From: Hyphomicrobiales bacterium
GTDB taxonomy: Bacteria > Pseudomonadota > Alphaproteobacteria > Rhizobiales > JAJFHB01
DNA length: 64,000 bases
Reading direction: 5' to 3'
Assembly: GCA_021775755.1 (NCBI GenBank)
Contig: JAJFHE010000050.1
Coordinates: 186,001-250,000 of the forward strand
Shown: positions 1 through 64,000 of the stretch, piece by piece
Position numbering within the stretch: the first letter of the stretch is position 1
How the letters are laid out: every line of letters begins with the position of its first letter
The notes under the pieces: generated by a model
The model's database searches: none
Told to the model about the DNA's origin: nothing
Seen by the model: the letters and a program-made list of their open reading frames with translations, nothing else
Position numbers and translations under genes: made by a program

Positions 1-427
1 CGGGGTCAATTCCGCGAGGGGCGTCCGCCGGGTCGCGGTCGCGCCAGGTTCCCTCATAGGCGGCGGCACGGCCTTCTGCACGGGCACGTTCGCGCATTGC
101 GGTCAGCTCGTCCGGTGAGCAGTAGCAACGGTAGGCATGGCCCTTTGCAAGCAGTTCGCCGGCAACTTCGCCGTGGCGGTCAAGACGTGTGTGCTGATAG
201 ACGGGATCGCCGTCCCAGGTCAGGCCGAGCCATGACAGCCCGTCAAGAATCGCGGCGACCGCCTCTTGCGTCGAACGTTCGCGATCTGTGTCTTCTATCC
301 TCAGCAGCATGCGCCCGCCGTGGTGTTTCGCAAACAGCCAGTTGAAGAGCGCCGTGCGCGCTCCCCCGATGTGCAGGAAGCCGGTCGGCGAGGGCGCGAA
401 ACGGGTGATCACGGTGCTGTCGTTCAT
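1..427 (-). CDS. gltX: Glutamyl-tRNA synthetase, N-terminal part (runs off window start)
   Basis: Reverse-strand translation from 427: [52 protein letters not shown]...; class I aaRS HIGH-type motif; not in ORF track because it has no stop within the window. Confidence 0.93.
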
Positions 428-536
428 GTTGGTCCTGGATCTTAACGTCATACATCGGGGCTGCGTTGCGCGTGTAGCACACCTCGCACTTGAGAGTAAG
501 GCTCGCGCGGGGCACGATGTCTTCCGGCAACGCGCC

Positions 537-2915
537 ATGATGGTCCGTTGCGCGCCGGGGTGCGTGGTGAGTGTGGATTCCGACAAGACCTGGAGTGGAG
601 CAACATCGCCGGACCGGCGGCGAAAATTCGCTGTTGGCGGGATACTGCAGGCGGAGAGACCGCAGTGGTTCTTGTGGATGCCGGTTCTAATTGCCACAGG
701 TGTGGCGGTGTATTTCAGTCTGGCGAAAGAGCCGGCGCTGGTGGTTGCGGGAGCCGTGCTGGCGGGAGCTACGGTTCTCGCCGTCGTAAGCGTGCAGTCC
801 AAGTGGAGCGCCGTTGGTCTCGGCGCCATATGCGTCGCCGCGGGATTCGCCCTTGCCACCTTGCGTACGCAGCATGTTGCCGCCCCGGTTATCGAAAAGC
901 GCGCAAACTACGTTTTGATATCGGGATGGGTGGAGACCGCGTCTCTCATCTCAGGTGCCCAGAAGATTGTGCTGCGCGTCCACGGGGTTGACGACTGGGG
1001 TGCGGACCGCCTGCCATACCGGGTCAGATTGTCCGTGTTCGGGGCAGACAATCCGATCAGGGCGGGCGATGCGGTCAGTATGCGGGCAAGGTTGCTGCCT
1101 TTGCCCGGGCCGGTGCGGCCTGGAGGCTTTGATTTCGCCCGGCGTAACTGGTTTCTGCGCATTGGCGGGACAGGACAGGCATTTGGTGCGCCAGAACCCG
1201 CCGAACTTGGCGAGCCTCCGCTGGGCATTGTCCTGAGGCGGCACATACAAAGCTGGCGTGTCGCCATAATGGAGCGGCTTGATAAGGCGATGAGCGGTGA
1301 AGCGGCAGGCTTTGCGATTGCCGTGACGACCGGCGAACGCGGCCGGTTGCCTGGCGCGGTAGTGGACAGTTTGCGGGCCTCGGGGCTTGCACATCTGCTT
1401 GCGATCTCCGGTCTGCACATGGCGCTGGTAGCGACGTCGCTGTTTGCCATGGTGCGGGCTTTTTTGGCACTCTTCCCGGCGCTCGCGCTGGCATATCCCA
1501 TCAAGAAATGGGCGGCGGTCGTCGCGCTCCTTGGAGCGTGTATTTATCTTGCGCTTTCGGGTGCCAGTATCTCGACGCAACGCGCGTTCATCATGCTGGC
1601 GATCATGTTCGGGGCGATCCTTCTCGACCGGCCGGCAATAAGCATCCGCAATGTAGCGATCGCCGCACTGATCATTCTCGCGATGCGTCCTGAAAGCGCT
1701 CTCGATGTCAGTTTCCAGATGTCATTTCTCACTGTGACCGTGCTCGTCTCGTTCTATGAGAACCAGCGTGACAGGTGGGCTGACATGACCGGCAGCGGTT
1801 ACGCCTCCACTCCGCGCCAGCGAGCCCTCAGGCGGGGCCTGCTTTACTGTGCGGGAGTAATAACAACGACGATGCTTGCAACGGTCGCGACCGCTCCCAT
1901 CGCGGCGTTCCAGTTTAACCAGATCGCGGTTTACGGCGTACTCGGCAATCTCGTTGCCGTACCGTTGATGTCGCTTGTCATTATGCCGCTTGCCCTGGCC
2001 TCGCTGCTCCTTATGCCCTTTGGCGCTGAGGGGATGGTCACATGGGCGCTGGATGGCTCGATCGGCTGGCTGCAGGACTGGGCGGCTTTGGTGTCGCAAT
2101 TGCCCGGCGCGCGCGGGTATGTCGGATCCGTGAGCGAATGGGCATCGCTGACGGTAGTCGCGGGGCTGTTGTGGCTGTGCCTGTGGCGCACCCGCTGGCG
2201 TGTGCTTGGGTTTGCATTGCTGATCTGCGGGTTGGGACTGACGGCGCTTCGCGACCGGCCGGATGTTCTGATCGACCGGTTGGCAAAAGTTGTGGCGGTG
2301 CGCGGGCCGGAGGGAACACTGGCGCTTACAAGCACGCGCGCCGGGCGGTATGTATCTGAGCGTTGGCTACTGGCGGATGGGGACGGTGCGTCTTTGCGAG
2401 ATGCCGCGGCACGCGACCATATGAAATGCGATGGCGCTGCGTGCAGCGCCGTGATGGCAGGCGGTGGACGGGTTGCGGTTGTTTTCGATGCAGAAGCCCT
2501 GTGGGATGAATGCAGAATTGCAGATATTGTGGTGTCAAGGATCCCCGTTGGCTCGGGTTGCAGAAGACCGCGGGCCGTGATCGACTGGTGGGATGTTTAC
2601 TCAAGCGGCGCCCATGCGGTCTATTCAGTTGAAGACCGGTTGACCATACGCCGGGCGGACGAGGAGCGCGGTGACCGCCCATGGGTGTTGCGCCGGGCAG
2701 GCCCCGTGGAGCGGGACGCCGACAGGACGGCAGGAGTGGCGATGGCGGATGATGAGGAGGACGGCGCGCCGTGCGATGCAGATGACGAGCCTGTGGTCGA
2801 CGACCTCCCGGTCAGACGGGACGACACGGGCCCTGACCGGCTCGCCAACGCGCTTGAACGCATCGCCTACCGTTTGCAGGAAATGGGCAACTGGTTGATC
2901 GGCTTTCTGCGGTAG
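537..2915 (+). CDS. comEC: ComEC/Rec2 family competence protein (start uncertain; ORF open from 288)
   Basis: Motifs [21 protein letters not shown] and [27 protein letters not shown] typical of ComEC; multi-TM. Confidence 0.85.
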
Positions 2916-2917
2916 TT

Positions 2918-3622
2918 TCAGTATTTGCGCAAGAGACCTACGAGGCGGCCCTGAACGCGGATCCGGTCGGGACCGAATATGCGCGTTTCATACGCCGGAT
3001 TTGCCGCTTCAAGCGCAATCGAATCGCCTTTACGACGCAACCGCTTCAATGTTGCTTCCTCATCGTCGACGAGCGCCACGACAATTTCGCCGTTGGCGGC
3101 GTTGTCTTTCTGCTGAATGATAACGGTATCGCCATCCAGGATGCCGGCCTCGATCATCGAATCGCCTTTGACGTCGAGGGCGAAATGTTCACCGGAACCA
3201 AGCATTTCAGGCGGAACCGTGATGTTGTGCGAATGGTCCTGAATGGCCGAGATCGGGACACCGGCGGCAATCCGGCCCATGACCGGCACGGTGGCCTGAG
3301 GTGTTTCGGTGCCATCGGGTTCGCGTTCCTTGCGAATGCGCCCGAGACTTCCCTCAATAACGCTCGGATTGAAGCCGCGTGTCGATGACGCAAGGCCCGG
3401 AGCCACGGATTCCGGCAGTTTAAGAACTTCCAGAGCGCGTGCGCGATGCGGCAGGCGGCGGATAAAACCGCGCTCTTCAAGCGCCGTTATCAGCCGATGA
3501 ATGCCCGACTTCGAGCGCAGATCCAAAGCTTCCTTCATTTCCTCAAAGGACGGCGGAACGCCCGCTTCCTTGAGCCGTTCGTGAATGAACATCAAAAGGT
3601 CGTGTTGTTTTCGCGTAAGCAT
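2918..3622 (-). CDS. lexA: SOS repressor LexA
   Basis: [54 protein letters not shown]... plus S24 domain [17 protein letters not shown]; start set to MLTRKQ. Confidence 0.96.
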
Positions 3623-3698
3623 CGCGTCCACTCCGGTGTCATGGCCGCGAATTGCCGCTGACCACGATATGTAGAACAAACTAGAAACATTTATACAT

Positions 3699-3713
3699 GT
3701 TCTAGTTATGTTC
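3699..3713. promoter_or_regulatory. LexA (SOS) box GTTC-N7-GTTC upstream of lexA
   Basis: GTTCTAGTTATGTTC matches the alphaproteobacterial LexA consensus; an imperfect GAAC-N7-AAAC copy lies at 3674-3688. Confidence 0.85.
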
Positions 3714-3744
3714 ATCAACCCTTAAAGCGGAGTAAACGCCGCGA

Positions 3745-4953
3745 TCAGAAATCGATCACTTCCACCTCAACCGTTTCGCCGGCGTTTCTGGCCGGATCGT
3801 GGGGCGGGCGGATGATGAAACAGTCGGAGAGCGAGAGCGTCCTCAGCATGGAGCTGTCCTGGCGGGAGAAGGCCGTAACCTTTGGCGTTTCGCCGGGCGT
3901 GTGTTCGAGTCTTGCGCGGAGATAATCCTGACGCTCGTCGTTTTCGGCAAGGTTGTCGGCCAAGATCGCGTTGCGGGTTCTCACGGTCTGTTCCCTGCCG
4001 AGCAGGGCGCGCAGCAGCGGGCGCAGAAAAACATGGGCGCAGACCACCGCCGACACGGGATTGCCGGGCAGACCAAGCACGCGCATGCCACCGATGTGAC
4101 CGAACATCAAAGGCTTACCTGGCCGCATGGCGATTTTCCAGAAGTCGGGCGTCATTCCGGCATCAACCAAGGCGCGGTGCACGAGATCATGATCGCCGAC
4201 GGAAGCGCCGCCTAACGTCACCAGAACGTCGACATCGAGGTCTTGCGCCTTTTGAATGGCGTCGGCGAGGTCCGCCATCGTGTCGCGGGCGATGCCGAGA
4301 TCGATGGGCCGGGCACCGGAGCGTTTGATAAGGGCGGCAAGACCGTAATTGTTGGAAGCCACGATCTGGTCGGGGCCGGGTTCGCTGCCCGGTTCCACCA
4401 GCTCATCGCCGGTTGGCAACAGGGCGATACGTGGCCTGGTGCGGACCGGCAGACTGGCATGGTTCATGGCCGCGGCGAGCGCGATTTCGCGTGTTCCAAG
4501 AACCGTGGGACGGGAAAGCAGGATTTCTCCTTCCGCAAAATCAAGGCCCTTGGGACGGATGAAGCGGTCGGCCGGGGCGGCGAAGTTGATCTTTACGGTG
4601 TCGCCATCACGATCGGTGTTTTCCTGGATAACGATGGCATTGGCGCCCTCCGGCACAGGCGCACCGGTAAAAATTCGCACTGATTCGCCGGAACCAACTG
4701 TGCCTGCATAAGCTTTGCCCGCAGACGACTCCCCGATCACCTGCAGGTCGACGGGCACGGTTGCCACGTCTTCGGCGCGTACGGCGTAGCCGTCCATGGC
4801 AGAGGAGTTGAAGGGCGGCTGGTTGAGTTTTGCGGCAATGTCGCCAGCGAGTGTGCGCCCATCAGCGTCCAGCAACTCCACGTCTTCTGGAGGCGTCGGC
4901 ACTACGCCATCAAGGATGCGGGACTTTGCGTCTTCGACAGGAAGCAGCGTCAT
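3745..4953 (-). CDS. moeA: Molybdopterin molybdotransferase
   Basis: FNSSAMDGYAVRAEDV, TGDELVEPG, GGASVGDHD and GLPGNPVSA motifs. Confidence 0.94.
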   Translation of the reverse strand: MTLLPVEDAKSRILDGVVPTPPEDVELLDADGRTLAGDIAAKLNQPPFNSSAMDGYAVRAEDVATVPVDLQVIGESSAGKAYAGTVGSGESVRIFTGAPVPEGANAIVIQENTDRDGDTVKINFAAPADRFIRPKGLDFAEGEILLSRPTVLGTREIALAAAMNHASLPVRTRPRIALLPTGDELVEPGSEPGPDQIVASNNYGLAALIKRSGARPIDLGIARDTMADLADAIQKAQDLDVDVLVTLGGASVGDHDLVHRALVDAGMTPDFWKIAMRPGKPLMFGHIGGMRVLGLPGNPVSAVVCAHVFLRPLLRALLGREQTVRTRNAILADNLAENDERQDYLRARLEHTPGETPKVTAFSRQDSSMLRTLSLSDCFIIRPPHDPARNAGETVEVEVIDF

Positions 4954-4954
4954 G

Positions 4955-5437
4955 TCAGTCAGCCGTGAAACGGCCGGATTTGCCGCCTGATTTTTCCAGC
5001 AACCGGATATCCGAAATCGTAATGGCGCGGTCGACCGCCTTGACCATGTCGTAAATCGTCAGGCAGGCGAGCGAAACAGCGGTCAAAGCCTCCATCTCAA
5101 CGCCGGTCTGGCCGGTTACCTTGACGGTCGCGCGGACATCGATCGTGTTGGTTGCGGGGTCGGGTTCGAGATCGAGCGTCACCTTGGAGAGGGCAAGCGG
5201 GTGGCACAGCGGAATGAGTTCGTGGGTTCGCTTTGCCGCCATGATGCCGGCGATGCGGGCAACGCCCAGCACATCGCCTTTCTTGGCGCCGCCGGAGAGG
5301 ATCAGATCGAGCGTTTCGGCCAACATCGTCACCCGACCGGCGGCGATCGCGATGCGTTCGGTTACATCCTTTTCGGAGACATCGATCATTACGGCGTTGC
5401 CCTGCTCGTCGATGTGCGTGAGTTTGTTATCGGTCAT
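4955..5437 (-). CDS. moaC: Cyclic pyranopterin monophosphate synthase
   Basis: [27 protein letters not shown]...[18 protein letters not shown]...[23 protein letters not shown]. Confidence 0.96.
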
Positions 5438-5448
5438 GCGGGTGCATC

Positions 5449-6267
5449 TTATCCAGCGATTGCGGTGCCGGGGCCGGCAGGCGCGAACAACGATCTTGTT
5501 GCCGCTTCGACGTCGTCCTGGCGCATCAGGCTTTCGCCGATGAGAAATGTGCGCACATCGACATCGGCGAGCCGGCGGAGATCGTTCGGGGTGAAGAGGC
5601 CGCTCTCACCGACCACGAGATAATCATCGGGAATGCGCGGCGCGAGCCGTTCGGTCGTTTCAAGGGCCGTTTCAAAGGTTTGCAAGTCGCGGTTGTTGAT
5701 GCCGATGAAACGGCTTTGCAGCGCAAGGGCGCGGTCAAGCTCTTCTTCGTCGTGGACTTCGATAAGGGCATCCATGCCGAATTCGAAGGCCGCCTGCTCG
5801 AGGTCGGATGCCTGCGCATCGGTTACCATGGCCATGATGACGAGAATACAATCCGCATTCCAGGCCCGGGCTTCGGCAACCTGATAGGGATCGAGCAGGA
5901 AATCCTTGCGCAGCGCCGGCAGACGCGTTGCTGCACGCGCATCGGTGAGATGGGAGGGCTTCCCCTGAAAAGAGGGGCCATCGGTCAGAACCGAGAGGCA
6001 CGCAGCACCGCCGGCTTCATAGGCGCGCGCCAAAGCGGGCGGATCGAAATCGGCGCGGATCAACCCTTTTGACGGACTGGCGCGCTTGATTTCCGCGATG
6101 AGGCCGAAGCCGCCCGCGTCGCTGCGTGCACGAAGGGCCGCCATAAAGCCCCGTGGAGTATCCGCGGCACGCGCCCGTTCCGCCATTTCGCCATCCGGGC
6201 ACCGCGCACGGGCCCGCGCAAGCTCCTCGCGCTTGTAGTCGGCAATTTCGTCGAGGATGGCGGCCAT
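5449..6267 (-). CDS. trpC: Indole-3-glycerol phosphate synthase
   Basis: [61 protein letters not shown] motifs. Confidence 0.96.
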
Positions 6268-6275
6268 GTGCGTCC

Positions 6276-7292
6276 TCAGCCGGCGTTGGAGGTTGCGACG
6301 AGGCGGTCGAGTGCACTTGCCGCAGCGCCGCTGTCGATGGCTTCTGCTGCCTGGGCGGCACCTTCTTTCAGATCTGCGGACTTGTCGGCAACCACGAGTG
6401 CCGCCGCCGTGGTGAAGATGACGATGTCCCTGAAGGCCGATTTAGTACCCGACAGGACGTCCCGGATTGCGGCAGCATTGACTTCGGCGTCGCCACCCTT
6501 CAAGTCGTCCAGCGCACATGTCGCAAGGCCCGCGTCGGCCGGATTGAGCTCAAAGGTCGAGACCTTGCCGTTGTTCATCTCCGCGACAAGCGAAGGCCCC
6601 GTCGTGGTCAACTCGTCAAGTCCGTCCTCGCCATGCACTACCCATACCCGTTCCGCGCCGAGATTGGCGAACACATGGGCGAGAGGCTCAACCCAGTCGC
6701 GCGAGAACACGCCAACGACCTGGCGTTTGGTGCCGGCGGGATTTGATATCGGCCCCAGCAGGTTGAATACGGTTCGGGTGCCGAGTTCAACGCGTGTCGG
6801 TCCGACATGGCGCATTGCGGCATGGTGTGCGGGCGCAAACATGAAGCCGACCCCGGCGTCGTCGATGCATCGTGATATAGCCTCCGGCGGGATCTCGATA
6901 TTGACGCCAAGCGCCATTAGGACATCGGCGGCGCCCGATTTCGACGACAAGGCGCGATTGCCGTGTTTTGCGACCTTGAGGCCAGCCCCTGCGGCCACGA
7001 GCGCGGCACAGGTCGATACGTTGTAAGTGCCGACAGCATCGCCGCCGGTGCCGACGATATCGATGGCATCGTCGGGTGCACTGACGCGGGTCATCTTGGA
7101 GCGCATGGTGCGCACGGCGCCGGTGATCTCGTCGACGGTTTCGCCGCGCACGCGCAGCGCCATCAAGAAGCCGCCAATCTGGCTCGGCGTCGCTTCACCG
7201 GACATGACAATGTCGAACGCGGCCTGAGCATCGTCGGCGCTGAGCGACTGGGCGTTGGCGACTTTGGCGATGTAGTCTTTGAATTCAGCCAT
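6276..7292 (-). CDS. trpD: Anthranilate phosphoribosyltransferase
   Basis: [48 protein letters not shown]; start set to MAEFKDY. Confidence 0.96.
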
Positions 7293-7357
7293 TTTCTTTG
7301 CCGTTCTTGGTGGCGTTGTAAGCAAACCCGCAAATTCCGCTGCGCTATTCCGCCCGA

Positions 7358-7933
7358 TTAGCCAATGCCCGCTATATCCAGGAAGTTCCGCAATAGCTTA
7401 TGTCCGTGCTGGGACGCAATACTTTCAGGGTGGAACTGTACGCCGTGTACGGGGAGCTGGCGGTGCGTAATGCCCATGATCGTCCCGTCCGCGGTGCGTG
7501 CCGTGACCTCCAGGCAATCGGGAACGCTTGCCGGTTCGACGACCAGCGAGTGGTAACGTGTCGCCTCGAATTCATTCTCAATTCCGGCAAACACGCCGGT
7601 TGCCATGTGCCGAATGGTCGACAGCTTGCCGTGCATCAGCGTTTTGGCACGGACAATTCGGGCTCCGTAGGCCTGAGCGATAGACTGGTGGCCGAGGCAT
7701 ACGCCGAGCAACGGCACGTTTCCGCCGGCCCGTTCGACGAGTTCAAGGCAGATGCCCGCTTCATTCGGCGTGCACGGGCCCGGTGAGAGGACGATGGCGT
7801 CGGGCGCTTCAGCCAGAACGGCCTCGGCGGATCTTTCATCGTTGCGGTAGACGTTGGTCTTTGCGCCAAGCTCGCCCAGATAGTGCACGAGGTTGTAGGT
7901 AAAGCTGTCGTAGTTATCGATGAGCGTGATCAT
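7358..7933 (-). CDS. trpG: Anthranilate synthase glutamine amidotransferase subunit
   Basis: [24 protein letters not shown]...[12 protein letters not shown]...[16 protein letters not shown]...QFHPESIAS. Confidence 0.95.
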
Positions 7934-7946
7934 GCTGCGTCTCCCG

Positions 7947-9461
7947 CTACTGGCCGCGGCCGGGAGCGCCGGCAAAGCGCACGGCGTCTTCAGCGGCGCG
8001 GAACAGCGCCTTTGCCTTGTTGACGCATTCGACGTGCTCGCTCTGCGGGTCGGAGTCAGCGACGATGCCGGCGCCCGCCTGCACGTACATGACCCCGTCC
8101 TTCACGATCGCCGTGCGCAACACAATGCAGGTGTCCATTTCGCCGCTGGCGGAGAAGTAGCCTACACAGCCGGCGTAGATGCCGCGCTTTTCCTTTTCCA
8201 GCTCATCGATGATTTCCATGGCCCGCACTTTTGGGGCGCCAGATACCGTGCCTGCGGGAAATCCCGCACAGAGCGCGGTAATCGCATCGTGGCTGTCGTC
8301 GAGTTCGCCCTCGACGTTGGATACGATGTGCATGACGTGGCTGTAGTATTCCAGAATGAACTGATCGGTCACGGTGACCGAGCCAATGCGCGATACGCGG
8401 CCGGCGTCGTTGCGGCCGAGATCTAGAAGCATGAGGTGTTCGGCCCGTTCCTTCGGGTCGGCGAGGAGTTCATCGGCAAGTTCGCGGTCTCGGGCGGGCG
8501 TGTCGCCGCGCGGCCGCGTGCCGGCTATCGGGCGGACGGTTACTTTGCCGTCGCGCACGCGAACCAGAATTTCCGGACTGGATCCGATGACGGAAAACGT
8601 GCCGAAATTCAGGAAATACAAAAACGGCGACGGGTTGGTGCGGCGCAGTGATCGGTAGAGCGAGAAAGGCGGCAGCGGGAAGGGAGCGGAAAACCGCTGG
8701 CTGAGAACCGTCTGAAAGACATCGCCCGCCGCGACGTATTCCTTGGCCCGGCCGACCATGGCCATATATTCGTCCGGCGTCGTGTTGGAACAGGGCGTAT
8801 CTACGTCGACGGCATCGTCCTGCGGGTTTTGGATGAGAGGCTGTTCAAGCGCATCCATGATGCCGGTCAGCCGGTCGACAGCACGTGCATGGGCGATCGG
8901 CGCTTTTACGTCATCGGTCGGGAACACGGGCGTGGCGATCGTCACTTCGTCCTTCACGGAATCAAAGATTGCCATCACCGTCGGGCGGATCATCATCGCA
9001 TCGGGCAGACCCAGAACATCCGGGTTCTCCGATGGCAGGCGCTCCATCTGCCGGACCATGTCGTATCCCATATATCCGAACACGCCTGAGGCCATGGGCG
9101 GGGCATCTTCGGGAAGCTCGATGCGCGATTCTTCAAGCAGTGAGCGCAGCGCCTCAAGCGGAGGCTCGCCACAAGCGCGAAAGCCAGATTCGGTGTCGGC
9201 GATTGCGGTACGGTTGATCTCGGCGTGCTCGCCGTTGCTGCGCCAGATCAGATCGGGGCGCATGCCGATGATCGAATAGCGCCCACGCACCGCACCGCCC
9301 TCGACGGATTCCAGGAGAAAGCTGTACTTCTCGTCGCGCGCCAGCTTGAGCATCGCCGACACCGGCGTTTCAAGATCGGCGACGAGGCGTGTCCACACGA
9401 CCTGCGCGCGGCCGGCTTCGTAGTCGTGCGTAAACTTGTCGATGTCCGGCGATATAATCAT
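7947..9461 (-). CDS. trpE: Anthranilate synthase component I
   Basis: VTVRPIAGTRPRGDTPARD..., LMLLDLGRNDAGRVS, FPAGTVSGAPKVRAMEIIDELE. Confidence 0.95.
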   Translation of the reverse strand: MIISPDIDKFTHDYEAGRAQVVWTRLVADLETPVSAMLKLARDEKYSFLLESVEGGAVRGRYSIIGMRPDLIWRSNGEHAEINRTAIADTESGFRACGEPPLEALRSLLEESRIELPEDAPPMASGVFGYMGYDMVRQMERLPSENPDVLGLPDAMMIRPTVMAIFDSVKDEVTIATPVFPTDDVKAPIAHARAVDRLTGIMDALEQPLIQNPQDDAVDVDTPCSNTTPDEYMAMVGRAKEYVAAGDVFQTVLSQRFSAPFPLPPFSLYRSLRRTNPSPFLYFLNFGTFSVIGSSPEILVRVRDGKVTVRPIAGTRPRGDTPARDRELADELLADPKERAEHLMLLDLGRNDAGRVSRIGSVTVTDQFILEYYSHVMHIVSNVEGELDDSHDAITALCAGFPAGTVSGAPKVRAMEIIDELEKEKRGIYAGCVGYFSASGEMDTCIVLRTAIVKDGVMYVQAGAGIVADSDPQSEHVECVNKAKALFRAAEDAVRFAGAPGRGQ

Positions 9462-9528
9462 GTTCTAGTGGGCGGACGGCAGGATCTTGCGGCAAGCCGT
9501 TGATCAGGCGCCGCTTTTTCCTTTGCTG

Positions 9529-11421
9529 TCAGGATGCGTCGCCGTGCAGAAGACGCCAGAGCTGATCGTTGATGTCTACGCCGACTTCCGATTGCAGTCC
9601 GGTGATGTACTGCTGGAAGAGATCATCGCTCAATCCGTTTCGCAGTTCATTGCGCAGGTTGGCCGTTTCGGCACTTGAGGGGTCGAAGCTTGGGGCATCG
9701 ACTTGCGTGACCTGCATGATGGTGAAGCTCTCGCCATCGGGAGAGGGCGCCAGGGCGTAGCCGTTCAATGGCGCACGGAACAAATTCGACACCGCGCTCG
9801 CGCTGAGGCCCTCGGGTGTATCGCGGCGGCTCAGCGCATCAGTTGTCTTTACCGTCTGTCCAAGTTCTGTTGCAGCGCTTGCAAAGGGTTTGCCACCACG
9901 CAGTTCATCAACGATCTGCTTGGCGCGGTCGAGCAGGATGGCGCGGGAGTTACGCTGTTTCCAGAGATCGACGATTTCTTCGCGCACATCTTCGAACTGC
10001 CTGATCGCGGGCGGTGCGATTTCAATGACGTCGACCCAGGCAAATCCCTCGACCTGCGTATCGATCGGGTCGTTCTCAATGCCGATATCGCTTTCGAACG
10101 CTACGCGCAGAACGGCGTTCGCCGCCGGGATCGTTGTGATCTGCTCGCCGCGCGGGTCTTTGCCGCTGCGGTCGGTCGCGTCGACGGATATCACCGGCAG
10201 ATCGAATTTCTCGCCGATCTCCTGCAACATCGCCCCTTCGGCACGGGCGTCCTCAATCGCGTCATGCAGGTTGAGTATTTCTTCCTGGGCCCTTTCCAGA
10301 CCAAGCCGCGTTTCGAGATCCTCCCGGACATCTTCGAACGATAGGCGCGTTTCCGGCGTAATCGATACTGCGCGCAACAGAACAACGGAAAGCTTGCCTT
10401 CGACGGGCTCGCTCACCACGCCTTCGGCCAGAGCGAACACGGCTTCGGCAATGATCTCGTCAGGCAACTCACCGATCCGCAATTGGCCGAGATTGTAGTC
10501 GATGGGTTTCAGGCCGCGTTCTTCCGCGATGACCTGGAACTCCTCGCCGGCGGATATGCGTTCCCGCGCGGCACGGGCATCTTCGACACTGTCGAAGGAG
10601 ATTTGCTGGATGTCGCGCGTTTCAGGCGTTGTGAAGTCGGCAATGCGCTGGTCATAGGCCTGCTGCACTTCCTCCTCCGATACGGCAATCGTTTCCGCAA
10701 TGTCCTGGGGTTCGAGGCGCAGAACAATCAGCGTCCGGAATTCCGGTGCGGTAAAGGAACGCTTGTTTTCGTCGTAGTAGGTTTGCTGTTCCTCCGGCGT
10801 CGGGTCCGTCACGTCGCCGACCGCCGAGGCGGGGACCGTGAAATGTTGCACCACACGGGTTTCGGTGCTTTGGCGGGCCATCGCTTCGAGCAGGGTCCGC
10901 GGCACGTAAAGGCCGCCGTCGACGAGACCTGCAAGCTCGCTGCGCAGAACATTTTCCCGCTGTAATACGACGAACATTTGTTCGTTCAACCCATTGGCGG
11001 CCAGCATCTGATTGAAGGCGCCGCGATCGAACTGGCCTTGCGAGTTCTGGAACATCGGCGCCGTTGCGATCGTCTGCGCGATGGTATCGTCCGAAACCGC
11101 AAGGTTCAGATCATCGATTTCATTATCGAGCGCGGCGTCACGTATGAGTTCGCCAAGGACAACGCGGTGGATGCCGATGTCGCGTGCCTGCTCAATGGTA
11201 AGATTCTGACCGAACTGCTGCGACAGCGCGCGGACGCGTCGCTGGAATGCAAACTCGTACTCAACCTGTGAGATTTCATGATCGCCGACAACCGCCAGCG
11301 CGTCGCGCTGATAGCCGGTAAAGATGTCGGCGATACCCCAGACGGCAAAGCTCAGCGCCAGCAATCCGATAAAGATCTTGGCAACCCAGCCACCGACATT
11401 GTCACGCAGTACAGAGAGCAT
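9529..11421 (-). CDS. PpiD/SurA-type peptidylprolyl isomerase (membrane-anchored)
   Basis: MLSVLRDNVGGWVAKIFIGLLALSFAVWGIADIFTGYQRDALAVVGDHEIS N-terminal anchor; SurA_N-type region; adjacent to tpiA. Confidence 0.85.
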   Translation of the reverse strand: MLSVLRDNVGGWVAKIFIGLLALSFAVWGIADIFTGYQRDALAVVGDHEISQVEYEFAFQRRVRALSQQFGQNLTIEQARDIGIHRVVLGELIRDAALDNEIDDLNLAVSDDTIAQTIATAPMFQNSQGQFDRGAFNQMLAANGLNEQMFVVLQRENVLRSELAGLVDGGLYVPRTLLEAMARQSTETRVVQHFTVPASAVGDVTDPTPEEQQTYYDENKRSFTAPEFRTLIVLRLEPQDIAETIAVSEEEVQQAYDQRIADFTTPETRDIQQISFDSVEDARAARERISAGEEFQVIAEERGLKPIDYNLGQLRIGELPDEIIAEAVFALAEGVVSEPVEGKLSVVLLRAVSITPETRLSFEDVREDLETRLGLERAQEEILNLHDAIEDARAEGAMLQEIGEKFDLPVISVDATDRSGKDPRGEQITTIPAANAVLRVAFESDIGIENDPIDTQVEGFAWVDVIEIAPPAIRQFEDVREEIVDLWKQRNSRAILLDRAKQIVDELRGGKPFASAATELGQTVKTTDALSRRDTPEGLSASAVSNLFRAPLNGYALAPSPDGESFTIMQVTQVDAPSFDPSSAETANLRNELRNGLSDDLFQQYITGLQSEVGVDINDQLWRLLHGDAS

Positions 11422-11705
11422 TGAACCAGTTTCCGAATAGTCGCCCAATCTAGCAGATCGGCAGCCCTGTTGAGCAGGTTATTCACGCCTAGGGTTAAGC
11501 CGGCGCGCGCGCATATTATGCAGGCGCTTCAGCACGGACAAGTGACCGCGTCACTCATGTGCCGTTTTGCACGCCTCACGTCAATGTAAACCATGCCGCA
11601 GGGGGTGAGCCTGCGCCATCATGCCTGCTGGCAACGCGCATTAATTCTGCTATTCAGCGCTCGGGCAAAGATGCGATTTGGCACTTTATTGGGGACGTAA
11701 CGGCA

Positions 11706-12476
11706 ATGGCACGACGCGCGCGGCGCCCGCTTGTAGCGGGCAACTGGAAGATGAACGGAACGAGGTCGAGTGCGCGTGAGGTCAAGGCGCTTGGGCGGCT
11801 CGTTGCAAAATCGCAGACGAAGCCTTCGTGCGAGATCATGATCTGTCCGCCGGCGACCCTCGTGCATCACATTCGCGATGCGGCACGGGGCACGCCCGTG
11901 CGCGTTGGCGGTCAGGACTGTCACTTCGCACAAGGCGGCGCGCATACGGGCGACATTTCAGCCGACATGCTGAAAGACGCCGGCGCCCGCGCGGTGATCG
12001 TCGGGCACTCCGAGCGGCGTAGCGATCATGACGAATCCGATGCGGTCGTGTGCGCCAAGGCGGAAGCGGTGCATGCATGCGGCTTGACGGCCATCGTTTG
12101 CGTCGGAGAGACGGAGACACAGCGCGACGACGGTGCCACGCTGCGGATCGTCGGTGCTCAGTTAAAGGGATCGCTCCCCGCGAGCGCGACGGCGAAGAAC
12201 ACGGTCATTGCCTATGAACCGGTCTGGGCTATCGGCACAGGCAGAACACCCACCAACGAAGATGTTGCCAAGGTGCATCAGCACCTGCGCCGCCGGCTGG
12301 TTGCACTGCTTGGTGAGGCGGAAGGCGAGGGGACCCGTGTGCTTTATGGCGGGTCCGTCAAGCCCGGCAACGCGGTGGAACTGATGGGCATCGATAATGT
12401 GGACGGCGCTCTGGTCGGCGGCGCCAGCCTCACGGCAAAAGACTTTTTCGGCATCATAGCAGCCTATATCCGATGA
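11706..12476 (+). CDS. tpiA: Triose-phosphate isomerase
   Basis: [16 protein letters not shown]...[14 protein letters not shown]...[16 protein letters not shown]...[11 protein letters not shown]; start set to MARRARRP. Confidence 0.96.
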
Positions 12477-12501
12477 CCGGTGCCCCCGGCCGGTATCGCC
12501 G

Positions 12502-13413
12502 GTGAGCGCGGGCGACAAACCTCTGCTTGGAATCTCATGGGCGTTGTTCGCCGTGTGTACGGCCGGCTGCCTTCTGGCGTTGCCGAAATATGCCGCCGCC
12601 GAGATGTCGCCGGTACAGATAACTTTCCTGCGATACATCGCCGGCGTTGCCACCATTACGCCGTTCTATCTCTGGCAGGTGGTTCTGGAGCGGCGCTCCG
12701 GAAACACGCAGGCGCGTGAAATCAGGCGTGGCATGCTGCGCTGGCATGTGCTTCGCGCGGTGTTCGCCGTCACCCGGCTCAGTTGCCTGTTTTACGCGGT
12801 GACGCACATGGCGTTTGCAAATGCGCAGGCGGTCACGTTGACGAACAGCGTTTTCATGATCGCGTTCGCGGCGATCCTCCTGCACGAGCGGGTGCGGCCG
12901 GTCACGATATTTGCGGCCGCGGTGTGCTTTGCCGGCGGCGTGATCGCGGCTGAACCGACATTCGATGCGGACAGCTTTTTGACCTCTGGTGCGCTCGCAG
13001 CACTTGCCGGAGCGGCAATCTGGGGAGCGGAATCAATGGTGATCAAGATTACCGCCGATCGCGATAACATCCCGCGCATCGTCTTCATCGTGAACCTGCT
13101 CGCCGGACTGCTGATCGCACTGCCCGGGATTTATGTCTGGCAGCCGTTGACCGACGCGCAGTGGTGGATGCTCCTCGCCATGGGGCCGATCGCCATTCTC
13201 ACGCAGTCGTCGAACATTCGCGCGTTCCGCGCCGCCGACGCCAGTATTCTGGCACCGTTCCGCTATTTTTCCCTGGCCGTTGCCCTGGCAATCGGCTGGT
13301 TTGTGTTCAACGAATGGCCGAGCGACGCCGCGTTTCTCGGCATTGCGCTCATCTTTGGCGGCGGTTTGGTTCTGTCGTGGCGGGTAAGAGACGTGCGCGT
13401 CGGGGCGGCGTGA
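12502..13413 (+). CDS. EamA/DMT superfamily transporter
   Basis: About 10 hydrophobic segments in two repeat units; EamA-like layout. Confidence 0.82.
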   Translation: MSAGDKPLLGISWALFAVCTAGCLLALPKYAAAEMSPVQITFLRYIAGVATITPFYLWQVVLERRSGNTQAREIRRGMLRWHVLRAVFAVTRLSCLFYAVTHMAFANAQAVTLTNSVFMIAFAAILLHERVRPVTIFAAAVCFAGGVIAAEPTFDADSFLTSGALAALAGAAIWGAESMVIKITADRDNIPRIVFIVNLLAGLLIALPGIYVWQPLTDAQWWMLLAMGPIAILTQSSNIRAFRAADASILAPFRYFSLAVALAIGWFVFNEWPSDAAFLGIALIFGGGLVLSWRVRDVRVGAA

Positions 13414-13536
13414 CTGGTCGTCGAACCCAATTCGGTTTGCATTTGCAGGGATTTCCTGTAAAACGCGCGCGCAAGGCCCCATATACTTTGCCGGGCCAGC
13501 AATTCTGGACACTCGACCCAAACAGGATACCCGGAC

Positions 13537-13911
13537 ATGACAGCGGTGCTGCTCATAATTCATCTCATCGTTGCAATTACGCTTGTCGGCGTGGTGCTTC
13601 TTCAACGCTCCGAGGGCGGTGCGCTGGGCATTGGCGGCGGTGGCGGCGGCGGCGGAATGTTCAGCGGGCGCGGTGCGGGGAACCTTTTGACGCGGGCAAC
13701 AGCTGTTCTGGCGGCGGTGTTCTTTGCAACGTCGATCGTGCTGACCATCATGGCGCAGCGCGGTACGGTGCCGACCTCCGTGTTCGACAGTGTGGAACAG
13801 CCCGCTTCCGGTGAGGGGACTGCGCCCGCCGACGATGGCGGAAGCGCGTTGCCGAGCCTGCCACCGATGTCGACGGAACCGGATCAGCCCGAAGTGCCGG
13901 TTTCTCAGTAA
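13537..13911 (+). CDS. secG: Preprotein translocase subunit SecG
   Basis: VLLIIHLIVAITLVGVVLLQRSEGGALGIGGGGGGGGMFSGRGAGNLLTRATAVLAAVFFATSI. Confidence 0.93.
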   Translation: MTAVLLIIHLIVAITLVGVVLLQRSEGGALGIGGGGGGGGMFSGRGAGNLLTRATAVLAAVFFATSIVLTIMAQRGTVPTSVFDSVEQPASGEGTAPADDGGSALPSLPPMSTEPDQPEVPVSQ

Positions 13912-13936
13912 ATCGAAGCGCGCGGGACTTGCCGCC

Positions 13937-15388
13937 TTATCTCAGGGAGAACGGGTGAACGTCGAACCCGGATGAATCGTAGACTTCGGTGATGCGGTCT
14001 ATGGCGTCCTGCGTTTCGCCTTTTGATCCGAACGGGCCGGCGAGACGAGGGCCTGAAGTAAAGCCGTGCGGCAGGTCGGCGTTCTCAACCGTCGCCGCGA
14101 CGGCATTCGGCTCGCCAAGCTTTTCACCGCTTAGAAAATAGTTGCGCAGGTTGGTCACCAGATTGCCGTAGGTCTGCGGCGTGGTGACAAGCTCCGGCGT
14201 GCTTACGAACACGCGGAACGCTTTCTTGGGATCATCGTCCTCAACCTTTTCGGCACGTGCATTGCACTCGCAAAGCCAGACCGCAAAACGCCAGCCGATG
14301 GCATCGCGTTCTTCGTCGGGCGGGTAATGGCTGCCTTCAAATGCGAGGACGGCGCCGGTTGCACCGCTTCTGAGCGCACCGGTTTCATCCTGCAGGTGCG
14401 TCCAGGCGCGTTGCAAGTGGCCCGCGTTCGGCTGCTCGACGCCGCTCCAGGGAATATCGCCATTCGATGCATTGTCATTCCAGATGCCGCCCGCCTGATC
14501 GACCAGGGCACGGAATGCCGTTTCACGTTCGACGGCAGCGGCGTCAAGGCAATCGGCGAATGCCGTTACCTCCGACCACGTCGTTACCTCGCCGGGTTCA
14601 TCGCAACTTGAACCGCTTGCCGCGAGGAACGGCTCAACGTCAATTTCACTGGGTCCGAACAGCGAAGTAACGCGTTCCTTGATCATGTCGACTGAAATGA
14701 GCTCAGGCTTGAGCACCGCGAGCACGCCAGCACCTGCGCCCAAAAGCACCACAAGAAGCAGCAGTACGGTGACGAGAGGACGTATCCGGCGGCGGCGCGC
14801 GGGCTTTTCGTCTGTTTCCTGCCCATCTGCGCGGCGGGGTGTCGGTTCGCCCGTCGCCGCCACGTCGAGGGTGGGTTGGGCAGGCGGTGGCGGCTTGCGC
14901 TTCTCCGTGACAGCTTTTGCGGGGGCCGGGCGCTGTTTTCCGAAAGCGAGACAGGCGACGGAGGCGAACGCCGCTGCGTAGTCGAGGGCGAGAGCATATT
15001 CCGCGTAGGCCTTGCCGCGTTCGGTCTGCTCGATCTTTGTGCGGATGTCCGCCTTGACCTGTTGCAGTTCCTGATAAAGTGCCTCGCGTTCTTCGGGCGA
15101 GCCGTCGGAATCGATGAACGGATCGATAAACTCGAGGAAGACCGCCTCAACCTCTTCCTGCCAAACGCGGCGCTGATCGCCGAGAAACTGCTTCAGCGTC
15201 GGGCGGTTTTCCTGTTGGGCGGTGTAGTCTTCAAACTCAATTATGGCGTCGCGCAACGCCGCAACCTTGCGCGGCGCCGTTTCAATAGCGGTAAAGACCA
15301 GCGGCCAGTAGCTTTCCCACCGGGCGTGAAATCCAAGCCGGGATATCTGGCGAAGTTCCGCCAACACTGGTTCGTCCAGACTGCTCAT
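13937..15388 (-). CDS. Uncharacterised single-TM protein
   Basis: Long ORF with one strong TM (LVTVLLLLVVLLGAGAGVLAVL) between an E/K-rich N-terminal half and a Trp/Cys-containing C-terminal half; no family recognised. Confidence 0.75.
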   Translation of the reverse strand: MSSLDEPVLAELRQISRLGFHARWESYWPLVFTAIETAPRKVAALRDAIIEFEDYTAQQENRPTLKQFLGDQRRVWQEEVEAVFLEFIDPFIDSDGSPEEREALYQELQQVKADIRTKIEQTERGKAYAEYALALDYAAAFASVACLAFGKQRPAPAKAVTEKRKPPPPAQPTLDVAATGEPTPRRADGQETDEKPARRRRIRPLVTVLLLLVVLLGAGAGVLAVLKPELISVDMIKERVTSLFGPSEIDVEPFLAASGSSCDEPGEVTTWSEVTAFADCLDAAAVERETAFRALVDQAGGIWNDNASNGDIPWSGVEQPNAGHLQRAWTHLQDETGALRSGATGAVLAFEGSHYPPDEERDAIGWRFAVWLCECNARAEKVEDDDPKKAFRVFVSTPELVTTPQTYGNLVTNLRNYFLSGEKLGEPNAVAATVENADLPHGFTSGPRLAGPFGSKGETQDAIDRITEVYDSSGFDVHPFSLR

Positions 15389-15694
15389 ATCCTGTTGCCA
15401 GTCAAATCGTCCCGCATCGTGCCCGTCCCGCGCGACTGCGCGCACGCGCACCCGTTTACTCTAGCGCATGGTCCAACCCCGCGCATTGACAGGGTTAATG
15501 TATCCTTAACGGCCGATTGTGCGCTGCATCCAAAAAGGATGGCGCGCACATATATCACAGGCACGCGCACTGCCAAGTACCGATGTTGGACCGAGACACT
15601 GTGACCGCTGCCGGAGCGGATTACAGGGTTGTGTGAAACAGGGCAAAAAGTTGTCCGGGCCCCTTTGCAGGGAACGCGACTCGTGTATAACTGA

Positions 15695-17329
<1,635 letters not shown>

Positions 17330-17420
17330 CCGCGCAATGGGTTGATTTCCGCCTGCATTGCACGCCATATCGCGTTGATGGCCTGCATGAATTTCTGCGC
17401 AGGCTCATGAGGTCTGAGGG

Positions 17421-19856
17421 ATGACGCTGCCGAACCCCAATCGCTGGATCGCATTTCCTGGTGCCGCGCTTGCATGTGTGGCGCTGGCGCTGTGCGTTGT
17501 GCTGACGACCATTGCAGTGGCGCAGGTTGGCACATCGCGTCAGCTTGATGCCTGGAAGGCCGAAGTCGCCGAGATCGAAGAGACGCTTGTCCGCACCGAT
17601 CTGCCGGATGAGAAGATCCGCGATATCAGGTTGCGGCTCCAGGACATCAAGAGCGAAACGCTTGCCCTGATCGATACGGCACGTCCCAACGTTCATGACC
17701 TCAGGAAACGCCTCGAACAACTTGGTCCGCCGCCGGAGGAGGGCGAGGAACCGCAGGCGGTCATCGACGAGCGTGCCGAGCTCACCGAGCGGCTGAACAA
17801 GCTTGAAGGGGCAATCAAACAGCTCGAGGTTGTTGCCCTTGCGGCCGGTCAGCTCTCCAACAGAGCCGCCGATATCGAACGCTCACGGTTCGTTCGCCGC
17901 GTGTTTTCGCCAAACCATTCCGTCGCCAACCCGGCGTTGTGGATCGACGGCTCCGCCAATGTCAGTGCGCTTTGGCAGAGACTGACTTTTCTCATCAAAA
18001 GCTGGTTCGCCTCCGTGGTGGCGGAACTTTCCGGTCTGGGCTGGATCGTGCTGTCGGCGGCAGTCGGCGTCGGTGTTGTGGTGGTTGGCCCGTGGCGCGG
18101 ATGGGTCATGCGGCTTCTCGGCCCCGATGTTCGAAAGGAACACCCCAGCGATCTCGAAAAGATCTGGCGCGCCTGTTGTCTGGTGTTCCTGAACTGCACC
18201 TCTCTGCTTCTCGCCCTCATGGTGTTCTACAACGTGGCGAACGAACTCGATGTGGTGCTGGTTTCCAGAATGGGCGAGATACTGCGCGTCCTGTTTAACG
18301 CGGCGATGCTGTTCGTGCTGACCGCATCGGTCGCCTATGCCGTCACATCGCCGGGCTTGCGGCAATGGCGCCTGCCACCCGTGAGCGACGCCGCGGCCAT
18401 CTTTTTCTGGCATGTGGCACTGATAACCTCGGTTCTCTATGCCCTGCATTCGTTGTGGTCGGACCTCGGCGCCATTCTCTATCTCCCCGTCGAACTGACG
18501 GTCGCGCAACGCGCGATGATCGCCATCGCCGTAAGCCTGCTTTTGGTGGTGTCGCTGCGACGCAGCTCACAGGAAGGCATCTACGACGAGAGCGTGCGTT
18601 CCGCATCAGGGCGGGCACAGTTCCTGTGGTTCAACCGCATTCGCGGTGTCATGTGGCTGATCTTGGTGTTCATCGTTCTGGCGCTGCTCGCGGGGTATAT
18701 CGCCCTGGGGGCGTTTGTCGCTGAACAGGTGATCATTACCGGCACCTTGGTGATGGCGATTTACCTGCTGCATCACCTCGCCGATGAAGTCATGACGACG
18801 GGCCTGCAGCGCGGCTGGGTTCTCGGCGATTTCCTGCGGTCGACGGTTTCGCTCAGCGACCGCGGCGTCGACCGCGTCAGCCTCATCGTCGGCACCTGCA
18901 TCGATATCATCCTGCTGTTCGTCGGGCTGCCGTTTATCGTCGCGCAGTGGGCGGTGACGTGGATCGATCTCAAAAGCTGGCTGACGACAGCGTTTTTCGG
19001 ATTCCGGGTCGGCGATGTCTCCATATCGCTGTCAACGGTTCTGATTGCGCTGTCGGTACTTGTGGTCGGCACGATAATTACGCGGCTTGCCGTGCACTGG
19101 CTCGACACCCGTCTCCTGAGCCGCACCAGCCTCGACCGGGGTGTGCGCGATTCCGTCACAACGGTGACCGGCTATGCCGGCTTCGTCATTGCCGCCCTGC
19201 TGGCGGCGACCTGGGCCGGTTTCGACTTCACCAATGTAGCGATCGTTGCCGGTGCGCTTTCGGTGGGTATCGGGTTCGGCCTGCAAAGTGTCGTCAATAA
19301 TTTCGTCTCCGGTCTGATCCTCCTGGCAGAACGGCCAATCCGGGTTGGTGACTGGATCGCGGTTGGCGGCGAAGAGGGCTATGTGAAACGCATCAATGTG
19401 CGTTCAACCGTAATCCAGACATTCGAGCGGTCAAGCGTCATCGTGCCGAATTCGGACCTGATTGCCGGCGCGGTGAAAAACTGGACCGTGGACAAGATGG
19501 GGCGCGTTTGTCTCGCAATCGGTGTGTCCTATGACAGCGACCCCGAGCAGGTGCGCGATCTGCTGCTTGCCTGCGCGCTCGAACATCACGAGGTGCGCCG
19601 CCACCCCGAGCCCTATGTGGTGTTCACCGATTTCGGCTCGAGTTCGCTCGATTTCGAGCTGCGCTGCTATATCGTCGATGTAGAGAATATCCTCACCGTA
19701 ACGAGTGACCTGCGCTTCGCCATCTTTGCCGTGTTCAAGGAAAACAGCATCGAAATCCCGTTCCCTCAGCGCGATGTCAACCTCCGCGACATCGACCGCC
19801 TGGCGCCAGCGAAACCCGCGCCGGTACGGCGTGTGACGCGGCGGAAGGCGAAGTAG
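17421..19856 (+). CDS. Large MscS-family mechanosensitive channel (DUF3772-type N-terminus)
   Basis: C-terminal VAGALSVGIGFGLQSVVNNFVSGLILLAERPIRVGDWIAVGGEEGYVKRINVRSTVIQTFERSSVIVPNS. Confidence 0.93.
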   Translation: MTLPNPNRWIAFPGAALACVALALCVVLTTIAVAQVGTSRQLDAWKAEVAEIEETLVRTDLPDEKIRDIRLRLQDIKSETLALIDTARPNVHDLRKRLEQLGPPPEEGEEPQAVIDERAELTERLNKLEGAIKQLEVVALAAGQLSNRAADIERSRFVRRVFSPNHSVANPALWIDGSANVSALWQRLTFLIKSWFASVVAELSGLGWIVLSAAVGVGVVVVGPWRGWVMRLLGPDVRKEHPSDLEKIWRACCLVFLNCTSLLLALMVFYNVANELDVVLVSRMGEILRVLFNAAMLFVLTASVAYAVTSPGLRQWRLPPVSDAAAIFFWHVALITSVLYALHSLWSDLGAILYLPVELTVAQRAMIAIAVSLLLVVSLRRSSQEGIYDESVRSASGRAQFLWFNRIRGVMWLILVFIVLALLAGYIALGAFVAEQVIITGTLVMAIYLLHHLADEVMTTGLQRGWVLGDFLRSTVSLSDRGVDRVSLIVGTCIDIILLFVGLPFIVAQWAVTWIDLKSWLTTAFFGFRVGDVSISLSTVLIALSVLVVGTIITRLAVHWLDTRLLSRTSLDRGVRDSVTTVTGYAGFVIAALLAATWAGFDFTNVAIVAGALSVGIGFGLQSVVNNFVSGLILLAERPIRVGDWIAVGGEEGYVKRINVRSTVIQTFERSSVIVPNSDLIAGAVKNWTVDKMGRVCLAIGVSYDSDPEQVRDLLLACALEHHEVRRHPEPYVVFTDFGSSSLDFELRCYIVDVENILTVTSDLRFAIFAVFKENSIEIPFPQRDVNLRDIDRLAPAKPAPVRRVTRRKAK

Positions 19857-19934
19857 GCTATCAGGCCGTTTCGCGTGCGGATTGGCGCGCCACAGCCAAT
19901 ACGGTGAGCGACATCCCCACCGGGAGTGATCCAC

Positions 19935-20195
19935 TCAGACGTAATTCTCGATTTTCGGAAATATCTTGTAGGCAATCGCCCAACAGGCACCGCACACCAG
20001 AAGGCCTGATAAAATAGGGATGAAATGTGTGAAAAAAACCAGAATTGCCGGGAACCGTCCTTCCGGCAACTGTGCGGTAAAACCATGAGCTACGAGCACG
20101 AGTGCTGCGACTACACCTAGAACAGGTCCTCCAAGGACCAGAGAGAGGAAAGTGAAGCTCAACAGTTTTCGGGTGAGGTAAGTGCTCACACTCAT
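19935..20195 (-). CDS. Small two-TM membrane protein, unknown function
   Basis: 86-aa ORF with two strong hydrophobic segments; plausible but unsupported by family recognition. Confidence 0.5.
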   Translation of the reverse strand: MSVSTYLTRKLLSFTFLSLVLGGPVLGVVAALVLVAHGFTAQLPEGRFPAILVFFTHFIPILSGLLVCGACWAIAYKIFPKIENYV

Positions 20196-20499
20196 CGGTT
20201 ACCCGCCCCTATGCCCGCCCGCGGCACGAACAAGAAACCTAGATGACGAGCCGCCGTTGACACAGGCGAGACGTTGTCGCACCCAAACGTGGTTGTTAAA
20301 CAGTCCACTCCCTTCCCTTGTAACTGAGTCTCCGCTTCCAAGTTACGTTTGGCAAACGGTGATCAGCCGATTGTCTTGATGTCACTACGTGCACAATATG
20401 CCGCTTGTTCACGTTGTACACTGCGACAATATTCACCGTACTTGTAATTTTGGCCGCTCTTCAGCGCAGTGTAGGCTTGGGTGGCCAAGGAAACTGATC

Positions 20500-21501
20500 A
20501 TGCTGCGCAGACTTTTCGCTTATGTTTTTGCCATGTTCACTGGGATCGGTGAGGCCGGTCCGTTCACAGTAAAATCGAATGAGCAACGAAGCGGCATTGG
20601 GAAAGTGTATGCCGTTGCCGCAAGTGCCGCGCTTGCGGCGGTTCTTTCAGCTTCGCCGGGCATCGCAAGCGAGCGCGATTGCCGAACTGGTAATGTGGAT
20701 GCATGTACAACCATTATAGAGGAGTGGGGGCTGCGGGGCAGTCAACTCGCATTAGTCTATTCGAACCGTGCTACGGGTTTCTACCGCACGGGAAAACTGG
20801 AAGAAGCTCTGGCAGATATCGCCAGAGCCATAGAACTGGACCCGGAACAAGCCGGTCATTATATCACGGAAGCCAAGATCCACTTTCGAGCCAAAGAGTT
20901 CGGTGCGGCACTAGCGTCTCTGGATCATGCATTGCGCCTTGATCCGGACGCTAGGGATGCGCTTAGCCTGCAGGGCGCCGTTCTCATCCACATGGAGAAT
21001 TTTCAGGGGGCCATTGACGCTCTCGACAAGACACTGGAGGCGCATCCAAATTCGCCGGCAAACTACAGTAACCGCTGTAGTGCATACCGGGAGCTGGGGC
21101 AGTACGATTTGGCGCTTGTGGACTGCAACAGATCCATCAAGGTTCAGATTGATTTTGCTTCTGCCTACTATCACCGCGGCATGATTTATCTGGATCTGGG
21201 GCTCACTCAATCCGCCATTGCCGAGTTCGACCATACGCTTGAGATCAGAGACGGCCGTCCGTGGCCCTACCTTGGACGCGGGATGGCCTATGCTCGGCTC
21301 GAGCGGCACGAACGCGCAATCGAGGACTACAGTAAAGCCATAGAGATCCGGCCCGAGATGCACCAAGCGCTGTTTCACAGAGGCGAGGCCTATCGGGAAA
21401 TGGGCCGGACGGCGGCGGCGATAGAGGACTTCGAGGCGGTGATCGCGCTCGATCCTGAAAACCAGACCTATCGTGACGCTCTTGCGCGGTTGGAGCGGTA
21501 A
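20500..21501 (+). CDS. TPR-repeat protein (paralogue of the next gene)
   Basis: Repeated TPR units, e.g. GKLEEALADIARAIELDPEQAGHY and QYDLALVDCNRSIKVQIDFASAYYHRGMIYLDLG. Confidence 0.85.
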   Translation: MLRRLFAYVFAMFTGIGEAGPFTVKSNEQRSGIGKVYAVAASAALAAVLSASPGIASERDCRTGNVDACTTIIEEWGLRGSQLALVYSNRATGFYRTGKLEEALADIARAIELDPEQAGHYITEAKIHFRAKEFGAALASLDHALRLDPDARDALSLQGAVLIHMENFQGAIDALDKTLEAHPNSPANYSNRCSAYRELGQYDLALVDCNRSIKVQIDFASAYYHRGMIYLDLGLTQSAIAEFDHTLEIRDGRPWPYLGRGMAYARLERHERAIEDYSKAIEIRPEMHQALFHRGEAYREMGRTAAAIEDFEAVIALDPENQTYRDALARLER

Positions 21502-21534
21502 CTCCGGGCACACAAACGCAAGGAACAGGCGAAA

Positions 21535-22494
21535 ATGGCATCAGTGGAGCAAAGCCCTAACGGTACGTTTTCGCGTGCTCTGTGTGTCTGGGCTGCTCTG
21601 ATTGCCGGTTTCATCATTTCGCCGGCATTTGCCGACGATGAAAGCGACTGCAATAGGGGTGAAAGTCCCGAAGTGATGGTCGAGGCCTGTACGCGGCTAA
21701 TCGGCGGCGGTGCCGTTGAAGGCAACGGTCTTGCGGATACTTTCACCTCCCGAGCCCATGCGTACGCGCGTCTTGGAAGGTTGGAAGATTCCGAAAACGA
21801 CGTTGCTCGGGCGATAGAACTCGATCCACATAATGCAGGACGTTACGTTACCCAGGCCCGTATCCGTAATTACTTCAAACGGTACGATGCAGCTCTGGAC
21901 TCCGTCGAGCGCGCGCTGGCAATAGATCCGAAACACCGAACCGCCCTGAACACTCGTGGCGTCGCCTATCTTCGCCTAAAAGACTACCGAGCTGCGGTGG
22001 AAGCATTCACCAAATCCCTGGAGGTCGATCCGCGTTGGACGCTGGCATACAACAACCGTTGCCGGGCGCATCTCGAACTGGCGCACTACGACCTGGCTCT
22101 GCAGGATTGCAACAAATCTATCAGGATACGGCGCCAGTCTCACTCCGCGGCGACGGCCATCTACTACCGAGGCAGGATCTATTTCGAACTCGGTTTGGTT
22201 GGGTCAGCAATTATCGAATTCGACCAAGCACTAGAAATCGCAAGTGATCGTCCCCATCCGTATCAGGGGCGGGGGATGGCGTATGCGCGGCTCGGGCAGT
22301 ATGAGCAGGCGATCGCCGAGTTCGGCAAGGCGATTGAGTTGTATCCTGAAATGCACAGTGCGTTTTTTCACAGAGGCCAATCCTACTGGGTCCTCGGCGA
22401 ACTCGAACTGGCGAGACAGGATTTTGAGGCTGCGATTGCGCTCGATCCTGAAAACGATCTCTATAAAGGTGCCCTTGGGGGGCTGGATCGCTAG
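21535..22494 (+). CDS. TPR-repeat protein with N-terminal signal peptide
   Basis: Signal-like ALCVWAALIAGFIISPAFA-DD, then TPR units parallel to the upstream gene. Confidence 0.87.
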   Translation: MASVEQSPNGTFSRALCVWAALIAGFIISPAFADDESDCNRGESPEVMVEACTRLIGGGAVEGNGLADTFTSRAHAYARLGRLEDSENDVARAIELDPHNAGRYVTQARIRNYFKRYDAALDSVERALAIDPKHRTALNTRGVAYLRLKDYRAAVEAFTKSLEVDPRWTLAYNNRCRAHLELAHYDLALQDCNKSIRIRRQSHSAATAIYYRGRIYFELGLVGSAIIEFDQALEIASDRPHPYQGRGMAYARLGQYEQAIAEFGKAIELYPEMHSAFFHRGQSYWVLGELELARQDFEAAIALDPENDLYKGALGGLDR

Positions 22495-22640
22495 TCCCGA
22501 CATTGCTGCGTGACCCTCGATCTGATCCGGTGTCCGGTGCGTGATGACTGGCGTCGCGTAGTCTCCGGGGTATCGAACTGGCAACGCGGCGTTGACAGGA
22601 CCCGGCCCGAACCTCCATAGCCAATGCCGGAACAGTCGCC

Positions 22641-23555
22641 GTGGCAATCGCGCCGCAGCATGAGTGGAGGAACAAGCATTTGACCGGAGGTATCGACCAT
22701 CTCGTATTGTGCGTGCCCGATCTTGAAGAGGGCAGGCGGTTCTACGAGCGCATCGGGTTCAATATGACGCCGCTGGCGTATCATCCCTTCGGGACAGCCA
22801 ATACACTGGCTCAGGTGCAGGGGAGTTTCCTGGAGGTGCTCTCTGTGGCCGATGAAAGTCTCATTCCGCCGCATGGCGATTTCGATTTCAGCTTTGCCGC
22901 CTTTAACCGCGACTTTCTCTCCTTTGCGCCGGGATTTTCCATGCTGGTGTTTGAGTCGAAGGACGCGCGCGCGGACGAGGATCGGTTCCGCCAAGCCGGG
23001 CTCGACACTTACCGGCCCTTCGATTTCTCCCGCAAGGCGACGCTGCCCGATGGCGAAGAGGTGACGGTCGGTTTCTCGCTTGCCTTCGTGACGCACCGCG
23101 AAATGTCGCGCGCCGTGTTCTTTACCTGCGAACAGCATGCGCCGGAGCATTTCTGGAAGGCGGAGTATCAGGTTCACCCGAACACCGCGCAGACGATTGA
23201 AGAGGTCGTCATGGTGATGGCGGCGCCGACTGAGTCGATAGAGTTTTTTGTAAGTCTGTGCGGTGCGGATGCACTTGACGAAGAAAGCGGTGCGCTGATC
23301 GTCAACACGCCGCGCGGGCGCATTGTCGTGTGTACTCCGAAGGCGTTTGAAGACACTTACTCGTGCGCTTGTCCCTCGTTCCCAGAAGAAGGGCCGCGCC
23401 TTGTCGCTTTTGTGGTCGGGGTTTCGGACATAGAAACCGCGCAGCGCAAAATCCTGACATCGGGGGTGCCGAGCATTGCAAGGGGTGGCAAAGTTATCAT
23501 TTCGGGGCAGGATGCGTTTGGCACGGTTATCGTCTTCCGACAGCACTCTGCATAA
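22641..23555 (+). CDS. VOC/glyoxalase-like domain protein
   Basis: LTGGIDHLVLCVPDLEEGRRFYERIGFNMTPLAYHPFGTAN...; two VOC-like modules. Confidence 0.85.
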   Translation: MAIAPQHEWRNKHLTGGIDHLVLCVPDLEEGRRFYERIGFNMTPLAYHPFGTANTLAQVQGSFLEVLSVADESLIPPHGDFDFSFAAFNRDFLSFAPGFSMLVFESKDARADEDRFRQAGLDTYRPFDFSRKATLPDGEEVTVGFSLAFVTHREMSRAVFFTCEQHAPEHFWKAEYQVHPNTAQTIEEVVMVMAAPTESIEFFVSLCGADALDEESGALIVNTPRGRIVVCTPKAFEDTYSCACPSFPEEGPRLVAFVVGVSDIETAQRKILTSGVPSIARGGKVIISGQDAFGTVIVFRQHSA

Positions 23556-23598
23556 CCCCAATTCTTTCTCACTTAAATTCCCGCGAAAGCCATCAGCC

Positions 23599-24027
23599 AT
23601 GAGTGAACCCCAGCAGACCGGACTGGAATATCTGCGCAGTTTTGTCGACAGCAATGCCGCGCCCTTCGGCAAGCTTCTCGGCTTTCATCTGGCGGAAGTC
23701 GAGTTTGGCCGTGTCGTCTTTGAAGGCAAGCCGGACGAGACCCATTACAATCCGCACGGCATCGTACATGGAGGTTACGCGGCATCGATGCTCGACAGTG
23801 CGCTTGGATGCTGCGTGCAGACGACGCTGCCGGCGGGGCAGACCTATACGACGATAGAACTGAAGATCAATTATGTGCGGGCCATGACCGCCGAAACCGG
23901 TCTGGTACGGGCGACGGCGACGTCGATCCACACCGGTCGGCGCATGGCAACGTCCGAAGGCCGGCTTGTCGACCCAAACGGCAAGCTCATTGCACACGGC
24001 TCGACAACCTGCATGATCCTCAGTTGA
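23599..24027 (+). CDS. PaaI-family hotdog thioesterase
   Basis: HYNPHGIVHGGYAASMLDSALGCCVQTTLPAGQTYTTIELKINYVRAMTAETG. Confidence 0.9.
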   Translation: MSEPQQTGLEYLRSFVDSNAAPFGKLLGFHLAEVEFGRVVFEGKPDETHYNPHGIVHGGYAASMLDSALGCCVQTTLPAGQTYTTIELKINYVRAMTAETGLVRATATSIHTGRRMATSEGRLVDPNGKLIAHGSTTCMILS

Positions 24028-24039
24028 GGGAGAGCCGCC

Positions 24040-24972
24040 ATGAATAAAGAACTGTTTTTGCCGGTACGCGGGTTTCTCGATCTGCCGAACAGTCTCGATC
24101 TGAGTGCGGCGGGCGCTGCCGTCGTCGGCATACCGTTCGACATGGGAGTGTCGAATGTGCGGGTCGGATCGCGCCACGGTCCATCCTCGATCCGCGAGCA
24201 TTGCGGGATCCTCGACCGCTACGATCCGCATGAGCCGGAGCGCGATCCTTATGCGCAGCTCGGCGTCGTGGACTGCGGCGACATCGACGTGCAGCCGGGC
24301 AAGTTCGATGTGTCCTGCGACATCATTGAAGAAGCCGTAGGCGGTATGCTCGAAGCGGATACGGTGCCGGTCGCGTGGGGCGGAGACGGATCGATCTCGT
24401 TGCCAATATCCCGCGCGCTGGCAAAGCACCACGACGGCCTCGTGCTTTTGCATTTCGACGCCCATACCGACACCTATCCGGCGCCTGAACAGGGACTGCA
24501 CACGACCGGCACCACTTTCACCTATGCGGCCGAAGAACAGCGCTACGATGTTGAGCGCAGCTTTCACATCGGGCCGCGCGGGCCGAACTCCTATGCCGGC
24601 ATCTTCGAACATACACGCGCTCAGGGTTACCGGTTGATACCGGACCGCGACATGCGTGCCCGCGGTCTTGACGACGTGCTGGCGGAGGTGCGGGACGTCG
24701 TGGGCTCAAGCCCGGTTTATCTGTGCTGGGATATGGATTTCTTCGATCCCTCCTGCGCACCGGGCGTCTGCAACCCGGTCTGGGGCGGTATTTCGGCACG
24801 AGAGGGTTTCGATATCATTGCCGGGCTTGGCGGATTGAACATTGTCTGCGTCGACATCAACACGGTTTCACCGCCCCATGACGCGGCCGGCATGACGGCG
24901 CTGCTCGCCGGTGCCATGACGGTGGAGTGCTTCTACCGGATTGCGCGAAATAAAGCGCCTAACGCGGGCTGA
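24040..24972 (+). CDS. Agmatinase/ureohydrolase family protein
   Basis: GDGSISLPISRAL, LLHFDAHTDTY, YLCWDMDFFDPSCAPG; metal-binding ureohydrolase motifs. Confidence 0.88.
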   Translation: MNKELFLPVRGFLDLPNSLDLSAAGAAVVGIPFDMGVSNVRVGSRHGPSSIREHCGILDRYDPHEPERDPYAQLGVVDCGDIDVQPGKFDVSCDIIEEAVGGMLEADTVPVAWGGDGSISLPISRALAKHHDGLVLLHFDAHTDTYPAPEQGLHTTGTTFTYAAEEQRYDVERSFHIGPRGPNSYAGIFEHTRAQGYRLIPDRDMRARGLDDVLAEVRDVVGSSPVYLCWDMDFFDPSCAPGVCNPVWGGISAREGFDIIAGLGGLNIVCVDINTVSPPHDAAGMTALLAGAMTVECFYRIARNKAPNAG

Positions 24973-25942
24973 TCAGCGTTCCCGTCTCGGTATCCCAGCG
25001 CCACAGATTGTCGTTCGTGACATGCGTACCGCCGAGCCAGAGATCTATTTCGTTCAGTGTGGCATGGTCGGCGCGGCCTGACAGCACGTTGTTGCCGGCT
25101 TCCGTCAGTTCGAGCGGGGCCACGAGATAGGATTTCATGGCCGTCTCATAAAAGCGGCCGGGGAGGCCCCTGAGAAGCGGTTGCCCGGCAAAGGCTAGGC
25201 CGTCGAGGAGATGCCAGAGCACGCTGTCGCCCATGAACCGGGCGTCTTCCTGCGCGCTTACGGCACGGAACAGATCCACCGGCGTTGCGACACCGCGTTC
25301 CTTGAGCGCCGCCAGGACGGCGTGTTCCGTGCGAGAGAGACCGGTTGTTGCATCGGGCAGTTCTTCGAGCATCCGGTTCAGGGCATGGCTAAGATGGGGC
25401 AGGGCCAAAATGCCAGATGATGCGAGCGCCGCCAGGGCTTCGGGCGTTTCCGACCGGAATGCCGCCCAGGCCTGCGATGCGGTTTCTAGCGTTTCACCCG
25501 TTAACGGCTGCGCCCTTTCGCGAAGGGACAAAATTGTCTTCGGCGTGAAGTCACTCAGATAGGTATCTCCCTGCACCAGCGACAGCCGGATAACCAGGTC
25601 GCCCCGAGCGCTGAAATAATCAAGCGCCTGAATCAGTTGCAGTTGATCGTAGAGATCGTGCTCGAACCATAATTCTATCTGCTCGAACGCATCGGCGCGT
25701 GCCAGAAGCCCGTCGCGCTCTGCAAAGGAGGCTTCCGCTTCTTCCGGGTCCGCGAAACCGTTTTCGGCGAGCCAGTGGGCGCGCGCCATGGAAAGCGTTT
25801 CATGCGATGACGTCAGCGGTACGGGTCCGATGTGCAGAACATCGCGCCACGCAAGATGGGCGGCAGGAGAACCGGCTGCATCCAGAAGCTCTACGGTGCT
25901 GTCACCGTTGGTGATGATGAGTGTCTGGTGGTCGGGGGACAC
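24959..25942 (-). CDS. DUF1835-like domain protein
   Basis: LIITNGDSTVELLDAAGSPAAHLAWRDVLHIGPVP; GTG start inferred, overlaps the queF 3' end by 4 bp numerically. Confidence 0.7.
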   Translation of the reverse strand: MSPDHQTLIITNGDSTVELLDAAGSPAAHLAWRDVLHIGPVPLTSSHETLSMARAHWLAENGFADPEEAEASFAERDGLLARADAFEQIELWFEHDLYDQLQLIQALDYFSARGDLVIRLSLVQGDTYLSDFTPKTILSLRERAQPLTGETLETASQAWAAFRSETPEALAALASSGILALPHLSHALNRMLEELPDATTGLSRTEHAVLAALKERGVATPVDLFRAVSAQEDARFMGDSVLWHLLDGLAFAGQPLLRGLPGRFYETAMKSYLVAPLELTEAGNNVLSGRADHATLNEIDLWLGGTHVTNDNLWRWDTETGTLISPR

Positions 25943-25946
25943 CGGA

Positions 25947-26417
25947 TCAGCCGCGGCCGCGGTAGGACGGCACGCCCGTGTCGGGCAGCCAGAGACTGGA
26001 GGGCGGCGCGCCGGTCTGCCAGAAAACATCGATCGGCATACCGCCGCGCGGATACCAGTAACCCGCGATACGCAGCCACACAGGTTCAAGCTCCGTGGTG
26101 AGCCGCTTGCCGATATCGATAGTGCAGCCTTCGTGAAAGGCGCCGTGATTGCGAAAGGATGTGAAATAGAGCTTCAGCGACTTTGATTCCACAAGCCATG
26201 CTCCCGGCACATAGTCGATCACAAGATGCGCAAAGTCGGGTTGACCGGTGACCGGGCAAAGCGATGTGAACTCCGGGCATGTGAAGCGCGCGACATAGTG
26301 CGTATCGGGATGCGGATTGGGCACACGCTCCAGTGCCGCTTCGTCCGGCGATGCGGGGATGGACGCATCCTGACCCAGTTGTGTCAGATGATTGGTGTCG
26401 CTGCTCATCGTCTGCAT
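25947..26417 (-). CDS. queF: NADPH-dependent 7-cyano-7-deazaguanine reductase
   Basis: [58 protein letters not shown]. Confidence 0.95.
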
Positions 26418-26421
26418 CTAG

Positions 26422-27846
<1,425 letters not shown>

Positions 27847-27929
27847 CCGGCAAACGGCGCGACTAATCAAATCTTTACCCGCGCGCGGCTTAATGGGCGG
27901 GTCGACAACAGGTTGCGATCTCTTCGCCA

Positions 27930-28250
27930 ATGTACTTCCTGCGCCGAATTCCAAGGCCGCTCTCTCTTACGGTCGCCATGCTCGTTGCGCTTGGCTATTT
28001 TCTGTTCCATGCAGAGCACGGGTCGTACGGTCACCGCGCGTCCATTTATGTACGTGCGGAGGTGAATTCTCTTGAGGCGGAACTTGCCGGACTGAAGAAC
28101 GAACGCGACCGTCTGGAGCATGCGGTTTCGCTCATGCGGCCGGAGAGCCTTGATCCGGATTTGCTTGAAGAACTGGTGCGCGCAGACCTCGGTTATGTTT
28201 CAGAAACCGAGCTTGTGCTGTTCAACGATATTCCGCCTTCAGTTCAATAA
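27930..28250 (+). CDS. Septum formation initiator family (FtsB/DivIC-like)
   Basis: One N-terminal TM followed by coiled coil EVNSLEAELAGLKNERDRLEHAVSLMRPESLDPDLLEELVRADLGY; downstream of eno. Confidence 0.88.
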   Translation: MYFLRRIPRPLSLTVAMLVALGYFLFHAEHGSYGHRASIYVRAEVNSLEAELAGLKNERDRLEHAVSLMRPESLDPDLLEELVRADLGYVSETELVLFNDIPPSVQ

Positions 28251-28399
28251 GTGTGACATAACTGCATTCAAGTTAATCACTGTAATTCCTCATTAATTCA
28301 ATTGGTTATCTCGTGTTTTTGCGAAAGATCCGCGCTGGTGTTGCACCGGCCAATCCTTTATGGTGGAACCAGTTCAGGAGCCACTTGGGGAAAAATTGC

Positions 28400-29452
28400 A
28401 TGGCGGCCGACAAAAAGCCTGCGGCAACAAAAGCCGCGGAGAGGTCCAGGAAGTCGAAGCGGGCGGCGCCCGAAAAATCCATAGAATTCACGCCGGAACA
28501 GGAACTGGCCGCCTACAAGGAAATGCTGTTGATCCGCCGTTTTGAGGAAAAAGCGGGTCAGATGTACGGCATGGGTATGATCGGCGGGTTCTGCCACCTT
28601 TATATCGGACAGGAAGCGGTCGTCATCGGCCTGCAGATGGCAATCGGCGAGGGTGATCAACTGATCACTTCGTACCGTGACCACGGCCACATGCTGGCGG
28701 CGGGCATGGAACCGCGCGGCGTCATGGCGGAGCTGACCGGGCGGCGAAACGGCTATTCGCGCGGCAAGGGCGGCTCGATGCACATGTTCAGCCGGGAAAA
28801 GAACTTCTATGGCGGCCACGGGATCGTGGCTGCACAGGTTCCGCTGGGAACGGGGCTTGCCTTTTCCAACAAATACAATGGTACGGACAGGGTCTCCCTT
28901 ACGTTTTTCGGCGAGGGCGCGACAAACCAGGGTCAGGTCTATGAGAGCTTCAACATCGCCTCTTTGTGGAAGCTGCCCGTGGTCTATGTGATCGAGAACA
29001 ACCGTTACGCCATGGGCACGGCGGTAACGCGCGCGGCGGCAAAATCGGAAGAACTTTACAACAGAGGGTCGGTTTACGGCATTCCCGGCGAACAGGTCGA
29101 CGGCATGGATGTGCGCGCGGTCAAGGCCGCCGGCGACAAGGCGGTTGCCCACTGCCGTGCCGGTAACGGCCCGATGATCCTTGAAATGATGACCTACCGC
29201 TATCGCGGCCATTCCATGTCGGATCCGGCGAAATACCGTACCAAGGAAGAGGTTCAGAAAATGCGGCAGGAGCATGATCCGATCGAACAGGTGCGGGCGC
29301 GCCTCATCGGATCGAATGCGGCTTCGGAAGACGAGCTCAAGGGCATCGACAAGGACATCCGCGCCGTTGTCGCCGAAGCGGCGGAGTATGCGCAAAACGA
29401 TCCGGAGCCGGATGCGTCGGAACTTTGGACCGACATTCTGGTGGATGCGTAG
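28400..29452 (+). CDS. pdhA: Pyruvate dehydrogenase E1 alpha subunit
   Basis: [32 protein letters not shown]...; TPP-dependent E1 alpha. Confidence 0.96.
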
Positions 29453-29463
29453 GGGGGACGGAC

Positions 29464-30879
29464 ATGCCTATTGAAATTCTCATGCCCGCCCTGTCGCCGA
29501 CGATGGAAGAGGGCACCTTGGCAAAGTGGCTCGTCAAGGAGGGCGACGAAGTCACCTCCGGCGATGTGATTGCTGAAATCGAAACCGACAAGGCGACGAT
29601 GGAAGTCGAAGCGGTCGAAGAAGGCCGCATCGGCAAGATCCTCATCGGCGAAGGCACCGAGGGTGTCAAAGTCAACGTACCGATCGCCGTGCTGCTTGAA
29701 GATGGCGAGGATGCGGCGGCAATTACAACAAGCGCTGCTCCCGCGCCCGGTCAGGAGTCGAGCGGCGGCGGTGCACCCGAAGCCGCGCCGGTTGAGCCCG
29801 CGCCGGCTGCCGCGCCTGCGCCAACCGCTACGCCAGCGCCGCAACCTGTGGCATCGGTCCCGGCAGCCGATACGGAAATCCCCGCCGGCACCGAAATCGT
29901 GTCGATGACCGTGCGTGAGGCGTTGCGCGATGCAATGGCTGAAGAAATGCGCAGTGACGATGCGGTCTTCGTCATGGGCGAGGAGGTGGCTGAGTATCAG
30001 GGCGCCTACAAGGTTACGCAGGGGTTGTTGGACGAGTTCGGCGGCCGGCGCGTTATCGATACACCGATTACCGAGCACGGATTTACCGGTGTCGGGGTCG
30101 GCGCCGCTTTCGGCAAGCTGAAGCCCATTGTCGAGTTTATGACGTTCAATTTCGCCATGCAGGCGATCGATCACATCATAAACTCTGCTGCAAAGACACT
30201 CTATATGTCCGGCGGCCAGATGGGCTGTTCGATCGTATTCCGAGGACCGAATGGTGCGGCCTCGCGCGTCGGCGCGCAGCACAGTCAGGACTACTCCGCG
30301 TGGTATTCAGCCGTTCCGGGGCTCAAGGTGATCGCGCCTCATACGGCAGCGGATGCCAAGGGCCTCCTGAAGTCGGCAATTCGCGATCCGAATCCGGTCA
30401 TTTTTCTGGAAAACGAAATTCTCTATGGGCAGACGTTCGATGTGCCCGTGCTCGATGACTGGACCGTGCCTATCGGCAAGGCAAAGATTGTGCGTGAGGG
30501 TTCGGATGTGACGCTGGTGTCGTTCTCACACGGCATGAGCTACGCCCTCGACGCCGCCGATCAACTCGCCCAGGAGGGTATCTCGGCGGAAGTCATCGAT
30601 CTCAGAACGCTTCGGCCGATGGACACAGATACCATCCTCGCGTCGGTGCGCAAAACCAACCGGATCGTCACCGTCGAAGAGGGTTGGCCGACTTGCGGCA
30701 TCGGTTCGGAGATTGCCGCCGTTGTGGTGGCGCAGGCTTTCGATCATCTCGATGCGCCACCGACCCGGGTTTCCGGCAAAGACGTGCCGATGCCCTATGC
30801 GGCGAACCTTGAAAAACTGGCATTGCCGTCCGTGCAGGATGTTGTCGATGCCGCCAAATCTGTCTGCTACGCGGGCTGA
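29464..30879 (+). CDS. pdhB: Pyruvate dehydrogenase E1 beta subunit with N-terminal lipoyl domain
   Basis: [17 protein letters not shown]...[14 protein letters not shown] lipoyl domain followed by transketolase-like E1 beta. Confidence 0.96.
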
Positions 30880-30905
30880 ACCCCGCGCGCCCTCCGGAGA
30901 GCCTT

Positions 30906-32258
30906 ATGCCGACACCCATCCTTATGCCCGCGCTGTCGCCCACCATGGAAGCGGGCACTCTCGCAAAATGGCACGTCAAGGAAGGCGACAACGTCACATC
31001 CGGCGACGTTATCGCGGAGATTGAAACCGACAAGGCCACCATGGAGGTGGAAGCGGTCGATGAAGGTACGATCGGCAAAATCGTCGTTGGAGAAGGGGCC
31101 GAAGACGTTAAGGTGAACGCGCTAATCGCGGTTTTGCTGGAGGAGGGCGAAGACGCTTCTTTGATCGACGCCACGGCCCTGGGCGGTGCGCCTGCGCCCG
31201 CCGCGACTGCCGCCCCAACGTCGCCGTCTTCCGTGGCGGAGCCTGCGGCTCAGGCAGCGCCCGCTGCACCCGCGCCACAAACAGCGCCTGCTGCCGCACA
31301 AGTGCCGCCAGCAAGTGGCGAGCGTGTCTTTGCAAGTCCGCTGGCGCGACGGTTGGCACAACAAAACAGTATCGACCTGGGGCTGCTGGCCGGGACCGGG
31401 CCGCACGGCCGTGTCGTGAAACGAGACATTGAACAGGCACTGACGGATGGCGTTCCGCAAAAGACGGTGACGCCTCAACAACAGGCCGGGGCAGGCGCTC
31501 CCGCGCTTGCGGCGGGTCCGGGCACGTCCGAAGTTCTGGCGCTCTATGAAGAGGGTACTTACGATGTCGTCCCACATGACGGGATGCGCAAAATCGTTGC
31601 CGCGCGGCTGCAGGAATCCAAGCAGACTATTCCACATTTCTATCTCGCGCTCGATTGCGAACTCGACACATTGCTGGCTATGCGCAAGAGCTTCAACGAA
31701 CGCGCGCCGAAGGATGGCGACGGCAAGCCGGAATTCAAGCTCTCCGTCAACGACTTCGTCATCAAGGCGCTTGCCGTCGCATTGCAGCGTGTTCCGGATG
31801 CCAATGTGACCTGGACCGATCAGGGCATGCTCAAGCACACCCGCAGCGATGTCGGCGTTGCGGTGGCGGTGGAAGGCGGTCTCTTTACGCCGGTAATCCG
31901 GCAGGCGGAGGCAAAGGGACTTGCCGCGATTTCGAACGAGATGAAAGACCTTGCGGGCCGCGCGCGTAAACGGCGTCTGGCGCCGCATGAGTATCAGGGT
32001 GGAACGTCTGCGGTTTCAAACCTCGGCATGTTCGGCATCACTGAATTTTCCGCCGTCATTAATCCGCCGCACGCGACGATCCTTGCCGTCGGTGCGGGGC
32101 AGCGCCGGGCTGTCGTCAAGGGCGACGAGATCGTGGCCCGAACCGTCATGACTGTGACGCTCTCGTGCGATCACAGAGCGGTTGACGGTGCCCTCGGTGC
32201 GGAGCTTCTGGGAGCATTCAAGGATTGCATAGAAGAACCCGGCATGATGCTGGTGTAG
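30906..32258 (+). CDS. pdhC: Dihydrolipoamide acetyltransferase (PDH E2)
   Basis: Lipoyl domain, E3-binding motif [35 protein letters not shown], catalytic [14 protein letters not shown]. Confidence 0.96.
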
Positions 32259-32317
32259 GCGGTCGGCATCAGGGGGCACTAGAGGGAATTCGCGCAAGAG
32301 TTTGGTCGGGTTGCGTC

Positions 32318-32956
32318 ATGAAAACGGTACTTGCTTTTGGAGACTCTCTCACCTGGGGCGCGGTTCCCGGCACACAGGAGCGTCATGAGTTCGATGTTCG
32401 CTGGCCGAATGTCCTTGAAGAAGCGCTCAAGGGAAAAATCCGCGTCGTTGAAAATGGCGTAAACGGACGAACCACGACGCGCGACGATCCGTTTGCGTCG
32501 TACCGCAATGGCGCAGAGGCGCTGCCCTATCTTCTCGAAGCGCATTCGCCCCTCGATCTTGTGATCATCATGCTCGGAACCAACGATCTCAATTACTGCT
32601 ATGGCGGTCGGGCCTTTGAGGCAATGATCGGAATGGACCGTCTGGTGGAGATTGTTCAACACCATACCTATCCGCGCGCCACCGCTGCCCCGAAGGTGCT
32701 GCTGGTGGCGCCACCGCATTTGCGCGCGCCGCGCAGCGACCCCGACTATGTGGAGTATTTCGGCGGCGCCATCGATGAGTCGAAGCTTCTCGCCGGGCTC
32801 TATGAACGGGTGGCGCAGGAGCGCGGTTGTGCCGTCATGAACGCCGCCAAAATTTCCAAGGTCAGCCCGATCGACGGCTGCCATCTGAACGAAAAGAACA
32901 CGCGCGCGATCGGCACCAGCCTCGGACCGATCGTACAGGATCTGCTTGATTTGTGA
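32318..32956 (+). CDS. SGNH/GDSL hydrolase (arylesterase-like)
   Basis: MKTVLAFGDSLTWGAVPG...IMLGTNDL...DGCHLNEKN. Confidence 0.93.
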   Translation: MKTVLAFGDSLTWGAVPGTQERHEFDVRWPNVLEEALKGKIRVVENGVNGRTTTRDDPFASYRNGAEALPYLLEAHSPLDLVIIMLGTNDLNYCYGGRAFEAMIGMDRLVEIVQHHTYPRATAAPKVLLVAPPHLRAPRSDPDYVEYFGGAIDESKLLAGLYERVAQERGCAVMNAAKISKVSPIDGCHLNEKNTRAIGTSLGPIVQDLLDL

Positions 32957-32982
32957 GGCTGTGGCCGGAAGGAAATGAACCC

Positions 32983-34383
32983 ATGAGCGATACGACATTC
33001 GATGTCATCATTGTCGGTGCGGGGCCGGGAGGCTACGTGGCGGCAATCCGTGGCGCTCAGCTTGGTCTCAAGATCGCGATCGTTGAGGAAAAGCATCTCG
33101 GCGGTATCTGCCTCAACTGGGGCTGCATCCCCACTAAGGCGCTGCTGCGCACGTCGGAAATCTATCACTACATGCACAACGCAAAGGATTACGGCCTATC
33201 CGTCGAGAACCCATCATTTTCAATTGCAGATGTGGTGAAACGCTCACGCACCGTCTCGCGGCGCCTCAATCAGGGTGTTGGGCACCTTCTGAAGAAGAAC
33301 AAGGTCACGGTTATTGACGGGCGCGGACGTCTTAACGGCCCCGGCAAGGTGATCGTTACCAAGGATGGGGCGGATGTTGGAACACTTCAGGCCAAGCACG
33401 TCATCATGGCGACCGGCGCTCGGCCAAGGGCGCTGCCGGGCCTGGAGGCGGACGGCAAGCTCGTGTGGAGCTATTTCGAAGCACTGGTACCAGATGAAAT
33501 GCCAAAATCCATGCTGGTGATCGGATCGGGGGCCATCGGCATCGAGTTTGCCTCGTTCTATCTCACGATGGGCGCCGATGTGACGGTCGTCGAAATCATG
33601 GACACCATCATGCCGGTGGAAGATCCCGAGATATCCGCTCTCGCGCGCAAGCGCATGGAAAAGCAGGGCATGAAAATTCTGACCGGCGCGAAAGTGAACG
33701 GACTGAAGAAGGCTGCAAACACCGTCACGGCGACCATTGAAGGCAAGGATGGAAAAGTCGAGGAACTGACCGTCGACCGGGTTATTTCAGCCGTTGGTGT
33801 GCAGGGCAACATCGAGGACATCGGTCTGGAGACGACCAAGGTCAAGACAGACCGGGGCATAATTGTCGCCGACGGCTACGGGCGCACCGATGAGCCGGGC
33901 GTCTATGCCATCGGTGACGTTGCCGGCCCGCCGATGCTGGCCCACAAGGCGGAGCATGAGGGTGTCATCTGCGTTGAGAAGATTGCCGGGCTGGATGCGC
34001 ATCCGATGGACAAAAGGAAGATTCCCGGCTGCACTTATTGCCACCCGCAGGTCGCAAGCGTCGGCCTGACGGAAGCCGCCGCGAAAGATGCCGGTCACGA
34101 GATTAAAGTCGGCAGGTTTCCGTTTGCCGGCAACGGCAAAGCCATCGCGCTCGGCGAACCCGATGGCCTCGTGAAGACGATATTCGACACCAAGACCGGG
34201 CAATTGCTCGGCGCCCACCTGGTGGGAGCGGAAGTAACAGAGCTCATTCAGGGATTTGTGGTCGCCATGAACCTTGAGACCACGGAAGAAGATCTGATGC
34301 ACACGGTCTTCCCGCATCCGACGCTGTCGGAAATGATGCACGAGTCCGTGCTCGACGCCTATGGCCGTGTCATTCACATGTAG
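32983..34383 (+). CDS. lpdA: Dihydrolipoyl dehydrogenase
   Basis: FDVIIVGAGPGGYVAAIRGAQLG...GGICLNWGCIPTKALL. Confidence 0.96.
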   Translation: MSDTTFDVIIVGAGPGGYVAAIRGAQLGLKIAIVEEKHLGGICLNWGCIPTKALLRTSEIYHYMHNAKDYGLSVENPSFSIADVVKRSRTVSRRLNQGVGHLLKKNKVTVIDGRGRLNGPGKVIVTKDGADVGTLQAKHVIMATGARPRALPGLEADGKLVWSYFEALVPDEMPKSMLVIGSGAIGIEFASFYLTMGADVTVVEIMDTIMPVEDPEISALARKRMEKQGMKILTGAKVNGLKKAANTVTATIEGKDGKVEELTVDRVISAVGVQGNIEDIGLETTKVKTDRGIIVADGYGRTDEPGVYAIGDVAGPPMLAHKAEHEGVICVEKIAGLDAHPMDKRKIPGCTYCHPQVASVGLTEAAAKDAGHEIKVGRFPFAGNGKAIALGEPDGLVKTIFDTKTGQLLGAHLVGAEVTELIQGFVVAMNLETTEEDLMHTVFPHPTLSEMMHESVLDAYGRVIHM

Positions 34384-34386
34384 CGG

Positions 34387-34803
34387 CTACTCACGCCCGT
34401 CGATTTTAGGCACGCCGGACGTTGGGCGTGGTTGTGCGGGTTCAGGCGCCGGTTCAGCTTCGGGTGTTGATTCCGGTCTCGGCGCAGCATCGCCGGGACG
34501 GCGAAGATCGATTTTCAGCTTTCGGCTCAGTTCATCAAGGTCCGGGTATACGGTTTCGCGCACCAGATAACCGGTTGAGACGAGATCCTGGATGGACATT
34601 CTGTTGTAGATGAACATGAACACCAGGCCGGAAAAGCCGAACGACAGAATGGCTGCCAGAAACATGATGCCGAAATACTTCCAGTCGCCGCGGAACATCG
34701 CCGGAAACGGTCCGAAAAACAAAACCGTCCACGAAAAGCCCACCGGCGCCTCGCGGATCGCGTTGGTTTTCGGGTGCTCAAAGGTAATCGAGGTATAGGC
34801 CAT
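34387..34803 (-). CDS. DUF2628/HrgC-like small membrane protein
   Basis: AIREAPVGFSWTVLFFGPFPAMFRGDWKYFGIMFLAAILSFGFSGLVFMFIYNR. Confidence 0.7.
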   Translation of the reverse strand: MAYTSITFEHPKTNAIREAPVGFSWTVLFFGPFPAMFRGDWKYFGIMFLAAILSFGFSGLVFMFIYNRMSIQDLVSTGYLVRETVYPDLDELSRKLKIDLRRPGDAAPRPESTPEAEPAPEPAQPRPTSGVPKIDGRE

Positions 34804-35039
34804 GCCGGAGTTGTCTTTGGATAATGGTCGCCACGTGCCGGTTGAATGTGCAGAGGATGGGCGTGTATTTCAAGTGCATGTATCGACTTAACTCGCCTGA
34901 TCCGGGGTCCACGTAGTGCTTGACGGGCCTCAAGCGCTCGGCCATGAGTTAAGGGTGAGGGTACAGCAACCGTGGATGCGGCCGGTTGGGGGAACCAAAC
35001 CGTTCAGCCGGCGCAAAGCGGCAGGCGAAGGAGAACGAC

Positions 35040-35279
35040 ATGGGCATTATTTTGTGGCTGGTGGTAGGTGTAATTGCCGGGTTCATCGCGGAAAAAGTGA
35101 TGGGAACCGATCATGGCTTGTTGATGAACCTGGTTGTCGGTATTGCCGGCGCGTTTATCGGCGGGTTCCTGGCGCAGGCGCTGGGTATTCATTTCGCCGG
35201 CTTCCTCGGCACCATTATTGTTGCGACCGTTGGCGCAATCATACTGTTGTATGCGCTGAAGCTGATCAAATCGAGGTAG
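35040..35279 (+). CDS. GlsB/YeaQ/YmgE-family stress membrane protein
   Basis: MGIILWLVVGVIAGFIAEKVMGTDHGLLMNLVVGIAGAFIGGFLA. Confidence 0.9.
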   Translation: MGIILWLVVGVIAGFIAEKVMGTDHGLLMNLVVGIAGAFIGGFLAQALGIHFAGFLGTIIVATVGAIILLYALKLIKSR

Positions 35280-35293
35280 GTACCGGCACGTAA

Positions 35294-36250
35294 ATGGTAA
35301 CGGTTCTCGACCAGACGAAAAGCGAACGGCCGCGGCATCCTGAAAAGGTGCGGCGGCCGGATACGCCGATCCTGCGCAAACCGGACTGGATCCGCGTTAA
35401 AGCGCCGGGCCATCCGGTTTACAACGAAACCCGCAAGATCGTCCGCGAGAACAATCTCGTCACCGTGTGTGAGGAGGCGGGCTGCCCCAATATCGGCGAA
35501 TGCTGGGCGCAGCGCCACGCCACATTCATGATCATGGGCGACACCTGCACGCGGGCTTGCGCATTCTGCAATGTACGCACCGGGATGCCGGAGCCCCTCG
35601 ATGCCGGCGAGCCGGAAAGTGTAGCCGAGGCAACCGCGCAACTGAAACTCAAGCATGTGGTGATCACATCGGTAGACCGTGACGATCTCCCGGACGGCGG
35701 CGCGCAACACTTTGCCGATGTCATCGCGGCGACGCGAGCGCACAATCCGCAGACGACGATAGAGATCCTGACGCCGGACTTCCTGCGCAAGGACGGCGCT
35801 CTGGAAGTCGTTGCGGCGGCTCGACCGGATGTCTTCAATCACAATCTGGAAACAGTTCCCTCGCTTTATCTGCGGGTGAGGCCGGGTGCCAGGTATTTTC
35901 ACTCCCTGCGCCTGTTGCAGCAGGTGAAGGAGATTCATCCGCAACAATTCACCAAATCCGGCATCATGGTGGGCCTCGGCGAAACCCGCGATGAAGTGCT
36001 GCAGGTGATGGATGACATGCGCGCCGCGTCGATTGATTTTCTGACCATCGGCCAGTATCTGCAGCCCTCGCGCAAACATCACGCGATTGACCGTTTCGTG
36101 ACGCCGGAAGAGTTCAAGTCTTACGAGACCATCGCCTATGCGAAAGGGTTTCTGCTTGTCTCCGCGAGCCCCCTGACGCGGTCATCGCACCATGCGGGCG
36201 ATGATTTCGAACGTCTGCGGGCCGCACGGCGCGCGCAAGCCGGCGTTTAA
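35294..36250 (+). CDS. lipA: Lipoyl synthase
   Basis: [13 protein letters not shown] and radical-SAM [10 protein letters not shown]. Confidence 0.97.
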
Positions 36251-36267
36251 GGGCGGACCCTATCCAA

Positions 36268-36723
36268 ATGGTTTCGTTCAAGGCCGTTGAGCGCGTTCCC
36301 TATACCGCCGAACAGATGTTCGATCTGGTGGCGTCCGTGGAAACTTACGAGGAGTTTCTGCCGTTGTGCGAACGATCCGTTGTGATCGAGCGGCGTACGA
36401 TCGACGATACGCACGAAGAACTCTTCACAATCCTCGAGCTCAGACACAAGAAGACGGGCGTGCGCGACACATTCGAAAGCACCGTTCATCTCGACCGCGA
36501 CCTCATGCAGATCGAGACCATTGCCGATTCCGGCCCGGTAAAGCACCTGAAAAGCCGCTGGAGCTTTGAGGATGTCGCCGATGGAGGGTCGGAGGCGCGG
36601 TTTACCGTTGAGTATCAGATGCGCGGCACGATGCTGCAGATGCTGGTCGGCAAGCTCTATCAGATCCTGTTCGAGCGCATCGCGAGCGCCTTCAAGGAAC
36701 GCGCACGGGTTGTCTACGGATAG
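36268..36723 (+). CDS. RatA/COQ10 START-domain protein
   Basis: VPYTAEQMFDLVASVETYEEFLPLCERSVV...; adjacent to lipA. Confidence 0.93.
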   Translation: MVSFKAVERVPYTAEQMFDLVASVETYEEFLPLCERSVVIERRTIDDTHEELFTILELRHKKTGVRDTFESTVHLDRDLMQIETIADSGPVKHLKSRWSFEDVADGGSEARFTVEYQMRGTMLQMLVGKLYQILFERIASAFKERARVVYG

Positions 36724-36778
36724 ATCTGACAACGTAAGGCAAACGTCAACGGTTCCGTTCGATTGTTTCAAAATTATA

Positions 36779-37540
36779 TTAGGACGTGGACTCATAAACG
36801 CCCAGCCATAAGCGGATTGCCGCGAGCTTGATGAACGCGAGGAAGTTCTCCGCCAGCTTGTCGTAGCGAGTTGCGATCCGCCTGCAATGCTTGATCCGAT
36901 TGAAGAACCGCTCCACGTGATTGCGGTCTCGGTATAGATGCGGGCTGAAGCAGATCGGGTTCTTGCGATTTCGTTTCGGCGGAATGTTTGCCCACGCTCC
37001 ACGCTCTCGCGCAAGTTCTCTGATTGCATCCGAGTCGTAGGCCCTGTCGGCAAGCAGCATTCCATTGTATCGAAGTTCTGTCAGCAGATCGCCGGCGAGT
37101 AGACTGTCATGTTCGTGGCCGGCGCTGAGCGCCAGTCGGATTGGTAGACCCTTGGCATCGACAACCGCGTGAATCTTCGTTGTCAGTCCGCCTCGTGAAC
37201 GGCCCGTGCAGTTGCTCTCGGATTTGGCAATGCAGCTTGCGTGTTGATGCACCCGGACAATGGACGTGTCGAGCATCTGCACATCGGCGTCACGACTATC
37301 CGTCATGGCAGCGAGGATGTTGTCCCAGATGCCTGCCTTGCGCCATCGATTAAAGCGATTGTAGCAGGTCGTGTACGGCCCATAGCAATCAGGCAGATCG
37401 CGCCATGGTGCCCCTGAGCGTAACACCCAAAAGATGCCATTCAGTACACGCCGGTCGTCAACACGCGGAACACCGCGTGACTTTGCAGGCAGAACAGGGC
37501 AGATAATCGACCATTCAAGGTCCGTAAATTCATAACGCAT
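36779..37540 (-). CDS. IS5 family (IS427-like) transposase, single intact ORF
   Basis: MRYEFTDLEWSIICPVLPAKSRGVPRVDDRRVLNGIFWVLRSGAPWRDLPDCYGPYTTCYNRFNRWRK...LDTSIVRVHQHA...LLADRAYDSD...ERFFNRIKHCRRIATRYDK; ends ...ESTS with its stop inside the left IR. Confidence 0.93.
   Translation of the reverse strand: MRYEFTDLEWSIICPVLPAKSRGVPRVDDRRVLNGIFWVLRSGAPWRDLPDCYGPYTTCYNRFNRWRKAGIWDNILAAMTDSRDADVQMLDTSIVRVHQHASCIAKSESNCTGRSRGGLTTKIHAVVDAKGLPIRLALSAGHEHDSLLAGDLLTELRYNGMLLADRAYDSDAIRELARERGAWANIPPKRNRKNPICFSPHLYRDRNHVERFFNRIKHCRRIATRYDKLAENFLAFIKLAAIRLWLGVYESTS
36780..36800. repeat. Outer left inverted repeat (IS427-like end)
   Basis: TAGGACGTGGACTCATAAACG; its reverse complement matches 41661-41681 at 19/21 positions. 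Confidence 0.8.
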
Positions 37541-37691
37541 GATTCGAAGCTCCTGCGAGCTTGAATCACAATCGTACCTTCGCCGGCAACGAGCTTGCCC
37601 GAACGTCCGGTTTCGGATGCCTTTTCACCGTCAGTTTGACAGGCCGAACAAGGGCATTTTTGACCCTGAGCGGACATCCTGGAAAGGTTGA

Positions 37692-37889
37692 AGCGGCATC
37701 GGTCAGGAGGTTGGTCCTGTCCACAAAGTGATCGAATTGCCGGTTGGCGACCTGGTGACGCATAAGCCGGAGGGGTTTGGCGGCGGCTGGCCGCGGGAAG
37801 ACTGGCGCCTTCTGTTCGGACTGCGGATGTCGTATCTATTGGCGCTCTGGGCAATCAAGACCACAGTCAACAGGACAACGAAGACATGA
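37692..37889 (+). pseudogene. C-terminal remnant of an unidentified gene
   Basis: Open frame ...EVGPVHKVIELPVGDLVTHKPEGFGGGWPREDWRLLFGLRMSYLLALWAIKTTVNRTTKT*, with its TGA overlapping the ATG of the next gene (ATGA); no start of its own after the TGA at 37689. Confidence 0.45.
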
Positions 37890-38947
37890 GCACTGCAGCG
37901 AAGAAAACGGCCTTGGTCGTCGGAGCGACGGGTGTTGTCGGCCGCAACCTCCTGCAGCATCTGCTCGCACTCGAAGATTGGCACGTGATCGCGGTATCTC
38001 GCCGCGCTCCCGATCTAGAGGGCGACTACCGCCACATTCCGGTGGATCTCATGGACGCGGCGGATTGTGCGGACAAGTTCGGACGGGATCTCGGCGTCAC
38101 GCATGTGTTCTACGCAGCTTATGTGGAGATGCCGAGTTGGGCGGAAACGGTAGCACCGAACCTTGCCATGCTGACCAACTTGATGGATGCGGTGGAGGTG
38201 GCGGCGCCCGGTCTGCAGCACGTCAATCTCATGCATGGAACCAAATGGTACGGCAACCATCTGGGCTCCTTCAAGACACCGGCACAAGAAAATGATCCGC
38301 GCCACATGCCGCCGAATTTCTACTATGACCAGCAGGATTTCATTGCCGAGCGTCAGAAGGGCAAGAGCTGGACTTGGTCAACCGCCCGTCCGCACGGCGT
38401 TTGCGGTTTTGCGGTTGGCAATCCAATGAACCTGGTTATGGTGCTTTCGGTCTATGCAACCCTTTCGAAGGCACTCGGTCTGCCGCTTAGGCATCCGGGC
38501 TCTAGGGCGAACGCCCATGCGCTCTATCAGGTGTCGGACACTGCGCTACTCTCCAGAGCGGCCGTTTGGATGTCAACGAACACGGGCTGCGCCAACGAGC
38601 CATTCAATGTCACCAATGGAGATATCTTCCGTTGGGAGGATATGTGGCCCGCCTTCGCCGATTATTTCGACATGAATCTGGCGCCGCCGCAGAAAATCGA
38701 TCTCAGCCACATGATGGCCGACAAGGCTGGATTGTGGCGCGAAATCGCGCAGCAACACGCACTGCAGGACATTGCCTATGAAAGGCTCGTTTCATGGGCT
38801 TACGGAGACTTCGTCTTCACGCCCGAATTCGACATTGTTTCGTCGATGACCAAGGCACGGCAACTCGGATTTCACGACGTGGTCGATTCACGGGAGATGT
38901 TTCTGCGGCTGTTTGATGAACTAAGGGCCAACAGGGTCATTCCATAG
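37886..38947 (+). CDS. SDR-family oxidoreductase, PRISE-like (iridoid synthase / progesterone 5-beta-reductase-like)
   Basis: ALVVGATGVVGRNLLQHLL nucleotide-binding motif; PRISE-type NFYYDQQDFI and TWSTARPHGVCGF. Confidence 0.82.
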   Translation: MSTAAKKTALVVGATGVVGRNLLQHLLALEDWHVIAVSRRAPDLEGDYRHIPVDLMDAADCADKFGRDLGVTHVFYAAYVEMPSWAETVAPNLAMLTNLMDAVEVAAPGLQHVNLMHGTKWYGNHLGSFKTPAQENDPRHMPPNFYYDQQDFIAERQKGKSWTWSTARPHGVCGFAVGNPMNLVMVLSVYATLSKALGLPLRHPGSRANAHALYQVSDTALLSRAAVWMSTNTGCANEPFNVTNGDIFRWEDMWPAFADYFDMNLAPPQKIDLSHMMADKAGLWREIAQQHALQDIAYERLVSWAYGDFVFTPEFDIVSSMTKARQLGFHDVVDSREMFLRLFDELRANRVIP

Positions 38948-39206
38948 CTGACGAGTGGCTTGGCCGGGTAATCGAGAGAGTCTGTTCATGGCAGATTTTG
39001 TTGATAAAGTCATTTTCGCGGGTCGATCAAAAAATCTCAGCCTCACTGGTGAGCGTTTCGGAAATTCGGCTGGGGGGACAGCCGCAACCCCGGTTTCGCC
39101 TTGTATGACCTTGTGAGTATCGCGCGCAGGGAAATAGAAAGTCGTTTTGGGCGCAATCGATTTCTGCCAAGAAATTCGGGCATTGTATACTTGACATAGC
39201 AGAGCC

Positions 39207-39401
39207 ATGAGACCATCTGATTCTAGTGAGCCTGACGAGAAACGAGATTTTGAATTGCCGCCGGATTCACTTGTGCGCGAGATTGCGTCGATGCTTTCGG
39301 CTTGGGAGTGGGAGGAAGACACCTCAACCGCTACCGATCTTGCTCGTCGGATTGTTGGGCTATGTCAACAAGGACGTCCTGAATACCGACGCCATATTTG
39401 A
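39207..39401 (+). CDS. Possible 64-aa passenger ORF, unknown
   Basis: MRPSDSSEPDEKRDFELPPDSLVREIASMLSAWEWEEDTSTATDLARRIVGLCQQ...; immediately inside the left TIR; overlaps the convergent gene 3' end. Confidence 0.3.
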   Translation: MRPSDSSEPDEKRDFELPPDSLVREIASMLSAWEWEEDTSTATDLARRIVGLCQQGRPEYRRHI

Positions 39402-39846
39402 GGGCATATCCAGAAAGCTTCTGGGCCTTGACTGCTGCTTCCAAGATTGACTTTGTGGTGACGCTAACTCTTTTTTGTTTCAAGCCCGTTTTGTTGTGGA
39501 GTAGACGAATAAGCTGAGCATCGCCAGTTTCTTCAGAGTGCTCGATTACAGCCCCGTGGATCATATCGTGGCGAGCTTCAGATGCAGTTTCGATTTCATC
39601 GAGCCAGTCCGCAAGCTGGGCCTGGGTTTCTTCTGGCAGGGGCATACGCTTGAATGCTTTGCGGAGATACTTCAGCTTGCGGCTTAGTGCTCTAGGGGTT
39701 TCATTTTCATACTGCCGGTTGCCAAGCCCGTGGTGGATTACATGAATCATACTATCCAAGCCGAGTTCAAGGTGGGCCCATGATATGGTAAGCCTACCCA
39801 ATGCGGCGAAAAACTCGTTAGCCTGAGGTGAATCGTAGTTAGACAT
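39331..39846 (-). CDS. Passenger protein with HEPN-like Rx4H motif, unknown function
   Basis: MSNYDSPQANEFFAALGRLTISWAHLELGLDSMIHVIHHG...DWLDEIETASEARHDMIHGAVIEHSE; all-helical appearance; R-HDMI-H motif. Family is inference. Confidence 0.7.
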   Translation of the reverse strand: MSNYDSPQANEFFAALGRLTISWAHLELGLDSMIHVIHHGLGNRQYENETPRALSRKLKYLRKAFKRMPLPEETQAQLADWLDEIETASEARHDMIHGAVIEHSEETGDAQLIRLLHNKTGLKQKRVSVTTKSILEAAVKAQKLSGYALKYGVGIQDVLVDIAQQSDEQDR

Positions 39847-40006
39847 GTCAGCCCCCGAAGATAAATTGACTAAAGAAGAAATCGCACAACGGCGCGATGC
39901 AGGTCTTAAGGCACTTCTGAAAATGCCCCCCAAGCCTCACTCTGAGATTGTAGGCAAGGGGAAGGCAAAGGGCAAAGCCGATACGAAGGGGGAGCCCAAC
40001 GAATGA
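39845..40006 (+). CDS. 53-aa passenger protein, unknown
   Basis: MSAPEDKLTKEEIAQRRDAGLKALLKMPPKPHSEIVGKGKAKGKADTKGEPNE; 18 bp upstream of the TM protein gene in the same orientation. Confidence 0.55.
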   Translation: MSAPEDKLTKEEIAQRRDAGLKALLKMPPKPHSEIVGKGKAKGKADTKGEPNE

Positions 40007-40024
40007 TTCCGATGTGATCTCCTA

Positions 40025-40528
40025 ATGGCAGACGATAAAGGCTTGCAAGAGCAAGCTCTGCTTGAACTGTTCAAGTCGGAGCTTGGACACCACGGGAGAT
40101 TAAGTGATGCCTTAATATCGCTTGCCCAGAACACTCTCCGCGTGTCTTTCTTGTTAAATGGCGGCGCGCTGATCGCTGCCCTTTCCGTGTACAGCGCCAA
40201 GGGTGCATCATCAGCACTCCCAATGTGGTCGTTTGGCGTTGCAGCAATATGCTGGACAGTTGGTTTGGTTGCCAGCGCAATAGCCGTTGAACGGGCGAGG
40301 CGTTCCCAACGTGAGTTTCAGGTTCAAGCGAGCAACCAGTTTAGACAAACCGGTCGAGAATTATTGAATTTACCTCTGCTGAAAGAGGAAGATAGCGTCG
40401 AGCCTGTAATCCAACGCGGGTATGAATTTTTGGATCAATCTATGTGTGCTTGGCGCGTGTCGATAGCCGCGTTTGTGGTCGGCGCTGGTGTTGCTATTAT
40501 TTCTCTCTTTTTTGCTGGAGCATCTTGA
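40025..40528 (+). CDS. Passenger membrane protein (about 3 TM), unknown
   Basis: Hydrophobic segments FLLNGGALIAALSVYS, LPMWSFGVAAICWTVGLVASAIA and SIAAFVVGAGVAIISLFFA. Confidence 0.7.
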   Translation: MADDKGLQEQALLELFKSELGHHGRLSDALISLAQNTLRVSFLLNGGALIAALSVYSAKGASSALPMWSFGVAAICWTVGLVASAIAVERARRSQREFQVQASNQFRQTGRELLNLPLLKEEDSVEPVIQRGYEFLDQSMCAWRVSIAAFVVGAGVAIISLFFAGAS

Positions 40529-40545
40529 GGCGTTTCACCTTCTGT

Positions 40546-41466
40546 TTAAGCGTGTGCGGTTTCGTTAATCCGCCGATAAGTCAGGCGCTTGCCAGAGATA
40601 CCTTTGAATGCAACTACTGTGCGTTCTGCGTCAGTGACCTTGCGGTAGTTATAGCGGAAATCAAACTCGCCCAAATAGCGCTTAAGGTGCTGTTGTGAGA
40701 CGTGCTGATAGGTGCCGGTGATGCCGCGCTTGAGAATGCTGAAATAACCCTCGACCGTGTTGGTGTGCCAGAAGCCGCCGCGAACATATTCGTCAATCGA
40801 ATGGTTGACAGTGCCATGACCGGAGAACTCTTTACCGGTGCGTTTGTAGTAACCTGCATCATCGGTCATGAGATAGGACTTGCGGTCAATCTGCGTAACC
40901 AGAACGGTTCTGAGGTTATTGCGGTTCACGTTCGGCAGATGAAACGAGCGCACTTTGCCGTCACGCTCGACGAGCGACACGACAGGCTCTTTGGTCGGAA
41001 TAGGAGCGCCGCGCTTTGCGTTCTTTGCCTTGCCGCCGACATAGGTTTCGTCGGCTTCGATAACCTTGTTCTGTCCGCCAAGTCCGTCAGTGCTGTTTTC
41101 GCGCATCGCTTCACGGACACGGTGCATCATGAACCAAGCCGTTTTGTACGTGACACCCAACATGCGGTGCATCTGGTGAGCGGAAATGCCTTTCTTGCTG
41201 GCATTGATCAGATGAAAGGCCAGAACCCATTTGTGCAAAGGAATGCGGCTACGCTCCAGAACCGTGCCGACTGTCACGGTGAACGCGCCACGGCATGAAT
41301 TGCACTGGTGCAGCCCGGCGCGATGAGATTTGCCCTTGAGCTTGTGGACGTTGTCAGTCTCGCCACAGTGCGGGCAATACGGCCCATCCGGCCACATGAT
41401 GCTTTCGAGATGTTTGCGGGCTGCGGTCTCTTTTGTGAAAATCGGATTTGTGAGATCGAATGACAT
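40546..41466 (-). CDS. IS1595 family (ISXO2-like) transposase
   Basis: N-terminal zinc ribbon CPHCGETDNVHKLKGKSHRAGLHQCNSCRGAFTVTVGT; DDE-type EADETYVGGKAK...LMTDDAGYYK...HTNTVEGYFSILKRGITGTYQHVSQQHLKRYLGEFDFRYN. Confidence 0.95.
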   Translation of the reverse strand: MSFDLTNPIFTKETAARKHLESIMWPDGPYCPHCGETDNVHKLKGKSHRAGLHQCNSCRGAFTVTVGTVLERSRIPLHKWVLAFHLINASKKGISAHQMHRMLGVTYKTAWFMMHRVREAMRENSTDGLGGQNKVIEADETYVGGKAKNAKRGAPIPTKEPVVSLVERDGKVRSFHLPNVNRNNLRTVLVTQIDRKSYLMTDDAGYYKRTGKEFSGHGTVNHSIDEYVRGGFWHTNTVEGYFSILKRGITGTYQHVSQQHLKRYLGEFDFRYNYRKVTDAERTVVAFKGISGKRLTYRRINETAHA

Positions 41467-41660
41467 GGCTTTTTCCCTTGCTATCCCTTATGTGGGAAGG
41501 GTGTCGTGCTATGTCAAGTATATAATGCCCAGAAATTCGACCTCCGAATTTTCCGACTTTATCAACAATATCGGCACATAGCGGAAGTACCACGCACCAC
41601 TCGAAAACGTCTTATGTTGGGTGCTAACCGGACATGCTTCCCAGCGGCGTCAACGGTTCG

Positions 41661-41681
41661 CGTTTATGAGTACACGGCCTA
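41661..41681. repeat. Outer right inverted repeat (IS427-like end)
   Basis: CGTTTATGAGTACACGGCCTA; reverse complement of the left repeat at 36780-36800 with 2 mismatches; TA on both outer edges. Confidence 0.8.
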
Positions 41682-41733
41682 GTTGAAGCCGTTCTTTCAA
41701 CCCGATATTCTAGACATAACCGGGGAGGGACGC

Positions 41734-42359
41734 ATGCCGTTATTAAATTCTGTAATTGACATTTCACACTATCAAAAAGTTTCGAGCCTCAAGAAAGTAA
41801 AAGCAGACGGCATAGTTGGAATTATTCACAAGGCCACTGAAGGTCGTACTTGGACTGACGGAAAATACTACAACCGTTCTCGTTGGGCAGTTGAAGAAAG
41901 AGTGATGTGGGGAGCCTATCATTATGGACTTCGCGGGAACCCCAAACAACAGGTTGATCACTTTCTCTCATTCACCGATCCGGACGAGAAGGTACTTCTA
42001 GTTCTCGACTTTGAAGCGACGTCGCATGCCCCTCAGATGAGGCGCAAAGACGCTGAGGCGTTTGTTGAAAGAGTTCACAAGCTGACGGGTGTCTGGCCCG
42101 GCTTGTACACAGGTCAGAGTTTCATCAACGATACGCTTGGAAACGATACCAGCACATCGCTTGCAAACTGTTGGCTTTGGATCGCACCTACAACACCAAA
42201 AAGCCAAAAGTGCCACCGGCCTGGGACACTTATACAATGTGGCAATACACTGATGGCTCACTTGGTCCCGCACCGAGAAAGGTCAATGGCATCGGACGGT
42301 GCGACCGGGACAAATTCAACGGGTCTCTCGATCAACTCAAACGATTGTGGAACCACTGA
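41734..42359 (+). pseudogene. GH25 lysozyme-like gene with a -1 frameshift near 42180-42205
   Basis: Frame 1: MPLLNSVIDISHYQKVSSLKKVKADGIVGIIHKATEG...LLVLDFEATSHAP...LANCWLWIA; continues in frame 3 as YNTKKPKVPPAWDTYTMWQYTDGSLG...CDRDKFNGSLDQLKRLWNH*. Confidence 0.8.
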
Positions 42360-42377
42360 TGGCTCCGGGACGTTCCT

Positions 42378-42917
42378 TCAGGCAAGCATCGGTTTGCCGA
42401 GTTGCGCCAGTGCGAGTTCGAGGGCGCTGCGCACAGTGAGTTCCCGAATGCCCGAACGACCCTTGTCTTCCGAAAACCAACACTTCAAGTGAAGCGTTGC
42501 CTGTTCGCGGCGGGCGCAGGCGATGTGGACGAGGCCGACGGGTTTATCCTTTGTGCCGCCACCCGGTCCCGCAACGCCGGTGACCGCAATTGCGAGATCG
42601 CAACCGCTTACTTCGCGGGCGCCTTCCGCCATGGCACGCGCCACCTGCTCGCTGACGGCACCACGTTCTTCCAGCAGGTTTCGCGGCACGCGCAGCCAAG
42701 TTTCCTTGGCACCGTTGGAATAGGTCACAAACCCGCAAGACAGGACATCCGACGAGCCGGCTATTTCGGTGAGGCACGCTGAAATGAGGCCGCCGGTACA
42801 TGATTCCGCAGTAGCCAGCGTATGGCCGAGTTCACGGCACCGGTCCAGTACCGCTTCGGCAAGTTTCAGGTCTCGGGGCGTAAACACTGTTCCCTCCGTC
42901 AAATGTGCTGCGGACAT
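42378..42917 (-). CDS. CinA-family nicotinamide-nucleotide amidohydrolase
   Basis: LATAESCTGGLISACLTEIAGSSDVLSCGFVTYSNGAKE...AVTGVAGPGGGTKDKPVGLVH. Confidence 0.94.
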   Translation of the reverse strand: MSAAHLTEGTVFTPRDLKLAEAVLDRCRELGHTLATAESCTGGLISACLTEIAGSSDVLSCGFVTYSNGAKETWLRVPRNLLEERGAVSEQVARAMAEGAREVSGCDLAIAVTGVAGPGGGTKDKPVGLVHIACARREQATLHLKCWFSEDKGRSGIRELTVRSALELALAQLGKPMLA

Positions 42918-44122
42918 CAGGTGTCGGAGAAGGGAAGGCGGACGGTCGCCGTCGCATAGGCCGCGATGCCTTCGCCGCGGCCAGTAAAGCCGAGGCGTTC
43001 GCTTGTCGTTGCCTTCACGCTGACGCGGCCCACGTCAAGATCGAGAATGCGTCCTACTTCCGCGCGCATCGCCTCCGCATGCGGGCCAATTTTCGGCGCT
43101 TCGCAGACGAGCGTTACATCGACGTGGCCGATGACGCCGCCGCGCGCGGTCACCCGCTTACCCGCGCCTGCAAGAAAAATGTCCGATGGGGCGCCTTTCC
43201 ATTGCGGGTCGGAGGGGGGAAAGTGCTGGCCAATGTCGCCTTCACTCAGTGCCCCGAATATCGCATCGGTGAGGGCGTGCAGGCCGACGTCGGCATCGGA
43301 GTGTCCTTTGAGAGCCGCGTCGTGGGGAACCTTCACGCCGCACAGGATGACATGGTCTCCCGGTTCGAATGCATGAACATCGAAACCGTGCCCGACACGT
43401 ATATCGCCCAGTGCGCTGTTCGATTGATGCGTCATGCGCGTACGCGCCTCTTCAATGTCGCTGGATGTGGTGAGCTTGCGGTTTTCAGTGTCGCCATCGA
43501 CAATGACAACATCAAGCCCGTTCGCCTCGGCAACGGCCGCATCGTCGGTGAGGCTTAAGCTGCCGGCTTTTTGAGCGTCCAGATGCGCCGCAACGATATC
43601 CTCATAGCGAAACCCTTGAGGTGTTTGCGCCGCCCAGAGACCATCGCGGTCAACGGTTGCGGAAATCGTGCGGTCATCAGCCCGCTTCAGCGTGTCGGCG
43701 ACGGCAAGTCCGGGAATAGCGCCGTCATGCGATGAAAGTGCGGAAATCACCCGGTCGATCAGCGCGTCAGACACAAAAGGCCGGGCCGCATCATGGATCA
43801 ACACCTGCTCGGGCGCGTGGGCGGCGAGGGCGGAGAGGCCGCAGAGCACACTTTCCTGCCGTGTTTCTCCTCCTGGAACCGGCGGCAGCACTCCTTCAAT
43901 GCCTCCGCATACGCCTTCAAACGCGGCTGTGTCGTCGCGGTGAATGACGACCTGCACAAAATCCACGCGTGGATGACCGGCAAAGCGCGAGAGCGTGTGG
44001 GCAAGCACCGGCTGTCCGTTCAGATCTGCGTATTGTTTGGGGAGATCGCCGCCGGCGCGCGTTCCGCGCCCGGCAGCGACGATTACTGCAGCCGTTGTCA
44101 TGGTGTCCCGCCAGGGCGTCAA
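42917..44122 (-). CDS. ispDF: Bifunctional 2-C-methyl-D-erythritol 4-phosphate cytidylyltransferase / MECDP synthase
   Basis: VIVAAGRGTRAGGDLPKQYADLNGQPVLAHTL (IspD) and IRVGHGFDVHAFEPGDHVILCGVKVPHDAALKGHSDADV (IspF). Confidence 0.95.
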   Translation of the reverse strand: MTPWRDTMTTAAVIVAAGRGTRAGGDLPKQYADLNGQPVLAHTLSRFAGHPRVDFVQVVIHRDDTAAFEGVCGGIEGVLPPVPGGETRQESVLCGLSALAAHAPEQVLIHDAARPFVSDALIDRVISALSSHDGAIPGLAVADTLKRADDRTISATVDRDGLWAAQTPQGFRYEDIVAAHLDAQKAGSLSLTDDAAVAEANGLDVVIVDGDTENRKLTTSSDIEEARTRMTHQSNSALGDIRVGHGFDVHAFEPGDHVILCGVKVPHDAALKGHSDADVGLHALTDAIFGALSEGDIGQHFPPSDPQWKGAPSDIFLAGAGKRVTARGGVIGHVDVTLVCEAPKIGPHAEAMRAEVGRILDLDVGRVSVKATTSERLGFTGRGEGIAAYATATVRLPFSDT

Positions 44123-44245
44123 ATCGTTGCGGCAGAAGCATTATCAGGTCTCGCAGACGAGGGGAAGTTGCAATAGGCCTTGCGAACCGGACAGGTTTCT
44201 GGTGAATTGCCTATTCTTTAGCCTCCATCGGAACGTGCATAAAGA

Positions 44246-45256
44246 ATGAGCATCACTATAGACAATATTCACCTGGGCGGCCGCGTGTTGCTGGCGCCCA
44301 TGTCGGGTGTTACCGATGCGCCGTTTCGCCAGCTCGCCAGCCGGCTGGGGGCGGCTCTGGTGATCACGGAGATGGTGGCCAGCGCCGAGTTCGCCAAACA
44401 GCACGACGTCATGATGCTCAAAGCGAAACAGGCGGCGGGCCGCGGACCGCACGCCGTGCAGCTTGCCGGCAGAGAGGCTTTCTGGATGGCGGAGGCCGCG
44501 CGGGCGGCCGAGGCCAATGGCGCAAATATCATCGATATCAATATGGGCTGTCCGGCAAAAAAGGTGACCGGAAGCCTCTCCGGTTCGGCACTGATGCGGA
44601 ATCTCGATCATGCGTTGGAGCTGATAGAGGCGACCATCGCCGCGGTGAACGTGCCTGTAACGCTCAAGATGCGGCTCGGTTGGGACGATGAAAACCGCAA
44701 TGCGCCAGAGCTTGCGCGCCGTGCCGAGGCGGCGGGCGTAAGCATGATCACCGTCCACGGACGCACACGCTGCCAGTTTTACGATGGCATGGCGGACTGG
44801 GCCGAGGTTGCACGCGTCAAAAAAGCGGTTACGGTTCCGGTTATCGTCAATGGGGACATCACGACCCTCAAGGACCTGCAAGCGGCGTTGCTCGCCTCCG
44901 GCGCAGATGGCGCAATGATCGGACGCGGTGCCTACGGCAAGCCGTGGCTGCCGGGCCTGTTGAACGAACACCTGAATGGGAACGCAGGTTCTCCGCCGAA
45001 CGTTGCCCAACGCCTCGCGCTGGTGCTGGAACACTACAGCGGTATGCTGGAGCATTATGGCCGCGAAAGCGGGGTGAAGTGTGCGCGCAAGCATCTTGGA
45101 TGGTATCTCGATGCTCTGGTGGAGGCCGGTTGCGGACCGGTTGGTGAGGACAGCGTTTCGTGGCGCCGGCGGCTATGTACGCAAGACGATCCGGCAACGG
45201 TGGTAGCGAGTCTGTCTGAACTGCACGACATGTGCGCCGGGCGGGTTGCGGCATGA
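44246..45256 (+). CDS. dusB: tRNA-dihydrouridine synthase B (NifR3 family)
   Basis: [33 protein letters not shown]...[23 protein letters not shown]; upstream of ntrB. Confidence 0.94.
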
Positions 45257-46416
45257 GCATCTCCCTGACCGAGAGCCCCGATCAGACGCCAAACACGCCG
45301 ATGAGCGAGAGCGTCCTCAACACACTCGGAACACCGGTCGTGGTGGTCGGTCTTGACAATGCCATTCTCTATGCCAACGCGGCGGCGGAAGGGTTTTTCA
45401 AGAGCGGTTCGGCGGTGCTTTACAAGAGCACCCTCGATCAGTTCGTGCCGTTTACCAGTCCGCTGCTCACCCTGATCGACCAGGTGAGGGAGCATGGCTC
45501 TTCGGTCAACGAATACGCCCTCGATATGGCGACACCGCGCACGGGCACGCAATTGCCCGTCGATGTGCAGGTCGCCGCCATCGCCGAAGCACCGGGACAT
45601 GTGCTGGTCATGCTGCAGCCGCGCACCATGGCGCAGAAGATCGACAGGCAACTCACCCACCGCGGCGCGGCACGGTCGGTCTCGGGCATGGCGGCAATGC
45701 TGGCGCATGAAATCAAGAACCCACTGTCAGGCATCCGCGGCGCCGCGCAGTTGCTGGAAGGCGCCGTGACGGACGAAGACGCACCGCTCACCCGCCTGAT
45801 CTGCGAAGAAACCGACCGCATTTGCGCGCTGGTCGATCAGATGGAGGTGTTTTCCGACGAACGCCCGCTAATGCCCGAACCGGTAAATATCCATGCCGTT
45901 CTGGATCACGTGAAATCGATTGCCGTTCAAGGTTTTGCCCATGGCATTCAGTTTGTCGAAGATTACGACCCCTCGCTGCCCGCGGTTCCCGGCAATCGGG
46001 ACTTGCTCGTTCAAATGTTTCTGAACCTTGTGAAGAACGCTGCTGAATCGATCGATGCAAAAGGCGGCGACGGTGAAATTGTGCTTTCAACCGCCTTCCG
46101 CCCGGGCATCAAGCTGTCGGTGCCGGGCGTCGCCAATCGCGTGGCGCTGCCGCTTGAGTGCTGCGTGCGCGATACCGGCGCCGGTGTGCCGGAAGATCTG
46201 GCGCAACATCTCTTCGATCCGTTCGTGACAACGAAAGCGGCGGGAAAGGGACTGGGACTGGCACTCGTCGCCAAGGTTGTGCGTGACCACGGCGGCATCA
46301 TCGAGTGCGATACAAACGATCGTTGGACCACCTTTCGGGTACTCCTGCCAATGGAGGTGGGGGAACGGCCAGACGCCAGTTTGGAACCGGAACGGCGGCA
46401 GCCCGACACTGTGTGA
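45253..46416 (+). CDS. ntrB: Nitrogen regulation histidine kinase NtrB
   Basis: PAS plus [23 protein letters not shown]-box and [18 protein letters not shown]; gene order dusB-ntrB-ntrC. Confidence 0.94.
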
Positions 46417-46427
46417 GGTCAATCGAG

Positions 46428-47906
46428 ATGACTGGTCAGAATATACTTGTGGCTGATGACGATGCGGCGATCCGCACGGTGCTCAATCAGGCGCTGACAC
46501 GGCAGGGCTATGCGGTGCGCTCGACCGGCAATGCCACCACACTGTGGCGGTGGATAACCGATGGCGAAGGCGATCTGGTGATTACTGACGTAATTATGCC
46601 GGACGAGAACGCTTTCGATCTTCTGCCGCGCATTAAAAAGCTTCGACCTGAGTTGCCGGTCATTGTCATGAGTGCGCAGAACACGATCATGACGGCGATC
46701 ACGGCGACGGAACGCGGTGCTTACGAGTACATTCCAAAACCCTTCGACCTCAACGAGCTGAATGCGGTCGTTGCCCGGGCGCTCGATCACATGAACCGCA
46801 AAACGCGCAGCGCCGACGTGGACGGTGATGGCGAGCGTCTGCCGTTGATCGGCCGCTCACCGGCGATGCAGGAGGTCTACCGGGTCATGGCCCGCCTGAT
46901 GCAGACGGAGCTCACCGTCATGATCAGTGGCGAATCGGGGACCGGCAAGGAACTGGCCGCACGCGCGTTGCACGACTATGGCAAGCGCCGTAACGGTCCG
47001 TTCGTGGCCCTGAACATGGCGGCAATCCCGCGCGAGCTGATTGAGGCCGAACTGTTCGGATATGAAAAGGGCGCTTTCACGGGTGCTCAAATGCGGCGCG
47101 CTGGAAAATTCGAGCAGGCGGAAGGGGGCACGCTGTTTCTAGATGAGATCGGCGATATGCCCATGGAAGCGCAGACGCGCCTTCTGCGCGTGCTTCAGGA
47201 GGGTGAGTTTTCACGGGTTGGCGGCACATCGACCGTCAAGGCCAATGTCCGCATTGTTGCTGCAACCCATCGCGACTTACGCCGCCACATCTCGCAGGGC
47301 CTGTTTCGCGAAGACCTCTTCTACCGGTTGAATGTCGTGCCGGTGCGCCTGCCGCCCCTGCGCGAGCGAATCGAGGACGTCGGCGATCTTGTGCGTCACT
47401 TTCTGGGCGACGCGGTCGAGCAGGGCCTGCCCGAAAAACAGTTCGAACCGGAGGCAGTAGAACGGCTCAAGCTGCATCGCTGGCCCGGAAATGTCCGCGA
47501 GCTTGAAAACACGGTGCGCCGGCTCGTGGCGCTGCACGGCGACGACGTCATAGACGTGGCGATGGTGGAAACGGAATTTGCGGATGTTTCCGGCCAGGAT
47601 GACGGCGTGCGGTCCGGTTACGATCTGAGTGAATACGCGGAGACCTATCTGGCCGATTATTTTGCACTGCACGGCGGTGAGTTGCCGCCGCCCGGGCTCT
47701 ACAACCGAGTTCTCGCACAGATTGAAGTTCCGCTCATAAATGCCGCTCTGGTGGCAACTTCCGGTAATCAGATCAAGGCGGCGGAGTTGCTTGGAATAAA
47801 CCGCAATACGCTTCGGAAGAAAATACGATATCACGATATTTCCGTTGTCCGGGGCATGCCGATGCCATCCGATCTTGACCCGGCCGGGCAGTTGTCCGGG
47901 GAGTAA
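46428..47906 (+). CDS. ntrC: Nitrogen regulation response regulator NtrC
   Basis: Receiver [27 protein letters not shown]+ [17 protein letters not shown] and [13 protein letters not shown], Fis-type HTH. Confidence 0.95.
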
Positions 47907-48136
47907 GAAACCCAAAATTCACCCTTTCGGCAAAATGTCGCATAATTGCCACATAGTTGTTGCTTTGCTGCAGGTGTGCTTGCAATATGACGCCCGACTG
48001 TTCGGACGTTAGCGGCGTCCGCTATCCCCGAATGATCTCATTCCGAATGCCGGAGCGGATTGTAAGACAGAAGCCATGTCCCCGTATGGCGATGGCTTTA
48101 TTACTGCATTCGCGCGTTAGCTGGTGGCTTTTGTAT

Positions 48137-50407
48137 ATGACCGCAACTGTTGATGGCACGGACGTGGTTCCAGCGGGGGCCGAGGCAGAAGAAACACCGG
48201 TGCACCACCGCAGGATTCCGGCGTTTTTGGGACTCTCGATAGTAATTCTGTCGATTTTGTGCGGCCTCGTCACCTTCACCATCCTCACCGGCCTGACGCC
48301 GCTCGATCCTGGCCGCAACACAATTGTCGGACTGCTGTTCGTAAATCTGCTGCTGGTCGCCGCGATGGTGAGCATGATCGCCTGGCAGGTGATGATGTTG
48401 TGGCGGGCGCATCGCAGCAAGTTTGCCGGCGCCCGGCTTCACGTGCGGATTGTGTCACTTTTTTGCATCGTTGCGGCGTTGCCGGCGATTGTCGTGGCCA
48501 TTTTCGCAAGCGTTACTCTCGACCGCGGCCTGGATGCGTGGTTTTCCACACGCACCAGAGCAATTGTCGATACCGCCGTCGTCGTGGCAGAAGCCTATGT
48601 CCGCGAGCATGGCAACGTCATCCGCGGCGACATTACGGCAATGGCCAACGACCTGCGGCAGGCGGTGCCGGCCTATTCCTCCGACAGGCCTGTATTCGAC
48701 CGCTTTTTTCTCACCCAGACGGCGTTACGCGGGCTCAACGCGGCGTATCTGATTTCGGCGGCGGGAGCGATTGACACGCAGGCGGTCCTGAGCGCCACGA
48801 TTGTCTATTCGCGGCCCAGCGAGTGGGCTATTGAACGCGCCAATGCCAACGAGGTCGTGGTCCTCAATCCAGGTGACACGAATATCGTCCGCGCGCTCAT
48901 CAAAATGCCGGATGTGGAGGACCGCTACATTGTCGTTTACCGGTTTGTCGACGAGCTTGTCGTCGATCAGCTTCGCAAGGCACAGGAAGGCAAGGCAGAA
49001 TACGATACGTTGGAAACACAGCGCTTCGGTGTGCAGTTCACCTTTGCGCTGATGTATGTGGGCGTGTCTCTCATCTTCCTGCTGGCGGCAATCTGGTTCG
49101 GGTTCTGGGTGGCGGACAGGATTGTTCAGCCGATTGTGCGGTTGATGGGGGCCGCGCGTTCCGTGTCGAAGGGTGTGCTCGATGTGAAGGTGCCGATTCG
49201 CCGCGACGAGGGCGATCTGGCAACGCTTGGGCGCACCTTCAACAATATGACCGGACAACTGCGTTCCCAAAGAGATGAACTCATCGATGCAAATCACATG
49301 CTCGATCAGCGCCGCCGTTTCACCGAAGCGGTTTTGTCCGGTGTAACAGCCGGCGTCATCGGGCTTGATACCGACAACAAGATCACGCTCGTCAACCGCT
49401 CGGTGCGGAAACTTCTCGGCATCAAGGAAAAGGAACTGTTCGGCAAACAGCTCGGCGACGTAGTGCCGGAAATGACACCGATCCTGGCGCGTGCGCAGCA
49501 GAAGGTTTCAGGATCGGCGGAAGGCCAGATATCGCGTCGAAACGGCGGGCAGGAGCGTACCTTTCTGGTCCGCGTTACGACCGAGCAGTCGAGCGAGGAC
49601 GAGCATGGCTACGTGGTGACGTTCGACGACATGACGGAACTTGTCACCGCGCAGCGCAATTCCGCCTGGGCAGACATTGCGCGCCGCATCGCGCATGAAA
49701 TCAAAAACCCGCTGACACCGATTCAGCTCTCCGCTGAACGCCTCAAGCGCAAGTATCAAAATGAAATTCAGTCCGACCCCGGCGTGTTCGAGCAGTGCAC
49801 GGACACGATCATCCGGCAGGTGGGCGACATCGGCCGTATGGTCGACGAGTTTTCCGATTTCGCCCGCATGCCAAAGGCGGTGATGGAACCGCACAATCTC
49901 AACGAGGTGGTGAAGGAAGCTACCGTGCTGCAGCGCGTGAGCAGCGCGGAGATCGGATTTGACCTGTCGGTTCCCGATGAGCCGGTTGAAATGGAATTCG
50001 ACCGGCGGCTGATTACGCAGGCGATTACGAATCTTGTGAAAAATGCAACCGAATCGATCGAAGCGCGCGTTGCCGAACAACCCGAACCGAAGGGCGAAAT
50101 TGCCGTGAAGCTCTATTGCAAGGGTGACACGGTTCGCATCGATGTGGCGGACAACGGTATCGGCCTGCCGGGCGAGAACCGGAACCGCCTTGTTGAACCC
50201 TATATGACGACGCGGGAGAAGGGCACGGGTCTTGGTCTTGCCATTGTCAAGAAGATCATGGAGGAGCACCGGGGGCGATTAACACTGCTCGATGCTCCCA
50301 CGGACGAAAACAACGGAATTCAGGGTGCGCTGGTGCGGCTGGAGCTGACACTGCCGGGCTCGGGAACAACCAAAGACAGAAAAGACAAAAGGGCCATCGA
50401 CGCGTGA
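48137..50407 (+). CDS. ntrY: Transmembrane sensor kinase NtrY (start uncertain; ORF open from 47957)
   Basis: Multi-TM N-terminus, [34 protein letters not shown]-box; followed by ntrX. Confidence 0.94.
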   Translation: MTATVDGTDVVPAGAEAEETPVHHRRIPAFLGLSIVILSILCGLVTFTILTGLTPLDPGRNTIVGLLFVNLLLVAAMVSMIAWQVMMLWRAHRSKFAGARLHVRIVSLFCIVAALPAIVVAIFASVTLDRGLDAWFSTRTRAIVDTAVVVAEAYVREHGNVIRGDITAMANDLRQAVPAYSSDRPVFDRFFLTQTALRGLNAAYLISAAGAIDTQAVLSATIVYSRPSEWAIERANANEVVVLNPGDTNIVRALIKMPDVEDRYIVVYRFVDELVVDQLRKAQEGKAEYDTLETQRFGVQFTFALMYVGVSLIFLLAAIWFGFWVADRIVQPIVRLMGAARSVSKGVLDVKVPIRRDEGDLATLGRTFNNMTGQLRSQRDELIDANHMLDQRRRFTEAVLSGVTAGVIGLDTDNKITLVNRSVRKLLGIKEKELFGKQLGDVVPEMTPILARAQQKVSGSAEGQISRRNGGQERTFLVRVTTEQSSEDEHGYVVTFDDMTELVTAQRNSAWADIARRIAHEIKNPLTPIQLSAERLKRKYQNEIQSDPGVFEQCTDTIIRQVGDIGRMVDEFSDFARMPKAVMEPHNLNEVVKEATVLQRVSSAEIGFDLSVPDEPVEMEFDRRLITQAITNLVKNATESIEARVAEQPEPKGEIAVKLYCKGDTVRIDVADNGIGLPGENRNRLVEPYMTTREKGTGLGLAIVKKIMEEHRGRLTLLDAPTDENNGIQGALVRLELTLPGSGTTKDRKDKRAIDA

Positions 50408-50447
50408 CCGCGTCGCAGAGCCTGCGTGAGGTGAGGAATTTAGTGTT

Positions 50448-51851
50448 ATGGCGTCCGATATACTGATCGTTGATGACGAGACCGACATTCGCGAACTGAT
50501 CGCCGGTATTCTCGAAGATGAGGGTTACGAGACGCGCCTTGCGCATGACAGCGACAGCGCGCTCAATGCCATTGAGGAGCGCCGGCCGTCCTTGATGGTG
50601 CTCGATATCTGGCTGATGGGCAGCCGGCTGGACGGCCTTGAACTCCTCGAAATCGTCAAAGAGAAGCACCCCGATCTCCCGGTCGTGATCATATCGGGGC
50701 ATGGCAATATCGAAACGGCCGTTTCCGCCATCAAACTCGGCGCATACGATTACATCGAAAAGCCGTTCAAGACCGACCGTCTGATTTTGGTAGTGACACG
50801 GGCGCTTGAAGCGAGCCGACTACGCCGTGAAAATCAGGAACTGCGCGGCCGTGCCGGCACGGAGACCGATCTGGTTGGCAAATCCAGCGAGATACGCCAA
50901 CTGCGCCAGATGATCGAGAAGATCTCCGCAACCAACAGCCGCGTGCTGATTTACGGCCCCTTGGGCTCCGGCAAGGAAATGGTGGCGCGCGCGCTGCACA
51001 CGCAATCGAAACGTGCCAGTGGTCCGTTCATCATACTCAATGCCGCAACCATGGCGCCGGAACGCATGGAATCGGAGCTTTTCGGTACCGAAGGCGAGGA
51101 GGGCGGTGCGTTGCGCGTCGGGGCGCTCGAGGAGGCGCATGGCGGAACTCTGTTCATCGACGAGGTATCAGACATGCCTCTGGAAACCCAGGGCAAGATC
51201 CTGCGTGTTCTCGTCGATCAGACGTTTCTTCGTGTTGGCGGCAATACGCGCGTCAAGGTCGATGTGCGGGTTGTGTCATCAACGAGCCGGAACCTTGAGC
51301 GCGAGATCGAGGACGGCAGGTTCCGCGACGACCTCTACCACCGCCTCGGCGTGGTGCCGATCCAGGTGCCGACACTGGCGGAACGGCGCGAAGACATACC
51401 CGAACTTATCGAGCACTTCATGCAGCAGTTCACGACGCTTTCCGGCCTTGCACCGCGCAAGGTCGGTGCGGACGCCGTTGCCGCACTGCAGGCGCATGAC
51501 TGGCCCGGCAACGTGCGGCAACTGCGCAACAATGTGGAACGGCTGTTGATCCTGGCGAGCGGCGATTCCGATACCGAAATCACCGCGGCCATGCTGCCAT
51601 CCGAAGTCGGGGACTCGACCCCCGATGTTGTCAACGGCTCCGGCGGGCAACAGCTCATGGCGCTTTCCCTGCGAGATGCGCGCGAAGTTTTCGAGCGCGA
51701 GTACCTGGTTGCGCAACTCAACCGGTTTGGCGGCAACATCTCCAGAACGGCCGAGTTCGTCGGCATGGAACGCTCGGCCCTGCACCGCAAGTTGAAACTG
51801 CTTGGCGTCGGCGCGGGGGGCAAAGGCGAGGCTGAGGCCACCGGCGCCTGA
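50448..51851 (+). CDS. ntrX: Response regulator NtrX
   Basis: Receiver DILIVDDETDIRELIAGILEDEGYET with sigma54-type AAA+ and Fis HTH. Confidence 0.94.
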   Translation: MASDILIVDDETDIRELIAGILEDEGYETRLAHDSDSALNAIEERRPSLMVLDIWLMGSRLDGLELLEIVKEKHPDLPVVIISGHGNIETAVSAIKLGAYDYIEKPFKTDRLILVVTRALEASRLRRENQELRGRAGTETDLVGKSSEIRQLRQMIEKISATNSRVLIYGPLGSGKEMVARALHTQSKRASGPFIILNAATMAPERMESELFGTEGEEGGALRVGALEEAHGGTLFIDEVSDMPLETQGKILRVLVDQTFLRVGGNTRVKVDVRVVSSTSRNLEREIEDGRFRDDLYHRLGVVPIQVPTLAERREDIPELIEHFMQQFTTLSGLAPRKVGADAVAALQAHDWPGNVRQLRNNVERLLILASGDSDTEITAAMLPSEVGDSTPDVVNGSGGQQLMALSLRDAREVFEREYLVAQLNRFGGNISRTAEFVGMERSALHRKLKLLGVGAGGKGEAEATGA

Positions 51852-51938
51852 CATCGCGGACACTCTGAAAATATCCTGCTAATATGGAAGCCGGGGCGCC
51901 GCCGAGGGGTGCTTCGTGCTCAGTCTGGGGAACCCGTC

Positions 51939-53315
51939 ATGAAGGTGATCATTTGCGGCGCGGGACAGGTCGGTTTCGGCATTGCGGAACGGCTGGCCGC
52001 AGAGCAGAACGACGTCACGGTGATCGATTCATCGCCGGTGCTCGTGCAGACGATCACCGAATCGCTGGATGTAAAAGGCATCGTCGGTCACGGGTCGCAC
52101 CCAGACATCATTCAGCGCGCCGGTGGCGAAGATGCAGACATGATCATCGCGGTGACGTTCACCGACGAGGTCAATATGATGGCGTGCCAGGTCGCACACT
52201 CGCTCTTTAACATACCCACCAAGATCGCGCGTGTGAGGGCGCAGAGTTACCTGCAAACCATGTGGTCCAACCTGTTCTCACGCGACAACCTGCCGATCGA
52301 CGTGATCATCTCGCCGGAGATGGCGGTCAGTGAAATGGTGCTCCGGCGGCTGTCGCTGCCCGGCGCCTTCGAAACCATCAATTTCATCGATGACAAGGTC
52401 ATCGTTATGGGCATCACCTGCGAGGAAGACTGTCCGGTGGTCAACACACCACTGGAGCAGCTCACCGAACTGTTTCCCGATCTTGATGCGGTGGTGGTCG
52501 GGATTTCGCGGGACGGGCGGCTGTTCGTGCCGCACAGCGCCGACCAGATGCTTGTGGGTGACGATGTCTTTCTCGTGGCGGAGCGCTCGCAGGCTGAGCG
52601 AACATTGGGCATTTTCGGCCATGAGGAGAAACAGGCGCGGCGCATCATTATCGCCGGGGGCGGTAACGTCGGTTACTATGTGGCCAGTAAACTCGAGGCG
52701 CATCAATCGCGCACTCAGGTCAAACTGATCGAATTCAACCGCGACCGCGCTGTCTATATCGCCGACCGGCTTCGAAAAGCCGTCGTGCTTAACGGCAACG
52801 CACTTGAAGCAGAACTTCTGCGCGAGGCGGGAGCCGATGAAACCGAAGCTTTCGTCGCACTCACCAATGACGACAAGGTCAATATTCTTTCCGCTCTCAT
52901 GGCAAAACAGGAGGGCGCGGGCGCCGTCCTCAGCCTTGTCAACAATTCCGATTACAACCCGATGCTCAGGTCGCTTGGTATCGATGCCTATATCAGTCCG
53001 CGCGCCACCACGATCTCCGCCATCCTCCAGCATGTGCGGCGGGGGCGGATCCGCGGCGTGCATTCCATTCAGAACGGGCAGGCCGAAGTTCTGGAGGCCG
53101 AGGCTCTTGAGACCGCAACTCTTGTCGGCAAGACGCTGCGCGAGGCGGACCTGCCCGATGGCATGCGCATAGGTGCCATCGTCCGCGACGGCACTGTCGT
53201 AATTCCCGACGGCGACGTAGAGTTTAAACCGCATGACCGGATCGTCATCTTTGCGCTGGCAGAACAGGTGCGGGAGGTGGAGCACATGTTCCGGGTCAGC
53301 CTGGAATATTTCTGA
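51939..53315 (+). CDS. trkA: Trk potassium uptake system TrkA
   Basis: MKVIICGAGQVGFGIAERLAAEQNDVTVIDSS; duplicated RCK/TrkA_C modules. Confidence 0.95.
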   Translation: MKVIICGAGQVGFGIAERLAAEQNDVTVIDSSPVLVQTITESLDVKGIVGHGSHPDIIQRAGGEDADMIIAVTFTDEVNMMACQVAHSLFNIPTKIARVRAQSYLQTMWSNLFSRDNLPIDVIISPEMAVSEMVLRRLSLPGAFETINFIDDKVIVMGITCEEDCPVVNTPLEQLTELFPDLDAVVVGISRDGRLFVPHSADQMLVGDDVFLVAERSQAERTLGIFGHEEKQARRIIIAGGGNVGYYVASKLEAHQSRTQVKLIEFNRDRAVYIADRLRKAVVLNGNALEAELLREAGADETEAFVALTNDDKVNILSALMAKQEGAGAVLSLVNNSDYNPMLRSLGIDAYISPRATTISAILQHVRRGRIRGVHSIQNGQAEVLEAEALETATLVGKTLREADLPDGMRIGAIVRDGTVVIPDGDVEFKPHDRIVIFALAEQVREVEHMFRVSLEYF

Positions 53316-53318
53316 GCC

Positions 53319-54770
53319 GTGCTAAACGCAACCGTCCTATTTCTCCTGGGTTGTGCGCTGTTGTGCCTTACCGCGTTGATGGGTGTAACCGCGCTGGGTG
53401 CGATGGTTATGGGGGAATGGTCGCAGGCCGGCCACCTGCTCGTCGACATCTGCGTGACCACGTTCCTCGGCGGTGCCTTGATGATCAGCACCTATGGGCG
53501 CCTGGAACGGCTCGACCGGAAGCACACGATCTGGCTTCTGGTCCTTTTATGGATGGTGGTGCCCGTCGCCGCGGCGCAACCTTTCTTGTCCGACCCGCAG
53601 ATGCGGGGCTTTACCGCGGCTGTGTTCGAAGCAGTTTCCGGTCTCACTACCACCGGTGCATCCGTGGTCGGCGACCTTGAGCGCATGCCGGACACACTGG
53701 TGGTGTGGCGCGCAATTCTGCAATGGTTCGGCGGCGCGATCTCGATTGTCACCGCAGTCCTCGTTCTCGCACCGTTCGGTGTACTCAGCGCACCGATCAA
53801 CATCACGATCCCGGGCTATGAAAAGGAAAACCTTGCCAAAAGCATCGTCGCCACGAGCAGCCATATACTGCCGGCTTACGTTCTTCTGACACTCGCATGC
53901 GGTCTATTGTTATGGCTTGCCGGGCTTACCGTGTTCGACGCCATTTGTCTGGCATTTGCGACCGTGTCGACGGGCGGCTTCGTTCCGGTCAACGACGGCA
54001 TCCACGCTTACGGATCCGTGACCGTGGAGATTATTCTTATTGTTTTCATGATTGCCGGTGCCACCAGCTTTCTCTCACACCGGGCGGTTCTGCTGCGCGT
54101 GCCGGGAGGTCATGTCGACAACCGGGAGAGCTGGTATCTGGCGATCCTCATCGCGGTGTGCGCGGTTGTGCTTATCGCCGTTGCGGGGGTGTCGGGGGAC
54201 GCCGCCGATATACGCAGAGGCATATTCCGCGCCGTGTCGTTGATCACAACAACCGGGTTCGACAACGCGGCCCCTGGTGCAGCGGTCATCCCGTTCGTGC
54301 TTGTGTGCGCAGCCTGCGCCATCGGCGGGGCGTCATTTTCGACAGCCGGCGGCCTCAAGATCTTCCGCATGGTGTCGATGCTCAATCAGGGACACCGCGA
54401 ACTCAAGCGCCTTATACATCCGCGCAGCGTGACCCGTGCTCAATCCGCCGGCAAACCGATCGACATCCAGTTGATGAAAACGGTGTGGTCGCTGTTCTTC
54501 GTCTTCATCTTCACGATCGCCGTGGTGGCGGTGACGTTAGGCGTGGAGGGAGTGACATTCGATGCCGCGGTCATGGCAGCAGTGGCGGCGGTGTCGAACA
54601 CGGGGCCGGCCGTAACCATGGCAAGTTACGATCTGGGAGCGTCGTTCGATTTCAGTTATCTGGCGCTCTCCGATCCGGCCAAATGGGCGCTCATTTGCGC
54701 AATGATTCTCGGGCGGGTGGAGTTTGTCGTGGCGCTTAGTCTGGCGTACATGCTGTTCATCCGGCGATAG
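53319..54770 (+). CDS. trkH: Trk potassium transporter membrane subunit TrkH
   Basis: VFEAVSGLTTTGASVVGDLE, FATVSTGGFVPVND and GGASFSTAGGLKIFR selectivity-filter-like motifs. Confidence 0.93.
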   Translation: MLNATVLFLLGCALLCLTALMGVTALGAMVMGEWSQAGHLLVDICVTTFLGGALMISTYGRLERLDRKHTIWLLVLLWMVVPVAAAQPFLSDPQMRGFTAAVFEAVSGLTTTGASVVGDLERMPDTLVVWRAILQWFGGAISIVTAVLVLAPFGVLSAPINITIPGYEKENLAKSIVATSSHILPAYVLLTLACGLLLWLAGLTVFDAICLAFATVSTGGFVPVNDGIHAYGSVTVEIILIVFMIAGATSFLSHRAVLLRVPGGHVDNRESWYLAILIAVCAVVLIAVAGVSGDAADIRRGIFRAVSLITTTGFDNAAPGAAVIPFVLVCAACAIGGASFSTAGGLKIFRMVSMLNQGHRELKRLIHPRSVTRAQSAGKPIDIQLMKTVWSLFFVFIFTIAVVAVTLGVEGVTFDAAVMAAVAAVSNTGPAVTMASYDLGASFDFSYLALSDPAKWALICAMILGRVEFVVALSLAYMLFIRR

Positions 54771-54945
54771 TAATGCAGCAAAAATACACGCAGTTCGAAT
54801 TGTAATCGCCATGTGCACTCTAGATATGATAGCGTGAACACTATGGTAATACGCATGTTTCGATAAGATGAGCATGCTGGACACAAAATGCGGCGGCCTG
54901 TTGTGTGTGCGGTGGTACGCCGTTTGATTATTCACGGGGACCACA

Positions 54946-55197
54946 ATGGCAGCGGATAAAACACAAAACCTGCAAGACACTTTTCTCAATCAGGTCAGAA
55001 AACAAAAGGCGCCTTTGACGATCTTTCTCGTAAATGGGGTCAAGCTGCAGGGTGTCATCACGTGGTTTGATAACTTCTGCGTGCTGCTTCGTCGCGACGG
55101 TATTTCACAACTGGTCTACAAACACGCCATATCGACGGTCATGCCGTCACAACCGGTACAGCTGTTTGAGGAAGACGATACGGGCGGTTCTAGTTAG
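54946..55197 (+). CDS. hfq: RNA chaperone Hfq
   Basis: [60 protein letters not shown]. Confidence 0.98.
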
Positions 55198-56616
55198 TTG
55201 GAATACAAGTCCGGTAAATCGTCCCGGCGGGACACCGATCACAAAAAGGGTCCTGAGCGTTTCCGGGAATCCACCGTAGCGCCAGCGCGTGCCATCGTCA
55301 TGCACGTGGAGGATCGCGTGCGGGCCCGCGACAGTGCGCGGCGCCGGGCAGGGGCTGCAAGCTCGCTGCGCTCGGCAGAGGCCAAGCTGGACGAGACCGT
55401 CGGACTTGCGGCGGCGATCGATCTCGACATTGTCGACGCGTTCATTGTCAATCTTTCAAAGATCAATCCCGCCACTTTGCTCGGGCCGGGCAAGGTTGAA
55501 GAGTTCGCCGGCGTGATTGCGGCACATGACGCGGAACTCGTTATCGTCAACGCGGCTCTGAGTCCGGCGCAGCAACGTAATCTGGAGCGTGCCTGGCACG
55601 TCAAGATTCTCGACCGGACCGGCCTCATTCTTGAGATCTTCGGGGCGAGGGCGCAGACGAAAGAGGGGCGTTTGCAGGTCGAACTGGCTCATCTCACGTA
55701 CCAAAAGAGCCGGCTCGTGCGGTCGTGGACGCACCTGGAACGCCAGCGCGGCGGCCTCGGTTTCGTCGGTGGCCCCGGCGAAACCCAGATCGAGGCCGAC
55801 CGCAGACAGATCCAGGAACGCATTTCCAAGCTTGAAAAGCAGTTGGAAACAGTGCGCCAGACCCGTCAACTGCACCGCTCAAGCCGGCAGAAAGTGCCGT
55901 ATCCGGTAGTCGCGCTTGTCGGCTACACCAACGCTGGAAAATCGACTCTTTTCAACGCGTTGACCGATGCGAAGGTGAATGCGGAAGACCTCCTGTTTGC
56001 AACGCTCGACCCGACCATGCGGCGACTCGAACTTCCCAGCGGCCAGGTGGCGGTACTGTCCGATACGGTGGGGTTCATATCCGACTTGCCGACGGACCTT
56101 GTTGCCGCGTTCAGGGCAACATTGGAAGAGGTCCTCGAAGCAGACATCATCGTACATGTGCGCGACATGACGCATCCCGACAGCGACGCGCAGCTGCGCG
56201 ATGTGGATGGCGTGCTGGACAAACTCGGTATTGATGAAACGCGCCGTGCCGGCATTGTGGAAGTGTGGAACAAAGTTGACCAACTTGACGATGAGGCGTT
56301 GGCTTTTCTGCATCATCGGGCGGACCGCGACACGGCAAGTATCGTGATGTTGTCGGCATTGACCGGGCAGGGGCTCGAGAGCCTTAAGACGTGTCTCGAT
56401 GAGCGGCTGCAGGCGGGCAGTGAAATTTATGAACTCGTGGTCGAGGCGGCCGATGGCGCCGGGCTGCACTGGTTGCATGAAAACACTGAAGTGCTGTCCC
56501 GCGATACCCGTGACGACGGCAACATCGTTATTCGCGTCCGCGTTCCTCAAGACCGGATAGAAGTGGTCATGCGGCGCTTCGGCTCAGCCGGTGCGAGCAG
56601 GATATCCGTCGAGTGA
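55198..56616 (+). CDS. hflX: GTPase HflX (start uncertain)
   Basis: GGPGETQIEADRRQIQERISKLEKQLE and G-motif VALVGYTNAGKSTLFNALT; directly follows hfq. Confidence 0.95.
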   Translation: MEYKSGKSSRRDTDHKKGPERFRESTVAPARAIVMHVEDRVRARDSARRRAGAASSLRSAEAKLDETVGLAAAIDLDIVDAFIVNLSKINPATLLGPGKVEEFAGVIAAHDAELVIVNAALSPAQQRNLERAWHVKILDRTGLILEIFGARAQTKEGRLQVELAHLTYQKSRLVRSWTHLERQRGGLGFVGGPGETQIEADRRQIQERISKLEKQLETVRQTRQLHRSSRQKVPYPVVALVGYTNAGKSTLFNALTDAKVNAEDLLFATLDPTMRRLELPSGQVAVLSDTVGFISDLPTDLVAAFRATLEEVLEADIIVHVRDMTHPDSDAQLRDVDGVLDKLGIDETRRAGIVEVWNKVDQLDDEALAFLHHRADRDTASIVMLSALTGQGLESLKTCLDERLQAGSEIYELVVEAADGAGLHWLHENTEVLSRDTRDDGNIVIRVRVPQDRIEVVMRRFGSAGASRISVE

Positions 56617-57441
56617 TCACCCGGATCGTTCCTGTGCTTTCACGCCGTCCCACAGAGCATCCATCTCTTCCAGGCAGGAGTCTTCGGGCCGTTTTCCGTC
56701 TTCGTGCAAGCAGGCTTCGACCGCACGGAAACGGCGATCAAACTTGCTGTTTGCCTGACGCAACGCGTCTTCCGGGTCGATTCCCAAATGTCGTGCAATA
56801 TTCGAGACGGCAAAGATAAGATCACCGCATTCTTCGGCCATGCGCTGGCGATTGCCCGCCGCCATTTCATCCCGCAATTCTTGAACTTCTTCGTCAATCT
56901 TCAAAAAGACAGCATCCGCATCCGGCCAATCGAAGCCGACACGGGCGGCACGCTTTTGCAGCTTCTCAGCGCGCATTAAAGCGGGAAGAGCGCGCGGGAT
57001 GCCATCCAGCACGCTCTCGCGGCCGTTTCCGCCACTGTGTTTCGCCGCACGTTCTTGCGACTTGATGCGCTCCCAGGAACCCTTGACGGCGCCTGCATCA
57101 CGCTCCTCGGCGTCACCGAAGACATGGGGGTGGCGGCGCACCATTTTGGTGCACACTGACTCGATGACATCTTCGAGGGCAAACGTCCCGTCTTCGCTTG
57201 CCATCTGGGCGTGATAGACGACCTGAAGCAGGAGGTCGCCAAGCTCGTCGCGCAATCCCGCCATATCGCCCTGTTCAATGGCGTCGGCGACCTCATAGGC
57301 CTCTTCAATCGTGTACGGTGCGATGGACGAGAATGACTGCTCAAGATCCCAAGGGCACCCGGTGCCGGGCGTCCTCAGCGCCTTCATGATTGCGACGAGC
57401 GTCGACATGCGTCGCGGATCGCCATGCGGGTGGTCGGCCAT
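56617..57441 (-). CDS. mazG: Nucleoside triphosphate pyrophosphohydrolase MazG
   Basis: LRTPGTGCPWDLEQSFSSIAPYTIEEAYEVADAIEQGDMAGLRDELGDLLLQVVYHAQMA. Confidence 0.95.
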   Translation of the reverse strand: MADHPHGDPRRMSTLVAIMKALRTPGTGCPWDLEQSFSSIAPYTIEEAYEVADAIEQGDMAGLRDELGDLLLQVVYHAQMASEDGTFALEDVIESVCTKMVRRHPHVFGDAEERDAGAVKGSWERIKSQERAAKHSGGNGRESVLDGIPRALPALMRAEKLQKRAARVGFDWPDADAVFLKIDEEVQELRDEMAAGNRQRMAEECGDLIFAVSNIARHLGIDPEDALRQANSKFDRRFRAVEACLHEDGKRPEDSCLEEMDALWDGVKAQERSG

Positions 57442-57509
57442 GGTGGGCGCTCCAGTGGTTAGACAATGAGCTCATGAACAAGGGAGAGGGTGGTCGGCAA
57501 CAGCTACAC

Positions 57510-57845
57510 TCAACTGGCGCACTTTATACACGTCGGAACGGTTGGATCCTGATCCAGGCGGCCATCGCTGATTTCGTCGCCGCAAGAGATACAAAACCCG
57601 TACTCGCCATCATCGAGTCTGATAAGCGCTGCATCGACGCGGGCAATGGTCTGCTGGCGCCGGCGTTCCGTTTCAAGCTGCATGGCCTGCTCCTGCAGCG
57701 CATCCATGCGCGAAAGTCTGCCGACGGACTGCTGGTCCAGTTCCACAGGCGCTCGGTCTTCGTTGGTTGCTTCTGACAACTCAACCAGTTCATTGCGCAG
57801 CGTCACCAATCTGGCGCGGCAATTCTTGTCGGAGGTTTTCGACAT
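57510..57845 (-). CDS. DksA/TraR-family C4 zinc-finger protein
   Basis: ALIRLDDGEYGFCISCGDEISDGRLDQDPTVPTCIKC; start set to MSKTSDK. Confidence 0.85.
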   Translation of the reverse strand: MSKTSDKNCRARLVTLRNELVELSEATNEDRAPVELDQQSVGRLSRMDALQEQAMQLETERRRQQTIARVDAALIRLDDGEYGFCISCGDEISDGRLDQDPTVPTCIKCAS

Positions 57846-57995
57846 CTGTTCCGAAACGTTATGCGGTGTAACGGCAATTGTAGCACATCGGAGAGCCATT
57901 TTGGACCTTTGACGCACAGCACGAAGCTCAGGAGGGACCGTTGCGAAGTGCATCGGCGGGCCGCGTGGTATGCCCGGATGTTGTTATACGATTCG

Positions 57996-58011
57996 CATAA
58001 TATATATTATG
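57996..58011. repeat. 16-bp perfect AT-rich palindrome CATAATATATATTATG
   Basis: Sequence equals its own reverse complement; intergenic. Confidence 0.7.
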
Positions 58012-58121
58012 GAAAATACTTAACCACGCCTTTCACTACAATTATCAATAGTTTGGCCGCATTGCGGAAGGAAGTGCCTGTCCTGGAGACCTGTACCACT
58101 TTTCCGGCTGGCTGCCCGCGA

Positions 58122-58922
58122 TCAGTCGACCGACTCGATTACCATGTTGTCATATGCGGGCTCGACATGATCCGGTAGTGAGCTTTTGAGCGTGTCGTAG
58201 TCGAGGTCGATGTGCATGTTGGTGAGGATGGCGCGGCGCGGTTTTAACTGCTCAATCCAGCGCAATGTGTCTTCCAGGGCAAAATGTGAAGGATGATAGG
58301 TGTAGCGCAGTGCATCGACGATCCAGACGTCGAGCCCCGACAGAGCCTCGATGCTCTCTTCGGGGACGTCGTTGATGTCGCTTGAATAGGCAAGATTTCC
58401 GATGCGAAAGCCGAGTGAGCGGATGTTTCCGTGGACTTGCTCAAAGGGCAATGCTGTCACGTCGCCACCCGGGCCCGTTACTGTTACCGGTTTATGCGGT
58501 GCCAGGTCGTGGTGTTCGCAAATAGCGGGATAGTCGCTGCCGGGCGCGCGTTCGAAACAGTAATTGAACCCTGCCATGAGCCGAGTGGTTGTCCGGTGAT
58601 CCGCCCAGGTCTGGACGCGCCGCTGGCCGTTGAGGGCAATAACGCGCAAGTCGTCGATACCGTGGATGTGGTCGGCATGTTCGTGCGTAAATATGACACC
58701 GTCGACCCATGAAATGCCGGTGTCGAGCAATTGGGCGCGCAAATCAGGCGAGGTGTCTATGAGGACGTTCGTTGTGCCCTCGCCCGAGGCCCGCTGCACC
58801 AGCATGGAACAGCGCCGGCGCCGGTTGCGCGGGTTATCCGGGTCGCATGTTCCCCAGTTCCCGCCGATGCGCGGTACGCCGCCGGAGGACCCGCAGCCGA
58901 GAATTGTGAAACGCAGGCTCAT
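58122..58922 (-). CDS. MBL-fold metallo-hydrolase (PhnP-like)
   Basis: ILGCGSSGGVPRIGGNWGTCDPDNPRNRRRRCSMLV and FTHEHADHIHGIDDLR. Confidence 0.93.
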   Translation of the reverse strand: MSLRFTILGCGSSGGVPRIGGNWGTCDPDNPRNRRRRCSMLVQRASGEGTTNVLIDTSPDLRAQLLDTGISWVDGVIFTHEHADHIHGIDDLRVIALNGQRRVQTWADHRTTTRLMAGFNYCFERAPGSDYPAICEHHDLAPHKPVTVTGPGGDVTALPFEQVHGNIRSLGFRIGNLAYSSDINDVPEESIEALSGLDVWIVDALRYTYHPSHFALEDTLRWIEQLKPRRAILTNMHIDLDYDTLKSSLPDHVEPAYDNMVIESVD

Positions 58923-59740
58923 GCGTTCTCAGCGGCGGTTCTGAATGGCTCCGGCAGCGGAACCTTGTCGAACAGCTGGAAGAAATTCATTGAAGTCTTC
59001 TGGGCCATATCGCCCAGTTCTATCCCGTGTACGTCGGCCAGTTTCTGCAATGTGTTCACCACGAATGCCGGCTCATTTCGTTTGCCGCGATGGGGAACCG
59101 GGGAAAGATAGGGCGCGTCGGTTTCAACGAGAAGGCGGTTCTGAGGAACGGTGAGTGCGATATCGCGCAGCTCCTGCGCGCCATTGAATGTGAGTATGCC
59201 CGAAAACGAAACGTAAGCGCCGAGTGCCAGACCGCGCTCCGCCAGGATTGCTCTGGAACTGAAACAATGCAGGAGCGGTTTGAAGGAGCCGCCCCGTTCA
59301 GTTTCTTCCTCCAGTATGCGGGCCGTGTCGTCTTCTGCTTCGCGGCTGTGTATGACGAGTGGAAGTCCGGTTTCCTGTGCGGCGCGAATGTGCACACGGA
59401 AGCTCTTTTCCTGATCTTCGCGGGGGCTGAAATCATAGTGATAATCGAGACCCGCCTCACCTATGCCGACCACTTTTGGATGTCGCGCCAGTTCGACGAG
59501 CTGAACGGTTGTCACATCGGTTTCATCCTTGGCGTTATGAGGATGCGTGCCGACGGTGCAAAAGACATTGTCGAACCGCTCCGCGATTGCGCGCACGCGG
59601 TCGAATTCGTTTACGCGGGTCGAAATCGTCACCATGGCGTGAACGCCGCAGGCTGCGGCTCTGTCGACAATATCGTCGAGCTCATCGGCAAACTGCGGAA
59701 AATCCAGGTGGCAGTGGCTGTCGACAATTGCTGGCTGCAT
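58919..59740 (-). CDS. TatD-family hydrolase
   Basis: IVDSHCHLDFPQF, VGIGEAGLDYHYDFSPREDQEKSFRVHIRAAQETGLPLVIHSREAE, LVETDAPYLSPVPHRGKRNEP. Confidence 0.95.
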   Translation of the reverse strand: MQPAIVDSHCHLDFPQFADELDDIVDRAAACGVHAMVTISTRVNEFDRVRAIAERFDNVFCTVGTHPHNAKDETDVTTVQLVELARHPKVVGIGEAGLDYHYDFSPREDQEKSFRVHIRAAQETGLPLVIHSREAEDDTARILEEETERGGSFKPLLHCFSSRAILAERGLALGAYVSFSGILTFNGAQELRDIALTVPQNRLLVETDAPYLSPVPHRGKRNEPAFVVNTLQKLADVHGIELGDMAQKTSMNFFQLFDKVPLPEPFRTAAENA

Positions 59741-59752
59741 GGTCGAACCGCT

Positions 59753-61306
59753 CTAGGCTGTTTCCGGCGCCGTATAACGCGGAAATACAGGTTGCGGTAC
59801 AGGCAGTTCAGTGCCCGGTTCAAGGCGGCCCGCCTCTCCGAGATCAGCGAAGTTCCGACGCGATGGATCAACCGCCAGAAGATCGAGCATCTTCGCCGCC
59901 GCCTCGGGCACAAACGGCTGTGCGAGAATTGCCATCTGCCGCACGGTTTCCGCGGTCACATAGAGCACGGTTGCCATGCGTTCGGGGTCGGATTTCTTGA
60001 GCGCCCATGGTTCTTCACCGGCAAAATACCGGTTGGCGTCCGCAATGACGGCCCAGATCGCCGCCAGTATATTGTGGATCGCCTGACGGTCGGCCTCCGG
60101 TCGGACCGCTTCAAGCACCGCGTCCGCGGCATCGAGCAATGTCCTGTCGGCCTCGCTGAAGGTTCCAGGCTTCGGCATCCTGCCCTCGCAGTTCTTTGCG
60201 ATCATCGACAGCGAACGCTGCGCGAGATTGCCGAAGTCATTGGCGAGATCGGCATTGATGCGATTGGCGATGGCTTCCTCTGAGTAACTGCCATCCTGGC
60301 CGAACGGCACCTCACGCATGAAGAAATAGCGCACCTGATCGACACCGAAGTGATCGCACAGGGCAAACGGATCGACCACGTTGCCGACGGACTTTGACAT
60401 CTTTTCTCCCTTAATGAGGAGAAAGCCGTGCACAAACACGCGCTTGGGCAGTTCAACGCCTGCGGACATCAAAAAGGCGGGCCAGTAAACGGAATGGAAA
60501 CGCGAGATGTCCTTGCCGATGACATGCACGTCCGCGGGCCAGTAGCGTTTGAAGTTTTCGTCTTCGATCTCAGGGAAGCCGACGCCGGTTATGTAGTTCG
60601 TAAGCGCATCTACCCACACATACATGATGTGGTTTTCAGTGCCAGGAACTGGAATGCCCCAGTCGAATGTGGTTCTCGACATGGAAAGATCGCGCAGGCC
60701 GCCTTTTACGAAGCTGACAATTTCATTGCGGCGCACATCCGGACGGATAAATCCCGGATTGGCCTCATAGTGCTGCAGTAGCTTGTCCTGGTAGGCGGAC
60801 AGACGGAAGAAGTAGCTCTCTTCCTCGACCCATTCAACGGGCGTGCCCTGGGGCGACAGCATCGTGCCCCCCTCGCCCTTCGTAAGTTCTTTCTCTTCGT
60901 AATAGGCCTCGTCGCGGACGGAATACCAGCCTGCGTAAGTGTCGAGATAGATGTCGCCGTTGGCTTCCATGCGGCGCCAGACTTCCTGCACCGAGGCGGT
61001 GTGCCGCGGTTCGGTGGTGCGTATGAAGTCGTCATTGGAACAGTTGAGTGCCGCGACCATGTCCTTGAACCGCGCGGTGTTGCGATCGGCAAGTTCAATC
61101 GGCGTCAGGCCTTCCGCCTTTGCGGTCTGCAGCATTTTGATGCCGTGCTCGTCGGTGCCTGTCAGAAAGAACACATCGTAGCCGTCGAGACGCTTGAAAC
61201 GCGCAAGCGCATCCGTTGCCAGCGCTTCGTAAGCGTGGCCGATATGCGGCTCGCCATTGGGATAGGAGATGGCGGTGGTAATGTAGAAAGGCGATTTATC
61301 TGACAT
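59753..61306 (-). CDS. metG: Methionyl-tRNA synthetase
   Basis: [49 protein letters not shown] and KMSKS motif. Confidence 0.97.
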
Positions 61307-61342
61307 GGCTGCCGGCTGGACGCTGTCGTTCCGTATTCAAAT

Positions 61343-62434
61343 TCAGGTGCGTGAGGATTTCGTGTTCTCAAGCAGATAGAGCGATTGCAGAACCGTCTGC
61401 CTGCGATCGAGGTTTAGGGCATTTGTGCGGTCAATGGAATGGGCGATTTTCTGCCAGACCTCGGCAAGACCGGCCATATCGCGTCCCGTAAACAGAGGGT
61501 GGTCGCCGGGGCTGCCGGAACCGGTTGCGGTTGACCGGACGCCGCCGGCCAGCCAGTCGAGCAGGATAGAACAGAAGGTGGCGTAATTCTCGTCTGCGCC
61601 GCGTGCTCCGACGAAATCGGCGAATTCTCCCGCTGTGCGCGGATTCAACGGTTTGGCAGTTGTAAAAAGGCTGGAAAGCCTGGAGAAAATCGTCAGTCCC
61701 TCACCCCGCAATAGCGTCAGCGCATAGCCCGGGCGGCCTTGCGCCAGGCTAAGAAGGTCATCCAGACCGCTTCCGTGCGGCAGCTCGTCTTCACCGAGAC
61801 TGTTGCGCAGGACTTGCATCACGTCCTCTTGGCCGAGCGGGTGCATATCGAGGCGGATGCAGCGCGAGCGGATGGTTTCAAGCAGGCGCATGGGCGCATG
61901 GGATATCAGCAGGAACAAACACCGGTCAGGCGGTTCTTCGAGAATCTTCAAAAGCGCATTGGCCGCCGTCCGGTTCATGTCGTCCGCGGCATCGACAATG
62001 CAGACGCGCCAGCCGCCTACGCCCGATGTCGTGGTGAAAAACTTCGATGTCTTGCGGATCGTTTCCGCATCCAGATCGCGTTTCAGGCGCTTTGCCTTCT
62101 GGTCGTAGGGTCGCCGCGCGACAAACAGGTCGCTGTGCCCAAGTGCCGCGACGCGGCGGAATACGGGATCTTCTTCCGCGATGTGGCAGTCGTGCGGGGT
62201 ATTGCCTTGCGCAACTGATTCCGGCGGGTACTTCAAGACGAAACGGGCAAATCTGTAGGCAAGCGTTGCCTTGCCGATACCCGAAGGCCCACCGAGGATC
62301 CAGGCGTGGTGAATGCGCCCGCGCGCATAACTTTGCAGTAGCCGCTGTTCCGCATCGGCATTGCCGTAAAACGCACTCTGTTCCCGGGGATGGGGAAAAT
62401 CGAGCAGCCGGTCGCTTTCGGGGAACTGATCCAT
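61343..62434 (-). CDS. holB: DNA polymerase III subunit delta'
   Basis: HAWILGGPSGIGKATLAYRFARFVL, VDAADDMNRTAANALLKILEEPPDRCLFLLISHAP; adjacent to tmk. Confidence 0.93.
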   Translation of the reverse strand: MDQFPESDRLLDFPHPREQSAFYGNADAEQRLLQSYARGRIHHAWILGGPSGIGKATLAYRFARFVLKYPPESVAQGNTPHDCHIAEEDPVFRRVAALGHSDLFVARRPYDQKAKRLKRDLDAETIRKTSKFFTTTSGVGGWRVCIVDAADDMNRTAANALLKILEEPPDRCLFLLISHAPMRLLETIRSRCIRLDMHPLGQEDVMQVLRNSLGEDELPHGSGLDDLLSLAQGRPGYALTLLRGEGLTIFSRLSSLFTTAKPLNPRTAGEFADFVGARGADENYATFCSILLDWLAGGVRSTATGSGSPGDHPLFTGRDMAGLAEVWQKIAHSIDRTNALNLDRRQTVLQSLYLLENTKSSRT

Positions 62435-62449
62435 CAGGCGCGTTGCTTA

Positions 62450-63091
62450 TCAGGGCTTGAGGCGTGAGACAATGTGATCCCAGATCTCCTGCCCGACGTC
62501 TTCCTGTGACCGGGAACTGTCGATGGTTACGCACCTTTGTGGCTGGGCATCCGCAATCGCCAGAAACGCCTCTCTGAGGGTCTGGTGGAACGCGAGCGTT
62601 TTGCTCTCAAACCGGTCTTCCGCCGCGCCTTCGACCGCCGATCTGCCGTCGGCGCGGCTCAGCCCTTCTGAAGGGTCGAGGTCCATGATGACGGTCAGCT
62701 CAGGCTGGGTTTGACCGACGACTTCGGCGTCTATGGCTTCGATGAAACTTTGCGCAATGCCGCCGCCGGCGCCCTGATACGCGCGCGTGGAATCTGTAAA
62801 TCGGTCGCAAATGACCCAAACGCCGCGCTCAAGAGCCGGTCGAATGACACGCGCCAGGTGATCGTCCCGGGCGGCAAAGTTCAAGAGCGTTTCGCTCAAC
62901 GGGCTCCAGCGTTCAGCGTCGCCTGTCACAAGCAGGTCGCGGATCGCTTCTGCGCCAGACGTACCGCCGGGTTCACGTGTCAGGACCACTTCATGCCCCG
63001 CTGAGCATAGACGTTCGCGCAGCAGCTTGGTGTGGGTGGACTTGCCGGTACCCTCCCCGCCTTCAAACGTGATGAACTTACCCGCCGTCAT
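62450..63091 (-). CDS. tmk: Thymidylate kinase
   Basis: KFITFEGGEGTGKSTHTKLLRERL, VLTREPGGTSGAEAIRDLLV, CDRFTDSTRAYQGAGGG. Confidence 0.97.
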   Translation of the reverse strand: MTAGKFITFEGGEGTGKSTHTKLLRERLCSAGHEVVLTREPGGTSGAEAIRDLLVTGDAERWSPLSETLLNFAARDDHLARVIRPALERGVWVICDRFTDSTRAYQGAGGGIAQSFIEAIDAEVVGQTQPELTVIMDLDPSEGLSRADGRSAVEGAAEDRFESKTLAFHQTLREAFLAIADAQPQRCVTIDSSRSQEDVGQEIWDHIVSRLKP

Positions 63092-63122
63092 GCCGGGTTC
63101 CTGTTTCGATTGGTTTATTGCT

Positions 63123-64000
63123 CTAGCCGCCGAGGATCATCGCCATGAGCGTGTCGAGGGCCTTGTCGATGATGCCGCTTTCAGAGACATCCTCCGCCGC
63201 AAAAAGCGGAAACTCGGCAACCGCCTGTCCCTGGTTCACAAACCGCACCCGGGCAACTTCGTCGCCTTCGCGGATCGGCGCGCGCAGCGGCCCTTCATAG
63301 ACGAGTTCGGCGCGTACCGTGTTCTTGTCCTCCGGGCTCAGCATGAGCCGGATTTCCTTGTTGGCGGTCAGTGGCAGCCAGTTTTGATCGCCGCCCCACA
63401 CCCGCGCTTCGGCGATTTCCTGACCGTAACGGAACATCGTGTAGGGTCGGAAGAAGCGGAATCCCCAGTCGAGGAGTTTGCGCGCTTCTTCTGAGCGCGC
63501 CTTTGCGGAGCGCATGCCGTTGAGAACGAGGATCAATCGTTTGTTGTTACGTACAGCCGATGCGACGAGGCCGTAGCCCGATGCGCGGATGAACCCCGTC
63601 TTCAGACCATCTGCGCCAACATTTTGATAGAGCAGCGGATTGCGATTGCGTTGGCGGATGTCGTTCCAGGTGAACTCGGTTTCGCTGTAGAAGTGATAAT
63701 ACTCACTCAGATTCTTGATGGTATGGCGCGCCAGGACAGCCAGTTCCCGCACCGTTGTAAGGTGATCGGGATCGGGCAGCCCGGTGGAGTTCGTAAAGAG
63801 CGATCTCTCCAGGCCGAGTTCGCGCGCGCGCTGCGTCATGAGGTCGCCAAACGCCGCTTCCGAGCCGGCCAGCCCTTCGGCGATTGCGATGCAGGCATCA
63901 TTGCCAGATTGAATGATGACACCGCGAATCAGGTCTTCCAGACGGACGGATGAATTGAGCTCGGCATACATTGTCGAACCGCCAGACGACGCGCCGCCAC
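63123..64000 (-). CDS. D-alanyl-D-alanine carboxypeptidase (partial, N-terminus beyond window)
   Basis: IIQSGNDACIAIAEGLAGSE (SxN motif), TGLPDPDH, ADGLKTGFIRASGYGLVASA (KTG motif); frame open to the window end. Confidence 0.93.
   Translation of the reverse strand, partial: GGASSGGSTMYAELNSSVRLEDLIRGVIIQSGNDACIAIAEGLAGSEAAFGDLMTQRARELGLERSLFTNSTGLPDPDHLTTVRELAVLARHTIKNLSEYYHFYSETEFTWNDIRQRNRNPLLYQNVGADGLKTGFIRASGYGLVASAVRNNKRLILVLNGMRSAKARSEEARKLLDWGFRFFRPYTMFRYGQEIAEARVWGGDQNWLPLTANKEIRLMLSPEDKNTVRAELVYEGPLRAPIREGDEVARVRFVNQGQAVAEFPLFAAEDVSESGIIDKALDTLMAMILGG

Follow-up and report, generated by a model that had tools for sequence, protein, structure and literature searches.

Insertion sequences are usually thought to carry the transposase alone. 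The window analyzed here, i.e. the whole stretch of 64,000 nucleotides, contains a unit for which the original prediction proposed an IS1595-family element with inverted ends, a perfect 8-bp duplication, a length of 2353 bp and a transposase filling under half of it. This locus raises the question of whether such a unit is a genuine transposon, what its other genes are, and how they are associated with the transposase. The element and its target site were delimited as follows:

39178..41530, no strand assigned: IS1595-family passenger-carrying element, 2353 bp (inverted repeats, target-site duplication, paralogous empty sites)
39178..39201, plus strand: cargo-end terminal inverted repeat, GGGCATTGTATACTTGACATAGCA, 24 nt
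41507..41530, minus strand: transposase-end terminal inverted repeat, 24 nt
39170..39177, no strand assigned: left target-site duplication, AGAAATTC, single copy in uninterrupted host-repeat copies
41531..41538, no strand assigned: right target-site duplication, AGAAATTC, single copy in uninterrupted host-repeat copies
38998..39177, plus strand: left part of the host repeat (~210 bp) holding the insertion; right part at 41539-41568; uninterrupted copies elsewhere

The two 24-nt ends match at 23 of 24 positions (96% complementary), and the flanking duplication is perfect, with AGAAATTC present twice and the 8-bp length that characterizes IS1595. The host repeat of about 210 bp around the element has the inverted ends KTGTTGATAAAGTC, and two uninterrupted copies of it were found in the same genome (G000), at C50:82316-82525 and C37:8114-8323. 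The boundaries are right, because these copies align without gaps across the joined flanks of the element, each with one target octamer (AGAAAATC / GAAATATC). The ends, duplication and unit length originally predicted were thus borne out, and the empty sites, proposed at that time as a check, exist as the two paralogous repeat copies with a single octamer each. The element is confirmed as a real, complete, non-composite IS1595-family transposon, which transposed with an 8-bp duplication. It is single-copy within its own genome, and a second, different IS1595 element is present at C76, with a transposase 59% identical to that of the window.

The host repeat with ends KTGTTGATAAAGTC is MITE-like and occurs three or more times in the genome. 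Directly to the right of the insertion, the open reading frame at 41734-42492 is by eye GH25-type muramidase-like and seemingly frameshifted near 42200, and an IS5-like transposase frame, also recognized by eye, is located 2 kb to the left of the element (36779-37540).

The following genes and gene junction were assigned within the element:

39207..39401, plus strand: slot-3 small ORF of 64 aa, directed from the end into the element (ORF; position shared with relatives)
39331..39846, minus strand: slot-2 HEPN-like gene, 171 aa, R92-x4-H97 (RHDMIH) (phmmer cluster, invariant motif, AlphaFold2)
39844..39847, no strand assigned: CATG, overlapping head-to-head starts of the HEPN-like gene and S1 (sequence; same in relatives)
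39845..40006, plus strand: S1 small ORF, 53 aa, containing AQRRDAGLKALLKMPPKPH followed by a basic tail (S1 profile, E 2.3e-14)
40025..40528, plus strand: slot-1 membrane protein of 167 aa with two or more predicted transmembrane segments (ORF and hydropathy)
40546..41466, minus strand: IS1595-family transposase, 306 aa (PF12762, PF12760, NF033547; alignment)

The transposase matches the ISXO2-like DDE domain (PF12762, 1.9e-32) and NF033547 (1.7e-57), and it has an N-terminal zinc ribbon (PF12760, 1.3e-11). Residues D139, D202 and E239 are invariant in the alignment, and the protein is intact-looking. These Pfam and NCBIfam matches, the zinc ribbon and the 8-bp duplication support the family assignment, and the share of the transposase, described earlier as less than half, is 39% of the 2353-bp unit. 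As regards the remaining genes, the HEPN-like gene on the minus strand and the small and membrane ORFs on the plus strand had been correctly placed, but a fourth cargo ORF (39207-39401) had been missed. The supposed three-gene module therefore consists of four genes, and it is not fixed, since in relatives other genes take the place of those for the HEPN-like and membrane proteins.

None of the cargo proteins of the window matched Pfam, NCBIfam, PADLOC or PHROG models at cut-off, and no close copies of the cargo were found in plasmids, phages or IMG/VR. In L028, slot 1 holds a protein distantly homologous to the membrane protein of the window (21% identity); a search for a wider family gave weak matches only, several with internal stops. 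Small ORFs in the same place and orientation as 39207-39401 are present in most related elements, and 21 of them form a family named here after its motif EITPEMIEAG. The 64-aa ORF of the window falls outside this family and was called coding by position only. A promoter and terminator scan gave results close to chance.

The relatives were collected by a transposase-alignment scan, which gave 80 loci, nearly all from Alphaproteobacteria, and additional loci came from separate genome searches. Within the scan set, ends and duplication defined the limits of 65 distinct elements. These are biased towards transposase similarity and detectable ends, by which they were picked. A perfect 8-bp duplication flanks 63 of them. 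Their median length is 2380 bp (range 1879-3601, n = 65), and when the same detector and thresholds were applied to 49 loci with shuffled downstream DNA, no false element was obtained. Cargo is the rule and not the exception in this IS1595 group, as a median of 60% of each element (n = 65) lies outside the transposase.

The small ORF next to the HEPN-like gene, S1, was found by profile iteration in 58 of the 65 elements, always convergent with the transposase and on the opposite strand. Its consensus is DxVLxRxLxTPPKPH, followed by a lysine-rich tail. S1 is protein-coding, because its frame has no stop in 50 sequences (10 to 35 stops in each of the other five frames) and its variation is concentrated at the wobble position, the entropy being 1.01 bits at codon position 1, 0.82 at position 2 and 1.59 at position 3. 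Antisense coding through this region, into which the HEPN-like frames run on, was rejected on the same grounds, and a TTG-started HEPN-like frame of 200 aa (39331-39933) was dropped in favor of the 171-aa ATG start owing to the coding evidence for S1. The AlphaFold2 model of S1 predicts a helix at residues 10-26 and then a disordered tail. S1 has no known relative, and no NCBIfam model was matched among 49 members.

On a transposase tree of 108 rows, a few of which duplicate one record, S1 was called at E<1e-4 in 69 of the 86 rows of one clade and in none of the 22 rows outside it, three outside loci with E 0.002-0.003 being uncounted. Seventeen of the 86 rows have no detectable S1, and at least two of these (L193, whose transposase is the closest to that of the window, and L111) carry, in the corresponding head-to-head position, an ORF that resembles a diverged S1. 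The nearest S1 relative was among the three nearest relatives of the transposase in 24 of 58 cases, where 3.1 were expected (0/5000 shuffles). Within the HEPN-like set, the S1 nearest-neighbor agreement was 8/29 with the transposase (78/5000 shuffles) and 1/29 with the HEPN-like protein (3.1 expected). A simple distance correlation was too noisy for a decision (30/500 shuffles for transposase and S1, 172/500 for S1 and HEPN-like protein). As S1 tracks the transposase and not the HEPN-like gene, it is probably a backbone gene of the transposon rather than a dedicated antitoxin.

Evidence for the nature of the HEPN-like protein comes from its relatives and from its predicted structure. Among the 45 divergent slot-2 proteins, 29, including that of the window, join one phmmer cluster, and in an alignment of 30 homologues (these 29 and one further) the only invariant residues are R92 and H97, an R-x4-H pair present in 30/30. 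Almost always, the R is followed by N, H or D. The AlphaFold2 model (pLDDT 87) consists of helices 7-40, 54-67, 72-97 (which holds R92 and H97) and 131-169, with a beta-hairpin between the last two. In the HEPN superfamily (PMC3710099), a fold of four helices carries an R-x4-6-H motif where helix 3 ends, the R being directly followed by a polar residue, and in Csx1 a hairpin comes after the motif; the modelled protein has each of these features. Because the invariant pair is located at the end of the predicted third helix, the HEPN reading is strengthened, and the earlier guess of a HEPN-like protein has gained support from both alignment and model.

Support from databases is weak. One family member matches PF18735 (8.8e-6, the only Pfam HEPN match in the family), and hhalign against the PF18735 set gave E 4.8e-4 over only 20 columns around the motif (probability 32%). 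Foldseek found no relative of the model in the PDB (best E 0.057) and one viral model in BFVD, A0A4Y5TZQ9 (probability 1.00, TM 0.62, E 0.017). Across 398 genomes from the same order, the protein has none but distant relatives, and marginal PADLOC matches are confined to single members of the HEPN-like family. The protein is probably a HEPN protein, most likely a metal-independent ribonuclease that would act as a toxin or an abortive-infection effector. Differently from HEPN-MNT systems and the characterized HEPN superfamily, the protein of the window has no significant profile or fold match of its own and overlaps S1 head-to-head, and there is no MNT gene: none of the cargo ORFs was found to contain a minimal nucleotidyltransferase domain.

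In 38 of the 58 S1 elements, the S1 start overlaps the start of a divergent cargo gene in the sequence CATG. In several others (L043, L044, L070, L089, L115 and L116), a co-directional cargo gene precedes S1, with its stop overlapping or abutting the S1 start. Pairs of elements with near-identical transposases reveal the exchange. L064 and L065 share 95% identity from the transposase end up to and including the S1 start codon, after which they are unrelated except in the last 29 nt. The pairs L072/L084, L079/L091 and L075/L087, with S1 85-97% identical, differ both between transposase and S1 and beyond the S1 start, and L113/L120, with near-identical transposases, follow the same exchange pattern. 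Since elements with near-identical transposases differ in both stretches, two slots are therefore exchanged, slot 1 from the transposase to the 3' end of S1 and slot 2 from the S1 start codon to the far end. The original prediction had asked whether other copies keep the cargo with the same transposase subgroup; they keep the transposase and S1, whereas the HEPN-like and membrane genes are swapped. As the starts overlap, each gene must have its promoter inside its neighbor or on the far side of it, so that transcription of one passes through the 5' part of the other. The overlap may possibly have a regulatory role.

The second IS1595 element of the genome (L027, G000 C76, about 57345-59800, duplication GATATTCC) has its own S1, a HEPN-like gene (RDRHKLAHC) other than that of the window element, and another slot-1 protein.

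The cargo of other relatives could in part be assigned by Pfam. RelA_SpoT (L036), GmrSD_N (L097, L116), HEPN_MAE_28990 (L097), SocA_Panacea (L031, L037, L112, L208), DUF3800 (L040, L109, L200), NYN (L043), HNH (L044), Clp protease (L034), PIN (L203; sub-threshold in L204 and L232), the N6 methylase N6_Mtase (L210) and the ImmA-like IrrE/M78 domain (L217) were identified. The recognizable domains are thus largely of toxin-antitoxin or defence type, in agreement with the flavor that had been ascribed to the cargo from the window alone. Similar cargo also occurs, without S1, in elements outside the S1 clade. Three recurrent proteins were observed as well: a slot-1 family of ~160 aa (SLKTAxxIxKAL...CxxCY..G; L027, L052, L063, L069 and L091), for which the one member tested had no Pfam match; a second divergent slot-2 family of ~255 aa with the motif GDAVHNLRSALD (L034-, L049, L064, L065, L072, L087 and L114); and, outside the S1 clade, a protein of ~350 aa (GIGMGVLGDGTPYLNQRGLSVLCGVQNAHIGT) directly after the transposase (L209, L216 and L217).

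With moderate confidence, we regard the element as a cassette-carrier IS1595 transposon whose backbone consists of the 24-nt ends, the DDE transposase and S1, and whose two swapped slots here hold the HEPN-like and membrane cargo. Exchange of the slots could proceed by homologous recombination through the transposase, S1 and end sequences. A more specific version is possible rather than probable: S1 would be a transposition helper as well as a fixed junction, the cargo would always be joined at the S1 start (CATG head-to-head or a short tandem overlap) with its expression in a set relation to S1, and the commonest cargo would be a new, fast-evolving HEPN ribonuclease family. On the cassette-carrier reading as a whole, S1 would assist or regulate transposition by means of its helix and basic tail instead of neutralizing cargo, perhaps docking on the transposase by the helix and on DNA by the tail, and the head-to-head overlap would couple the expression of S1 and cargo. 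The HEPN-like protein would cut RNA and stop growth when triggered, either by phage or by loss of the element, to the benefit of host or element through defence or retention, and the membrane protein may be an accessory or a second effector.

The exact start-codon overlap in 38/58 elements could also be explained if S1 and the HEPN-like gene were a dedicated toxin-antitoxin pair, in which the antitoxin S1 binds and blocks the HEPN ribonuclease and the overlapping starts hold the pair together. S1 is small, charged and predicted to be helical, and HEPN toxins usually have a small partner, as in HEPN-MNT (PMC7641770). However, S1 agrees with the HEPN-like protein in only 1/29 cases against 3.1 expected, the co-evolution test on which this was dropped as the best reading; the joint inheritance typical of type II systems was not observed; and S1 is retained when the HEPN-like gene is exchanged, being found beside RelA/SpoT, GmrSD, NYN and other unrelated cargo. 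We consider such a pair unlikely. That S1 is conserved beside varied toxin-type cargo would suit a promiscuous antitoxin that neutralizes many unrelated toxins, so that the element can take up new toxic genes, and such domains exist (Panacea, PMC10440598). This we consider very unlikely, as S1 evolves rapidly and along with the transposase, its predicted structure is one helix only, and neighboring clades carry similar cargo types without it.

It may also be asked whether the cargo has any toxin or defence role, which is an inference, or is neutral luggage gained by chance. Several slot proteins have no recognizable domain, and IS1595 elements with unrelated passengers, e.g. resistance genes, are known (PMC5704250). 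Neutral luggage appears quite unlikely, as the domains that can be recognized are largely of toxin-antitoxin or defence type, and the R-x4-H pair is the sole conserved feature of 30 divergent HEPN-like proteins, as would be expected if an active site were under selection.

Passenger-carrying IS1595 members, termed tIS, have already been reported (Siguier et al. 2009, Res Microbiol 160:232, as cited in PMC5704250); tISCpe8 and MTnSag1/tISSag10 carry lincomycin resistance (PMC5704250). They share with the present elements a zinc ribbon and ISXO2-like DDE transposase, ends of about 24 nt, an 8-bp duplication and passenger genes, whereas the exchangeable toxin/defence-type cargo, the conserved accessory S1 and the two defined slots distinguish the latter, although overlap with unnamed members is possible. 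Tn7-like transposons also have toxin-antitoxin or defence cargo, which includes ImmA, PIN, RelA-SpoT, HEPN and other such genes (PMC8649781), but their transposition machinery is unrelated and they are far larger than the present elements, which measure 2-4 kb and have one or two cargo cassettes. IS1595 passengers and the toxin/defence cargo of Tn7-like transposons are thus established. In the Panacea network (PMC10440598) partner genes are likewise exchanged around one conserved small component, and Panacea domains are themselves cargo in these IS1595 elements; S1, in contrast, has no Panacea domain and follows the transposase. No description of HEPN or toxin-antitoxin cargo in IS1595 was found in a search lying outside the founding IS1595 paper, nor were S1, the two-slot plan, the start-codon junction or the HEPN-like family found in the literature searched, ISfinder being outside the comparison.

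The relatives form a whole clade of small IS1595 elements (about 2-3.5 kb), widespread in Alphaproteobacteria, with swappable toxin/defence-type genes and a conserved unannotated small protein. If this is true, they would be a simple vehicle for the spread of toxin-antitoxin and defence genes; new effector families could readily be drawn from them, since the ends delimit the genes exactly, and they would serve as a test case for cargo exchange by mobile elements at a fixed junction.

At L034 and L122, pairs of IS1595 elements lie side by side and share one target duplication (AAATAAAT / ATTTATTT and AAGAGGCG, respectively), which suggests repeated insertion at the same site.
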